The notes under the pieces were generated by a model. The model did no database searches. It worked only from the letters and a program-made list of their open reading frames with translations, and was not told where the DNA came from. A DNA stretch of 64,000 nucleotides from Buxus sempervirens. Lineage: Eukaryota > Streptophyta > Magnoliopsida > Buxales > Buxaceae. Made by a program: the position numbers and the translations under genes. The DNA lies in the NCBI GenBank assembly GCA_947561395.2, contig OX387185.1, forward strand, positions 38,792,213 through 38,856,212. The letters run 5' to 3'. Below are positions 1-64,000 of this stretch, piece by piece. Every line of letters begins with the position of its first letter. The stretch's first letter is position 1.

Positions 1-2635
1 AGGTCCATTATGGTAGGCCTTGGAATATTCCAAGCCCTTCAACTTACAGTTACATGTATATTTGTCTTCCTCTTTGCATCAGTGTTGGTAGATTTTGATC
101 ATTGACAAGCAAAAGCCCCATGGCCTGTCAAACTGTTCATGATCATCTGCATCATCACAAGGCTGATCATGTTCATCTCGACTCTTTTTTGCACTTTATA
201 AATCGAAAATATAGAAATTTACTTCTTATAAAATTTAGTTTTTAAATAACAGACGCATACCTGCCTTCATATCAGTAAATTATCAAAGCTTGTCTTAGCA
301 TGGAGGAGCAGCAATATATGTCATGCATATCTATTTTGATAACAGGGATGGAGTATAAGCATTTCAGACACTCCCACAACCCCATCATGTATGAAGTGCA
401 GAAAGGGGATGTAATGCATTGCTCTGGTTGCTCCTTATTTTGCTCACCTTCTCACCTTTACAATTTCCATGTTGAACTTAATGCTTATTTGTCTTAGCTT
501 CAGTGGCTGTTGTTCCTAGGCATAAAAATAGTTTTCATTATATATTTAGTGTTTTTCTCCCCTTTTGTGTCTTGTTTGTTCTTCCTCTACACCATATCTA
601 TCCCTCATTTTCTCTTCTCTGCCCTAATTTATTTAATTCCTTTTCATTTTTCAACCATTTATTTTAGTATCAGAAACTAGTGGTTGCATTTTTTTTGTTG
701 GGGGATCATATATGGTTGTGACTTACAAATGGAATGATGGGCTTTTATAGTTATGTTTGGGAAAGAGTTAATGTGGATAAATGACGAGATGTAGTAGCTG
801 TTTGTACTTCATTGATGGACGATCTTCATTTTGATGCTGGTTGAAAAGAACACAACGCTGATTGCAAGCAACAATATATTAGCTAAACTTATGATCTAAT
901 GAGTGGTAAGATTTATAATTCCTACCTTTTCAAAATGTTATTAAATCCATAAGGATCTGACTTATTGCCCTGATTGTACTCCCTGTCTCCTGTAGTTTTC
1001 TAAACTTGGGTCCTAAATGGAGTTGTGTTTCTTTTTGATAAATAGCAGTGAATTTATTGATTGGAAAGAAATTCTGAGATGCTGAAAGGGTCCTAAAAGT
1101 TGTAGTTGCTCTAATGGACTAAGATGGTCTTACCTGTAGCTGATGCTGCCAATGGGATGAACCTGATGTTTTATTCACTGATGCTGATAATAATGATCAG
1201 ATCTGTTATAGAGGGCAGACCATGGTAGCTGAGAAATTGTGACATGGTAACAGATACACGGTTGTTTATTTTTGTTTCGGTGGTTGATTAGAATCTACAT
1301 CAGTACATGTGGAGCTTTTAGGGCACTATTTTATTGACTTTGTTGCACCGTGCATGGGTCCATGACTGGCTGTGAAGTTGTAGCTGAATACCCATTGCAT
1401 CATGTGTCAGCATGTAGGGTCGTTGCTGTAGCTGCGAAGTTTATAACACCTTTGAGGCCTGCTACTTCTTCCTTTCTTCTTAAGGTGGATTCAAATTTGA
1501 TATTATTGATATTGATACTGAAGGGCAATGCTTTCTGGGTTGCAGCCACCTTTGGGACCAGCTTCTGTTGTATGCCTTACTAATCCAGCATGTTTATTCT
1601 TACCACTATTATCTTATGCATTAGTGATAAAGTTGTCTTATACTTGAAAGCAACATTCCATCTGAGCTAATTTTTTTTTGTTCAAGTTGGGATCATGATA
1701 ATGGTTGATAATTGCATATAGCTCTTATATTGAGTCTTTTATTTGCATGTTCTTAAATGGCCTACCATTTCTTTATGTGTGGAGTCTTCAAAATTGTTTT
1801 GTGAATAAAGTTGCAGTCGAATTTGAGGTCCGAAAGGCATGAATCATCTCTAGACTTGCTGCCAAGGACTGAACTTATGCTACTGCCTTATGCAATTTTC
1901 ACTGTGACCTCAAGTCTGGGCAGGTGTTGATTATGTAGTTTGGTTGTTTTGAGATCAATTGCTCTTCAAGTTATGACCTGCTGTGAACTTAATAACTGTT
2001 GCTATTACCTCGTGTGATGGTGTGTAGGGGGTGTCTCTGTTTGTTGTGATTTGTTAGCAGATTTGAAGCTTTGTTAACCCCGAGCTGTTTTTCTTGTTGC
2101 TGAATTTGAGTTGAAGCCAACTTGGTGATGTGAGACCTGGTTGAGTGCTAGTTGGAGTTGGCTAGATCTGCTTCGATTTATGTTTTGGCTAAAAGTTAAC
2201 ATAGATAAATTTGTTTATGTACTTGTTTATGCTAAGGGTTATGCCCAGAGATTGCAGTCTGGTAATATGACCATGGAAGCCCTTTTGCTTTTTTTGTTTT
2301 TTGGATGTGGCTACTGTAGGCACACCAAGATTGCTCAATTTAGAAAAAAATTCTTAAGTTTCTCAAAGTGTGAATACAGAAATGGAAAATGAGGTTCTGT
2401 TCATATTAGCGCTGGTTCACTATTTATCCTGTTATGGTGGTGAATCATGCATTTGCATTTTGTGGTTACTCGTGTTGCCATACTTAAAATGCTTAGTCAT
2501 ATGTTATCAATATTGCTCTTGTGCTTTCTTTTGTGCAATCATCATTGCAGTAATGGTTTTTTGTTGTGCTTTTAGTGGTATCCTGATATTGGAGTTATTA
2601 TTCTTATAAATTAGTATGTAAGTCCATTTTTTGGG
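1..2635. other. No recognisable gene; T-rich, intron-like DNA
   Basis: No open frame here is longer than about 80 codons and none resembles a known protein. The plus strand is T/TG-rich, as in plant introns or UTRs read in that direction, so this could be intronic sequence of a gene lying to the left, but I see no convincing exon pair. Near 1030-1070 the minus strand reads like a LINE 3' tail (an AATAAATTC-type stretch before TATTTATCAAAAAG). This is only a hint. Confidence 0.4.
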
Positions 2636-2643
2636 ATTGGCAG

Positions 2644-2853
2644 CAGAGCTGTAAATCTAGCCCGGACCACCCAAAGCCCATCGAAAGCCCGCCCAACCCA
2701 GCCCGAACAAGAGCTCGAAGTGAGCATTGAGTTTGAGTTTGGGTTTGAGTTGGGTTGGGTTTCATTTCTAGCCCGAAGTTGAGTTTGGGTTGGGCTTGGG
2801 TTTAAGCTATACAACCCGAAAAGCCCGAAGTTAATGTTGACTTTATGTATACG

Positions 2854-2905
<52 letters not shown>

Positions 2906-3529
2906 TGAATATTTATGTGTATATATACGTATCATTGTTTTCTTTTCCTTTTATATTGTCATTGTATTTATGCAATCAATTAATAAACATAAATTATTAA
3001 CATGTGATTATAAGTTTATGAATTTTTGTCGAATAAATAATTTTATACTCACATGTACATATACATATATGTTACAATTGTTTATGTTTATGAATATTTA
3101 TTTGGGAGCACATACTCTATAAGAAAGATTGTGCAAAACCACAAATATAATGAGCTAGTATTATATTTTAAAGTTTTTAAAGAAATAAATAAATTAAGTG
3201 TTTTTTTCCCAAATTAAAGGGACAAATTAAGAGGAATTTATAATATTTGTATTTATAACAAACATAAAAGCATGTTGATAAACGATTTAATGAATGATAT
3301 TCCAACATTTTGTAATAATAACAAATATTGTAAAAAAATTTAAAATCTTACATTTTGTTTGGGTTAACCTGAATCTAACCTGAACTCAAACAATAATGTT
3401 TGGGTTGGGTTAGGATTTAGTGAGTTTGGGTTAGAGCGGGTCAACGACGAGTTTGGGCTAGTAAATCTTATATTGGGTTGAGCCCCGAACTCTCATAACT
3501 CGACCCAACTTGCCATACTTACACCTCTA
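2644..3529. mobile_element. hAT-like MITE, 886 bp
   Basis: The ends are CAGAGCTGTAA on the left and, as reverse complement, TAGAGGTGTAA on the right. They are flanked by near-identical 8-bp duplications, ATTGGCAG (2636-2643) and ATTGGAAG (3530-3537). An 8-bp target duplication with short AGRGNTGTAA-type inverted ends fits a non-autonomous hAT element. Both subterminal zones are rich in AGCCCGA/GGGTTGGG words. The core is AT-rich and has no coding capacity. One mismatch between the duplications suggests moderate age. Confidence 0.7.
2859..2902. repeat. (AT)n microsatellite inside the MITE
   Basis: About 22 uninterrupted AT dinucleotides, likely to vary in length between individuals. Confidence 0.95.
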
Positions 3530-3537
3530 ATTGGAAG

Positions 3538-4199
3538 GGTCCAAATTTATTCTAGATGTATTATTTGTTGGAGAAAATTCGGTTGAAGCTTGCTAGTTGC
3601 CTGGAGAATAATTTAACAAGGCATGCCTAATGTGCTGCTTCTGGCTGAGTGCTATGGTCACTAGTCTTGTATTGGCAGCCCTCAAAGCTGACAAGACCCT
3701 GGTTCCAAGTAACGGTTGTATCATGCGAAACCCACCATTGAATATTATGTATCATGCGTATTGGCATGATACATGGCTCTATAGCGTAATACTAGCCTTA
3801 TCAATCGACAAGGCTAGTGTATCAATCGTATCACTTGGTACAGTTTAGGGAACAGTTCTTTCTTTTGATAATCCTTTCCTTTACATCTCCTCAAGGTGCT
3901 TGCATATTGTCACTGGTCTCTACGGTATGTTGATCAGTGGAGGTAAAAGCTCACTTCCATTTTTTCGCTTTTGATTAAAGGCGATTAGCTGTGTATACGA
4001 TTAGCGACTGAATACTGTAGCTGGTCTCTACGAAAGTGTGCACTCGTAAGAGGCAATTCAATAACCGTTATGGTCTCATTGGGAAGCTTTATTGTGATGT
4101 ATAGGCTTCCTGTTCTCTGTTAGGTCTATCTGATTTCGATTCTCTTCTTTCACCCCTCCAAATCTTACTATATCTCTACTCCAAGGAAGAGGTACAAAT
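3538..4199. other. Intergenic, no recognisable gene
   Basis: No coding signal is recognised. Around 3690-3850 there is a cluster of short partly palindromic words (ATCATGCG, ATCATGCGTATTGGCATGAT, AGCCTTATCAATCGACAAGGCT) that resembles a decayed MITE end. No paired termini or target duplication can be assigned. Confidence 0.35.
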
Positions 4200-5876
4200 C
4201 TCAATTTAAAGTTCTAGCATTTTGCTGCTAGAGGAAGTGGTGATAGCGGATGTGTATGGGGACGAGGATTTGGGTGGTAGTGGCGGCAACGGAGATGGAT
4301 ATTTCGAACATTGATCAGCAGATCTTGGATTTATAGGGATTTTTTTTGAATGGAAATGGATGGAGATGTAGTGTTGTAGCAGATTTTTAGATCCCATTCA
4401 AGGTTCTGTGAAGGAATTTGTTGGTGTTATTGAATTCATTCTTGGTGATATGGTGTCTAGTCCTAATTTTGGACTCAATGAGCTACACCTCCTCTTCTAT
4501 ATATTGCTGTGGGATCGATCTTGAATCTCGTTCCGTGAGATATTTGCGAATTTGAATTACAACACTGATAGGAGAGGAGATACGTTTTGGAGGTTCTCTT
4601 CAATGGGTTGAGGCGTTATGTTCATTAAGTTTTCTCTTTTTTTGGGTGACCTGAAATTTTTCTAAAATTAGGAACGTGATTTATCTGAAATCATTTGCCC
4701 ATTATTGAAACCAGTTTCCACAAATTATCCAGAGGAGTTCGTATTTGATTCAAGGTCATGAACTTCTTTAAAACTCCGAGAAAAGGAGCTCCAAGTCCAG
4801 ATCATAGCAAGTTATGTGGAGCTGTTTTGAAGAATAAGAAGCATTAACTGTGAATGAAACAATTTTGCTTTATGAAAAGATCTTCACAAAATCAAAAGTA
4901 ATTTATTACTTGTTTGTTGTAGCAATTTTTGAGAAGATATGGCAAATGTAGCCGTAGTCGATCCAGTGATGATGAGGGAGGAAGCATAGGGTTGGGGGCC
5001 AAAGTCAATCTCACGGAGCTGCAGGGGCAAGTCGTTTTGGGGCAAGAAGTGGTTAGGTGAGTCATGTGGGGGCAACACATGCTTGGATGATCCATGCTTA
5101 GGATAGATAATGATGTGAGTTTTAAGAGGATGATGAGATCATTTCGGAGACATAACCGTGATGATAATGTTACTCTTCCTCTTATTGATGGCGAGGAGGA
5201 TGATGATGACGATAGTGATGGAGATGATTGATGATATTGGTGGGTCTTCACATGGTGATCATAGCGGTGGTTCATTACCACCATAGGTGGTTGAGGTGAG
5301 CATGGGTCGAATGGTCGTTATAGTAGCAATTAATTTACAGAGTATCATTTTAGTTATGCCATTCATGATTCTGACCTTAGGTTATGTTCTCATATTCAAA
5401 GTTAGTATCATTGGCAACCAATTGAAGGCTATTCAAGATGTCAACTATGAGGACATGATGATTTCATGTAACCATTTGGTTTAGATGCCATGACAAGAGG
5501 AATAGAAATGATTATTGTTTGTCTTCAGGCATATTTGGTGGTGGATTGCATCTAGGGTTGAGGAGATCATCTTTTGTTTATAATGGAAGGGGTTTTCGTC
5601 TTCATATGATTATGGTTATGGTAAAGGGAAAAATCTTATCAACTTGGTTAGCATATGGTTATGAGCATAGAGGTTTTTCCCATTAGCATAGCTTTAGACA
5701 TAGGCATGGTTAGGAGGCTGTCATCTTTTCCTCATTTTATGCATTGATGGGTTAGTATGGTGATGTTGGAGGATATCATGGACCCATCGTAATACAATTT
5801 GAGGAGTTTAGAAGAGATTATGAGGCATGGTATTAGAAATATATGGATTTTAATTTTTATATTTAGCACGTTCAAT
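4200..5876 (+). pseudogene. Decayed coding-like sequence of unknown origin
   Basis: Plus-strand frames give protein-like stretches broken by stops and frame changes. Examples are a Gly/Asp-rich piece near 4240-4310, the word DPIQGSVKEFVGVIEFILGD near 4390-4450, and an acidic tail (GEEDDDDDSDGD) near 5190-5230 followed by a His/Gly/Ser-rich stretch (HGDHSGGS) near 5250-5280. The pattern suggests a dead, apparently intronless copy of a gene with an acidic, His/Gly-rich C-terminal region. From about 5190 on it is shared with the second copy at 43815. I do not recognise the family, and the order of the pieces could be chance. Confidence 0.3.
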
Positions 5877-7088
5877 TAGGGATGCTTAACGGGTCGGCCC
5901 GGTATGACTCAGGCACGCCCGGGGCTGGGCCGTGTCATGCCGGGCCGGACACGTCGGATAGTCGGGCCAGACTCATTTTTAAAAAAAAAAATCAAGAAAA
6001 AGATCCAGGAATGCATTTCAACACCATAGAAGCTTCTGATCTTGGTGTCCTCTGTCAAAGGAGGCAGCATCTCTGCACTTCTGCATTTCAGTGATTCTGT
6101 GTTTAAACTAGCTAGGAGCCTAGGAAGAAGTATTGAAAAGGGAAGATGGAATCATGAAGGAAATAAGAAAGCAAAATTTATTAAAAGCTTTCTTCATCTG
6201 TAACTTTTATCTTTCCAACGAAAAGAAAAAATCCTAGTAGACAGAGATTCTTTGATGGTGGTCGTGAAAGCAAAAGATTAGAGAACAAAATTCTCTCCTT
6301 TTGTTTTTCGAGCTCTGAGCCTCGTTTCATCCGTTAGTATGATACAAGGAAAGTAAAAGCGAAAATGACATAGAAAGAGAATAAAGGAACAGGCATCCTC
6401 CTCACATACGGAAATGGAGTCTTCACCGCTTCGCTCTCCTCTTCGATACCAGCAAGAAGAGACATTCTTATCCCCGCCGGAAAGTCCGATCACGTCACCA
6501 GAAAGGTCATCTCCTTCGAAGGCGATCGTACCTATTGGTGTTGCTCGGAGTTGTCATGGATTCTCCCCGGCTAGTTCCCCAAGAGAAGAGAAAAAGCAGG
6601 CTACCCAACCGGAAAGTACACCGAAATCCCTGGTTAAGTCTCCGTCGCCCGTGGTTAACCGTTCGATTCGAGAGGATTTGTCGGTAGTGAAAAGGGTTGA
6701 TCCTAGTGCTGCAAGGGTTGAAGAAGGCGGTGAGGGACGATCGAGGGTCGTGCCGTCGGCATTTGAAAAGGGCAGCCTTAGGGTTTTAGAGGTGGTGTTT
6801 TGCTTGATCTCCTTCTTCGTCATGGCTGCCGACAGTACGAAGGGCCTGCCGTTGGGCGTGCCCCTAGCGGACCGGCACGTGGGCGCCCCGCGTGGCCTGC
6901 GTTGAAGCGGGCCGAGCGAGCCACGGCCCGCGTGCCCAGGCGGGCTGATGGCCCATACCCCCCCCCCCCCAGCCCGGCACGGCACGCTACAGTGGGGGTG
7001 CCGTGCCGGGCCGGCCCGTTGGCGTGCCCGGGCTGGCTCAGGCATGCCTTAGGCGTGCTGGGCCATGCTGAGCGGATAAGCACCCCTA
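5877..7088. mobile_element. hAT-like element carrying a host gene fragment (Pack-type)
   Basis: Left end TAGGGATGCTTAACGGG; right end, as reverse complement, TAGGGGTGCTTATCCGC. These are imperfect inverted termini of hAT type. Flanking 8-bp duplications are CGTTCAAT (5869-5876) and CATTCAAT (7089-7096). The duplicate locus at 44504-44511 has the same surroundings without the element, so the borders are certain. The subterminal arms are very GC-rich (GGGCCG, GCCCGG, GGCGTGCCC words), while the core at about 6100-6845 is ordinary host-like sequence with the first-exon part of a CASP-like gene. There is no transposase, so movement needed a hAT transposase supplied in trans. Confidence 0.85.
6414..6845 (+). 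pseudogene. CASPL4A: Captured CASP-like protein 4A first-exon fragment
   Basis: The frame starts at ATG 6414 and stays open for 163 codons, until it runs into the transposon arm. The first ~120 residues are Ser/Pro-rich and disordered (SPLRSPLRYQQEE, PESPITSPERSSPSK), then comes LRVLEVVFCLISFFVMAADS. That is the start of the first transmembrane helix of the CASPL4A group, four-helix membrane proteins related to Casparian-strip proteins. Homology ends after MAADSTKG, about where I would expect the first exon of such genes to end. Helices 2-4 are missing, so no working CASP-like protein is encoded. Parts of the upstream 5' UTR may also have been captured. The reading of the family rests on motif memory, not on an alignment. 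Confidence 0.7.
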
Positions 7089-7096
7089 CATTCAAT

Positions 7097-9249
7097 GCCT
7101 GCATATTCTGCCATTGGATGATTAGGAAGAATCTGAAACGGATTTTACACGTCACTCCTTGTGGTATTGAAGATGAAATGTGGTAGATTTGTTAAAAAAA
7201 AAAATTTTATTGATATAATACTTTCTTTTAGTTGGTGATATTTGTATGGACCAATGTTCACACCATTGGTTTTGGTGTTGTTTCAGTGACGTTCTTGGAT
7301 GATGTTTTTGTCAAAATTTTGTCGGCACGACACTCATGTCGTTATGTTGAAAAATTCTAAAAATTTAATAAATTGAAAAAAATCTAAAAAAGTTGTAAAA
7401 ACATTATAAAGATTGGAAAACTTAATATCAAAGTAATGATAATGATGTATTATTATTGATAATAGTAAAACATGTGTGTACACATTATGTTATGTTGTAT
7501 ATTATAAAAAGAAGGCTTACGCCTTCTTCTCTCAACTAATAGAAGGAGAAAACTTCTTTTGCTTGTATGTTTTGACAGAAGAGGTGTGTGAAGGTGATGG
7601 TTGTAGCGATGGCAACGATGACGGCAAAACCAAGTATGCTCCCTTTTTTCATCTCCTATCCTCTCTCTCTCTCTCTCTCTCTATCCCCCCTCTCTCTTTT
7701 AAGTTTTTTTTCTTTTCGAGAAGAGCTTGGCGACAGCAGAACAGTATGCCATCCTCCCCCTATCCTCTGACCCCTTTAATTTTCTAGATTTAGACCAGGT
7801 CTGACCCTACAAATGGTAAATCCCCATTGGATGCCTAATATGTGCAGAATCAAGTAGAATAATGGATTTAAAAGCTCTCTTAAATTAAATTTCTTTAGCT
7901 ATTTACTATATAAAAGCGTTGTACTAATTTATGTTGTAAGTCAATTTAGTATTAAGCTAATAAAATGCATGTAGTTCGCTGTATGGTGTTGAACTATTTT
8001 TGTTGAAGTGAACCTGTGTAAATATTGATTAGTCCTGTAAGGTTGGACCAGGTCTTATTTATCAATTCTTGGCTGGCAACTAGGTAAATTATCTACTCTT
8101 TGTAAACCCTATAGTTTTATCAGGATCTACATAAATAAATTGAATTGACTTTTTGGATCTTACCATGTGGAGTTTACGTTTTATGTGTTTGGATATGATT
8201 TTGTGCATGTTCAAGACAGTGATTGAATAAATGATATCAGGTTATAATAATTGTTGTGTTGGTGTGCTGATGATGATTGTAACAATTCTACGATTGATGA
8301 CGATAATGATTCATTAGTGGAGTGCAGCTTGATGAGGTTGGACAAGATGGCTGATTGAGGAAAAAAGGATTTTTTTTCCTTCCTTTTTTATTGTTTGGGT
8401 AATAGGTGGAGGTTTAATCAGGCCTTTGTTGGTTCTTATGATCATGTTTTGCTTGGACCTGTATGATTGTAGCCTAGTTGGGATGTTTTCATTTCTTAAT
8501 TGATTGGTCAGCTTTGAAGTAACTCATGTAGTGTTTCAGCTGTAAAGTCTTGAACATAGGCTATTAATTCATTAGCTGTTAAGTTGGAAGTAATTTACAA
8601 ATACCTGCTCAGTTGCAACTGCGTGGTTGATCTGCTTATCGAGCAAGAGTTGGTATTTATCTGTTTTCCATTTCATTACACCAAGTCTTAAGCTTTTAAT
8701 GTTTTCCAAGTATGGTTTGTTTAGAAAATGTATCATTGGTGGACGATGTTGCTGATTTCCTAGCTCTTGGAGTGAGGCTGAAATGGAATGAGGCTATATT
8801 GCGTTTGAAATTGTTTTCATGTACATGTGTGATATGATCAATGTGGATAACCTAAGTCTAGGGACTTTGGTTTCTTGTTATCAATGAACTCGGTCGTAGG
8901 CTCTCGTGATAATTTGTGGTTTTTCTTTTTCTTCCTCGGGGATGCATGCCTCTATGGTTGTCTTGAGACAGGGAGAGCTTCATTGAGGTTAACTGATTAA
9001 TGTTTTTGTGGTTTTGTACTTAGATTGGATTGATGACATTATCGGAGATACCCAAAAATTTTGGTATTTTAACTTAGCCTTGCTTGTTTAGTTTGGGAAC
9101 ACTTGTATAGGAATGCTGCTTGCCATGATCTGTTACCTTGGAAGGGAGTTGAGCTTTCTTGCTTTATTTGGATGTCGTGGAAATTACTTGGAATTTAAAG
9201 TGAGTGACTTTGGTGACACGCTTTGTAGTTGGAAATTTGATTGGGTAAA
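7097..9249. other. Rest of duplication copy A, no gene
   Basis: T-rich intron or UTR-like DNA, shared with 44512-46668. No open frame resembles a known protein. A (CT)n run lies at 7661-7682 and has a counterpart near 45090-45110 in copy B. Confidence 0.6.
7661..7682. repeat. (CT)n microsatellite
   Basis: Eleven CT dinucleotides followed by further pyrimidine-rich sequence. The corresponding run in copy B is shorter. Confidence 0.9.
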
Positions 9250-10513
9250 TTAGTTTATGGTTTTTATACATTAAAATAGATCTTTTAATGAACAATTGAT
9301 TTAATAAGACTTCTAAGTTGATTATTCTACTGTCCTTTACTGACATCAAGCTTGTGTAGTTTCTCAAGCTTCTTGGTGGGCGCAATATTGGAAATAATGG
9401 TTAACTAGCAAAACTATGAATACGTGTATAAGTATCGTTTTTACTTAAAATGTGTGGGCAAATGTTTACTCTTCACTTTATTCTGTTAAAGAATATTATT
9501 ATATACTTAAAAGCAAATTTTTGATTAACTTTGTCCCCAAGAACTCCAATCGTGTCAAACACTTCCAAAGTGATGAGTTGGGAAATTTTCTTTTAGATTA
9601 CAGATATTGAAGTCTAGAACGTCTTTTCACGAAGACCGAATTTTACCCTGGAGTATTTTTAGGGAGTCAAGATTTTTGATCTTATCCTCACCTACATTAT
9701 TGGTCTAGAGAAGAATCAAGACCCGTGGATGAGACTCATCTATTAATAAGAAAAGAAATCGTGAGCAGAGCACAAGAAATCTGTGGAGGCGAAGAGGATT
9801 GCTTCACATACCAATCATAGAAGGGCAAAGAACACTAGAAACAAAAGCAAAAGGAAATGGAATCTTGAATAGAAAAGTCTAAGATGGACGGAAAGTCTGT
9901 TCACGTACCATCCATCACTATCTTGCTCACTGATTTGAGCAAGATAGTGATGGATGGTACGTAAACAAATGGTACTTTCCATCATAGTAGATAAGAGCGA
10001 AATACCACAAGACCCAAATACCTCGGGCATTCTTAGCCCAAGGAAATGGAATTTTGATAGAAATGTCAAGATGGACGAAAAGTCTTTTCACGTACCATCT
10101 TTCTTTTGGATCACTATCTGTTCACATACCTTGGGCATTCTTAGCCCAATGAAATGGAATCTAGATAAAAAAGTCAAGATGGATAAAAAGTCTGTTCATG
10201 TATCATTTTTCTTACAATCATTGTCTTGCTCACTGAACAAGTGGCAGTCACCATCGTAGTAAATAAGAGCATACATTGGGCATTCTTAGTTCAAGGAAAT
10301 GGAATCTTGATAGAAAAGTCAAGATGGGCGAAAAGTCTGTCCACATACCTTTCTTTCAGATCACTATCTTCTCACTGAAAAAGTAGTACTTACCATCATA
10401 GTGGAAAAAAGAAGACCTAGATACCTTTGGCATTCTTAGCCCCATCACTAATTCGGTGGCATAACATCACATGTTACGGTTCAAAGGCAACGCTATGCAG
10501 CCTATGCTAGAAC
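9250..10513 (+). repeat. Left arm of large inverted repeat
   Basis: This arm reads as the reverse complement of about 11345-12560 over nearly its whole length, with scattered mismatches and small indels. The inner ~600 bp hold about four repeats of a unit that starts with AAATGGAATCTTGATAGAAA and continues with AGATGGACGAAAAGTCTG, spaced 107-185 bp apart. Short open frames through these repeats translate to recurring words such as KWNLDRKVKMD, but this follows from the DNA repeat. I see no sign of a real protein. A transcript across both arms would fold into a long hairpin. Confidence 0.85.
9903..9962. repeat. Perfect 27-bp hairpin with 6-bp loop
   Basis: Bases 9903-9929 are the exact reverse complement of 9936-9962, with loop CTGATT. 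The right arm of the large inverted repeat has this sequence only once (near 11900-11935), so the hairpin arose in the left arm by a local inverted copy, the usual mark of template switching. Confidence 0.9.
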
Positions 10514-11344
10514 TGTGGCAGCGCAAAGTTCCCATGCACAGAACTCATAACTTTTTTTAACTGCAATAAGACTGAAGACTGCATGCGTATCAATGGTTGT
10601 GTAAATTAGCGTTGCTTAATGATTTATTGTACAATAAACGCTTAAAATACACAATTAGCCAGTATGATTATCAATTCACTACTGCAACTTCCAAGCTCAG
10701 CCGCACTTTACCTACCCTCCAACCAAGCTTCTAGCACGACGACCTAATGCATTAGTGGGCATTATAGGCTTAAAAATTCCATATTCTCCACTCTAACCGA
10801 GCTTCTTAGTGGGAATTGTTTTGAATATTGAAATAGCATTCTGATCCTTTCTTCTCAATTGTGATAAAACATTTGCTACCATTGTTGCTTTCTTTATCTT
10901 TGAAACCAAACCTTTTCTTATAAATCTTTAGATTAACCCACTTACTTCCCCTCCTCCCCTTGATTCTGCTGACAACTAATCTTTGAAATTAAACCTCTTC
11001 CTTGAACGGGAATTGATCTCGATGAAATGCTTCACAGAACTTGCTTCATGTGTAACAAGAGCACGACATACATCATAGAATAACATCAGATTCAAAGAGT
11101 CTCAAAAGATGTCACTCAGTTACCAAAACTCATTCCAACCAAATTAGTTTCAAGAAGCAACAAGTAAAACGCTTCAACATATTCATATTTTCAATTCTCA
11201 AACATGTTGACAATACCATATATACACTCCCAAAGCTGTCCTCAACCCAAGAACCACTTCCAAGGCACAGAGAAAACAATGCCAAACACCGTTAGCCAGA
11301 TTTAAGAGATCACTTAGCTTCAGTTCTCTTGCCCTGTGGTAGTT
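10514..11344 (-). repeat. Spacer of the inverted repeat, inverted copy of 46690-47312
   Basis: About 600 bp of the spacer (10721-11344) match 46690-47312 in reverse complement, for example CAGTTCTCTTGCCCTGTGG against its complement in copy B. No gene is recognised. In copy B this sequence directly follows the duplicated unit, so it has been inverted in copy A, or reversed together with formation of the arms. Confidence 0.75.
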
Positions 11345-12560
11345 TCATGTTCTAGCATAGGCTGCATAGCGTTGCTTGTGAACCGTAACATGTCATGTTA
11401 TGCCACCAAATTAGTGATGGGGCTAAGAATGCCAAAGGTATCTAGGTCTTCTTTTATCCACTATGATGGTAAGTACTACTTGTTCAGTGAGAAGATAGTG
11501 ATCCGAAAGAAAGGTACGTGGACAGACTTTTCGTCCATCTTGACTTTTCTATCAAGATTCAATTTCCTTGGGCTAAGAATGCCCAAGATATGCTCTTATT
11601 TACTATGATGGTGACTACCACTTGTTTAGTGAGCAAGACAATGATCGAAAGAAAGACGGTACGTGAACAGAATTTTCATCCATCTTGACTTTTCTATCTA
11701 GATTCCGTTTCCTTGGGCTAAGAATGCCCAAGGTATGTGAATTGACAGTAATCAAAAAGAAAGACGGTACGTGAACAGACTTTTCCTCCATCTTGACATT
11801 TCTATCAAGATTCCATTTCCTTGGGCTAAGAATGCCTGAGGTATCTGGGTCTTGTGGTATTTCACTCTTATCTACTATGATGGAAAGTACCATTTTTTCA
11901 GTGAGCAAGACAGTGATGGATTGTACGTGAACAAACTTTCCGTCCATCTTGACTTTTCTATCAAGATTCCATTTCCTTTTGCTTTTGTTTCTAATGTTCT
12001 TTGCCCTTCTATGATTGGTATGTGAAGCAATCCTCTTCGCCTCCACAGATTTCTCGTGCTCTGCTCACGATTTGTTTTCTTGTTAATAGGTGAGTCTCAT
12101 CCATGGGTATTGATTCTTCTCTAGCCCAATAATATAGGCGAGGATAAGATCAAAGATCTTGACTCCCTAAAAATACTCCAAGGTAAAAGTCGGTCTTCGT
12201 GAAAAGACGTCCTAGACTTCAATATTTGTAATCTAAGAGAAAATTTCCCACCTCATCACTTTGGAAGTGTTTGACACGGTCAGAGTTCTTGAGGACAAAG
12301 TTAATCAAAAATTTGCTTTTAAGTATATAATAATATTCTCTAACAGAATAAAGTGAAGAGTAAACATTTGAAGTAAAAACGATACTCATACACGTATTCA
12401 TAGTTTTGCTAGTTAACCTTTATTTCCAATATTGCGCCTGCCAAGAAGCTTGAGAAACTGCACAAGCTTGATATGAGTAAAGGACTGTAGAATAATCAAC
12501 TTAGAAGTCTTATTAAATCAATCGTTCATTAAAAGATCCATTTTAATGTAAAAAACCTTA
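11345..12560 (-). repeat. Right arm of large inverted repeat
   Basis: Reverse complement of 9250-10513. The portion 11842-12478 also has a direct-orientation copy at about 42640-43270. It contains the same internal tandem units as the left arm. Confidence 0.85.
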
Positions 12561-12928
12561 AAATAATTTGGATTGTTTGTATTTTTGGTATTAAACTATT
12601 GTTGTAAGACAAATAGTTCATTTTGGGTATAAAAATATTGGAGATCTGTTGAAGTAGACCCGTCCACAGGTTGATTTAACTTTAAAGCGATCATTATTTG
12701 TCTTTCTCCACCAAAAAGAATCTTGAATCTTCTTTTTTTTTTTAATGGTAGATTTATTTTTAATTATATTTTGATTCAAAGCTTTATCTCAATTTGTATT
12801 TTCTCTCACTCCAACTCCCAAGTTAAGTCCACTCTCAATGACTTGTCCACAAAATGACAGAAAGCCACTCCTGTGGCATCATGTCGAGTTATAAACATGA
12901 CGCCACTCCTGTTATATTCAAAGCCTTA
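12561..12928. other. Duplicated intergenic segment
   Basis: No gene. The sequence from about 12480 to 12830 recurs near 26000-26170, 36505-36850 and 43485-43813 (words such as GTAGAATAATCAACTTAGAA and TTGAAGTAGACC), which marks it as part of the repeated receptor-kinase neighbourhood. Confidence 0.6.
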
Positions 12929-15900
12929 TGTAACGCCCCAGATCCAGGTTTATTTAAAAAAAAACATAAACCTGAACCTAGTTCATTAGGATAATGGCCC
13001 AAAACAACTAATCCAGACTTAAACAATTCCAATAAATATAATCAGAGTGCGGAAATAAAAGATAAATTCTTCCAAGAAGCACGGAATACAAAATAAAAAA
13101 AAAATCTAATACCAATTCATCAAACTAAGTCTGGAAAGAGTTAACTAAAATAAAATAAATCATCATCCACCAATGTCATCTAAATAAAAGTAATTTAAAA
13201 CAATCCCTCCAAATACTAAGTCAATCAATGTATGCTCCCTAGACCTACACAGGAATAAAATAGTCGTCTTCCTAGTAGTCAATAAAATCCTCTGGAGTAT
13301 CTACCCCTGCAGCGTCCTCACCAGGAATATCTGAAAACAAAACCGATAAAACAAATATGTGAGAAACAACACCTCAGTAGAAATACAGAACAACAATAAT
13401 TAAATGAAAGTAGAAATAACCACAAACCATTCAACCTCATGGGACTTATGAAATAGAAAACTAGAGAAAGAGAGTAGACATGTGCTAATATGCTACCTAA
13501 CCGAATTACAAGTGAACAAGACGCAATTGCAGACTGGCTATTCGACACCAACGGAAGAACCCAACCAACAACTGGAGTGAGTTAGCATGTACGGCCCAAC
13601 CTATCCAGGAATGGGTTAACGTAGCGACCGACCTATCCAGGAGCGGTACCATCCTTGAGATGATGGAATGCCTATGACACAAAATTCAAACCCCTCAAGA
13701 GAACATTTCACTTACTAGCTAATCAATGGATCCATGCAATTGCTAAGTCCACTCAACGGTGGAAAACAAACCAGGTGATGGATATATTCCCCAATAACAC
13801 CCGCATACGGGAGGCACAACTGTGTCAATAACAAACCCGCAACTGCGGAATAAACAAACCAGGCAATAGCCTTGTCACAACTGTGACCCAAAAACCCACA
13901 CAAGTGGAACCAAGTCATATGTCCAAACTCCAGGTTTTAACGGGCAACTATGTCTTGGATGTGTATCGAATCCTTCGATGCACAAAATACACTCAAATAA
14001 TCCAAATACAGGTGTAGGAACTCTTAAAATCAAGTTTTGTTCAAAAGGGAATTGTTTGGAACAATGGGACTAAGTTAAAAAGTCACTTTAGCAAAACATA
14101 CCCAAAATATTTATAAAAATTTATTTTAATGATCCGCTAGTGCAAACTATCTCTAAACACTCTAATATTGATGGTACATTGGTTGAAATTGAATAAAAAC
14201 AATTCCGTGGTGGAAAACTAGGCTAGTTTGAAAAATTTTGAAGATCTGACAAAGGGTGCTTGAGCGGCATCGGGCGCTCGAATGGGCGACATGAAATCTA
14301 GGTGAATTCAGGGTTGGTCGCTCAAGTGACGCTTCGGGTGTTCGCCTTCTGGGTTTTGATCACTTTCAGGTTTTCTGGAAAATAAAAACCACAGGTGGGG
14401 CACCCTAGATATAGCTCGAGCGGCATCGAGCGCCCGCAAACACACTCTCGAGACCCATATGGGAGCTCGAGCGGTGGTTCGAGCGGCCTGGCGCGAAAAC
14501 AGTCTCTGCAACTTCTGAAAAGTTGCGCAAATCATTCAAAAATCGAAAACTTGAATTCTATAGCATCAAATCCATACTAAACCATTCAAGAATACTTCCT
14601 AAACATGTTGGAACAATTTTGAACAATTAATACACAATATAATACGCAAACGGATCATCAAACATGCGAATAAACACGGTCATCGAATAAATACGAAATT
14701 CTGTTTATGCGATTTTAAAGGGACTACTTACCGCGTTTGGGACAAAAAACTCCTCTAACAGCACTAAAATATCACCCCAAAGATGATCCCATCAATCACA
14801 GCAAGCATTTATCTCTTCTGGATTAAACAATCATACGTTTAGAGACTTTCATTCACATATAGACTCCCAAAACAGATTTTTCTAGTTTGTTTCTTACCTA
14901 AAATTTTTCAGACGAAAATCCTCTTCCTCCTTCTCTAAAGTCTGCTCCAATGGTTGCTTGAATGTTAGGGTTTAATCACAAGGAAGAAAAGAAGAAGAAT
15001 AGAGTAGGAGAAGAAGTTGAAGTTGGCGGCTATTCACTCCTTTGAACGTGAACAGTCGCTTGATTATTTAGGTTATTTTATTATTTCCCCTCTTTTTACT
15101 AACATGCCTCCTTCCTTCATTAAACCAAACAACATCAAACCAACCCTAATCTGGGTTAACCCTCCACTCTCTGGGTTCGACCACCTTCTCTTTATTCTTA
15201 TTATCTTTTACTTTTATCAATACTTAAATACAACACCGCAACTCAAAATTATTATATTAAAAATTTACTCAACTTAATTTCATGAACTTACCCTAGATTA
15301 GGGGTGGCAACGGGTCGAATACGGTATGGATCTGCCATGATCCGAATCCGAAAATAAAAATCCGATATTCGAATTCGATCCGAAATCTGACGGATCTTTT
15401 ATACCTAAATTCGAATTCGAAATTCAATGAATGTTCGAAATCCGAATTCGATCCGATATCCGATCCTAAATCCAAATTTGAGACTGAAATCCGAATTCGA
15501 TCAAAAATTCGAATTCAAGCCTGTAAAAATCCTAATTCGAGCCTGTTCGAACCATGGTTTAACCTATTTTACTTATGGTTGAACCATGGTCTGGGCTAAG
15601 TTTATATATATTGTAAGTATATTTTTAGTTCAGATCTTTTTCGGATTGGATACATGTATATCCGAATTTTTTCGGATCCGAAATTCTAGATCCGTATCCG
15701 AACCACGGATCTAAATCCTATATCCGAATTCGGTAATTTCGGATCGGATTCGGGTCGGATTCGGATATATATTCGACCCATTGCCAGCCCTACCCTAGAT
15801 AGGTTCCCTAATTCCCTCCGGGTCACCTTGGACTTCTCCGGGTTGAACCAATGCCTCATCTCCTGCAGTATTAATAACTTGATCAGTCTATTTAAATATT

Positions 15901-15935
15901 ACAATTATTTTATTAATAAAATCTGGGATTTTACA
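12929..15935 (-). mobile_element. Solo LTR, probably Ty3/gypsy (chromovirus, Tekay-like)
   Basis: Plus-strand ends are TGTAACGCCCCAG and GGGATTTTACA. The flanking 5-bp duplications are CCTTA (12924-12928) and CTTTA (15936-15940), differing by one base. Without the nested MITE it measures about 2.5 kb, like the two related LTRs further right. There is no coding region and no second LTR, so this is a fossil solo LTR. Minus orientation is inferred from the TGTAARAYCCC start seen on that strand. One mismatch in the duplication and the nested MITE suggest it is older than the LTRs at 16658 and 18222. Confidence 0.8.
15299..15792. mobile_element. hAT-like MITE, 494 bp, nested in the solo LTR
   Basis: The 23-bp inverted ends (TAGGGGTGGCAACGGGTCG on the left, TAGGGCTGGCAATGGGTCG as reverse complement on the right) differ at two positions. 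An exact 8-bp target duplication, CCCTAGAT, lies at 15291-15298 and 15793-15800. The body is built of degenerate ATCCGAATTCGATCCGA-type words and has no coding capacity. Confidence 0.9.
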
Positions 15936-16179
15936 CTTTATCTCAATTATTATTGTCGAGTTATTTCCACGGATGTTGATTCATTGATTCCTAAGCCAAT
16001 TAAGTTATGAGAAGACCAAAGACCTTGACTTTAGTTGACAATAGGCAAGCCTCAAGTTGGTCTTTGTCTCTCCAAGGCACCCAATAGGGTTGTTCTTCTT
16101 TGTATAACAGCAAGACCCCAACCATCTTCACATGAAACTTCAAACGCAAACTTCCAGCAGCACTGGAGAAATCAAAGCA

Positions 16180-16657
16180 ATGGGATCATCCACATTCGAG
16201 AAATTAGTCGCCCTTCCATGTCTTCTCTTTACAGTTGTGTTGTTTTGTGCTCCTTATTTGGTTTTTGCTTCCTCTAGTCCTTCTCCAACTGCAGAAGCGA
16301 ATGCTCTCCTTAAATGGAAAGCTAGCCTTGTCTAGACCCAGGCTCTCACTTCTTGGACTTCTCTTCCTAGTCGTAGTTCGTCTTCTCCCCTGAAAAGTAG
16401 CCCGTGTCTTTGGTTTGGCATTTCTTGCAATCAAGCGGGAAATGTTGTTAGAATAAACTTAACAAGTACGGTATGCTAAATAACTTCAGCTTCTCATCTT
16501 TCCTCAACCTTGCCTATGTTGATCTTAGTTTCAACACACTCTACGAGACCATACTAGCTCAAATAAAAAATCTCTCCAAGCTCGTCTATCTTGATATGCA
16601 AGGGAATATGCTATCTGGAAAAATCCCATTGGAAATTGGTCTGTCAAGAAGCCTTAA
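16180..16657 (+). pseudogene. LRR receptor kinase pseudogene copy 1, 5' part
   Basis: ATG 16180 starts a signal peptide (hydrophobic core ALPCLLFTVVLFCAPYLVFA) and then the LRRNT-type segment AEANALLKWKASLV, as in MIK2/MDIS1-like subfamily XII receptor kinases. A TAG at 16333 ends the frame, and the same codon is TAA in copy 2. A short deletion near 16465, compared with copy 2, shifts the frame just before the first repeats. Beyond it the LRR repeats are readable (NLAYVDLSFNTL, LSKLVYLDMQGNML). At 16657 an LTR interrupts the gene, which resumes at 21844. The family encodes plasma-membrane receptors for peptides or damage signals. This copy cannot make one. Confidence 0.85.
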
Positions 16658-19600
16658 TGTAACGCCCCGGATCTGAGTTGTTCATTAAAGATATAACTCA
16701 TCTCGCGGTAACACCATGCTTAAGCCCATAGCAAGCCAAAGCCATAATATAATTCACCAATTATATCAATATCAGAGTGCAGAAACAAAGGAGAAATAAA
16801 ACCAACTAAACTGAAACTTTATTACTTCATAAACTCTAATCAAGTCTTCAAGTAGAATAATAAAACTCCTACTATAAGAATCTGAACATGAATGTCTACT
16901 ACATCACTCACTCTCATCTCTCCAAATCATAAAATAAAAAAAAAATTCCTAAGTACTGAAGATAAACTCCCTAAGACATAAATAAAAAAATCCTAAATAA
17001 AACAATAATAATCGTCTTCTACGTAATCGTCAGATAGATACTCCTCACTAGTAGCCTATGACTCTACCCCTGCAGAATCTTCCTCTCCAGGATAGAAGTC
17101 TGAAAACAAAACAAAACAAGCAAGAATGAGATATAAATCCCACCAAGTAACACATGCATGAATAAAGTAATTTATCATATAATTTTCGAGATAGCATGTG
17201 TTTCAAATACATGACATTGATGAATAATTCAGTTGCAATTCATTTTCTAAACCACCGTTAAATACAATTGCAATCAACAAACCAAATCCTCACGATGCTG
17301 TGACATCACAGGATTCATGAAAACAATACATCTTTGAAAAGCTAAATGCCTGAGTCAAGGGGTGCCATCTCACGGCTTAGGTGTGAGCTGAAATACACAG
17401 ACATCAACTAATTGCGGATCACCTAACTGAGATACACGGAGGGCTGGCACGTACAATCCAATCAACTGCAACAAAGGGGAATACCAGAGCAAGATACATG
17501 ATGGTAACCCAAAATAACCACATCGAGATACACGACGGGTGGGATTGCTGCAGCGCGACCAGATACAGGAAGGCCTCATCGAGATACACGACGTGAGCAT
17601 AATGTGAAATAGGTTTAACTAAACAAAAAAAAATACAATTCTCACTCCTAGCTAGACTATGGATCCATACCAAGCTATACCCATTAGGCACACAAAACAA
17701 AACACTAAAATCATATAATTTTTTATACCCAAAACCAATTCACAACGTTCACAATTCATCTCAAATTATCCCCAAGATATATGGAGGAAAACAAAGCTCA
17801 AACTCAAGCTACATGAGTGAGAAATAACCACCCCGAGGTACACAGAGGAAAATACAAGTAATTTTGTCAAAACATCTTAGATAGTTCAAATACAAGTGTA
17901 GTAATCGATAAAATCATAATAAGTTGTAAAGAAAAGAGTTTGGAACGATAAACTCAAATAAAAGCCGTTTCAGTAGAACGTACCCAAAATCTTTATAAAA
18001 ATTCAATTCAATCAACGGCCAGTGCAAGCAATCTAAAAAACCCTTAAATCTTATTGGTACATAAGTTGGAAATCAATAAAAACATTTTTATAGTGAAAAA
18101 CTAGGCATTTTCCAAAATATCAAAAAATCTGTCTAGTGCACTCGAGCGCTATCGGGCGCTCGCTTAGGCGTCCGTTGAAAAGTGAGTTTTGAGAGGTTTG
18201 CAAAGTTGGTCGCTCCAGAAGTGTGACGCCCCGGACTCGGACATGTTCATTAAAGGTATATGTCGGTTTCTTGACATCAGGTAAGGTCCCAGAAATGCTT
18301 CCTAAATTAATAGAAAACTGCTATATAATGGCTGAATTAGTAAGTTTGTGCAAAGACTTTAACACCCGATGAAACGCATTTATATATATATATCATCACT
18401 GTGGGTGCAAGTGAAGACAAAAGCTAAACCTATATACACATATCAAACAAGAAAGATCTACAGATATGGTTCCACTAAGTTTTATACACATAGTCTCTCT
18501 CTCTATACACAATTTATACAAAATCCAAAATAGACAACTATAAAAGTGCTATCCAGCCCTATCCAGGATAGTAATAATCCTTAGGGTGGTAATCATCATC
18601 AGGTTCATTATTTCTTCCTACCCCAGTTCACGTTTGCCCTGCAGATCTATCTGAAAACAAAACCGGTAAAACAAAACACGTGAGACTAACGTCCCAGTAA
18701 GCAGTACAATGCATGATAAGAACAGTTTATGCAGGTTTTCCAAACATTAAAGTAATATGCTCATATACTGTACAATCAATCTCTGGCAAAATCATGCAAA
18801 GAGGCATTTCATTCTCATGTAAACAATACTTGAACTTTATGGTATCTTAAATCATAACCAGATAAACCCAGATTAAACCAAATTGCAATATCAGTAAAAT
18901 CTCAATAACAATCTCATGTCCAGTTCGCCCCCTCACGACTTACAGGGAAAGATCTAGCTAGGATCGCTCTTCCCAAGCGGATCACTCAAGCATGAGACAT
19001 GCATGAGCTGGCAAGTACAACCCAGTCCAACCATTCAGCAAGTTAGTGATCTCTTTCAGACCATCGAGTTAGTGATCTCTATTAGACCATCGAGTTAGTG
19101 ATCTCCATGAGACCATCTAGTTGACTTTACGGGTTCCTGTGGCACATTCTGAGGTAGATGCAAGTTCATAACCCCCGGCCCCTCACGAGCTAGGGTAAAC
19201 GGCCATCCACAATCCTTAGAACCGTGTTTCACATGGACAAGAGTAAAACTTTTCACACAAGTTATCCCAACACACTACCTGGCTTAGACATGGATCCATT
19301 CTACAACCAAGCCCACCAAACCACGGTTCAACAATCTCAGCACATTTTCTTTCGAAAGCATCTTTTCCTTACAATACCAAAGCAACACCAAACAATAAAA
19401 CAAACCAATGTTAAATCAATAAAACAATTTATGAAAAACCAATCTCGAGTAAACCTCTTGTTCACTTCCCGTTAAATCCCTAGGCTTCACTGCCTTTTTG
19501 GATTACCATGGGCTTTCAGCCCCTTTTTGCAAGTCCACAAGAAGCCTCAGCTTCATCATTCAAATAACAAAAGAGTTCTCAATCCTCGCTTTCATAAATC

Positions 19601-21838
19601 CAAATCACAATCTCATAATAATGTTCTTGCTAGAGAAAGCAAAATAACTTCATTTTGGTGAGGATATGAAACCAAAAGCATCTTAAAAAGAATAGTTTAG
19701 AAAACATGCACAAAATCCTTATAAAATGGAATTTTATTGAGAAGCCTATGCAAGCACTCCCTAAATACCTAATTCTTAAGTGTTCATGCGTTGGATTTGA
19801 TTAAAAACACTTTTGTAATGAAAATCAACTCAATTTGGAAAGAAATATGAATTTTTTGTCTTGGGCGCTTGAGCCTGCTTCGGGCGGCCTAATTTAGCTC
19901 TCGGGTTTAGAAAACTTAGTTTGGGCGCTTGATAGGTCGCTCTAGCCATACTTCAGGCCCTCAGTTTTTAGTGCTAAAATTGGTTGGGTGCTTGATAGGT
20001 CGCTCTAGCCATTCTTTGGGCGCTAGGCCAAAAATTAGGGTTTCTACAGGTTACGGAAAAGATGCGATTTTTGGGGTTTTTCTCTGAGATTTCACTACCA
20101 AATCTTAATCCAATGACTTTAAAACTTTGGGAATTGTTTCTAAAACATTTGAGGATACTTTTTAACATGATTCTAAAACAATTTAACTCATAAAACATGA
20201 CAAAATCTGTGGCATTCCTCGATTGAACCCTAAAATCCCCAAATCTGAAATTTTAGTCTAGAGTTCAAATCACAGCAGTTAAAGGCACAAAAATCTTCAA
20301 GGAACACTCAAGAAACAACATCTAATCATTCCCAACTAGTTTTACGCAATTCAAACAATAAAACCTCAACATCGCATAACCCCGGTGAAACATGGTTTCC
20401 TTTTAAAACAGAAATTTCTTCGCAGAAATAGTTCGAAGGGTGCTACTTACCTGTGGCTCACGAATCCAAGCTAGAAACTCGCTTTCTCCCTTCTTCTCCT
20501 TCCTCTCCTTCTCTCCCTGCGGCTTTCCCCCATTTTTCCACGAACAGAAGAACCCACGAGTTCCTCCTTCAAACACACCTATATATATATATATATAGTG
20601 GTTAAATAAACCACTTAAACCGGCTGAACCAATTTAATGACCCGAACCCAATTAAACCAAACCCAAGCCATTTTAACTTATTCACTTAAAGTAAACCAAA
20701 ACCCAAACAACCAACCCAATCAAACCAATTGGAGTTAATTACTCTAATTAAATCCTTTAACCACTTTTAACTCCTTTAATCTTTGTTTATTCTTAATTGA
20801 AACTTCTTAAAATTCCCGGGTCTTACAAGAAGTCTCTCGAGCGACCACTCGGGCGTTCGGTTTACTGGAAATTGACAACTCTCGGGTTTTTGAAAATAAA
20901 AAAAACACAGGCGGGGCACCTCCAACGGTGATCGAGCGGTATCACAAGCATCCGTTCAAACTCACAAAAACCTGATTTTTCCGAACTTTGCGAAATTTCT
21001 TTCTAAAATCAAATAACACCAAACCAGCGCTTCAAAACACTTCGAAATCATTCTTAATCAACCTCTAGACATGTTAGATTAGTTTAAACAAAATAAAACT
21101 TCGTGCATAAATCAAATCAAATAAAAAATCATCGAAGAAACACACTTTTGACAGTTTTTAATGAAATCTGGAACATCAATGTAAACCCACGAAAATCAGG
21201 TATTTAACAACATGGTTTGCTTTGAAAATCATCTCTTAATAGGTATTTAAATCAATCATAACAAATTAACAACAACCATGCAACGATTAAACAAAAACGA
21301 AGGTGTTACTTGCCTTTTACGCAAGAATCCAACTCTAAACTAGCAATCCGGCAACTCTACTTCTGGGCGTGATTTCTCCTTTTCAGGACCTCAAGCACAC
21401 ATTCAGCAATGCTCCTTCAATAGCACACGTCCAAAACAAGAGGTTAAACATACTATTTTCTTAAAAGTTGCTTTTTATACATAGGATTCTGATTTTACCC
21501 TAATTAGGAGTTTCCATACTCTTAACACAATTACTAAGAGTGTATGGACGTCCAAGCATGTCCATATAGGTAATTTGCTAGTGTTTAATTAAAATAAGAT
21601 AGCCTACCTTGCCTACCTATCATACTCATGCACCTTCACCAATCAAAATTCCAATAAAAGCACAATTATGTACTTACTTGATGATTTATCCCTTTTATTC
21701 TCTTCCTTAGAAGTCTTTAGGCTTGATCTTCATCTTCCCTTCCTATTCATGTCAATAAAATTCCAATTAAACACTTAATCCAATATTTTCCTCAATAATT
21801 AATTAAATTATTTAAAATGGAAAATTCGGGGGATTACA
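16658..21838 (-). mobile_element. Solo LTR in the LRR-kinase pseudogene, hosting a nested LTR
   Basis: Plus-strand ends TGTAACGCCCCGG and GGGGGATTACA. The 5-bp duplication CTTAA is exact (16653-16657 and 21839-21843). Removing element and duplication restores the gene sequence GAAGCCTTAAAGTCTTA seen in copy 2 near 28504. Without the nested copy it is about 2.57 kb, the same size class as the LTR at 12929. It is non-coding and probably Ty3/gypsy, Tekay-like. Perfect duplications imply a fairly recent insertion. It is a fossil, reduced to one LTR. Confidence 0.88.
18222..20827 (-). mobile_element. Nested solo LTR of the same family
   Basis: Plus-strand ends TGTGACGCCCCGG and CCCGGGTCTTACA, with an exact 5-bp duplication AGAAG (18217-18221 and 20828-20832). 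Length 2606 bp. It sits inside the LTR at 16658-21838, so it is the younger of the two. It shares with its host and with the LTR at 12929 the block that begins CTGAAAACAAAAC. No coding sequence. It carries a short (TA)n run at about 20580-20597. Confidence 0.9.
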
Positions 21839-22341
21839 CTTAAAGTCTTACTTCTCAACGATAGTTAGATGAATGGCTCAATTCCTCCAGAGTTAGGGAA
21901 ATTGAGGCTTCTTGAAGTGCTTTTCTTGTCCACGAACAACCTCAGTGGCGTTATTCCTGCTTCTCTTGGCAATTTGAGCAACTTGGGTATTCTGTATCTC
22001 CATGGGAATAGCCTTTTTGGTCAAATTCCACCTGAAATTGGAAATCTAACAAAGCTTATTAATCTAGCCTTGTCCTATAACCATCTGACTGGTTCCATCC
22101 CTTCCTCATTTGAGAACTGGAAAGAGCTTACCCTTTTATACCCCTCTAACAAGTCACTCTTTGGTTCTATTCCTGTAGAAATCAGCAATTTGAAATCTCT
22201 TAGTGATCTAGAATTAAGCACCAATAACTTCAGTGGCACTATTCCTACTTCTCTGGGCAATTTGAGCAACTTGGATATGCTGTACCTCCATCAGAATCGC
22301 CTTTTTGGTCAAATTCCACCTAAAATTGGAAATCTAACAAA
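21839..22341 (+). pseudogene. LRR receptor kinase pseudogene copy 1, LRR part
   Basis: After a stop just inside the segment the frame from 21869 stays open for 171 codons. It gives about six 24-residue plant LRRs of the LxxLxLxxNxLxGxIPxxLGNL type, for example NLGILYLHGNSLFGQIPPEI. Homology to copy 2 ends after AATCTAACAAA at 22341, where a long LTR begins. The rest of the ectodomain, the transmembrane helix and the kinase are absent from this copy. Confidence 0.88.
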
Positions 22342-25313
22342 TGGTGTAGGTAGACACCTATTGATTTTTGGTCTGCACCAGTGATTCTGGATAAGTGACC
22401 CGATTACAACCCAGGGAAGTCCTTGAACACCCTGGGTTGCCCCACTGAAATGGGTTCCCTTAAATTAGTTGGATATAATGGGCTCTATTATATTATTTTT
22501 TATTTTTTTTATCTTCTTTTCTAATTTTTATTTTTATTTATATATACAACAAATATTAATCTATATGTATAAAGTCTACACAAAATTGTGTCTTAAAGAA
22601 AAGCAATTTAGGTTAATGCCAACATGTATCATTTTGGGTCTGTTCTGGCCCCTCAGGGTCTGGCCCAATTTAGGTTAATTATGTCTTTATAAATTCCTGT
22701 GAATGAGTCTGCATGTGTGGACCCTATTGGAAAGCCCACTAAATCCTAATTAGGCTTGCGAAAGCCTAAGTCCCAATTTGGGTTAAAACTGATCCTAGAA
22801 CCCTTTAGGATTTGGTTAAATTCATGTTTCCTATTCCAAATGGAATCTATGAAAAGAAAAGGAGGGTGGACCCTGTTGGAAGACCAAATAAATGAATAAA
22901 TAACTTAAAGCAATCCTAAAAGAAAGGTGGTGAGTAGATAATCAAAAAAAAAAAAAAATGTTGGAGACCTCTCTCATTCCCAATTTCGGCCTTACCAATT
23001 CTCCCACTCAAGAGATTGCAAAGTTCATAAAATCCAAAGTAAAGATGTATAAATCTAAAAATGAATAAATGGAATTCAATTAAGCATGTTATTATTATTA
23101 TTATTTTTTTACTTTTTCTCTAAAAAAATTAAGAAATGGAAATTAGGGGTTGTCTAAGAAGGTTAAGCATGTTAAGAAAATTAAGCATGTTATTTAAGAA
23201 AGGATTAAGGAAAGGGCTAAAAGAAATTAATAAAATTTAAGAATGTTAAGCATATTATCTAAAATAATTAAAGAAAAAAATTAGGCATGTTAATTAAGCA
23301 TAATAAAAATAATTAAGAAATTAAGAACAATTAAGCATGTTAGTTAAGCATATTATCTAAAAAAAATTAAGAAAAGGATTAAAGAAATAACATGAAAGAA
23401 ATAAAAGAAATAACAAATGAAAGCTAGGGATTATTAAAAAGGTTTTAAAGAAGGGACTAAAACATGAAATAAAATAAGTTCTTTTTAAATCCTTTAGTTT
23501 TCAGAATAACAAATTAGGCACAATAGTTTATCAAATTCTCAAAACTCAACCCAAATATTCATTCGTTCAAATTAAAGAAAACAGCAAATTCTCTTTGCTT
23601 GACCTTCCTCATCTTTCAATCCTTCCCCTTTCTTTTCACTCTAATCTCTCTCTATTTCCTCCCAACTCTCAAACAAAAGAAAAAAAAATAAATTAAGAAC
23701 AGCCGCTGGTGACTGTCCAACAGCCACCTGTGGCTGTTCATCTTCACGAACCAGGCTTAGCCATTTCGGCTGAGCCAATCCCCCATCAATCCTATACCTC
23801 TCTTATTATCAAAGCACTTTAAATTGTGAGGATGGTGTTGCAAAATAAAAATTCACTACATGCCAAATGAGTTCAGCGGTGACCGAACATGGTGTTGTTC
23901 TGTCACTTCTGAACACCACATCTATTCTTTTTTTTTTTTGTTCTTTATCTTTTTTTTTTGTTAAAGTTTTTTCTTTGTACATCAGACATCTAGAATTCAA
24001 ACCTAATTATCACACTTGCTGGAAAAAAACACAGGTTCGGCCATGCTTTGGATCATCTTACAGGTTCGGCCATGACTGGTTGTTTCTGATAGGGTCAATT
24101 TGCAGGTTCGGCCATAACAGGTATAACAACACTTGCATTATTGTTCAGACATGAACAACTTGTAGGTTCGGCCATAACAGGTATAACAACATTAAAAAAA
24201 ATACAGGTTTGGCTATAGCAAATGGATTATCATATTTTTTTTATTAACAATTCAACAACACTAAAAAAATTCAGATCTGGCCAGATAAGAGACATGCTTT
24301 GTATTATCATACTTTCATTTGACAATTTAACAACATTGAAAAATTCAGATTCGACCATAACAAGTGAATGCTTTGTATTATTTTCATTTGACAATTTAAC
24401 AACACTAAAAAAAAAATACTTGATTAAAGAATCAACAAAAAAAATAGAAGGAAAAAAAAACCTGGTATGGGATCGATTTCTCGGAAATTGGTAAGCTCAA
24501 CTCCGGATGTTCCCCCCCTTTTTCTTGCACAAACTCCTTCCTCCTCTTTTCTCACTTCTCTTATTTGCTCTCTTTTTTTTAGATCATTCTCCCCTTTTTG
24601 CTCCCAACTTCTATCCTTTTTATAAGAGAATTCCCACCCCTTCAAATTCTTAACTTCTAACATTTCCTCTTCCTCTCTTAAACTCCTAAACCTTTCCTCT
24701 CCCTAACTTCTCATCTTCCTCTCTTAAACACCTAAACCTCTCATCTCCCTAACTCCTCCTCTTCCTTTCTTAAACACCACCACTTATTTAGGTTTGGTCA
24801 AAGTCTAATTTGTCCAATATGTATTTTTTTTAGGCTTAGTCTCAACATCCCAAGAGAACATGAATTGGACCAATTCGTCCAACTCATTTCTCTTTGTTTA
24901 TTTTTTTTTATTTTCTTTAAATCTCAAAACTGTTATTAAATTTTATTTATTTGCATAACAAACCCCATTAGGAAACTTATCTTATTTACTAAAAGAAACC
25001 CAAAATTTTTAATTATCATTGGTCACATGGCAGCCACCATGGCGTACACGTGGCTGCCATGTGGCACCCAATTTTGGTTTTATCAAAAATCCCCAAACTA
25101 TCCTTTAGTTCCTTTATTCATAACTTAGCCGTTTGAGATCCGATTTCAGCACGGTTTGGTGCATCGGAATCATCTTAGAATTCTCTTTATTATGGGCTTG
25201 TTATTTTAAAAAGATGGGTCAACTATAAAAACCTCGATTTACGTGCCCACATATATGCCTGTTTAAGATATGCTTCTTGGGCAATTCTATGGTGCAAAAA
25301 TGGGGTGTTGACA
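22342..25313 (-). mobile_element. Long LTR joining LRR sequence to downstream flank
   Basis: On the minus strand it starts TGTCAACACCCCATTTTTGC at 25313, resembling the start of the LTR at 31068. Its other boundary reads TAGGTGTCTACCTACACC, which matches an internal stretch of that LTR, so the copy is incomplete. The flanks do not form a target duplication. It is LTR-type fossil sequence without genes. A TATA-like TTATAAAAA lies near 24615 on the minus strand, GGTTCGGCCAT words recur at 24030-24215, and a 14-bp perfect inverted repeat lies at 25024-25063. Confidence 0.7.
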
Positions 25314-28026
25314 GTATACATGTAAAATAATTATTTTGATGTGTTCGAGCGGTCGATGAGAAAATAAATGGGTGAAAAGAAGTAGGCTGAAAGAGTGGAT
25401 GGACACACACACACACATATTAGTAAAGTCAACTCTGGGGAATATTCCCCGCCCTCCATTTTTCTTCCCAATATCCTCCTCAAATCAAGAAATTAGTAGT
25501 ATTCATCCCTAATCAAAATCGCCCAAACTTGCCAAGTAATCACCTGTGCTTATTCTTCAAAAAAATATCACCCAAATTTGGGCCCATGTTAACCAGCTAT
25601 ATCAACGTGCTATAGTCCACGTGCCTTCCCTAGCACGAGGTGCCCCTTAGGAATTGTGCCAACCAAAATGTGGGAGTTTCCAAAAAAAAGCCCTTATACA
25701 TCATCATGAAGATTCATTAATAAAATGGTACAATAGTAAAAACATGCCTCAATTTATTAAAACTTAATAATTAGTTGTAAAACCGTTCCCTCTTTGTCTA
25801 CCTCTTTCTTCAAACGTATGGTGATGCACGTGAACCCTGCTAGTGTATTGATATATATATGGACAGCCCAAGTAAGCCCGAAATGGCATCCTTGGGTATG
25901 GCTAGTCAAGGTATGCACAGGCTGGTGTTGACTAGTTCATGAGTAAAGTAAAGTAGAATAATCAACTTAAAAGTCCTTTTAAATCGATTGTTCTATAAAA
26001 GATCTATTTTAATGTATAAAAACCTTAAACTAATTTGGACTTTTTGGTATTAAACTATTATTGTACATCAAATAGTTCATTTTGGGTACTAAACTATTGG
26101 AAATTTGTTGAAGTAGACCAGGTCTTGCACTACAAACGGCCAGCCAATAGCCTTTGGAAATCTGTTGAAGTAGACCCATCCACAGGTGAAATTGTTCGCT
26201 TTGCACGCTGCATAAGCTGGACTTTGTGAGTTTTAGTACAAGCATCGTGGCAGCCATGGTAAGGGGTGATCCGGGAAGCTTTTGCCTATTAATACTCAGT
26301 CTCATGTTAGAAATTATGTTAAGTGTGGGAATTTAATTAAATGCCAAGAAATCTACTAAAGCCCTAACCTCCAATAATTTTAACTATTTTAGGGTAGACT
26401 AGTAGCTTAATCATGTGTTTGGGTTGCAAAACTAACGTTTTATCACGGCACAAAAAATGTGATGGGCTACGGTATGTCCAAGGTATTTGGATCAAGCGTT
26501 CCACCATTGGAAGATTGCTTGACATAAGGATGGTGATGGGGTGGATTAATCGGATCATCACCATATCCCTAATGGTTAAGGTTTGGTAAGCCTTAAATCA
26601 GTTAGGGTTTAACCCAACCCTTATTGCCCTGAACCAAACCTCAATACACTAAATATATGTTTTTTTTAATTGTGTATTATGTGATATATATGACGAAGGG
26701 AAGTTAGAAAGAAATATCAGATATCGGTCTAGATATCGTTTCAGAAGACGAAAAAAAAATTCAAGAACCCAAGAAAATTTTGAACTTGAATAATATATTT
26801 TTGATAAAAAAAAATTGAACTTACTAAGATGCCTTATATAGGCGTTACAAAGAGACCTAAAAAATGAATTTTACCACAAATAATAAAATTTGAGATAAAC
26901 AGAAGTTATTAAAAAATAGATCAAAATAAGAGTTTACTAAAAAATGTAATTCAAAACGGATTTTCCTAGTCCCTAAACGACAGTAATCAGTTTATCTCCT
27001 AAAATAGCAAATTTGCTAATTTAAAAGCCAAAATGATGGAATTTAGCCGAAATCTATCGTACTCATGAAAAAGTTGTCACTTGTAATCTCCGCATCGTTT
27101 CCAAGTAGAATACAAAATTTCGACCAATTCCAACATCGTTTGGTAAAATAACCAGAATACCTTCAATTCGCAAAACAGCTTTTAATGACCACAATGATCA
27201 CGGATCTTGTTCTACATCAATATATTATAATGGCTGGGTCAACCCTTCCGATTACCAAAATAATAGGATTAGAAGCAGATGGACTAAACTCTTAATAGGT
27301 GAGATTAGAGTTTGTCAAAACCCACCTCATCCCCATTCCTAGTAGGGGGTGTGTACACTGCTGGTCCAATGGTAAAGGGTGTGTACATATCAGCTTCATT
27401 CACAAACGTACACACCCTTCACTGTTGGATGAACAGATCTTTCAGCCGAGGGCTCTAGTGGCCGGATTTTAAGTCATCATGGTGAGCAAGTTGAGATCTT
27501 GTCCGATTCATCTGAATTCAAAAAATGGGTCATTAATTTTCCCCCATTCCACTATAGCTTTCTCTCATTCCAACTTCCAAGTGGAGTCCACCCGGATAAT
27601 TTGTCCACAGAAAGCTACTCCTTGACTTATGTTGCACCATGTTTATATTCAAATCCCGGTGCTTACTTTTTCCTTTGTTATTTTTTTGTGGTAGAATTTT
27701 CCTTTCTTATTATATATTGCCAAGTTATTTCCATCGATGTTGATTTATTGTTTCCTAAGCCAATGAGTTACGTGAAGATCAAATACCTTATACTTTAGCG
27801 ACATTACACTAGGCTCAACTCGGTCTTCGTTGAAAAGATGCCACACATTTCTTCCTTAATAATTGATGATATTAAATTGGATAATCAAGCAAAATATAAA
27901 GAGCTTCCGACATGTTCTCTTCAAGGCATTCAACAAGGTTTTACTTCTTTATAAAACAATGAAACCCCAATCATCACAATTGAGAAACCGAAGCAACCTC
28001 TCAGCAGCACTAGAGAAACCGAAGCA
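25314..28026. other. Intergenic DNA between kinase copies
   Basis: No gene. The stretch 25314-26000 matches the DNA downstream of kinase copy 2 (35762-36370), including TCGAGCGGTCGATGAGAAAA and CAAGGTATGCACAGGCT. Around 26100-26190 a short piece is duplicated locally. Around 26280-26410 it matches 39702-39800, which preserves the empty site of the LTR at 36902. From about 27590 to 28020 it matches 12790-12920 plus 15941-16170, the promoter side of copy 1. The part 26640-27240 has no partner in the window. Confidence 0.6.
27948..27957 (+). promoter_or_regulatory. TATA-like box of kinase copy 2
   Basis: TTTATAAAAC lies about 75 bp before the ATG at 28027, a usual spacing for a plant core promoter and short 5' UTR. 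Copy 1 has a weaker TTTGTATAAC at the matching place. The gene is dead, so this is probably a relic. Confidence 0.4.
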
Positions 28027-31000
28027 ATGGGATCACCGACATTCGGGAAAACAATGGCCCTTCCATGTCTTCTCTTTACGGTTGTGTTGTTTTGTGCTCC
28101 TTATTTTGTTTTTGCTTCCTCTAGTCCTTCTCTAACTGCAGAAGCGAATGCTCGCCTTAAATGGAAAGCCAACTTCGTCTAAGCCCAGGCTCTCACCTCC
28201 TAGACTTCTCTTCCTAGTAGCAATTCGTCTTCTCCCCTGAAAAGTAGCCCATGTCTTTGGTTTGGAGTTTCTTGCAACCAGGCGTGAAGCGTCGCCAGAA
28301 TAAATTTAATGAGTATAGGCATGCAAGGTATGCTGCATAATTTCAACTTCTCATCTTTCCCCAACCTTGCCTATGTTGATCTCAGTCACAACACACTCTA
28401 CGGGACCATCCCAGCTCAAATCAGTAATCTCTCCAAGCTCATCTATCTTGATTTGTAGGGGAATATGATATCTGGAACAATCCCATAATATATTGGTCTG
28501 TTAAGAAGCCTTAAAGTCTTATATCTCCATGATAATCAGATGAATGGCTCAATTCATCCAGAGTTAGGGGATCTAAAGCTTCTTGATGATCTTTCCTTGT
28601 ACAAGAACAACATCAGCGGCATTATTCTTGCTTCTTTGGGTAATTTGAGCTACTTAGGTTTTTTGTACCACTATGGCAATCGCCTTTCTGGTCAAATTCT
28701 TGTAGAAAATGGAAATCTAACAAAGCTTATTGACATAGAATTGTCTCATAACCAGCTGATTGGTTCCATCCCTTCCTCATTTGAGAACTTGAAATAGCTT
28801 ACCTTTTTATTCCTCTTTAACAACAAACTCTCTAGTTCTATTACTGTAGAAATCGGAAATTTGAAATCTCTTAGTAACTTGGATTTAAGCATCAATAACT
28901 TCAGCGGCGTTATTCCTACTTCTCTGGACAATTTGACCTACTTGGGTATTCTATACGTCCATTGCAATCACCTTTTTGGTCAAATTCCACCTGAAATTGG
29001 AAATATAACAAAGCTTATTGAGCTAACCTTGTCTTTTAACCAGCTGACTGGTTCCATCCCTTCCTTATTTGAGAACTTGAAAGAGCTTACCATTCTATAT
29101 CTCGGTGAGAATCGCCTTTCTGGTCAAATTCCACCTGAAATTGGAAATCTAACAAAGCTTATTGACCTAGAATTGTCTCAGAACCAGCTGATTGGTTCCA
29201 TCCCTTCCTCATTTGAGAACTTGAAAGAGCTTACCTATTTATTCCTCTTTAACAACAAACTCGTTGGTTTTATTACTGTAGAAATCGACAATTTGAAATC
29301 TCATAGAAACCTGGATTTAAGTGTCAATAACTTCAGTGGTGTTATTCCTACTTCCCAAGGCAATTTGAGTGAGTTTACCATTTTATATCTCTATAAAAAT
29401 CAGTTCTCTGGTTCCCTCCCCCAGGAACTAAGCAACCTGGCAAATTTAGTTGTATTAGAACTTGATTACAATGAGTTCAACGGCTCACTACTGGACAACA
29501 TATGCTGTGGTGGGTCACTTCAAAATCTTACTTCAAGCAACAACCATTTCATAGGTCCTGTCCCAATAAGTTTGATAAACTGCATAAGCTTAACAAGAGT
29601 TCGTCTTGAAGGAAACCAATTCTGTGAAAACATCTCCGAAGGCTTCGGTGCATACCCCAATCTGCGATATATTGATCTAAGCCGCAATGAATTTTATGCT
29701 GAAATGTCTCCTACTTGGGGCGAGTACCCACGTTTGACATCATTAAACATGGCTGCAAACAATATCACAGGAGGGGTACCACTTGAGCTTGGGAATGCAA
29801 CCAAACTAGAAAAACTTGTTCTTTCTTCAAACCATTTAGCTAGTCAAATTCCAAAGGAATTGGAGAGGTTGACTTCTTCGTTGATCCTAAGAATGCATGA
29901 TAACCATCTTTCTAGTCACTTACCCCCACAAATCAGATCATTATCCAATCTTAGTGAACTTGATAGTTAGCAAACAAGCTCGATGGATCGATACCCGACA
30001 GAATAGGGGACTGGCATAGACTTATTTCAATGATCTTGAGCAATAACAGATTCAGTGGAATTTTTCCAATTCAGATTGGAAAGATTCTAGATCTTAGTTA
30101 GAACTTACTCACCAGAGTAATACCATCACAAATTAGCAATCTACAGAGCCTAGAGAAACTGAACCTCTCCCACAATAACCTTTCTGGTCTTATTTCATTG
30201 GCTTTTGCGTACATGGTCAGCTTATCATCTATTGATTTATCCTACAATGAGTTAGAGGGGTCCCTTCCTTTAAGCAAAGTATTTCAAAATGCTACAATAG
30301 AATCACTCTAAGGGAACAAAGGGTTGTGTGGGATAGTAAAAGGGTTGCCCCCTTGTCCACAACTGCTCATGCCAAAAAGGGCTAGAAAGTCCTTATTATG
30401 ATTGTATGTCCTCTGGGAGCACTCTTTCTCATCTTAGCATTTGTTGGAGTATCCATCCTTACTAGAGGAAGAAGAGTGCTGAGAAAGGAAGAGTAGAGAT
30501 GCAAAAGCAAGATCTATTGCAGAAAATAACATACGAAGACATCATTGAAGCTATGGAGGACTTCAACAGCATATATTGGCATTGGAGGCGGACAACATGG
30601 AATTGTTTATAGAGCAATTCTACAATTAGCTTAGATTGTAGCTGTGAAGGGACTTCATCCTTTAGGGGATGAATAGATAGTGCATGAGAAGTTTTTTCGA
30701 AATGAAGTGCGAGCATTGATTGAAATACGCCATTGCAACATTGTGAATTTCTTTGGCTTCTATTCTCATGCAAAAAATTCATTTTTGGTTCTTGAGTATC
30801 TTGAAAGAGGTAGCCTCGCCAATATGCTAAGCGGTGCTGAAGAAGCTAGAGAGTTCGATTGGTCTAAAAGGATAAATGTCATCAAATGTGTGTCCAATGC
30901 TTTGGCTTACATGCACGATGACTGTCAACCTCCTATTATTCATCGGGACATATCAAGCAAAAATGTTCTATTGGATTTAGAGTACGAGGCTCACATATCT

Positions 31001-31062
31001 GATTTTGGCACTGCTAGACTTTTGAAGCTTGATTCATCTTGCTGGACTATGCATTCAGGGAC
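28027..31062 (+). pseudogene. LRR receptor kinase pseudogene copy 2, LRRs to kinase lobe
   Basis: Order: signal peptide (MALPCLLFTVVLFCAPYFVFA), LRRNT segment, roughly 20 LRRs of the GxIPxxIGNLTKLIxLxLS type, juxtamembrane region, then kinase with VAVK (about 30630), HRDISSKN (about 30940) and DFGTARLL (about 31000). From ATG 28027 to 29970 the frame is constant but has stops at 28180, 28201, 28285, 28456, 28486, 28795 and 29968. Further stops and frame shifts follow to about 30680. A clean 157-codon stretch from 30680 covers most of the kinase core. It resembles MIK2/MDIS1-like receptor kinases. An LTR at 31068 interrupts the activation segment after SGTY. The catalytic motifs remain readable, so decay is uneven, but no full receptor can be made. 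Confidence 0.88.
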
Positions 31063-31179
31063 ATATGTGTTAGTACCTCATTTTTGTGTACCAAAAGTGC
31101 CGAAAATGAAAATCCTAATTGAAAATTCAAACCCGAAAGGGTCAAAAAGTTGACTTTTTATCTGGTGTAAACCAGTCAC

Positions 31180-31870
31180 CATACTTTTTATCATTGGAAA
31201 GAGGATTTTGATACGATTACAACGCAATTGAGTTTGCTCAAATCGGAGTCCAAATGAAAAAGTTATGAGCTGGTCAAATCTGGGAATAGAAGAAATAGAC
31301 TTTTTGCTAAACCCCAGATCAGTTCTCCGATATGGTCCTAGCAGAAAGATCACTTCGACACGATTCCAACGCAACCAAATTTGCTGGAATCGGGGTCTCG
31401 GATAAGGAGATATGAGCAGAACCGGCTCCCGGGGAGCAGTTTTGACTTTTTGCTAAAAGCTGAATCAGTAGTTCAATTTTATACCAGCGGATAGAGATTT
31501 CCGACACAATTCCAACGCAATTGAGTTTGCTGGAATCAGACTCCGGATGAAGAAGTTATGGGCCGGTCAAACCTGGAAATAACATAAATTGGCTTTCTGC
31601 TAAACCCCAGATCAGCTACCCAAATTTGTGTCAGTAGAAAGAGCATCCCGACACGATTCCAACGCAACTGAGTTTCCTGGAATCAGAGTCTTGGATTGAA
31701 AGTTATAAGCAAAATTAGCACTGGGGGAGCAGTTTTGTACTTCTGCTAAAAACCCAAATTTGCTGTTAAACTCTAGCTCAGTGGATAGGGGATCTCAACC
31801 TGATTCCAACGCCACTAAGTTTGCTAAAATCGGATACCAGATAAAAGATTTATGAGCAGTCAAAATCTTG
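31180..31870 (+). repeat. Tandem array, 146-147-bp unit, five copies
   Basis: The word GATTCCAACGCAA, or a close variant, starts at 31215, 31362, 31508, 31655 and 31802, which gives spacings of 147, 146, 147 and 147 bp. Alternate units resemble each other more closely (one type carries GGTCAAAYCTGG, the other GGGGAGCAGTTTTG), so the array looks like a ~294-bp dimer repeated. Confidence 0.88.
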
Positions 31871-32196
31871 GGAAAATCTACACATGTGGCAAAGATTGGA
31901 GAAATGACATAAATAAAAAATCAAAGAATAAAATAAGAATATTTTGTAAATATCTACTAATTAAATTTAATTAAATAAAAAATAATATAAAAAGAACATC
32001 TAAAATGCATGTGTGGAATGTGTTTAAAAGAAACAAAATCTAAAAGAATAAAATAATAGTATATGAAAAAAAATCTAAAATTTAAATTAAATAAATAAAA
32101 ATAATAATAATAAAATTTTTTTTACCGCATGTGAAGAATGCGGTGGGACACTTGTAAAGGAAGATAAGATTGAATTGAATTCGATCTTATCAATTT

Positions 32197-32298
32197 GTAT
32201 CCGACATATATGGCCGGATACAAATAAGAGATGGTGTATCGACCATATATGTCGGATACACATGTAAATGTGTGTATCCGACATTATAGGTCGGATAC
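32197..32298. repeat. Array of three palindromes at 38-39-bp spacing
   Basis: Imperfect palindromes with half-sites like GTATCCGAC and GTCGGATAC lie at 32197-32221, 32236-32259 and 32274-32298. They end 15 bp before the TATA box of the LTR at 32313. Confidence 0.88.
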
Positions 32299-32312
32299 AA
32301 AAAAAGTTTTGT

Positions 32313-32320
32313 TATAAATA
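32313..32320 (+). promoter_or_regulatory. TATA box of the long LTR
   Basis: TATAAATA sits after the palindrome array in an otherwise suitable context. Transcription would begin around 32345, inside the LTR. This is a relic of the element's own promoter. Confidence 0.55.
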
Positions 32321-33788
32321 GGGGGCAGCAGCCCCATTCTCAAGGTTGACTGGCCCCCCTCCTCTCCCCCAAACCTTGTCCGACCCTCTCTCCTATTCCC
32401 TCCTTTCTCTCTTTTCTATGCATTAAAAACCCACCCAAGCTTCACCCAATCATCCCTCTACCATTCCTTCTTCACTTCAAACATAGGAAGGAGATCTGGG
32501 AGAGCCTTTGGAGAAGAAAGAGGTGCTGTCCAGTCGTGTCTTGGCTTCAAGAGGAGTTTAGCACAACTCAAAGAAAGTTCCCAAGCCCAAGTGAGTTCCT
32601 TTGTATCCTTTGTTAAACATACTTAAAAATAAATGAAATATGAGCATTTCAATTTTTTTTATGCCATATACCTACTGTTCTCTCATGTTATGATTTGTTG
32701 GTTCATTTTCTTTTTGTATATTAGCTCCAATGGTAAGGGGAGGGCTTGTGTTTAATCGGAAAGGAGAGAAAGGGGCTACTCATGATCCTTTAAGTGTCAT
32801 TTTTCAGCATATATTTTCTTTTCTTTGTTTGTTTATTGCTATTATTTATACGGGGGAGCATGTTCCCTCTCTTATTCTTTAATCCCATGTATCTCACGTG
32901 TAACCCCCACTTACCCCTTCTTTAGACTTTTCTTTAAGTTAGATGGATGTTTTAGGAAAATATAATTTTGCTATGAATTGTGTGTGGAGTGCATACTGAA
33001 TTTTATTTCTATTATTTATTTTATTTGTGCATAGTTTAACCAAGATTTTAAGCATGCATGTCATTCACTAATCATTTATAAATATTTAGAGCATGCATAA
33101 TGAATGAAGCCACATGTTCATATACATCAAGTATATTCATGCATTAAGGTCTTTAAAGCTTGCCATATTTTTGCCTTTTCTTTTTACTCATTAGTACACT
33201 TCACCCTGCTCCTTTCCCTCTTTTATCTTGCTGTCCCATGCAATTTTAGTCATTTTTTTTACTTCATTTAGGTTGTTGTTTTTTTACTTATAGGGAATTA
33301 ACCCCATCTTTCTTTACCTATTCCATGCATAGGCTCACATACCCAAACATTAGAAGCATGATCAGGTTTATATATGCATGTAAATATTTATTTGAGTTCA
33401 TGTTCACAGCCAATGCACAGACATATACATGCTTTGTAATGGAGCATGGCTACTTAGGCTTTGTGATTGATTTGCTTTTGTTATTGTTAATTGCTGTTTC
33501 TAGGCTAAAAGGAACCAAAGCAGGGACACTCAGTCCCTATTCCTTTGCCATGTTTGGTTTATAAAGGAATGGGGAAGGTAGGCCCCCAATCTTCTCATGT
33601 GCTTTGATTTTTAAACCCCAAAAAGAAGCCTTTCAAGCTCCATTCGGACCATTGTGGGCCCACACTGGGGCCCACATATACCCTAAGCAGCCCATAGACC
33701 TATGGAATCAATTTCTTTTGGAAAATTGTAAAAAATGAATTTTTAATGCCTTACCGAAAACTCAGGTCGGTTATTAGGGTTTTCTAGC

Positions 33789-33891
33789 TTAGCCGAAAAT
33801 CAATTTCGGCTAAACCAGAAATATAGTGCAGCCGAAAATCAATTTTCGGCTGCATTGTATTTCCTGTTTAGCCGAAATAAATTTTCGGTTA
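33789..33891. repeat. Second palindrome array, 39-40-bp spacing
   Basis: Palindromes with half-sites TTAGCCGAAA/TTTCGGCTAA, GCAGCCGAAAA/TTTTCGGCTGC and TTAGCCGAAA/TTTTCGGTTA lie at 33789-33813, 33828-33853 and 33868-33891. The sequence differs from the first array but the spacing is the same. Confidence 0.88.
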
Positions 33892-34941
33892 CATGAAAGA
33901 ATTTCCAAAAATCAGTTTTTTTAATGCTTGTTAATTTATTGAATTGTTTTAATAAAACTGGGTGAACCAACAGGGTTTCCGGTTCACATGGGTCCTGGGC
34001 TCCTAAGCCCAATTTGATTCATTAGTCGGCCTCCTAACGGGGCCCACTCAACCCAAGAACCTCTTTAAATTTAAATAAAGATAATTAAAATAATTTAAAT
34101 GGGCCAAACCCTTTGAGGCCCATCAAAGACCAAAGTTGATACATGTAGGTTTAGTTTAGGTTTGGTTTGGCTGAGACCACGGGCCAAGGCCTGTCGGGCC
34201 CACTAAGCCCATCAACCCAGTCAAGAAGGGTCCAATACCCTGATCCGTCAAATCTTGGATCATCCGGTCCGAGTCTAGGCTATGGGCCCCAAGCCCAAGG
34301 TCTAGCCCACTTTGGAAATTAAATAAGATAAACAAATAAATCATTTGGCTACTAGGTGAGGTCCACCCAATGGGCCCGCCAAACCAGTCCAGACCCACTT
34401 TTACATAAAACCTAACTTAAATGCCACTTAAACCCTAACTAAAACTAATCAAATTAACCAAAGCCCAAAGGGCCTTATAGGGTCAGCTAAGGCCCATTAG
34501 AGGTTATGTGGGCTACATCTAGTCCACTAGGGTATCCGTGGACCTTCCAATGGGGCCACTCAATCCGACCCAGGTCACTTAAATAATCAAGATAAAATCA
34601 AACTAAAGGGACCCACACCACTCTAGTGGTCCCCACCAAGACTCAAAAAGAAACATGCTGGAATAGGATAGGGTGAGTATGGAGTTGACTCGAATTAAGG
34701 AGATTCGAGGGACCCGTCAACCGATGGGGCGGACCGGGGTGTTTTCAGACTTCCCCGGACCGTAACTGAGAGCTTAGCCAAAATCTCGAAAAGCCGCAGA
34801 CCAGCAATTATATATTAACCTAGGCACCTAGGTGTCTGCCTACACCCCATCAGGTGGTGGCGACTCCTATTTCCCAATTTCCCTTCGGAGGTACGCACAC
34901 CTACAAGGAACCACCGTGCGATTTCACATGCGCACAGTATG

Positions 34942-35395
34942 GATATATTTCACCAGGTAATGTAATATTGGTTTCTCCCATAAACAATCATGGTGGGTTA
35001 GATTTTATGATAAACATTTTATTTTTGTGCAGAGCTTGCTTACATAGCACGGGTGACTGAAAAATGTGATGTGTATAGTTTTGGTGTTTTAACGCTAGAA
35101 GTGATGAAGGGATGGCACCTTGGTGAATTGATCTCCACCGTATCCTCTTTATATGCAACTTCTTCATTGCCGTTAAGCATGGAAGATGATATAGTGCAGG
35201 ATATGTTGGATGAATGACTTTCGCCTATTACACTGGGACATGGCGGATAAAGTGGTTTACATCATTAATCAGGCAATTGCATGCCTACATGTTACTCCAA
35301 AGTCTCGTCCAACCATGCAAAGCATCTCTCGGGAGCAATCATTTGGGCCTTTTCACAAAGTTACAACTCAACCAAAATTAAGCATTGCCGTTTGA
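34942..35395 (+). pseudogene. LRR receptor kinase pseudogene copy 2, kinase C-lobe
   Basis: The gene resumes with GYISP, a 76-bp intron at 34957-35032 (GTAATG...TGTGCAG), then [20 protein letters not shown] and LEVM, i.e. kinase subdomains VIII-IX. An intron splitting the GYxAPE motif is, as far as I recall, usual for MIK2-like kinases. The splice sites are still canonical. A TGA near 35214 and shifts follow, but ITLGHGG and IACLHVTPKSRPTMQ remain readable in other frames, the latter matching the HRRP-type end of the domain. Confidence 0.85.
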
Positions 35396-36896
35396 TTGAT
35401 TTTAAAATTTTGTTAGTGTAAGTGAAGGATGCATCCACATGTGTTTAAGTATTTATATTACACACGTTACAGTGCTTCCGCATAATTCCTGAATGTGAAA
35501 TTTTGAGAAAATTGTAATTTATTTTTATTATTCAGTGTGATTATTAGGAGACCCTCTTAGTGTTTAAATTGATAAAAAATAACCTAATAAATCTCATCAG
35601 GAGTAAGATGCTTTGCTTTATAATCTTCTTTTCGTCAATCCTTGAGAGCTCTTAAGTTTATCTTCCCTTTCTTGAGTTAATATCCTCTCAAACTTACTTA
35701 GATTGCAAATGGTTGTCAATCTAGCAATCATGTGGTTTCGATGTATCCCCTCAACCATATCTTTATGCATGTAAAATATTTATTAATTTTGCAGTGTTCG
35801 CGCGGTCGATGGGAAAAAAAATTGGGGGGTGGGGAGAGGGTGGACAAGTAGACTTAAAGAGTGGATGTACATATCTATACCGTATATAATGTGAGGTGTC
35901 CCTTGGGAATCATGCCAAAAAATGTGCATCTTACCCAAAGAGCTGTTACACAGCAACGCCAAGATTCATTAATAAAAGGATAAAATGGTCAAAACTGCCT
36001 CAAAATTTCTGAAACTCAATATTTATTTATGCAACTGTTCCTCCCACGACGTGCAGTACTACACGTGCACCATGCTGGTATATATATAATGTGGGATGCC
36101 CCCTTCGGAATTGCGCCAACCAAAATGTGGGACTTTCTAAAAAAGCCCTTACACATCATCATGAAGATTCATTAATATATAAAATGTTACAATACTAAAA
36201 AAGGCTTCAATTTTTAAATCATAATAATCAGTTGCAAAACTATTCCATCTTTGTCTACCTCTTTCTTCACAGCACTTGCACCCTACTAGTATATATATGG
36301 ACAATCCAAGTAAGGCCAAAATGGCATCCTTGGATATGTCTAGTCAAGGTATGCACAGGCTAGTTTTGACTAGTACATGAAACCCTCCAGTTATTTGCAG
36401 AATCCCACTTTGGAAGGTTTCGATTCATGTAGGTCGTGGGTCCTGATTTCAAGATGTCAGACTAGGTCTTGCACCACAGACGGCCGGCTAGTACCCTTTG
36501 GATGCCCAGCACGAGTAAAGTTAAGTAGAATAATCAACTTAGAAGTCTTATTATTAAATCAATTTGTTCTATTAAAAGATCTATTTTAATGTATATAAAA
36601 ACCTTAAACTAATTTGGATTGTTTGTATTTTTGCTATTAAACTATTGTAGTACGTAACAATTCATTTTGGGTATTAAACTATTGAAAAGCTGTTGAGTTA
36701 GACCAGTCCATAGGTTGATTTAACTTTAAAGCCATCATTATTTGTCTTTATTCCACTAGAAAGAATATTGAAAATCTTTAATGTTTTTAATGGTAGGTTG
36801 ATTTTTAATTATATCTTTATTCAAAGGTTTATTTCAGTTAGTATTCTCTTCCACGTAAGGGGGATTCAGGAAGCTTTTGCCTATTAATAATATTTA
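35396..36896. other. Downstream flank of kinase copy 2, no gene
   Basis: No coding sequence. The part 35762-36370 is the partner of 25314-25940 downstream of copy 1, and 36413-36850 recurs near 43390-43800 and 12480-12800. It includes two internal near-repeats around 35885 and 36095 (AATGTGRGRTGYCCC, then a GTCCATTAATAAAA-like stretch). Confidence 0.6.
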
Positions 36897-36901
36897 GTCT
36901 C

Positions 36902-39701
36902 TGTGAGACACGGGAAAAATCACCGGAGTGATCATCCCTCCGTCAACACACGGGCTCAACGCAAAATTGGGAGAGTCGCCACCATTCAGAATTTTGGGGT
37001 GAGAATGGACACCAAAATCATAAAAAATAAGCAAAAAGGGTTAAAAAGCAAATTCTAGGGTAAACATAACCCTACTTGAAAATTAAATCCAGAGATGGGT
37101 AAGGGGATTAGATTATGAACGGGGGAAGGTGTTAGGCACCCCCATTCACCCACACAAGGTGGTTGCCAAGTGTTTGTTCATGCTAAAAGAAAATAGGAAG
37201 CTTGCTAAAAAATCATGAAAAGCCTTGAAAAAGGAACAAGTGTATGATATATTCACATGAAGATCCAAATGGATTTTAGATCTTCTCTTATGTCAATATC
37301 ATTTCTGAAATGTCATAAAAGGATAAAAAATCCAAGCAAAAGAATGTCCAAAGCCAAGTTGAATCAAATCCGGAAAATTCGGTGAAAAGTAATGCCATTT
37401 GTCTTGAAATCATTCAAATCCAATTTTAAATCAAATCAAACCAAATCCATTTGAAAGATTATCGTAAATAATAGTCTCATTCAAAATTTCAAGTAATTCC
37501 GGTTGAAAACCTAGGAGTTATGCTCCTTGAAAGTTGCTGCAGGGGATATTTAAAAGTGATAAGTAGGCAACTTTGGAAAATCACCTAGAAAAATCCACTC
37601 CATAAAAACCCTCGAAATTTGGTGTGATTGAAGTCTGTATGGCCATATTTCAAAAGAAACTAGCCTCATACAAAAACTCATTCGGATGTGTCTTGGGTGG
37701 TCTTCCGAACAGGCCCCGAAGATCACAGATTTACCCAGAAAAGTGCCATTGAGCAGTTCTGAGTAAATCGGCTACCAATAATTCAAATGGAGTCAAAAAA
37801 TTATGAAACCAACTGGATTTAAAAATAGACTCATAAATGAGTGCCCAAAAACAAAAATCATTCGAATCGGACTTAAAACGAACACATGGCGCTCCATCGA
37901 AGTGACAAGTTCTGTATTTGAACCTGAACTGTCCAATAAACTTCGACAGAGAGGTGTCAAAAATCCGCTTGATAGAAATTAATGAAATTTCGTGGACATA
38001 AACTAGACAGCCTCACCTTTCCCATGGTTCTGAAATCACTCCAAAATTCATCCGGACGATGAAGTTATGGGTGTCCGAAGTCGGGGTACAGTTGCTGTCA
38101 AGTTAAGCCCTTTTTGAGTAAAACCAATGCAAAAATGTGACAAAGTGTGTGCAATTCGTGCAAGATGAACATAAATACTTTAAAAATCATTCAAAGACAT
38201 TCCAGAATTGATTGAGGCCATTTATTTCAGATTTATCACAATAAATGCAATAAACCCAAAATATGAGCCTATCCCGCCAAAATAGTGCTATGTGTGTGCA
38301 AGTGTGAAAAACCATATAAAATCAATGGAACAACATAGCATGCATACATATTCATCAAAATAAGGTTCTAAACAGCCTAGGGTTCCGTTCCATTATCGTT
38401 TCCCTCTGTTCTCTCTCCCCGTTAAACACGGTTCTTCGAGATAATCAAGGGTACTTTGAATATGAAATGGTTTACAATCAATCAAAAGGCTTTATGCTAC
38501 ATAGGTTCTAGTACTAGGGTCAATCCCCAGTCTCGTTTCTCCTAGATCCCGCCTTTACGTTTTACGGCTAGGGGGAGTCTCGAGATACTTTGAGCCGGGG
38601 AAGGGTTTTCACACACAAAGAAGGCCTTATTCTACAGAAAGGTAGAAGAAGAGATCTAGATCTAGGAATGTACAGACAGAAAATAAAAGAAAAGTTTGAG
38701 GCTTACCTGGGTTCTGGATGCACTTCCGCAGCGGTTTCCTTCTTCTCTTGGAGTTCTTCTTGGCGAGAATTTAAAACAAGAGTTGATTGCCATTTGCTTA
38801 AGGAGGAGCCTCCTATTTATAGGCAAAGGCTAGGGTTAGGGTTGGTGAGAATGGTAGACACAACATAATGTCTATAGCCCACCAGCCTTAACCCTAGGGC
38901 TATTTCCGAGATTTCCCCTCATTTAATGAGGGATATGATGGTAAAAGTGAAAAGCTCTCGGAAAACCCTAATTTTGAGCAAAACTTATGTATCCGGCATA
39001 TCAGGCCGGATACACAAGGGCTTTAATGTATCCGGCCTATGATGCCGGATACACTAAAGCTTCCTTGTATCTGGCCTTTTCCACCGGATACAAAGAGGAG
39101 TACTTGTATCCGGCCTGAGTTGCCGGATACAAGGAAAAAATCCTTTTTTTCAAATTTTAACACAGGCAATACTTATTGACATGTAATATTGTTTAAGTAA
39201 ATGTCCTCGTATTTTTTAATCTCCATTTACTTAAGATATTACATGTAAATAAGCAAACACCCCCCCATTTGAATCCATTAAAAATAGTTCCAGACCCAAA
39301 TTCCAAGTGAATAAAAAGTTAACTTTCCAGTTCTAGGCAAAATTCTGATTTTTCAGGTCTGGACAAAAGGTTCAATATGTTAAAACCAAGGTATTCGTCA
39401 AGATTTAAAATCTCAAAAAATTTTTTTATGCAATAACATGGCTAAAAACCTGATTACTGGGAAAAATTATCTTGAATTCTGGCTTTAAAAAATATTTCAT
39501 TTTCTGGGGTCAAAAGTCAACAAAATTCAACCGGAAAAAGTTGACTTTGCACAAAAGATTGAATTCGGGCCTTTTCCTTTTCCGTTTTGGATTCAAATGG
39601 GTTAAGTATCTCAAACCCAATGCAAAGAATTGAAAATTCCAATAAAATATTTCTCTCCTTCAAGATTTATCAAAAAATCGTGCAATTTTGGGGTGTCTAC
39701 A
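36902..39701 (-). mobile_element. Long solo LTR (2.8 kb), minus orientation
   Basis: On the minus strand it runs from TGTAGACACCCCAAAATTGC to CCCGTGTCTCACA. The target duplication GTCTC is exact (36897-36901 and 39702-39706). The related DNA at 26290-26310 shows the empty site CAGTCTCATGTT. No genes. Like the LTR at 31068 it has GGTGGCGACTC near its 3' end and a TATA box (TATAAATA, minus strand, about 38814-38821). It is an independent fossil insertion of a related family, probably Ty3/gypsy, and looks fairly young. Confidence 0.85.
38989..39130. repeat. Four 25-bp palindromes at exact 39-bp spacing
   Basis: Units at 38989-39013, 39028-39052, 39067-39091 and 39106-39130 have half-sites GTATCCGGC and GCCGGATAC around a variable centre. 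The 14-bp spacers differ. On the minus strand the array lies about 170 bp upstream of the TATA box of this LTR. Confidence 0.92.
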
Positions 39702-39706
39702 GTCTC

Positions 39707-41431
39707 ATGTTTGCAATTCTGCTAAATGTGGGAATCTAATTAAATGCCAAGAAATCTACTCGAGGCCTAACCTCTGATCATTTGAAAACTGGTTTAGGGC
39801 GGACTAGTAGCTTAATCATATGTTTGGGTTGCACAAAAAAGGTGATGTATTAAGTCGTCATGGTGAGCAACTTGAGATGTTGTCCGATTGATCCGAATTC
39901 CGAAAGTGGGTTATTAATTTTCCCTCACTGCAACTAATATTTTCTCTCATTCCAACTTGTAAAAGACTGTTTATTTAAAAAAAAAAATTAGTGTTTTGTA
40001 AAAAATTATATTTTGAGCACTTAAGCAGGGAGAAAAGATCGATATTTGATGGTCCTCGCATGCTCTCTTCTATCTCTCCCCTTGCTAATTTTGTAAGGAA
40101 AAGAAACGAAAAGGATTGAAAAACAGCCATGTGTTTGACTATGTATCAGCAAAAATTAGTAACCCAAGCCTCTTGTTTTGGAAAGAGTTAAATTTGGTTT
40201 TGACCTGATTTTCATTGGTTGATGACTGATCATTGAGGTGGGAGAAAGATTACTTGTAGCATGTAAGAAAATAAGGACCAAAACAGAGCATCGTAACTCC
40301 CGAGAGAGTGCTCTGTTTTATGCTTCTCTTCATAAAAAAACGATAACAACATTCATGGCAGCTTGTTTTAACATCTTGGGTTCATTTGATTTGAGATGTA
40401 AAACACAAGAATAATAGAATAAATTGCTAATAAATAGGATGAGAAAAAGAAAGAAAAAAGCAAAGGACATAGCATTCCTGGTTTGACTATAGCAGCTTTT
40501 CAATAAGTTCTTTGATTTTGGTTAATTGGAAAAGGTTGGGTTGAATCCATTTTCAGATTTTAGGGATTACGAAGTTTGCAACATAAACAGCAATGAAAGA
40601 GGGAATAATACCCGATTCTATCTCAATTACACCAGATCTGTGAAGCAATCATGGAAGATTTTCTTACTCTGAGAGTGAGAGAGAGAGAGAAGGAGATGGA
40701 GTGAGTATTGTACCAGCGTTTTCCATAGGTAAAGTCAAAGAGACGAAAGATAAAGGGCAAATATCTCATGTTTGAGATTTCAGACAAGGATGCAAGCATG
40801 ACCAATGCCCTTTGTTGCATCACGCTTGCGAACAGTCCGGTTCCGATTAAATTTACTGAAGATCTTTATCCGAATAAATGTTTGGCGGATCAAATAAGGA
40901 TCCATAGATTAGATCCATTTAATAATCGGATTTCAATTCGGATCTTACTATATCTGTCCGAATCCGATTAAATCTAAGATACGTTTGAAATTTTAGAATT
41001 TTATAATGGATTTTAAGTAAATAGACTAACATACTAAAAGTAGTAGGTTTTAAAAAGGTCAATTTAATCGGATTTTTAACTGGATTTGAATACTAATCGG
41101 ATTTGGATTATACGGATTTTATAGCCATATTCGGATTCACTAAACAAATATAAAAGATTCGTCGGACATTTAATCAGATTCAGATATCCTACAACTTAAT
41201 TGGATTCGGATTTGGAACTTGATGGATCCGATCCGAATCCGACCCGTTTATAGCCCTAGTTCCAACAATTGCCTATTGACCTGGTCGAGATCAAGGTCAA
41301 CTCCTCGCTTGTCAACAACGAGTTCATCGCTTGTAGATAAGTGGATGGAAAAGATATTGAGAGGGGTTTCTCCTTATGGGTAGCCTTCCTCTACTTCTTG
41401 TGGATAAGTTCTTATCCATATTTATTTCGAG
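39707..41431. other. Intergenic, with a decayed hAT-like MITE
   Basis: No gene recognised. 39707-39960 is receptor-kinase flank DNA shared with 26300-26450 and 27480-27560. Between about 40836 and 41258 the sequence consists of TCCGAAT/ATCGGAT words and ends GACCCGTTTATAGCCCTA, like a decayed relative of the MITE at 15299. Its left end and target duplication cannot be found. Confidence 0.45.
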
Positions 41432-42637
41432 GGCTACGTTTGGCATTGATTTTTGCTTACTGCTTCAAAAAGCAAGAAAAACAATTAAATTGCTATCGCT
41501 TATGGAAAGGTCTTTTTAGGAATAAAAACCGTTTGGTTTACAAATTGATTTTGTTCACAAAATCAAAAAAGCACGTTTGGCAACATCAACCGCATAAGAT
41601 TACTTCTTGTTGCTACAATGGACACAACAACACTTGCATTAGGTCCATGTCACCGTCCCTTGGGATTCAAGATAGCAGAGAACTCCATCCCCACACAATC
41701 GATCAATCTCCCAAATCTGGTTCTTAGATCCTGCATCGATGCCACATTGCAGCATCGTAACCTTTCTGCCATTGAATGGAGCCTCGTCATCCTCCAACTA
41801 TTCGTCACGGATTTTGACAAAGTCACATTGTTTTAGATTGCTGCTGCTTCTGCCACCACCACCAACGCTGGCTTTCATCCTCCAACTACAACTACAATTC
41901 AAACTCAATGTTCAAAATGACCTCACCCATCGATGGCCGTTTGTTTTGGTCGGCCCCATTTTTTATAATCCCGAGGTCAGAAACCTTGGTGACCCATTTA
42001 TCATCCAATAGCATGTTCGTTTGTCGACTTCAAGTCCTAGTCGATCACCGTGTGCTTTGTGCCCTTGTGAAGGTAGTCCAGCCCCGAGTAGCTCCGAATG
42101 CAAATCTCAAGCCTCTCCTTCCATGGAGCTTCGCATGGCTACCAGAACATCGGTGATGATACTGGCCATCCTCTCCAACCTAGATATGTGAGCGTTGTAG
42201 TCATCTGAGGTGTGCTAGCCATGTTTGTCATGTTGATTAGAGCTTTGGAGAGATATATTTGCTTCGGAGGAAGTCTACTATGAGGCAGAAGAACTCTGTC
42301 ATTCCTATGGATGTCGGAGGTACATGGCATCGTCGGTGGTAAAGAAGCCTTCGCTGAAGGTTGGAAAATGACTTGATGAAGATGACGAACCTATTGGAGC
42401 TTCACGTGGCTACTAGAATTAGGCTGATGCTTGAATAATGGTGGAAACGATGCAAAGCCAAAACACAGAGACGAACGAAGAGCGAGAGTCGAGAAAGAAT
42501 CAAGAAGCAAGGAGCAAAATATGAAAAGCAAAAACAACTCTAACCAAACATGCTTATTGCTACAAGAAACATGATTTTGCTTCAAAAACCAAAAAAGCAA
42601 AAGTAAAAAGCAATGCTCTTCGTCCACTTGTTCAAAA
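41432..42637. mobile_element. Possible non-autonomous DNA transposon
   Basis: The two edges are loosely inverted: GGCATTGATTTTTGCTTACT on the left and, as reverse complement, AGCATTGCTTTTTACTTTTG on the right, each followed by GTTTGGTT-type words. The interval is absent from the related stretch near 11842. The interior gives several overlapping open frames (to 150 codons), none of which I recognise, and it could be captured host sequence. No target duplication was identified, so the borders are approximate. Confidence 0.4.
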
Positions 42638-42639
42638 AA

Positions 42640-43813
42640 GCCTAGGTCTTGCGGTATTTCACTCTTATCTACTATGATGGTAAGTACCACTTGTTCAATG
42701 AGCAAGAAAGTGATCCAAAGGACTGTACGTGAAAAGACTTTTCGTCCATATTTTCTATCACGACTCCATTTGCTTTTGCTTTCGTTTCTAAAGTTCTCTA
42801 ACCTTCTATGATTGGTATGCGCAGCAATCCTCTTGGCCTCCACGGATTTCTCATGCTCTGCTCACCATTTCTTTTCTTATTAATCGGTGAGTTTCATACA
42901 CATATCTTGATTCTTATCTAGCCCAATAACGTAGGCGAGGATAAGATCAAAGACCTCGATTCCCTGAAAATACTCCAGGGTAAAAAGTCAATCTTCGTGA
43001 AAAGACATCCTACACTACTTCAATTTCAGTAATCAAAGAGAAAATTTCCCACCGCATCTCTTTGGAAGTGTTTGACATGGTAGGAGTTCTCGAGGACAAA
43101 GTTAATCAAAAATTTTCTTTTAAGTATATAATATTCTTGAACAAAATAAAGTGAAGACTAAACATTTGCCTGCACTTTTTTTAAGTAAAAACCATACTTA
43201 TACCCGTATTCATAGTTTTGAATCTTAACCTTTATTTCCAATATTGCACCCGCCAAGAAGCTTGAGAAATTGCACAAGTTGATAAGAATTCAGCTTGATG
43301 GAAACCAATTTAGCGGAGACATTTCCAAAGGCTTTGGTGCAAACCCAAAGCTGCGATATATATGCACTTGGAGCGAAGCATTGATTTCAATTCATGTTGG
43401 TCGTGGGTCCCGATTTCAAGATGTTATACCAAGTCTTGCAAAACAAACGGCTGGCCAATACCCTTTGGATGCCCAACATGAGTAAGTTCAATGGAATAAT
43501 CAACTTAGAAGTCTTATTAAATCAATTGTTATACTAAAAGATCTATTCAAAAGTATAGAAACCTTAAACTAATTTGGATTGTTTGTATTTTTGGTATTAA
43601 ACTATTGTATTACGTCTAATAATTCATTTTGGGATTAAACTAATAGGAATCTGTTGAAGTAGACCCGTCCACAGGTTGATTTAACTTTAAAGCGATCATT
43701 ATTTGTCTTTCTCCATGAAAAAGAATCTTGAATCTTTTTTTTAATGGTAGATTTATTTTTAATTATATCTTGATTCAAAGCTTTATCTCAATTAGTATTT
43801 TCTCTCACTCCAA
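42640..43813. repeat. Mosaic of duplicated receptor-kinase neighbourhood DNA
   Basis: 42640-43270 matches 11842-12478 directly. 43270-43366 is an LRR scrap. 43380-43813 matches 36413-36850 and 12480-12810. At 43813 the sequence switches, within the word CTCACTCCAA/TTGATGGCG, to the start of duplication copy B. Confidence 0.7.
43270..43366 (+). pseudogene. Third LRR receptor kinase fragment
   Basis: Translates to LIRIQLDGNQFSGDISKGFG and NPKLRYI, which corresponds to the LRR at about 29595-29680 of copy 2 (RVRLEGNQFCENISEGFG). Only about 32 codons remain. Its flanks differ from those of the LRR region of copy 2, so it was moved here by rearrangement, or it is the remains of a third tandem copy. 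Confidence 0.75.
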
Positions 43814-43814
43814 T

Positions 43815-46668
43815 TGATGGCGAGGAGGATGATGATGGCGATAGTGATGTCGATGATGATAATATTGGTTGGTCTTCACATGGTGATCATAGCGGTGGCT
43901 CATCTCCATCGTAGTTGGTCAAGGTGAGCATGGGCCTAATGGTGGTTATGGTAGCAATTAATTTGCAGAGGAGCATCATTTTAGTTATGCCATTCATGAT
44001 TCTGACCATAGTTTGTACCCTCATATTCAAAGTTAGTCTCATTGGCAGCCAATTGAAGGCTATTCAGGATGTCAACTATGAGGATATGATGATTTCGTGT
44101 AGCCATTTGGTTTAGATGCCATGACAAAAGGAATATAAATGATTAATGTTTGTCTTTTAGGCATCTTTGGTGGTGGATTACATCCAGGATTGAGGATATC
44201 ATCTTTTATTTATAATGGAAGGGGTTTTCGTCTTCATATGATTATGATTATGGTAAAGGGAAAAATCTTATCAACTCGGTTAGCATCTGGTTATGAGCAT
44301 AGAGGTTCTTCCCATTAGCATAGCTTTAGACATATGCATGGCTAGGAGGGGTCATCTTCTCACTCCTCGTTTTATGTGTTGATGGGTTAGTACGGTGATG
44401 TTGGAGGATACCGTGGACCCATCGTAGTACAATATGAGCAGTTTAGAAGAGATTATGAGGCATGGTATCACAAATATATGTATTTGAATTTTTATTGTTA
44501 GCACGTTCAGTGCCTGCACAATCTGCCATTGGATGATTAGGAAGAATCTGAAGCAGATTCTACACGTCACTCCTTATGGTCTTGAAAATGAAATGAGGTA
44601 GATTTGTTAAAAAAAAATTATTGATATAATACTTTCTTTAGATTTTTGATTTAGTTGTTTATATTTGTATGGACCAACGCTCACCCCATTGGTTTTGGTG
44701 TTGTTTTAGTGATGGTCTTGGATGATGTTATTGTCAAAATTTTGCTGGCACGCCACTTGTGTCGTTATGTTGAAAAATTCCTAAAAATTTAATAAATTGA
44801 AAAAAAATCTAAAAAAGTTGTAAAAACATTTAAAAATATTATAAAGATTGGAAAAATTAAGATCAAAGTAATGATAACGATGTATTATTATTGATAATAG
44901 TAAAACATGTGTGTACACATTATGTTGTATATTATAAAAAGAAGGCTTACGCCTTCTTCTCTCAACTAATAGGAGGAGAAGGCTTCTTCTGCCTGTATGT
45001 CTTGATAGAAGAGGTGTGTGAAGGTGATGGTTGTAGCGATGGCAACGATGATGGCAAAACCAAGTATGCTCCCCTTTTTCATCTCCTATCCTCTCTCTCT
45101 CTCTCTCTCTATCCATCCCCTCTCTCTTTGAAGTTTTTTTTTTCTTTTTGAGAAGAGGGTGGCGACAGCAGAACAGCATGCCATCCTCCTCCCCTATCCT
45201 CTGACCCCCTTTAATTTTCTAGATTTAGACCAGGTTTGACCCTACAAATGGTAAATCCCCATTGGATGCCTAATATGTGCAGAATCAAGTAGAATAATGG
45301 ATTTAAAAGCTCTCTTAAATGAAATTTCTTTAGCTATTTACTATATAAAAACGTTGTAAGTCAATTTAGTATTAAACTAATAAAATGCATTTAGTTTCTT
45401 TGTATGGTCTATTTTTGTTGAAGTGAACCCGTGTAAATATTGATTAGTCATGTTAGGTTGGACCAGGTCTTATTTATCAGTTCTTGGCAGGCAACTGGGT
45501 AAATTATGTACTCTTTGTTAACCCTATAGTTTTATCAGGATTTACATAAATAAATTGAATTGACTTCTCGGATCTTACCATGTGGAGTTTACGTTTTATG
45601 TGTTTGGATATGATTTTGTGCATGTTCAAGACAGTGATTGACAAAATGATATCAGGTTATAATAATTGTTGTGTTGGTGTGCTGATGATGATGGCAACAA
45701 TTCTACGATTGATGATGATAATGAGTCATTAGTTGAGTGCAGCGTGATGAGGTTGGACGGGATCATTGATTGAGGAAAAAAGTATTTTTTTTCATTCCTT
45801 TTTTTTTGTTTGGGTAATAGGTGGAGGTTTTATCAGGCTTGTGTTGGTTCTTATGATCTTGTTTTGCTTAGACCTGTATGATTGTAGCCTAGTTGGGATG
45901 TTTTCATTTCTTGATTAATTGGCCTGCTTTGAAGTAACTCAAGTAGTGTGTCAACTTTAAAGTCTTGAACATAGGCTATTAATTCGTTAGTTGTTAAGTT
46001 GGAAGTAATTTACAAATATCTGCTCAGTTGCAACTACGTGGTTGATCTGCTCACCGAGCAAGGGTTGGTATTTATCTGTTTTCCCTTCCATTACACCAAG
46101 GCTTAAGCTTTTAATGTTTTCCAAGTATGGTTTGTTTAGAAATGTATCATTGGTGGACGATGTTGCTAATTTCCTAGCTATTGGAGTGAGGCTGAAATGG
46201 AATGAGGCTATACTACGTTTGAAATTGTTTTCATGTACAGGTGTGATACGATCAATGTGGATAACCTAAGTCTAGGGACTTTGGTTTCTTGTTATCAGTG
46301 AACTCAATGGTAGGGTCTCCTGTGATAATTTGTGGTTTTTCTTTTTCTTCCTCGGGGATGCATGCCTCTATTGTTGTCTTTAGAGAGGGAGAGCTTCATT
46401 GAGGTTAACTGATTAATGTTTTTGTGGTTTTGTTACTTAGATTGGATTGATGACCTTATCAGAGATACCCAAAATTTTTGGTATTTTAACTTTGCCTTGC
46501 TTGTTTAGTTTGGGAACACTTGTACAGGAATGCTGCTTGCCGTGATCTGTTACCTTGGAATGGAGTTGAGCTTTCTTGATTTTATTTGGATGTCATGGAA
46601 ATTACTTGGAATTTAAAGTGAGTGACTTTGATGACACGCTTTGTAGTTGGAAATTTGATTGGGTAAAT
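43815..46668 (+). repeat. Segmental duplication, copy B
   Basis: Partner of 5190-9249 without the hAT element. The empty target CGTTCAGTGCCTGC is at 44504-44517. The start holds the same decayed, His/Gly-rich coding remnant (GEHGPNGGYGSN, stop, FAEEHHFSYAIHDSDHS). No intact gene. Confidence 0.85.
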
Positions 46669-47312
46669 GACATATGAGGCAGGTTCTGTGACACTACCAC
46701 AGGGCAAGAGAATTGAAGCTAAGTGGTCTCTTAAATTTGGCTGATGGTGTCTAGCATTGTTTTCTCTGTGCCTTGGAAGTGGTTCTTGGGTCGAGGAGAG
46801 CTTTGGGAGTGTATATATGGTGTTGTCAACATGTTTGAGAACTGAAAATATGAATTTGTTGAAGCGTTTTACTTGTTGCTTCTTGAAACTGATTTGGTTT
46901 GAATGAGTTTTGGTAACTGATAGATATCTTTTGAGACTTTGAATCTGATGTTATTCTATGATGTTTGTCGTGCTCTTGTTACACATGAAGCAAGTTTTGT
47001 GAAGCATTTCATTAGGATCAATTCCTATTCAAGGAAAAGGTTTTATTTCAAAGATCAGTTCTGTCAGCAGGATCAAGGGGAGGAGGGGAAGAAAGTGGGT
47101 TAATCTGAAGATTTATGAGAAAAGGATTGATTTCAAAGATAAAGAAAGCAATAGTGGTAGCAAATGTTTTATCACAATTGAGAAGAAAGGATCAGAATGC
47201 TATTTCAGTATTCAAAACAATTTCCGCTATGAAGCTCGGCTAGAGTGGAGAATATGGAATTTTTAAGCCTATAATGCCTACTAATGCTTTAGGTTGTCGT
47301 GCTAGAAGCTTG
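46669..47312 (+). repeat. Uninverted counterpart of the inverted-repeat spacer
   Basis: Matches 10721-11344 in reverse complement. It follows copy B directly. No gene recognised. It ends at GCTAGAAGCTTGG, where an LTR-like sequence begins. Confidence 0.75.
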
Positions 47313-48290
47313 GTGTAAAACCCCAGATTTTACTTAGCATAATTGGAGAAATTATTTAATAATAAAAATAACTAATACTGGTGGATATTTCAGGAAATGA
47401 GGAGCAAGGATATTTTTGGAATTTCAAGAGTTTAATTGAAGAGAGATGTTAGTTAAGGTAAATGGTTCCTAAATTTTTCAGCATAATTATTTAATAAGCA
47501 TTATAATTAAATTTAATGGAGTAATTAAGAGTTGGTATAGACAGCTTGGTGAAGTGGCGAGCATCTGATCATGTGTTAAATGAGTTGATTAGGTAGGAAC
47601 CTGGGTAGGCGAGCATGCGGCGGATCATGAGTGGTTTAAGTGTTTGAGTGCCAACGACCAACGCTGTTCATTACTAAAAAAAAAATAGGTTGCTGTTGGT
47701 CGGAGCTGCGTTTGGCCGAATTGAACTGAAAGAGATCGCTGTATCAAAGTGGAACCAGATCGTTTGAGAAGAGAAGAAGCAGAATTCCAAAATTGTTGAT
47801 TCGGAATTGGAGGTTGCAGGAGACTTGATCGGAGATATCTGGAGGTTTGTTTAGAGAATTAAGCGACTGAGCTGCTGTGAAGAACTCGTCCAGATTAGCA
47901 GCAGATCAGAGAATTCATAGGTGAGTGTGAATTCAATCTAAATTTCGTAATCAGATATATGAGAAATTAGAGTTGGATCAGATCTGGTTCTGTTGAATGG
48001 AACAGTGAGCGATCAGAGAAGAATTTAAGAGAAATTCGCGATCGGAAGTGTCTGAGATTGCTGGAGCCGAGATTTTATTGGTTGAAGCATTCCTGAGGTA
48101 AGTAGCACTCTGGTTTAATCGGATTGCATATTAATTTCCTGTTTGATTGGGGTAAGGTCTGAGTTATAATAGAATTTGCAGATTTGTGTATTTAATTGCG
48201 ATTCCTGTGATTTCGGCTGTTGTTGCATTGTGATTAAATTCAAAAGTGTTGTGAGGGTTTGATTTAGGGTCAGAGGGACTGAATTTTGAT
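47313..48290 (+). mobile_element. LTR fragment of the TGTAAAACCCC type
   Basis: Starts TGTAAAACCCCAGATTTTAC exactly where homology to the spacer at 10721 ends, and resembles the start of the LTR at 12929 read on its minus strand. It includes the GAGGTAAGTAGCACTC word, like the GGTAAGTAGTCCC word of those LTRs. No matching far end or target duplication was found, so it is an incomplete fossil. Confidence 0.45.
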
Positions 48291-48875
48291 GCTCCAATTG
48301 TTTTTTTCATTTTCTGGTCACATGCTTTGAGACTCACTCATCGGCAACCCTCATGCATTGTATGTGGTTTTTACTGGTGTTTAAAAATCAAACGAAGTGT
48401 TAACTCGATGAAATTTTTGTTCTTCCTTAATTTAGTATCACACAAAGCATGTTGGGACTGGAAGGCAGTTGATCATAACATAAAATGTTGAATGTAAGTT
48501 ACTAAATCGACTGTTCTGTTTCACTAAAGAATCCAGCATCCATTCCCTTCATCTGTTTGCTTACTATTCATTCTGTCCGGTCTCCCCTTTTTAATTGAAA
48601 TCATGTTTCTACCAACAGAAAGCTGATATGTTTTTCTGAAGAGAACGAAAATTTGGTGCTTGTGTTGAACTGTGATTAAGCTACATGGGGGTTAAACTTC
48701 TTTCAGTCTTGTGCACTCAACCACGCATACAGATGAGATACATATTACATTATCATAATTTTGAGTAAGGACTGGTTTGTATTGGAGTACACACCTGCCT
48801 CATATTCATGACTTATCTTTTTTCCATTTTTTCTTCTTTTTCTCCCCCACATTTTCCTTTTGGGTTGAAAAGCAG
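48291..48875. other. Intergenic, no recognisable gene
   Basis: No convincing coding sequence. The T-rich plus strand and the pyrimidine tract before the AG at 48874-48875 would suit an intron leading into the exon-like stretch that follows. Confidence 0.35.
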
Positions 48876-49063
48876 TGCTATTGAAATATTCTTCTCCTAT
48901 AACTGAAGTCATGAATTCTGTTTGTAAGTTGTACACGCAAGTACCTCAAAACCAGTTGTGGAGTACACTCAGAAGAGACTTCATAAACCTGTTGGAATCT
49001 TCAGCTTCAAGTCTCCCCACATTACTCAAAAATTTCACTGCAGGATGCCAAGGCTTATGGTAG
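48876..49063 (+). CDS. Possible orphan terminal exon, unknown protein
   Basis: Following a TTTTCCTTTTGGG...AAAAGCAG acceptor-like site, the frame reads about 62 codons to a TAG at 49061, including EVMNSVCKLYTQVPQNQLWS and NLLESSASSLPTLLKNF. Composition is protein-like (mixed helix-forming, Trp and Cys present). I do not recognise the family, and no upstream exon with matching phase was found. The left side is cut by the LTR fragment and duplicated DNA. It may be the tail of a gene broken by those rearrangements, or chance. Confidence 0.3.
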
Positions 49064-49983
49064 CCCTAGAAGAATAGCAGTATAGACCAGAAATGTAGCT
49101 CTATTCTTTTTGTCTTTCTAAGGCCTTCCATCGGTCTGAGAAGGATGGATTCTTGCATGAGATAAGGATTAGTCAAGTATGTTGCTCGGAGAAACTAATT
49201 TTTAAACTTCTCCCATTTTATTTCTTCTGGGTGTGATCAGGAAAAAACTAAACTTTCCTTTCATTTCTTATGATGTATTATGAAAGTCTAATTACATACT
49301 AAATTATCAATTAATTGACAGTTTGAATTATTCTTAGTGCTTCACAAAGACAACAAATAAACTTAGTTACAGTCTGAATGAATTTTGGTGTACAAACATT
49401 AATGCAAAGCCACAAGGCACACAAACCATGTTTAATGTATACATTTCTATACCAAGATGAATGGTTTGAAAAGGAAAACCACATTCAGAGAATACGTTTC
49501 TTGTGTGATTTCCCCATGAGTAGGATAAGAATTCACCCCCAACATTACATTCTCTAAAATGAAATGGCACGGCCTTTATACAAGCACATGTTGCCCCAAA
49601 AGCATTTCATGTGTCGCCGCAAGCTCATCTCAACTAACATAACCAAACTTCTTTAACGCCCGGTTGCGGTCCATGCTTCTCCAAAGCTCAAATCAATAGA
49701 CACCATCAACTTCCTTTATAGCAGCACTTTTTATGACAGATACTTCATTTGAAGTATGTATCCTGAAAATAAAACCCCTGAAAAAATAATTATGACCTAA
49801 AATAGACAGTTTGAAGCAGCATCCTTCGAAATTAAGGCATTTCTTATTTTTTATTTGAATGATTGACCATACCCTTAAGCAAGTTGAAGAGCATTGGAAG
49901 AAAACACCACACATCGGATTAAGGAAAAAAACTGAATGTAGTACAATACCTGTAAATATAAATGCTTTCTGTTCTCCAGAATT
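49064..49983. other. 3' flank and 3' UTR of the expansin gene
   Basis: No other gene recognised. The part next to 49983 is presumably the 3' UTR of the expansin on the minus strand. Confidence 0.45.
49850..49855 (-). terminator. Possible polyadenylation signal of the expansin
   Basis: AATAAA on the minus strand, about 130 bp after the TAA stop at 49984-49986. Confidence 0.35.
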
Positions 49984-50293
49984 TTATGATTGGAATTGCT
50001 TGCCCACAAAAGTCTGCCCAAATTTCCAATCTTTGGGGGCAACATTGTATGATGTAATTGTAATCCCATCACTAGCAGTGACCTCAAATGAGAGAGGTTG
50101 ATTTTTAAAATTGGCACTTACGTGCCAGTTTTGCCCCCAGTTCCTTCCCATTGGAAGCCACCCTGTTATAGAACCCTTAATCTTTACAGCCACAATGTCT
50201 CCAGCACCAGCAACATTGCTGATCAACACTGAATGGAAGAAACCAGAGCCATCTATTGTAAACCGAATTCCCCCTTCCTTTCTGCATTTGATC
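49984..50293 (-). CDS. EXPA13: Alpha-expansin, exon 2 (CBM63 domain)
   Basis: The intron ends TTTGGACAG at 50294, and the first base of exon 2 completes the Arg codon begun in exon 1. The exon reads [17 protein letters not shown], then [33 protein letters not shown] and [10 protein letters not shown], ending [11 protein letters not shown] at the TAA 49984-49986. This is the end of the six-Cys double-psi beta-barrel followed by the group-1 grass-pollen-allergen-like CBM63 domain, whose surface aromatic residues bind cellulose. With exon 1 it makes a 277-residue protein. Both splice sites are canonical and the frame is clean, so the gene is likely functional. Confidence 0.93.
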
Positions 50294-50639
50294 CTGTCCA
50301 AACAATAGGAGCACAGATTTTAAGAGAGAGAAAAAAAACGAGAAACGAGACAATCCCAGGAATATTCCTGCTTCAAAGGATTGATAAAACAAAGATATGA
50401 ACAATTGACTGGATCCTTCATGCTGCCTTTAACTGCAAAAAAATTAAAGGCAATGGAAAACGAAATGTGAAGAAAAATACTTTCTATTACACAAAGTCTG
50501 AGAAATTGTTTGGTTTAAAGAAACGAAAAATCAGATGAAAAGTGCATTTAAATTACACTTTTAATTTTGTTTTTCCGCATTTCATGAAAAGAAACAAAGC
50601 AAAAATAGTAGACCACATCCAAAAGAAAAGGACAGGTTT

Positions 50640-51176
50640 AGATTTATCCCCTCATATCTGCTTTCTTTATATGTGCCAGGAAGAAACCTTAGATCATATC
50701 CTTGTGAATCATAGCTTTCTTTGCAAGAAACCTTAGATCATATACTCTTGGCTCTTCTCACAGGCCTTAACTAGCCAATCTGAAAGATTCAGCTTTCTGA
50801 TGGTTTTAGTATATGCATCAGCTGTCACTCAGTGGATGTACGGTAGGAACTCTGGCATGTAGAAGTTATTAAATCTGGTAAGGCTGGCCAAGCACCTGGC
50901 ATTAAGGTTGTATGCTTCGTTCAATTGAGTGCCCAAAGCAGCAAACAATTTTGGGCGATGAGTTAGGAATGTTGGGTATTTCAAGGGAGAATTGTACATG
51001 GGGCATCCCTCACAGGACGTACTGGGGAATGAGTAGTTTACCTTTGGTTGTTTTATGTCGTTGTCTTCTCCTTCTTGCTGGTGTAAGAATATGTCATAGA
51101 ACAGGTTACATTCTGTTCTACACCCAAATAACTTTTCTATTCTGTTCTTAATATTATCATCTCAATATTTATCAAA
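50640..51176 (+). mobile_element. LINE 3' fragment in the expansin intron
   Basis: The plus strand reads LSPHICFLYMCQEETLDHIL followed by VNHSFLCK, which matches the zinc-binding zf-RVT region (Cys...Cys...His...Cys) of plant L1-type LINEs. It continues to a 3' end ATATTTATCAAAAAAA. The element lies opposite to the expansin and is strongly 5'-truncated, with stops after the zf-RVT part. The target duplication was not resolved because the tail runs into an A-rich repeat. Confidence 0.55.
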
Positions 51177-51232
51177 AAAAGAGAAATAAAAGAAAAAAGA
51201 AAAAAGAAAAAAGAAAAAAGAAAAAAAGAACA
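51176..51232. repeat. (AAAAAAG)n-type A-rich repeat
   Basis: Several GAAAAAA units directly behind the LINE poly(A), probably grown from the tail. Confidence 0.8.
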
Positions 51233-51641
51233 AACCTAAAACAAAAGAAATAAAGGTGGGAAAAGATTGTGCAAGGGCCACTTTCAACTTTATCTAGTGA
51301 GAACACAGGTAGAGTTACTCCCACCCTTTGGCCCTTGAATACCACTAGTGAATAGATTACATCTGTTTGGGTCCTTTGACCAGCCTCATTTAAAGCCATT
51401 TGTTTTCCTTTTAGTGCCATCAGATTATAGTATTAACAGAAAAAAATCGGCAGCCTGAATGCACCTTTCATGCTGCTTCATTTGTATGGCTCATCACCAA
51501 AGAGTGAGTCATCTTCAGGACTTTCTAAACCTGAAACAAATGGCATGGGTAACCAAACACCTCCTCTCCTATGAGTCATGCAATGTTACAGGTACTTTAT
51601 ATAAACTAAAGGAAAATGATTGCCAAATTCAAAGGTAATTT

Positions 51642-51800
51642 TTTTTTTAATCAGTAAACAGGATTCATTAATGAAAGTACCACATAAACTACAAAGTACA
51701 CAAATAGTGTACCTGAAAGAAAGAATACCTGAACACAGCAAATAGATTTGGAGGGAGTGAGAGAGAAACCATCTCCTAAATTATTCTTAAACACCTAAAT
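51642..51800 (-). mobile_element. LINE 3' tail in the expansin intron, minus strand
   Basis: On the minus strand the sequence ends TTTCATTAATGAATCCTG...ACTGATT followed by about ten A, the usual 3' end of plant L1-type LINEs. The upstream limit is unclear. Confidence 0.45.
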
Positions 51801-53749
51801 GTAAAGCAGTGGTAGCAACTCCAAAATTATCCTAAAGAGGGGAATTTCTAGAGCATGCGCGTTGTGGGATAATCAGGGTAACATTCTCCACAGTTAATGC
51901 ACAAAAGCTGGCCTTGCATTCATCTTGTCACTTTACAAAGGTTACTTTCAAGTTTTTCAAATATCAAATTTCGAGAAAAGAATAAGATCCTTCTAATTCT
52001 CAGCTACTTCCTCACCAACACTAAACCCATAGCAAACTAGCAACACTAATAATAGTAAAACGAGAGGGAAGTTGTCAACTAAAACTAAATTTGTCTAAGA
52101 ATGCACAAATTTTGAACTTTTTATTCAAGGGAGATCACATTCAACCAAATGTCCATTAGCAAGAGTTCTGTTGAAGCTTCAAATTTGGAAGGGTAGACCT
52201 ACAGAAAAAAAAAAAAAAGGTTTGCCAGAGTAATGAAAAGAATCCAAATGCACGCATAGATGAAATTGATGGGTAGATGTTGAGATTCAGCACAACAGTG
52301 GCTGTAGCAAAAAAGAACCCAGCTGCTAGGTCTGGTATAAGAGATTGCAGCAGAAGAGGATAAGGGAAGAAAACACTGGAGAAATGTTGGGATTATTAGG
52401 CTTAAATACCTATTGATAATAGTTTACACATGTTCAAACTGATGTCACTGTGATATGTTCACCATTGGAACAATTGTAACCACTTTTTTTTTGTCTGGAT
52501 AGCTAGTTAAGTATGTATTTTAGATAGCCAGCGGAAGTTGACATTCGCAGTGAAAGAATTGACAAATCAAAATTTTTATTCTTTTTTTGTTTTCCACTTC
52601 TTATTACAACGATGTTCAAAGAAAAAAAAAAGAAAAAAGAAACAAGGACGCGGCATTTAAAATTCAGGCATTCTATGTTAATTTTCTGTTTAACACCACT
52701 TCTACAGCTCAAAAAGAAAAAGGCCTATTCAATGCCCAGTGAATTCACAATCAAATCTTGCCCCAAACTTTGAGATATTTATAAGAGTTATGTCTCGAAA
52801 GGAGCCAAAAAAATTTGAACTGTGCACGATGAAGCTAGGAAAAGTACAATAGCATCTATATTACCAGATATCATTGTTTTTGTATCTGGCACGTGTTTCC
52901 AAACACAGCTAAACATCTTAGTAATTGTTTGATCGTGAAAAAATTTTATAAAAGATTTTCACCAGTGTGTTTATGAGTATGAAGATGGCGAATTATTGAA
53001 GATGAAGCTTCAAATAAAATGATTAACAAATAAAATATTCTTAGGCTTGGGGTGGATTTTCAGTCCTTTTTCTTTGGTACAAAGTTTGTCTACTATGTAA
53101 TCTGGTCTTGCTTTTTCAGTATTAGTATATAATATATCCTGTGACTCCTGGAAAAAAAAAAGAAGCAAGATTCGATGAAATAGATAGATGATTATTAGTA
53201 TATGGAAGAAATATATTTTGTGCATATATGAACACAAATACATTAGTTTAAAAGCATAAAATGTCTTCAAGAAATATCTAGAAACCCAAAAATATTTTTT
53301 TGAAACTTTTTGAGCCTTATTGATGGGCCCTTAGAAAATATACGATATGTTGAATTGAACTCAGATTGCAAAATAAACAGTTTTTCAACCTTTGGTAGAC
53401 AAAATGTGATACTAATTAGTGTGAAGATAATTTATATATAAGAAAATTTTCAGATGTTTAGGCAAGACATATATAATTTATTTTAAAATTTAATCTCTAT
53501 AAATATAGTAAATCTGAAATAATGACAAGATAGAAAGTTTTAAAATCGTCGATATATAGAAGACTATCTTTTTACTTCTGATCGTTCCACTACTACAATT
53601 GCCTGCAGTTGCAAAGATATCCTACAACCACACATTATGTATTCTTTTATGTCAGTAGCAGATGGAGTGAATAGACTAAAAGCAAGAAGAGTGTTGATAG
53701 CAACCAGCATTCTAAATGCTTCTGTGCCATGTGATGTTAGTGGAGTGTT

Positions 53750-54650
53750 GACATTATGGTGCAACTCATTTTCAAATTCTTTGCTTTTATTACCTTTATC
53801 GAGTTACTAAGAGGACCTATGATCTGGCGAACATTGGTACCTAGACAACCACCACCTGCTTTCTTTTTATTGCTTTCACTCCAGAAAACATATTTATACT
53901 TGCCAATTCTTCATTATCTCTTACATTGTCAATATGTGTACTTTCTAAATCTATACATACGCCTTCCTCACTAACACTTGAATGCCGTCAAGTGCACTAT
54001 TTACCTTTTGGGCCAATTCATTTACAATCTTATCCACTCTTTTTCAATTTTTTCCTAAATCAATTGCAAATTCAAATGATTAAGATAATTCTGCAGCCTT
54101 TCTTGCTATTTTTATGTAACATATGACATAAATCTTTATATCTCATTGCGCTTTCTAGCTTGGTCGTTCTCAATAATGAGCCCATGTTTGTCTACTACAA
54201 ATGTCTCACTCTTTGCATCTCTAGTATAATTTTTCAAAATTTATGGATTAGGTATCTTTTTTATTCTATTCAGATAATGAACACACAACAAGCAGTGGTA
54301 GGGTACTCCCACATATTGAAATTTCTTGCGAATGCAGACAATAGTAGTAGTGAAACAATAAAAAATAACAGTGTATTCTCAATGTCTATATACCAATTCA
54401 TTTACAACTTTATATTCTGTTGCTATTTCAACTTTAATATAAAAATAATCATCAGGAAAATTTCTTCCCTATATATTATCTTTTCATTATCTAGTAACAC
54501 ATTTTGTTTACCAAATGCTGAAACACTAATCATTTTGCAATATGATTTCAATTCATCATATTGTTTTGCCTCTAAGAGATTATCAAAATACGTCAAAAAT
54601 CATTAAAAAAAAAAAAATCTTTTTAGATATTTCTTTATATATGCATTCAT
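53750..54650 (-). pseudogene. FAR1/MULE-like transposase remnant
   Basis: Minus-strand frames give pieces that resemble the C-terminal third of FAR1/FHY3-type proteins, which descend from Mutator-like transposases: SETFVVDKHGLIIENDQAR, then KIARKAAE and FEFAIDLGKKLKK in shifting frames, and upstream EAKQYDELKSYCK. Stops and frame changes are frequent, so nothing functional remains. Similarity is by motif spacing and is modest. It could be a fragment of a MULE or of a domesticated FAR1 gene. Confidence 0.4.
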
Positions 54651-56855
54651 GTGATTTCAATCCATTTCTTAATTTATCTTCATCATAAATCTTGCAGTTA
54701 ACCATGTATTCGTTAAAAATTATATTTGCTAACCATTTTATTTCAAGCCTCTGAACTCATATTTAAGCTACCATTAAATGGACCCATAGGAATATTCCCT
54801 AATTTTCTCTATATTGATGCCCAAAATTATACATAATCTTGTACTAACACATGCATGCATGTTGCTAACTATTCTAGGTTTATAAGGTCACTTTAATGAG
54901 ACTAGTAAATGGTACAAGGCTAAAACTATGGTGTTCGTGTTAACCTAAGTGGCCTTAATGACCACATTAAGCTATGGTTGGAATTTCTAAATGGTTTTAT
55001 TGATCACATTATATTTAGGAAGTCTAAAAGGTGATCATGCTTGGGAATTAAAAAAGGTGGCTCATTCATCACATTAAGTCTCTTTCTGAATTCTAGAAAG
55101 TGATTATAAAATGATTCATCTTCCCATGAACAAGATTATTTTAACCTATTAAATAACGACATTTAAGTTTGAGGAGTTCTACAAGTCATCGAATCCCACA
55201 AGTCATGTATTCGCATTTACTAAAACTTAACCATCATTTAGATACAACTAACCTATGTTAAATGGAGGAAGGTGAAGAATACTGTTATTTATTAAGGTTT
55301 CTTGATGGGAGGAACCTACAAGGCTATATAAAGGACTCATGTTATCTCTTCCCACTCATGCACACACATTATATTTGTGTGATTGTGGCATCCATCACTT
55401 AACAAAGCATATAAGTAAAAAAGGAAGAGAAAATGCAAGGCCAAAATCATCTAGCATACAAGCATATAAGTTCTCTTTCTTTTATATCAAATTCTAGTTT
55501 ATTGTTGTATAACCTTAATCCTTGTCCATGTAAATTTGGACATTCAATTCTTACAGTTCGGTTATTTTTTACTGTAACTTTTCAAGCTGGTCGACTTTAC
55601 TAGCCATAGCGTGTTCTTGTTGAGTCATCAAATGCCAAAACCATTTATAAATTGATAAGAAAATTTCACTACAACTGAAAAATGAGCTAGGAAAGCAACT
55701 TAGATATAAAACAATTTTCGTAAACTTAAATGCCATGTTGTCAATAAAAATGCATGCATGCTTTCAAGTCCACCAACTCCATCTATGTCTCCAATTGCAT
55801 TATCCAAACACCTAATGCCCTAACATTACATGTGAACCTCAAAACACAACCCTTATTGTCATAGATGTAACAAAAAAAAAAAAAAAAACTTAGTAGAAAG
55901 AAAATTGAATTTTAACAGCTAAATATTTGTCATTCTCATGGGGGATAAAAAAATAGTATCATATTACTTAGGAATTTATCCCTAGAGAGAAGGGAAAAAA
56001 AGAAGAAGCTTGAGAATAAAGACTCGTAATTTAAATATAAATGAAACAGTATTATTTGCATCAAAGATAGTTGTTAAATAAAGTAATCACTGATGCATGC
56101 AGTACCAAACCTTATGTACAACAAAGAGCATTAAAAGAAAAAGAAAAAAGTCTTACAGTCCACTGATACATTGTAGGTCTAGATACAGCTTGCATCTGTT
56201 TTTTCTCTATCCTGTACTTCCTTTTTCTTTACTTTATTTAATTTGCATTTTGGACTCTAGTCCGGAATTACATGAAATCAGAAGTTGATAATAATACTTC
56301 GTTGAGTGTGATAAAAAACCAAAAATTGGTAGCTTAAATTCGAATCTTTCCTTGCAAAAACTGTAATTAATTGGCTATTTGGCTGTAAAGATCGTAAATG
56401 AAAATACTGCCCCTCATAATTGATAATTTCATCTCCACTTCTGGGATTATCAAACCTCCTCTTCCATTATTAAAAAAAAAAGTCTTCCAGACAGAAAGAA
56501 GAACCCTAAATTCAGGTTTGCTTTCAGTAGTTGCGTTCATGTATGTTTTACATCGCATATAAGTAATTGATTCATGTATACTGCAACAAATTTAACTGTT
56601 TTTATCTCATGAAAGCGGACACGGAGAGAATAAAAATGGGGAGAACTCTTACGAGTTACAACAACGACCCTACGCGCATTTTAGCAAGCGTACGTTAGCA
56701 AAGAACAGAAGCACCGACAAAGCAAGCGAAACACAACAACATAGTAAGGCGTAAGTTAGCACAAGCAGAATTAAAATTTATTAAGAAAAAAGAAAAAGGA
56801 GGAAAAAATAATAAAGTGAAGACAAAAGAAGCGAATTGAGCGAATTTCTACCAAC

Positions 56856-57379
56856 CTGCGATACTGGACGGGCATGTTTCCAGCTTTCCAGATTGCGATC
56901 TTCTCGAAAGCTTCGATTGGAAGGACGAAGTGCTTGTTCGGAGGGTTACAGTGGCCGCCGCTCTCAGCCACCAAGCCGTAGTTCGGCGCACAGAAGTTGG
57001 TGGCGGTGACGATGATGGAGGTGCCGGGGAAGCACCACCGGATGTCCTCCACGCACCGCAACTGGAAGCAGGCGCCGCAGATCTGGCCGCGTTCGAACAT
57101 GGTGCTGCTCAGTCCGACGGTGGCCATGCCGTACCCGCTCTTCGCCAGATCGCCGTACCCGCATGCTCCTCCGACGGCGTCTCGCGGATCCGATGGCGCG
57201 TAGTAGGTGGCTCGAGCGGATCTCCACTCCCTTGGAGACGGTGGCAAGGATGATGATGATGGCGTAGGGAAGGAGGAGGATGATGACCAGTGGGCGGAAG
57301 ATGAGGGGAGTGATGATGATGATGATAGTGCGAGAATGAGAAGTGTTATGGGGATTTGATGGATGGAGTGTAATGACAT
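56856..57379 (-). CDS. EXPA13: Alpha-expansin, exon 1 (signal peptide and barrel domain)
   Basis: ATG at 57379-57377 begins a signal peptide (residues 1 to about 29, core ITLLILALSSSSS), then a Ser/Pro linker and, from residue 51, EWRSARATYYAPSDPRDAVG, GGACGYGD, GQICGACFQLRC, RWC, TATNFCAPNYG and HCNPPNKHFV. These are the cysteines of the GH45-like expansin domain. The family's HFD motif reads HFV at residues 150-152, and PIEAFEKIAIWKAGNMP follows. I remember both as features of the Arabidopsis EXPA13 lineage, which supports the symbol. Expansins loosen cell walls without hydrolysis, at acid pH, in the apoplast. The exon ends in phase 2 after VQYR. The sole intron seen is the one after the barrel domain. 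Confidence 0.93.
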
Positions 57380-57711
57380 TTTTGTTCTCTTATGGTTCTT
57401 TCTGTCTGTACAGAGTACCGTTTGGAGAAGGGAGAGAGAGGGAGAGCAGAGGGAAGGGAAAGAGGAAAGTTTTCATTTTCATGTTTCTGCTTTGGAATAA
57501 AAGCTTTCTTGCTCTTTTCTGTGTGACTGTAAATTACGAAAATGACACTGAGAAAGAATTCTGTCATGTTGGCTTGGACTGAGTCATCGAGCTTTTGTGG
57601 GCCCCAGCCTGGTTTTCGGCACGAGCAGATGCGAACACTGGTGATAGGGACTAAAATGGGCCATAGCTTTGGATGAGATGATCTACTCTGCAATCTGTAC
57701 CGCTCCCATGC
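57380..57711 (-). promoter_or_regulatory. EXPA13: Upstream region of the expansin, pyrimidine-rich leader
   Basis: On the minus strand the ~110 bp before the ATG are rich in CTTTCCC/CTCTCCC words, a pyrimidine patch typical of plant 5' leaders. I see no clear TATA box. No longer conserved element is recognised. Confidence 0.4.
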
Positions 57712-58059
57712 TAGGGAGAGACGGCCCTGCCCATTATGGGACAGGTTTGGTATTGGCAGACTCGACTTACGGTTTAGCCCAACCCGCCCTCCTTAATTTA
57801 TTTTAAATATTTTTATATATTAAAAATATTATTTTTATATACATTAGATGTAAAATGTACATATTTTATTAATAATTATATTATTAATTTATAAATTATA
57901 TTTTAAAAACAGTTTTTTATGAGTTTTGTAAAATAATTAGGGCAACCCACCCACCAATACCAATAGGGGTGGGTTAGGGTTTGGTATTACCTAAAACCTT
58001 GACGGTGTGGGGTTCGGGTTTGCCAAAACCTGCCCCAAATCTGCCCATTGCCATCCCTA
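57712..58059. mobile_element. Possible hAT-like MITE near the expansin promoter
   Basis: Ends TAGGGAGAGACGGCCCTGCC (left) and, as reverse complement, TAGGGATGGCAATGGGCAG (right). Subterminal GGGTTTGG/CCCGCC words and an AT-rich core follow the hAT-MITE pattern seen elsewhere here. No 8-bp target duplication was found. Confidence 0.4.
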
Positions 58060-58312
58060 TAATCCGTGTTTACTACAAACACATGGAGTTATATATATAT
58101 ATATATATATAGAGTGCAGAGAAAATTATATTTGATTTTGGTTATAGTATTGGCATGATATAGATACATGTATTCCACGTGGGAGACTATAAGATCCATT
58201 TGTCCCATGCCAAACCTACTCCTATTGGGTAACTGGGTTGGTAAAGGGGTGGGGTACGGTTGACCTCTTAATTGTACTATAAATTGTAAAAAATACTAGT
58301 ATTTTAATTTTA

Positions 58313-58344
<32 letters not shown>

Positions 58345-58482
58345 GGATGTATGTTAAGTGATTGATATATAAATTAATTAATATTTAATTAAATAATTAT
58401 GCATGACCTCTATTAGCTCTGATACCATATTAAACAACCGTTCTTATCAAAAAAATATATATGTATTAAACAACCGTTGCAC
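58060..58482. other. AT-rich intergenic DNA with microsatellites
   Basis: (TA)n runs near 58091-58110 and 58311-58330. No gene. A 12-bp match to the usual plant tRNA-iMet primer binding site, TGGTATCAGAGC, is on the minus strand at 58416-58427, which hints at LTR-element remains. No LTR pair is visible. The direct repeat TATTAAACAACCGTT lies at 58428-58442 and 58464-58478. Confidence 0.5.
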
Positions 58483-59047
58483 TTTTTTTTTTGGTGGGAA
58501 ACAATGTAATTGTATTAATGAACCATCCGAGTAAACATTCTCTCTCTAGCATCATGTAGAAGAGAGATACATATGAAAGGAGGGGGGGAGTTGGTCCAGA
58601 GAAATGATCTAAAGCAAAATTTGCAAAAATATCAGCCACCTGATTTGCATCTCGAAAAGTATGACAAAAAGAAAACTCTTGAAACCTTAAGCACATATAA
58701 TTAATCTCGAGAAGAACTCCCCCAATCTTCCAAGGAACCACAGAAGCCCCATCTTTGATTAAGTTAATTAGAATCAGTGAATCTCCTTCAAAAATTAACT
58801 TCTTCAAACTCAAATGAAGAGCAAGCTTAACACTTTCAAGAGCAGCATAAGCCTCGGCTTGAATGGCTGACGAAACACTCAAACTAATCGAAAAACCAGC
58901 AAGAAAATGACCCCAGCAATCTCTGCAAACACCTTCCGCAGTAAATAACCCATTTGAACCCCTCACAGCCCCATCAAAATTAATCTTGTGGACCGGCCGG
59001 TACTGTGGAGCAATCCATTTCACCTGAACTTGAGCCTTTTCAATCAC
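58466..59047 (-). pseudogene. LINE RNase H domain, open frame
   Basis: 193 codons from 59047. Catalytic-type residues are all present (INFDGA, AEAY, FEGDSLI, RDANQVADIFANFAL), so this is the best-preserved part of the LINE. The frame includes the element's very 3' end and a few bases beyond its poly(A). As an isolated domain it is unlikely to be expressed or functional. Confidence 0.85.
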
Positions 59048-62000
59048 CTTTCCTCCTATCAGCTCCTTGATACATTTGGATTCTTCCTGTTAACTTTTCA
59101 AAAAACTTGCAAAACTTATCAATTGAAATTCCTTTACCGTTAAACACTATCTCATTTCGCATCTGCCATAAGGTCCATCCAAAATTTGCTATACCTGACA
59201 GAAAATCAATACAGTCTTCGCCATAGGAATGAATCTTCATAGCAATAATATGAGTGAACCACTGTAGTAAGGAGTTTTGAGGTCCAATGATCTAGGCTGA
59301 ACCTCCGATCAGTTTGAACCATAGCATCCTCGTGAAATAACATTCAATCCATAGATGTTCCACCGTTTCCACTTGCTCATGGCAAAAACAACAATACATA
59401 TCAAAACCTCCAATTCTAGAATTGAGTAAGAAAGCCGTAGGTAGACCTCCTATCAGAGCCTTCCATAAGAAAAGTTTGATATGAGGGGAACATCTCAGTT
59501 TCCAGCATTTAATCCAGGTACTCGAGAAAGAATCTCCATGAAGATCCTTAATAATTTATAAGCATCTGCAATCGAAAATTTACCGGAAGAAGAACCTCTC
59601 CAATGTCTGCGATCTGTACCCAGTAAGGGGAATATAGGAGTTGCATTGATCTTTTGAACGATGTCAAGCTCCCAAAATTCTGATATACTGAGTAATCCCA
59701 CGAACCTGAATTTGGAAGCAGCAGTTGGTTAACCTTCGAAATATTGAACAAGTTGTGATTCCTTTGTATGTGCAGAGGATCTGATAGGTCTTCAACCCAA
59801 TTATCTCTAAGAATATCAATCTTTTTCCCATTTGCCACGGACCATGCAGTTTCTTTATGAATCTAGTCCCTAAGATTTTCCAATTGCCTCCAATTGAATG
59901 ATTTTGATTTCTATTAAACCGAGCATCGAAAAATTCAGAGTGAGGGAAATACGTATCCTTCAACATTCTCACCCATATGCTGTCCTGAACCTCTGTCAAC
60001 TGCCAAGCATTCTTTAGAATCAGTGCCTTGTTCATCAGGTGCATCTTCTTAATATTTAACCCACAGTTTTTCCAACATGTAGCAATCCGGTCCCAACAAA
60101 CAGTATGTATTACGTGATGCTTACTCCTTTTTTTCTAGAAAAATGTTCTAGCAACTTTATCCATTTTTTCTAACTTTCTTCTTTTTTTTTTTTGGTAGGC
60201 TTCTAACTTTCTTCTTGGGCAATGGAAAACAAGACATGAAGTGTAGTGGTTGTGCACTAATCACCGACTGAATTAATGTCAAACGCCCCATTTGAGACAG
60301 TAGCACTGATTTCCACCCCGACAGCCGCGTTTCCATCCGCTTGAGTAAGTCTTCGCAGTCCTTAGGTTTCGGTCTGTGAGCAAGAATGGGTAAACCCAAA
60401 TATGTTCCAGGGATCTGTGCCATAGGGATTTCCAATGCTTTTATAATTTGCACCCTAGTCTGATTCCTAAGTTTCTCCTTTTTACTTTCCAAATTTGAAA
60501 GCCATTTCATGGTTCAATAAAATGTTGTCTCTAATAGATATGTTCGGTACAGAAGCTGTCTGGTAAGGAGAAATGATTTTACGAAGCATGGGTCTTAGCC
60601 TGTTAACCAAGATTTTGGAGATGATCTTGTAGACAGGCTGATTGGGTGGAAATCTGATATCTTTCTAGGGTGAGAACATTTGGGGATTTAAGATGAAGCT
60701 GTGGTTTAATCTAACCGGTATTTGACCATGAATAAAAAAATTCTGCACTATCGCCACCACTTCCGCACCCACAATGTTCCAATAAGTCTTGTAGAATATT
60801 CCTTGAAAACCGTCGGATCTAGGATACTTTAATGCTCCCATCTCCTTGACTGCATTCAAAATTCCCATAGAAGGAATGAAACATATACCACATCTTGCCC
60901 ACTAAAAATCATAGGATTTATTAACAGGCAACTCCAAATCTGCCCATTGAACATCCAATTGATACTGCTGTTCAAAATAGTGCACTATGAGCTGTTCTAA
61001 TCCTGCATTATAAACCACTTCCTGATTTAAGTCATTCTTCAATGAGTGGATGAAATTTCTTTGCCTCTGAATTAAGGTGGATTTGTGGAAAAAAGGAGTA
61101 TTTCTATCATCCTTTCTGTTACCTAGTGAATGTGGGACTTCTGAGCCCACAATACCTCTTGTTGATGTAAAACCAGAGCATACTCTTGCTGCAATGGTTT
61201 TTCTTCCATTGCATACCTTGCAGACCTTGAAATAGGCAACCGTTCCTGAATATATATGAGCAATCTTCTCCTTTAATTCAGCTTTCTTTTTATGGATATT
61301 TCCTACCACCTCCTTGTTCCACCTTTTTAGATCAAGAGCAAGGTTAAGAAGCTTTGAGTGAAGAGTGTGGTCTGTCTGGCTAGGAGACCAGTCCCAAGAT
61401 GATTGTATAGTTGAGTAGCAAGTTGGTTCATGAACCCAGAATGCTTCAAATCGAAATGGCCTTGATTTCATTTTGTCCAGATGAACAAGATCCACAATAA
61501 GAGGACAATGGTCGGATGCGATTATGGGTTGGGAAGTCACCACTAGATGGGGGAAGAAATCGAAGCAATGTAACAAAACCAGAACATGATCAATCTTCTT
61601 TGATATCCTGCGCATTCCTTGTTGTCCAATTGACCATGTGAAACCAGGGCCTCTCATAGGGATTTCAACTAGATTGTAGTTATCAATCGAAGTTTGGAAA
61701 ATAGCCATTTGACGGGAATTAATTGGGCTTCCCCCTCGCTTTTCATTATTGTGCAACATGGCGTTGAAGTCGCCTATGATCATCCAAGACAGGTTAAAAA
61801 GGTTGGACTCCTATTCTATCTGAGCCCATTATTCTGCTTGAATTTGGACCTTGGTACTTGCATGCAAAAAACATAACCAAAAAGATGTTCCCTTTGAAAG
61901 AGATTTGACATGTAATCCTCCACTCCAACTGTGATAAAATACGAACATTAATCTCAGCTTCCCACATAAGCAAAAGTCCCTCCTTCCGATCCTCGGCAGG

Positions 62001-62050
62001 AATAATAAAACAACTAGCCGACGGCCCGTGCATCGATAATTGCATGTAAA
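58483..62050 (-). mobile_element. LINE (L1-type), 5'-truncated and broken
   Basis: On the minus strand, from 5' to 3': APE-type endonuclease (62040-60902, with MIIGDFNAML, GPGFTWS and ASDHCPLI), reverse transcriptase start (60868-60540, KYPRSDGFQGIFYKTYW and YKIISKILVNRLRPML), thumb region (60510-60200, IPGTYLGLPI and RLSGWKSVLLSQMGRLTLI), zf-RVT part (59900-59050) and RNase H (59047-58640). The RNase H has its acidic residues (NFDGA, AEAYAALE, EGDS, RDANQVAD). The poly(A) is the T-run at 58483-58492. The RT palm with the catalytic YADD-type motif is missing: the frame jumps near 60500 from ILLNHEMAF to the thumb. Several stops and shifts interrupt the rest. The ORF1 region is absent. The element is dead. 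Confidence 0.9.
60168..60213 (-). mobile_element. Micro-insertion: LINE tail of ~7 bp plus poly(A)
   Basis: Direct repeats TTCTAACTTTCTT at 60168-60180 and 60201-60213 flank a 20-bp insert, which on the minus strand is GCCTACC followed by about 12 A. This looks like a retrotransposition event truncated to the last few bases of a LINE, with a target duplication of about 13-14 bp. It sits inside the older LINE. Confidence 0.7.
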
Positions 62051-62084
62051 TAAGTATACAATTACATGCATTAGTGGTTTTAAT

Positions 62085-62580
62085 TAATCCTTCGACAACT
62101 GAAGGATTAATTTCATTTCTAGTCCTATTTTGCCCAACGGATGAGATGTGATGTTGAATTTCATTTTCAGTGTCATAGATGTATAGTTGGGCAAATTTTG
62201 ATGAGAATCCTGGAATTGGTAAGAGCGATCCTTTATTGTGATAGTTTTCTCCACTTAGTCGAAAAGCATACTAACCTCGACCATCAAGTTGACTGTAATC
62301 AATCTTTCCACCCATTGAAGTGAAAGAGAACATTGAGTTGTAGACTATGATCAACTCTTTGAACTTTGATTGCCTAGTATTGTGCCTGCCTTCGAAGAAA
62401 TGTTACAAGAATCTAGGTGTCTCCAATAGGAATGGTAAGTCTACTTTTCCATTTTGGCAACAGAGTAGAAACTCAGGATTTGTTATTGTGCTTCTTGATG
62501 ATTGTTCTTGAATCCACATCTAAGCTCCGCATTTTTGGCATATATGTTGTGGCTTTCTAAATTCCAACTGTTGTGTGAAT
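62085..62580 (-). pseudogene. Helitron Rep/helicase-like N-terminal fragment
   Basis: The minus strand reads HICQKCGA, stop, MW, then FLLCCQNGKVDLPFL, IVYNSMFSFTSMGGKIDYS, GSLLPIPGFSSKFAQLYIYD, TENEIQHHI and NPSVVEGLI. These words match the zinc-finger and Helitron_like_N region of plant Helitron Rep-helicases. The frame has in-frame stops (one between CGA and MW, one after QLDGRG). Similarity ends near 62088, after EGLI, and LINE sequence begins about 40 bp further on. The HUH nuclease and helicase domains are not in the window. Confidence 0.8.
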
Positions 62581-64000
62581 CTTCTTCTAATTCTTGAAGG
62601 ATAGTTTATGTTTCAATGACCTATTATGCAAATTGAGTGTGAGGAAAGGTTTAGCAAGGTTAAAACCAAATTTTTATAACCATTTAATGACTAATTCTCC
62701 TCTGTTGCTCTCCTCTGTTGCAAGATTTGCTTGTCGAGCTAGTTGTTGTGAGGAAATAACCTGATGTGTTGACGTTTGTGTGCTATGGAATGAACTTTGA
62801 TGTTGGTCTAGGAGGAGCAAATGGTTTAGGATTGTAACTATTATTGTGTATCTTATATAGTTGGAATGAATTCTTTACCTCTTGGTCTATGGTTTGGCAT
62901 AGTAGTAGAGATTTTTAATTGCTAGATCTGTCACCTGTATTTGAAATTTCGTTCAAAACATTAAAATAATTATAATAAGTTGGTTTCTTTTAAATAGAAA
63001 TTTAGTGAGTTTTAAAAAAGTAAAGGAATGTCGTAGAGGAAAAGGGGATCATAGCAATTGTCATTTCCGTAATTGATAACTAAGGACGACTAACATATAA
63101 ATTTTTAATGTGGTAGAGAGAAAGGAAAAATGAAGTTTTGTTCTATCAAAAATTGATTAGTTAGGACAGCTTATTTTAATTGTTATAAATTGTATTTATG
63201 GTAAACATAAGTCACAGAAATAATAAGATTTAGAAAGATTTTAATGATGTTAGTCTTAATTAAATGAGTATCTATATAAAGCAATAGCATTTTGATACAT
63301 ACTGTTCTTCTAATATTTTTGTAAGATCAGGAGAAATTAGCTTCTTCAACTGGGTTATGCACACAAGGTATAGATGTACTTATCATCTACACTTGTATTT
63401 AATGTATTGTTAAATAGTTGCCTTTTAAGAGTTAAGTAAAATCTTTATAAAATGACAATTTTGATCTATATAGTTTCGAAAATATCAGCATATCTAACAA
63501 AGTAATATGTGCTATATATGATATGTTTCTGTCTTTTTTTATTTTATTTGCCAGTTGTTTTTTGATGGTTGGATGAAAAAGTTTTTCATCTTTTTTTTTC
63601 CTGGAGGTTGATCTAAAATTTTTCATTTTCATTATTTCTCAACAATGAAAAAATTTCATGAACAAATAAGTATAAAAGTATACCATATATTGAATAAAAA
63701 GTTTATGTATGCAAGTTATAGATATATTTACTTCTTATAGTTGTATTTCACGTTTTGCTAAATAGTTTGGTATTGAGAGTCATTTAAAACCTTTATAAAA
63801 TAATAATTGCTATTGATATTCTCAGAAAAATAGGAACACATTTACATGTCAATACAAAAAAAAAATTATTATCACAAACTAAATATAATATATATGCAAA
63901 TATATTGAAATATAAAGATAGAAGCATGACTTACAAATTAAAAATTATATATACTTACAGAAACAGATGAAAATCAAAACAAATTAGATAATAATTTGCT
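62581..64000. other. AT-rich intergenic DNA, no recognisable gene
   Basis: Many homopolymer and AT-rich stretches. No open frame above 66 codons and no similarity recognised. A loosely repeated passage (a ...TTATAGATATATTTACTTCTT... type at 63365-63460 and 63715-63800) suggests an old local duplication. Confidence 0.5.

Follow-up and report, generated by a model that had tools for sequence, protein, structure and literature searches.

The question raised by this locus is whether short palindromes, repeated at a nearly constant distance within two long terminal repeats (LTRs) of opposite orientation, are sites for a DNA-binding protein, RNA hairpins maintained by selection, or relics of tandem duplication. 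The two LTRs, A and B, lie in a stretch of 64,000 nucleotides from Buxus sempervirens, hereafter the window. Their arrays were described previously from the letters of the window alone; that preliminary description proposed binding sites of a dimeric factor, or RNA hairpins, under a spacing constraint.

The palindrome arrays and their geometry

The features of the window are reported in Table 1. Positions and pitches given in the preliminary description hold for all three arrays, as does the observation that each LTR has a TATAAATA box downstream of its GTATCCG array. The two odd pitches in LTR B are due to one-base changes inside the second unit, and not in a spacer: one base is missing in the first array, and one extra base is present in the second.

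Table 1. LTRs, palindrome arrays and TATA-type boxes found in the window
Feature	Position	Strand	Description
LTR A	36902..39701	minus	2.8 kb; solo LTR with 5-bp flanks GAGAC/GAGAC; ends compared with other copies
LTR A array	38989..39130	.	four 25-bp palindromes with half-sites GTATCCGGC; starts 38989, 39028, 39067, 39106; pitch 39/39/39
LTR A TATAAATA box	38814..38821	minus	167 bp from the array, downstream
LTR B	31068..~34936	plus	3.9 kb; probably solo LTR; start from matches in several loci, 3' end by eye from flanks
LTR B first array	32197..32298	.	three palindromes with half-sites GTATCCGAC; starts 32197, 32236, 32274; pitch 39/38
LTR B TATAAATA box	32313..32320	plus	14 bp past the first array
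LTR B second array	33789..33892	.	three palindromes of the GTAGCCGAAA type, same 25-bp frame; starts 33789, 33828, 33868; pitch 39/40

Both ends of LTR A are common, within a few bases, to 18 of the 19 other copies fetched from the genome, while L036 stops early. The flanks, read by eye for the window and 18 copies, consist of identical 5-bp sequences in the window and in 13 of the 18 copies; in two more they differ by one letter, and no clear flanks were seen in L034, L041 and L045. Since the flanks are identical or nearly so, most LTR A copies are solo LTRs. In L034 the sequence beyond the LTR resembles a primer-binding site. The flanks of LTR B, ATATG/GTATG, agree by eye in four letters out of five, an imperfect match; both window LTRs are probably solo LTRs, LTR B with the lower confidence.

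Each 25-bp palindrome is made up of a pair of half-sites in inverted orientation (GTATCCGR or GTAGCCGAAA), whose seven-base cores are separated by 11 bp, and arrays contain 3-5 units, those within LTRs 3-4. The 676-Mb genome was searched for perfect GTATCCG-N-CGGATAC dyads with the gap left free between 3 and 33, which gave 30,992 matches per strand, each palindrome scoring on both strands, against 49 for a reversed-pattern control. Among the dyads listed, which are the first places on contig C1, 96 out of 100 span exactly 25 bp, and the other four span 38 bp, with an extra half-site inside the unit. A search for two consecutive units, in which the pitch was free between 24 and 62 bp, gave 22,366 + 23,690 matches genome-wide and 0 + 1 with the reversed control; 43,942 of the 46,056 (22,049 + 21,893, or 95%) have a pitch of 37-41 bp with a central gap of 10-12. 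Chance palindromes are ruled out by the near-zero reversed controls.

Distances between neighbours agree with these counts. Among the matches listed, dyads lying less than 300 bp apart are spaced by 39 bp in 22 cases out of 29, by 77-78 bp in six and by 103 bp in one, the tally comprising all 100 matches listed in the search for TATA gaps, all distinct places in the lists of the TT and GG dyads defined below and the first 60 of 100 hybrid dyads. In the fetched loci the distance is 39 in 135 cases out of 150, with all LTR A copies and twice-fetched loci counted in. Array matches were seen, by eye, on 14 contigs.

The second array of LTR B had been described as having quite different half-sites. 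This did not stand: the GCCGAAA array reads GTAGCCGAAA...TTTCGGCTAC in the identical 25-bp frame of the GTATCCG arrays, and its half-sites are variants. Genome-wide, dyads of the second type (GG) number 1,240 per strand (control 30) and T/G hybrids 653 + 635 (controls 8 and 9); both span 25 bp, by eye, in the 100 matches listed for each. Hybrid and GG dyads adjoin at 39 bp, for example at C1:18445185 (hybrid) and 18445224 (GG). The idea that LTR B carries two unrelated types of array was rejected, the frame being common and the types occurring side by side at 39 bp. A narrower pattern for the second type gave 42 + 37 matches, with 0 + 0 in the control, and seven of these 79 belong to a different GC-rich repeat.

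The numbers of TT (30,992), GG (1,240) and TG (1,288) dyads depart from random union genome-wide. A coupling of T and G arms was considered as evidence of compensation and dropped, as the data also fit arms that combine freely within a subpopulation rich in G (about 0.66). Half-sites are array-specific: GGC is found in LTR A and L035, GAC in L013, L016 and L038, and GCCGAA in the G arrays; mixed half-sites occur in L014, L018 and L034.

A further regularity concerns the TATA-type box. CGGATAC followed by TATAAATA within 4-34 bp was found in 688 + 697 cases, against 39 + 38 in the controls. The gap, among 100 matches listed, is 11 (53 cases), 12 (36), 13 (6), 14 (2), 15 (2) or 30 (1), so that 89 of the 100 fall at 11-12 bp. 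The distance between box and array is 155-168 bp in LTR A and its near relatives and 205 bp in L047, the first unit having been missed in the latter. No TATA box was found for the array at L012:79, and none within 230 bp of the G arrays of the fetched loci or of the second array of LTR B. The arrays are mostly promoter-proximal, although not all of them, given the G arrays without a nearby TATA box and the box of LTR A at 167 bp.

Protein sites, tandem relics or hairpins

The arrays are quite probably clusters of sites, mostly near promoters, for a sequence-specific homodimeric DNA-binding protein in Ty3/gypsy elements. The putative homodimer would read the two inverted half-sites of each 25-bp palindrome, and units repeating every 39 bp could allow cooperative docking of dimers. 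As 39 bp does not correspond to an integral number of turns of the helix, stacking on the same face is not implied. In one LTR class the last unit lies 11-14 bp ahead of the TATA box, and about 155-168 bp away in LTR A and its near relatives. The proposal of dimeric-factor sites under a spacing constraint is favoured by the near-invariant geometry, by stems better conserved than spacers (0.88 vs 0.50, see below) and by the 11-12-bp gap to the TATA box; the spacing constraint is likely, but tandem duplication also contributes to the pitch and the test of the constraint depends on the assumed indel rate.

Alternatively, the palindromes may be ordinary sites of host transcription factors, for which the 39-bp grid has no special role. 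Repeated sites for host factors are common in LTR promoters, according to the accessible part of PMC2829016. Against this, the grid and the length of the dyads are too uniform for loose spacing, and half-sites are array-specific. To our knowledge, no plant factor has a geometry of the 25/39 type, and no paper linking LOB-domain proteins to such a geometry was found in the open-licence literature. Host sites of this kind are a possible explanation, on balance not the expected one.

Another explanation holds that the arrays are tandem-repeat relics, in which 39-bp units, duplicated by unequal exchange, have inherited both pitch and symmetry and are now functionless. Simple tandem duplication should leave spacers as alike as stems, a check set out in the preliminary description. 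Between adjacent units of the same array, identity is 0.88 in stems, 0.59 in loops and 0.50 in spacers (shuffled spacers 0.28), and the spacers are far more diverged than the stems. Some arrays, L018 among them, are recent tandem copies in which the likeness of half-sites is inherited: the units and spacers of L018 are nearly identical, which indicates that part of the pitch comes from 39-bp tandem duplication. A slight similarity within arrays also persists in the inner 10 nt of the spacers, which agree at 0.38 (shuffled 0.27), while the ends of the spacers (A...T) continue the dyad.

The length of the spacers bears directly on this point. In 19 chosen array segments it is 14 nt in 37 of 40 spacers, the remainder being 10, 13 and 15. 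Neighbouring spacers are equal in length in 17 of 21 pairs, a result with P = 3e-5 at the indel/substitution ratio measured in the LTR A sequence flanking the array (308/3,201), with about 1.4 changes per site, and with P = 0.012 at a ratio of 0.05; at 0.02 (P = 0.45) the pitch needs no selection, so that significance, computed on units which share descent and are not independent, depends on the assumed indel rate and holds if indels are not rare. The gap to the TATA box, moreover, is fixed, and arrays recur ahead of an antisense open reading frame (ORF), as described in the next section, neither of which speaks for relics. We consider it likely, from these comparisons, that the pitch is under selection and not merely inherited via tandem duplication; arrays which are relics throughout are unlikely.

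Recent copies of LTR A give a different picture. Among 19 copies, picked by similarity to an array-bearing query and therefore biased towards low divergence in the array, the substitution rate in stems is 0.0327 at non-CpG positions, where 18 of the 36 changes stem from one letter found in the window only, and 0.0226 at CpG; loops (0.0113) and spacers (0.0075) change less, and the rest of the LTR has a non-CpG rate of 0.0625. In this young family stems are thus kept no better than spacers; most stem changes are single, uncompensated C-to-T or G-to-A substitutions. Conservation is argued from comparisons of units, and of families, with one another.

The remaining alternative is that RNA hairpins or cruciforms are selected, for instance to serve in packaging or to yield small RNAs derived from the hairpins. 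RNA from the arrays folds much better than shuffled sequences (z -12.75 for A and -9.54 for B), and palindrome-rich LTR regions of Sireviruses are small-RNA hotspots, according to the accessible parts of PMC5311732 and PMC10760457; any palindrome, however, would fold. Arm pairing was evaluated by swapping arms among 66 units from 21 array segments. Two of these were typed from listings, and 19, the chosen segments mentioned above, were hand-picked from loci, leaving out repeat LTR A copies, doubly fetched loci and arrays with damaged units, such as B1 of the window. At position 8 own arms pair in 0.82 of the units, compared with 0.86 after swapping within arrays and 0.51 after swapping over all arrays; the corresponding values are 0.76, 0.73 and 0.46 at position 9, and 0.98, 0.99 and 0.75 at position 4. 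Own arms pair in 104 of 132 cases at positions 8-9 jointly, the within-array shuffle mean being 104.2, and in 79 of 198 at positions 10-12, below the shuffle mean of 91.5. A unit's own arms have no pairing advantage over arms exchanged within the array; they therefore match through an array-wide half-site sequence and not through pairing within each unit.

Of the changes affecting the seven arm bases, 39 are confined to one side and three are two-sided, and it is the arm sequence itself which is conserved, not pairing alone. Array-wide agreement of half-sites, together with one-sided changes, speaks for a homodimeric DNA-binding protein rather than for hairpins under selection; a trans-acting dimer reading half-sites would predict such agreement, and half-sites specific to each array. 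Selected hairpins, which the preliminary description had offered as an option, are very improbable, as arm changes are uncompensated within units despite strong folding.

Tandem copying, as in L018, also makes units alike. Pairing was in addition evaluated on the C1 list, using 65 of the 100 matches (partner-LTR repeats and alike sequences dropped by eye), 60 of them with pitch 39 and five with pitch 38. In its 40 distinct inner sequences, pair 8-18 is formed by own arms at 0.88, vs 0.72 after shuffling across arrays (7 of 2000 shuffles reach the own value), and pair 9-17 at 0.55 vs 0.39 (39 of 2000), a cross-array comparison which does not separate the dimer and hairpin models. The excess is weak in 14 well-separated inner sequences, where 169 and 299 of 2000 shuffles reach own pairing, and the inner pairs of the C1 sequences exhibit no pairing excess over shuffles.

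Carrier elements and the antisense reading frame

The arrays sit in LTRs and within Ty3/gypsy elements of about 20 kb. At four places on contig C1, identical arrays are found 20.1-20.7 kb apart (for example at 3409339 and 3429750), as expected of LTR pairs. Inner arrays lie about 3.7, 15.6 and 19.7 kb into the first two of these elements and 15 kb into the other two, one of which has a further array at 19.5 kb; LTR and internal arrays of these four elements together may amount, as counted from the listings, to about eight or more units per element. In the first element (L049), a gypsy-type reverse transcriptase is encoded by a 1.2-kb stretch taken from the middle (RVT_1, 7.8e-30). A stop is present in this frame just upstream of the piece searched.

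The arrangement around an inner array was evaluated in locus L041, in which pol lies on the minus strand, in gypsy order, with the integrase core (rve) at 8619-9443 (1.2e-12). A Copia or Sirevirus carrier was rejected on account of the RVT_1 piece and of this order. Beyond the end of pol are two ORF regions on the plus strand, hence antisense and downstream of pol; pol and ORFs are taken as one element because they adjoin, apart from a solo LTR A inserted between them, within the second ORF region. The first region ends at 2412 and matches the plant mobile domain (PMD) in two pieces (6.4e-8 and 0.0013), while the second, starting at 2883, matches DUF7745 (2.1e-9, above the Pfam cut-off) and PMD (4.8e-5), all PMD scores falling below the cut-off. 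Between the two regions lies an array of four units, at 2613, 2651, 2690 and 2729 (pitch 38/39/39), followed after 12 bp by TATAAATA at 2766-2773 and by an ATG 110 bp past the box.

Relatives of the ORF are abundant. The best 150 of 5,110 candidates have 86-100% protein identity; by eye, stops are present in 26 of the 150 and absent from 124. For the stretch from array to ATG, 40 relatives of 293-304 bp were scored out of 1,633 candidates, and comparison with 45 of the 150 protein matches showed that an ORF match follows immediately in at least 14 of the 40, L041 among them. The combination of array, TATA box and ORF is thus a recurrent module and not an accident of L041.

Searches with the ORF gave no TRP28 match in Pfam, in pieces of one element, neither DUF1985 nor DUF287 when six stop-free pieces were searched up to E = 1, and no match to a solved structure at E up to 1. 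The carriers are probably a large Ty3/gypsy group, Tat/Ogre-like as judged from sequence features: L041 has the Tat/Ogre-Retand combination of gypsy pol and antisense ORFs after pol, while the TRP28 ORF of Retand was not found in the pieces of one element scanned, and LTRs A and B, at 2.8 and 3.9 kb, are not short like those of Retand.

As the same array-TATA unit precedes the antisense ORF, one factor could act on both transcripts. We tentatively suggest, while regarding it as rather doubtful, that the putative product of this ORF is itself a self-encoded dimeric activator or anti-silencer, similar to VANC or retroviral Tat, which would drive both the LTR and its own gene through a common array-TATA module with 25/39/11-12-bp geometry, the half-sites changing together across each array.

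Relation to known systems and significance

Palindromic boxes in LTRs are known, so that the earlier remark that no description exists was too broad. Sireviruses (Ty1/copia) have repeated palindromic motifs (RMs) with a CGG-CCG core upstream of the TATA box, and env-carrying members also have boxes before env; they are called Sirevirus-specific and absent from classic elements in the accessible part of the source (Bousios et al. 2010, PMC2829016). The likeness extends to repeated CCG/CGG-core palindromes clustered upstream of the TATA box, with more copies inside the element, and the Citrus RM box AATCCGGCTWRCCGGATT resembles the GTATCCGGC type found here. Differences are also evident: the core order here is CCG then CGG, unlike most RMs listed; Sireviruses are Copia elements with at least eight copies per element, and the carriers here are Ty3/gypsy elements with 3-5 units per array and perhaps eight or more per element; no fixed pitch is described in that part of the source, against 39 bp here; and inner boxes precede env, while here one precedes an antisense ORF. 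From form and position, the arrays work like Sirevirus boxes but are not members of that group, the carrier being Ty3/gypsy.

Elements of the Retand/Grande type have antisense ORFs downstream of pol, ahead of the 3' LTR, with an own promoter in maize Grande and a suggested regulatory, DNA-binding role (PMC11963269, PMC7264820). Those ORFs are of TRP28 type, in contrast to the DUF7745/PMD-like ones found here; LTRs are 315-1,194 bp and internal regions 7.4-12.9 kb, compared with LTRs of 2.8 and 3.9 kb and an LTR-to-LTR distance of 20-21 kb here; and a promoter array common to LTR and ORF is not mentioned in the accessible parts of the two papers. In Arabidopsis, VANC proteins encoded by VANDAL transposons bind clustered motifs, in noncoding parts, which evolve together within each family (PMC5735166, PMC10398659, as far as accessible). 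Short clustered motifs co-evolving by family are common to both systems, but VANDALs are DNA transposons with DUF1985/DUF287 proteins and no fixed pitch described in these sources, whereas no DUF1985 match was found here and binding is a prediction. Finally, genes dependent on the PMD proteins MAIN and MAIL1 have a common promoter motif, 'DOWN', whose recognition is only suggested in the accessible part of PMC7156037; PMD proteins are the common trait, host genes the difference.

No 39-bp pitch, Ty3/gypsy LTR array or array common to LTR and antisense promoter was found in the open-licence literature, most subscription papers lying outside it. Compared with the systems above, what is new is that the arrays occur in Ty3/gypsy elements, that their 25/39 geometry is rigid, that the TATA box lies at a fixed distance and that an antisense gene reuses them. 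Both this geometry and the second, inner use point to a dedicated binding protein.

The presence of palindromic boxes in giant Ty3/gypsy elements, in a geometry stricter than that of the Copia boxes and also at a second, inner promoter, suggests a recurrent solution and a single trans-acting factor. Given the uniform 25/39 grid, the putative binder is easy to look for, the antisense DUF7745/PMD-like ORF being the first candidate. A self-encoded factor could explain the role of antisense ORFs in such elements and, if true, would represent a VANC-like system within LTR retrotransposons.

Organization of the palindrome arrays

The 39-bp pitch of the palindromes is interrupted in the arrays of three loci fetched from the same genome (L018, L034 and L035), where the same longer step recurs, as reported in the table below. 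In one of them, L018, the final three units are near-identical, tandem copies. The L034 locus also includes the leader of an LTR A element (LTR A being the minus-strand solo LTR of the window), at positions 1-1091 and 1334-1436; the leader contains a minisatellite-like repeat and a palindrome array of its own, the half-sites of which are mostly GGT, as opposed to GGC in the LTR.

Split arrays, in which 39-bp runs are separated by a step of 103-104 bp
Locus	Positions
L018	1361-1606
L034	6278-6522
L035	3643-3888

A distinct GC-rich repeat, bearing GCCGAAA/TTTCGGC palindromes and a 42-bp step and different from the LTR arrays, accounts for 7 of the 79 genome matches to a narrow pattern for the GCCGAAA-type array (e.g. 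C4:3314784).

Further sequences in the window

LTR A contains telomere-like repeats (TAGGGTTAGGGTT on the plus strand) at window positions 38831-38843 (and 38890-38899); its TATA box, on the minus strand, follows about 10 bases downstream. In LTR B, the plus-strand, probably solo LTR, an additional inverted repeat, GATAAGATTGAATT...AATTCGATCTTATC, is located immediately upstream of the array (32163-32191); arrays in L013-L016 have flanking ends that resemble these. Elsewhere in the window, leucine-rich-repeat-like ORFs, assigned by eye (21869-22381 and 28798-29970), are repeats of each other, with 82-89% DNA identity.

Arrangement of LTR copies

Two LTR A copies lie close together, the second inverted relative to the first, in L030, L036, L038 and L040. 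In L021 one LTR B copy ends (1-136) and another starts (525) in the same orientation; the intervening ~390 bp are too short for a normal internal region. Two identical arrays on genome contig C1, at 3385807 and 3395344, are separated by only 9.5 kb; the pair may represent a non-autonomous element that is related to the ~20-kb Ty3/gypsy elements but shortened.
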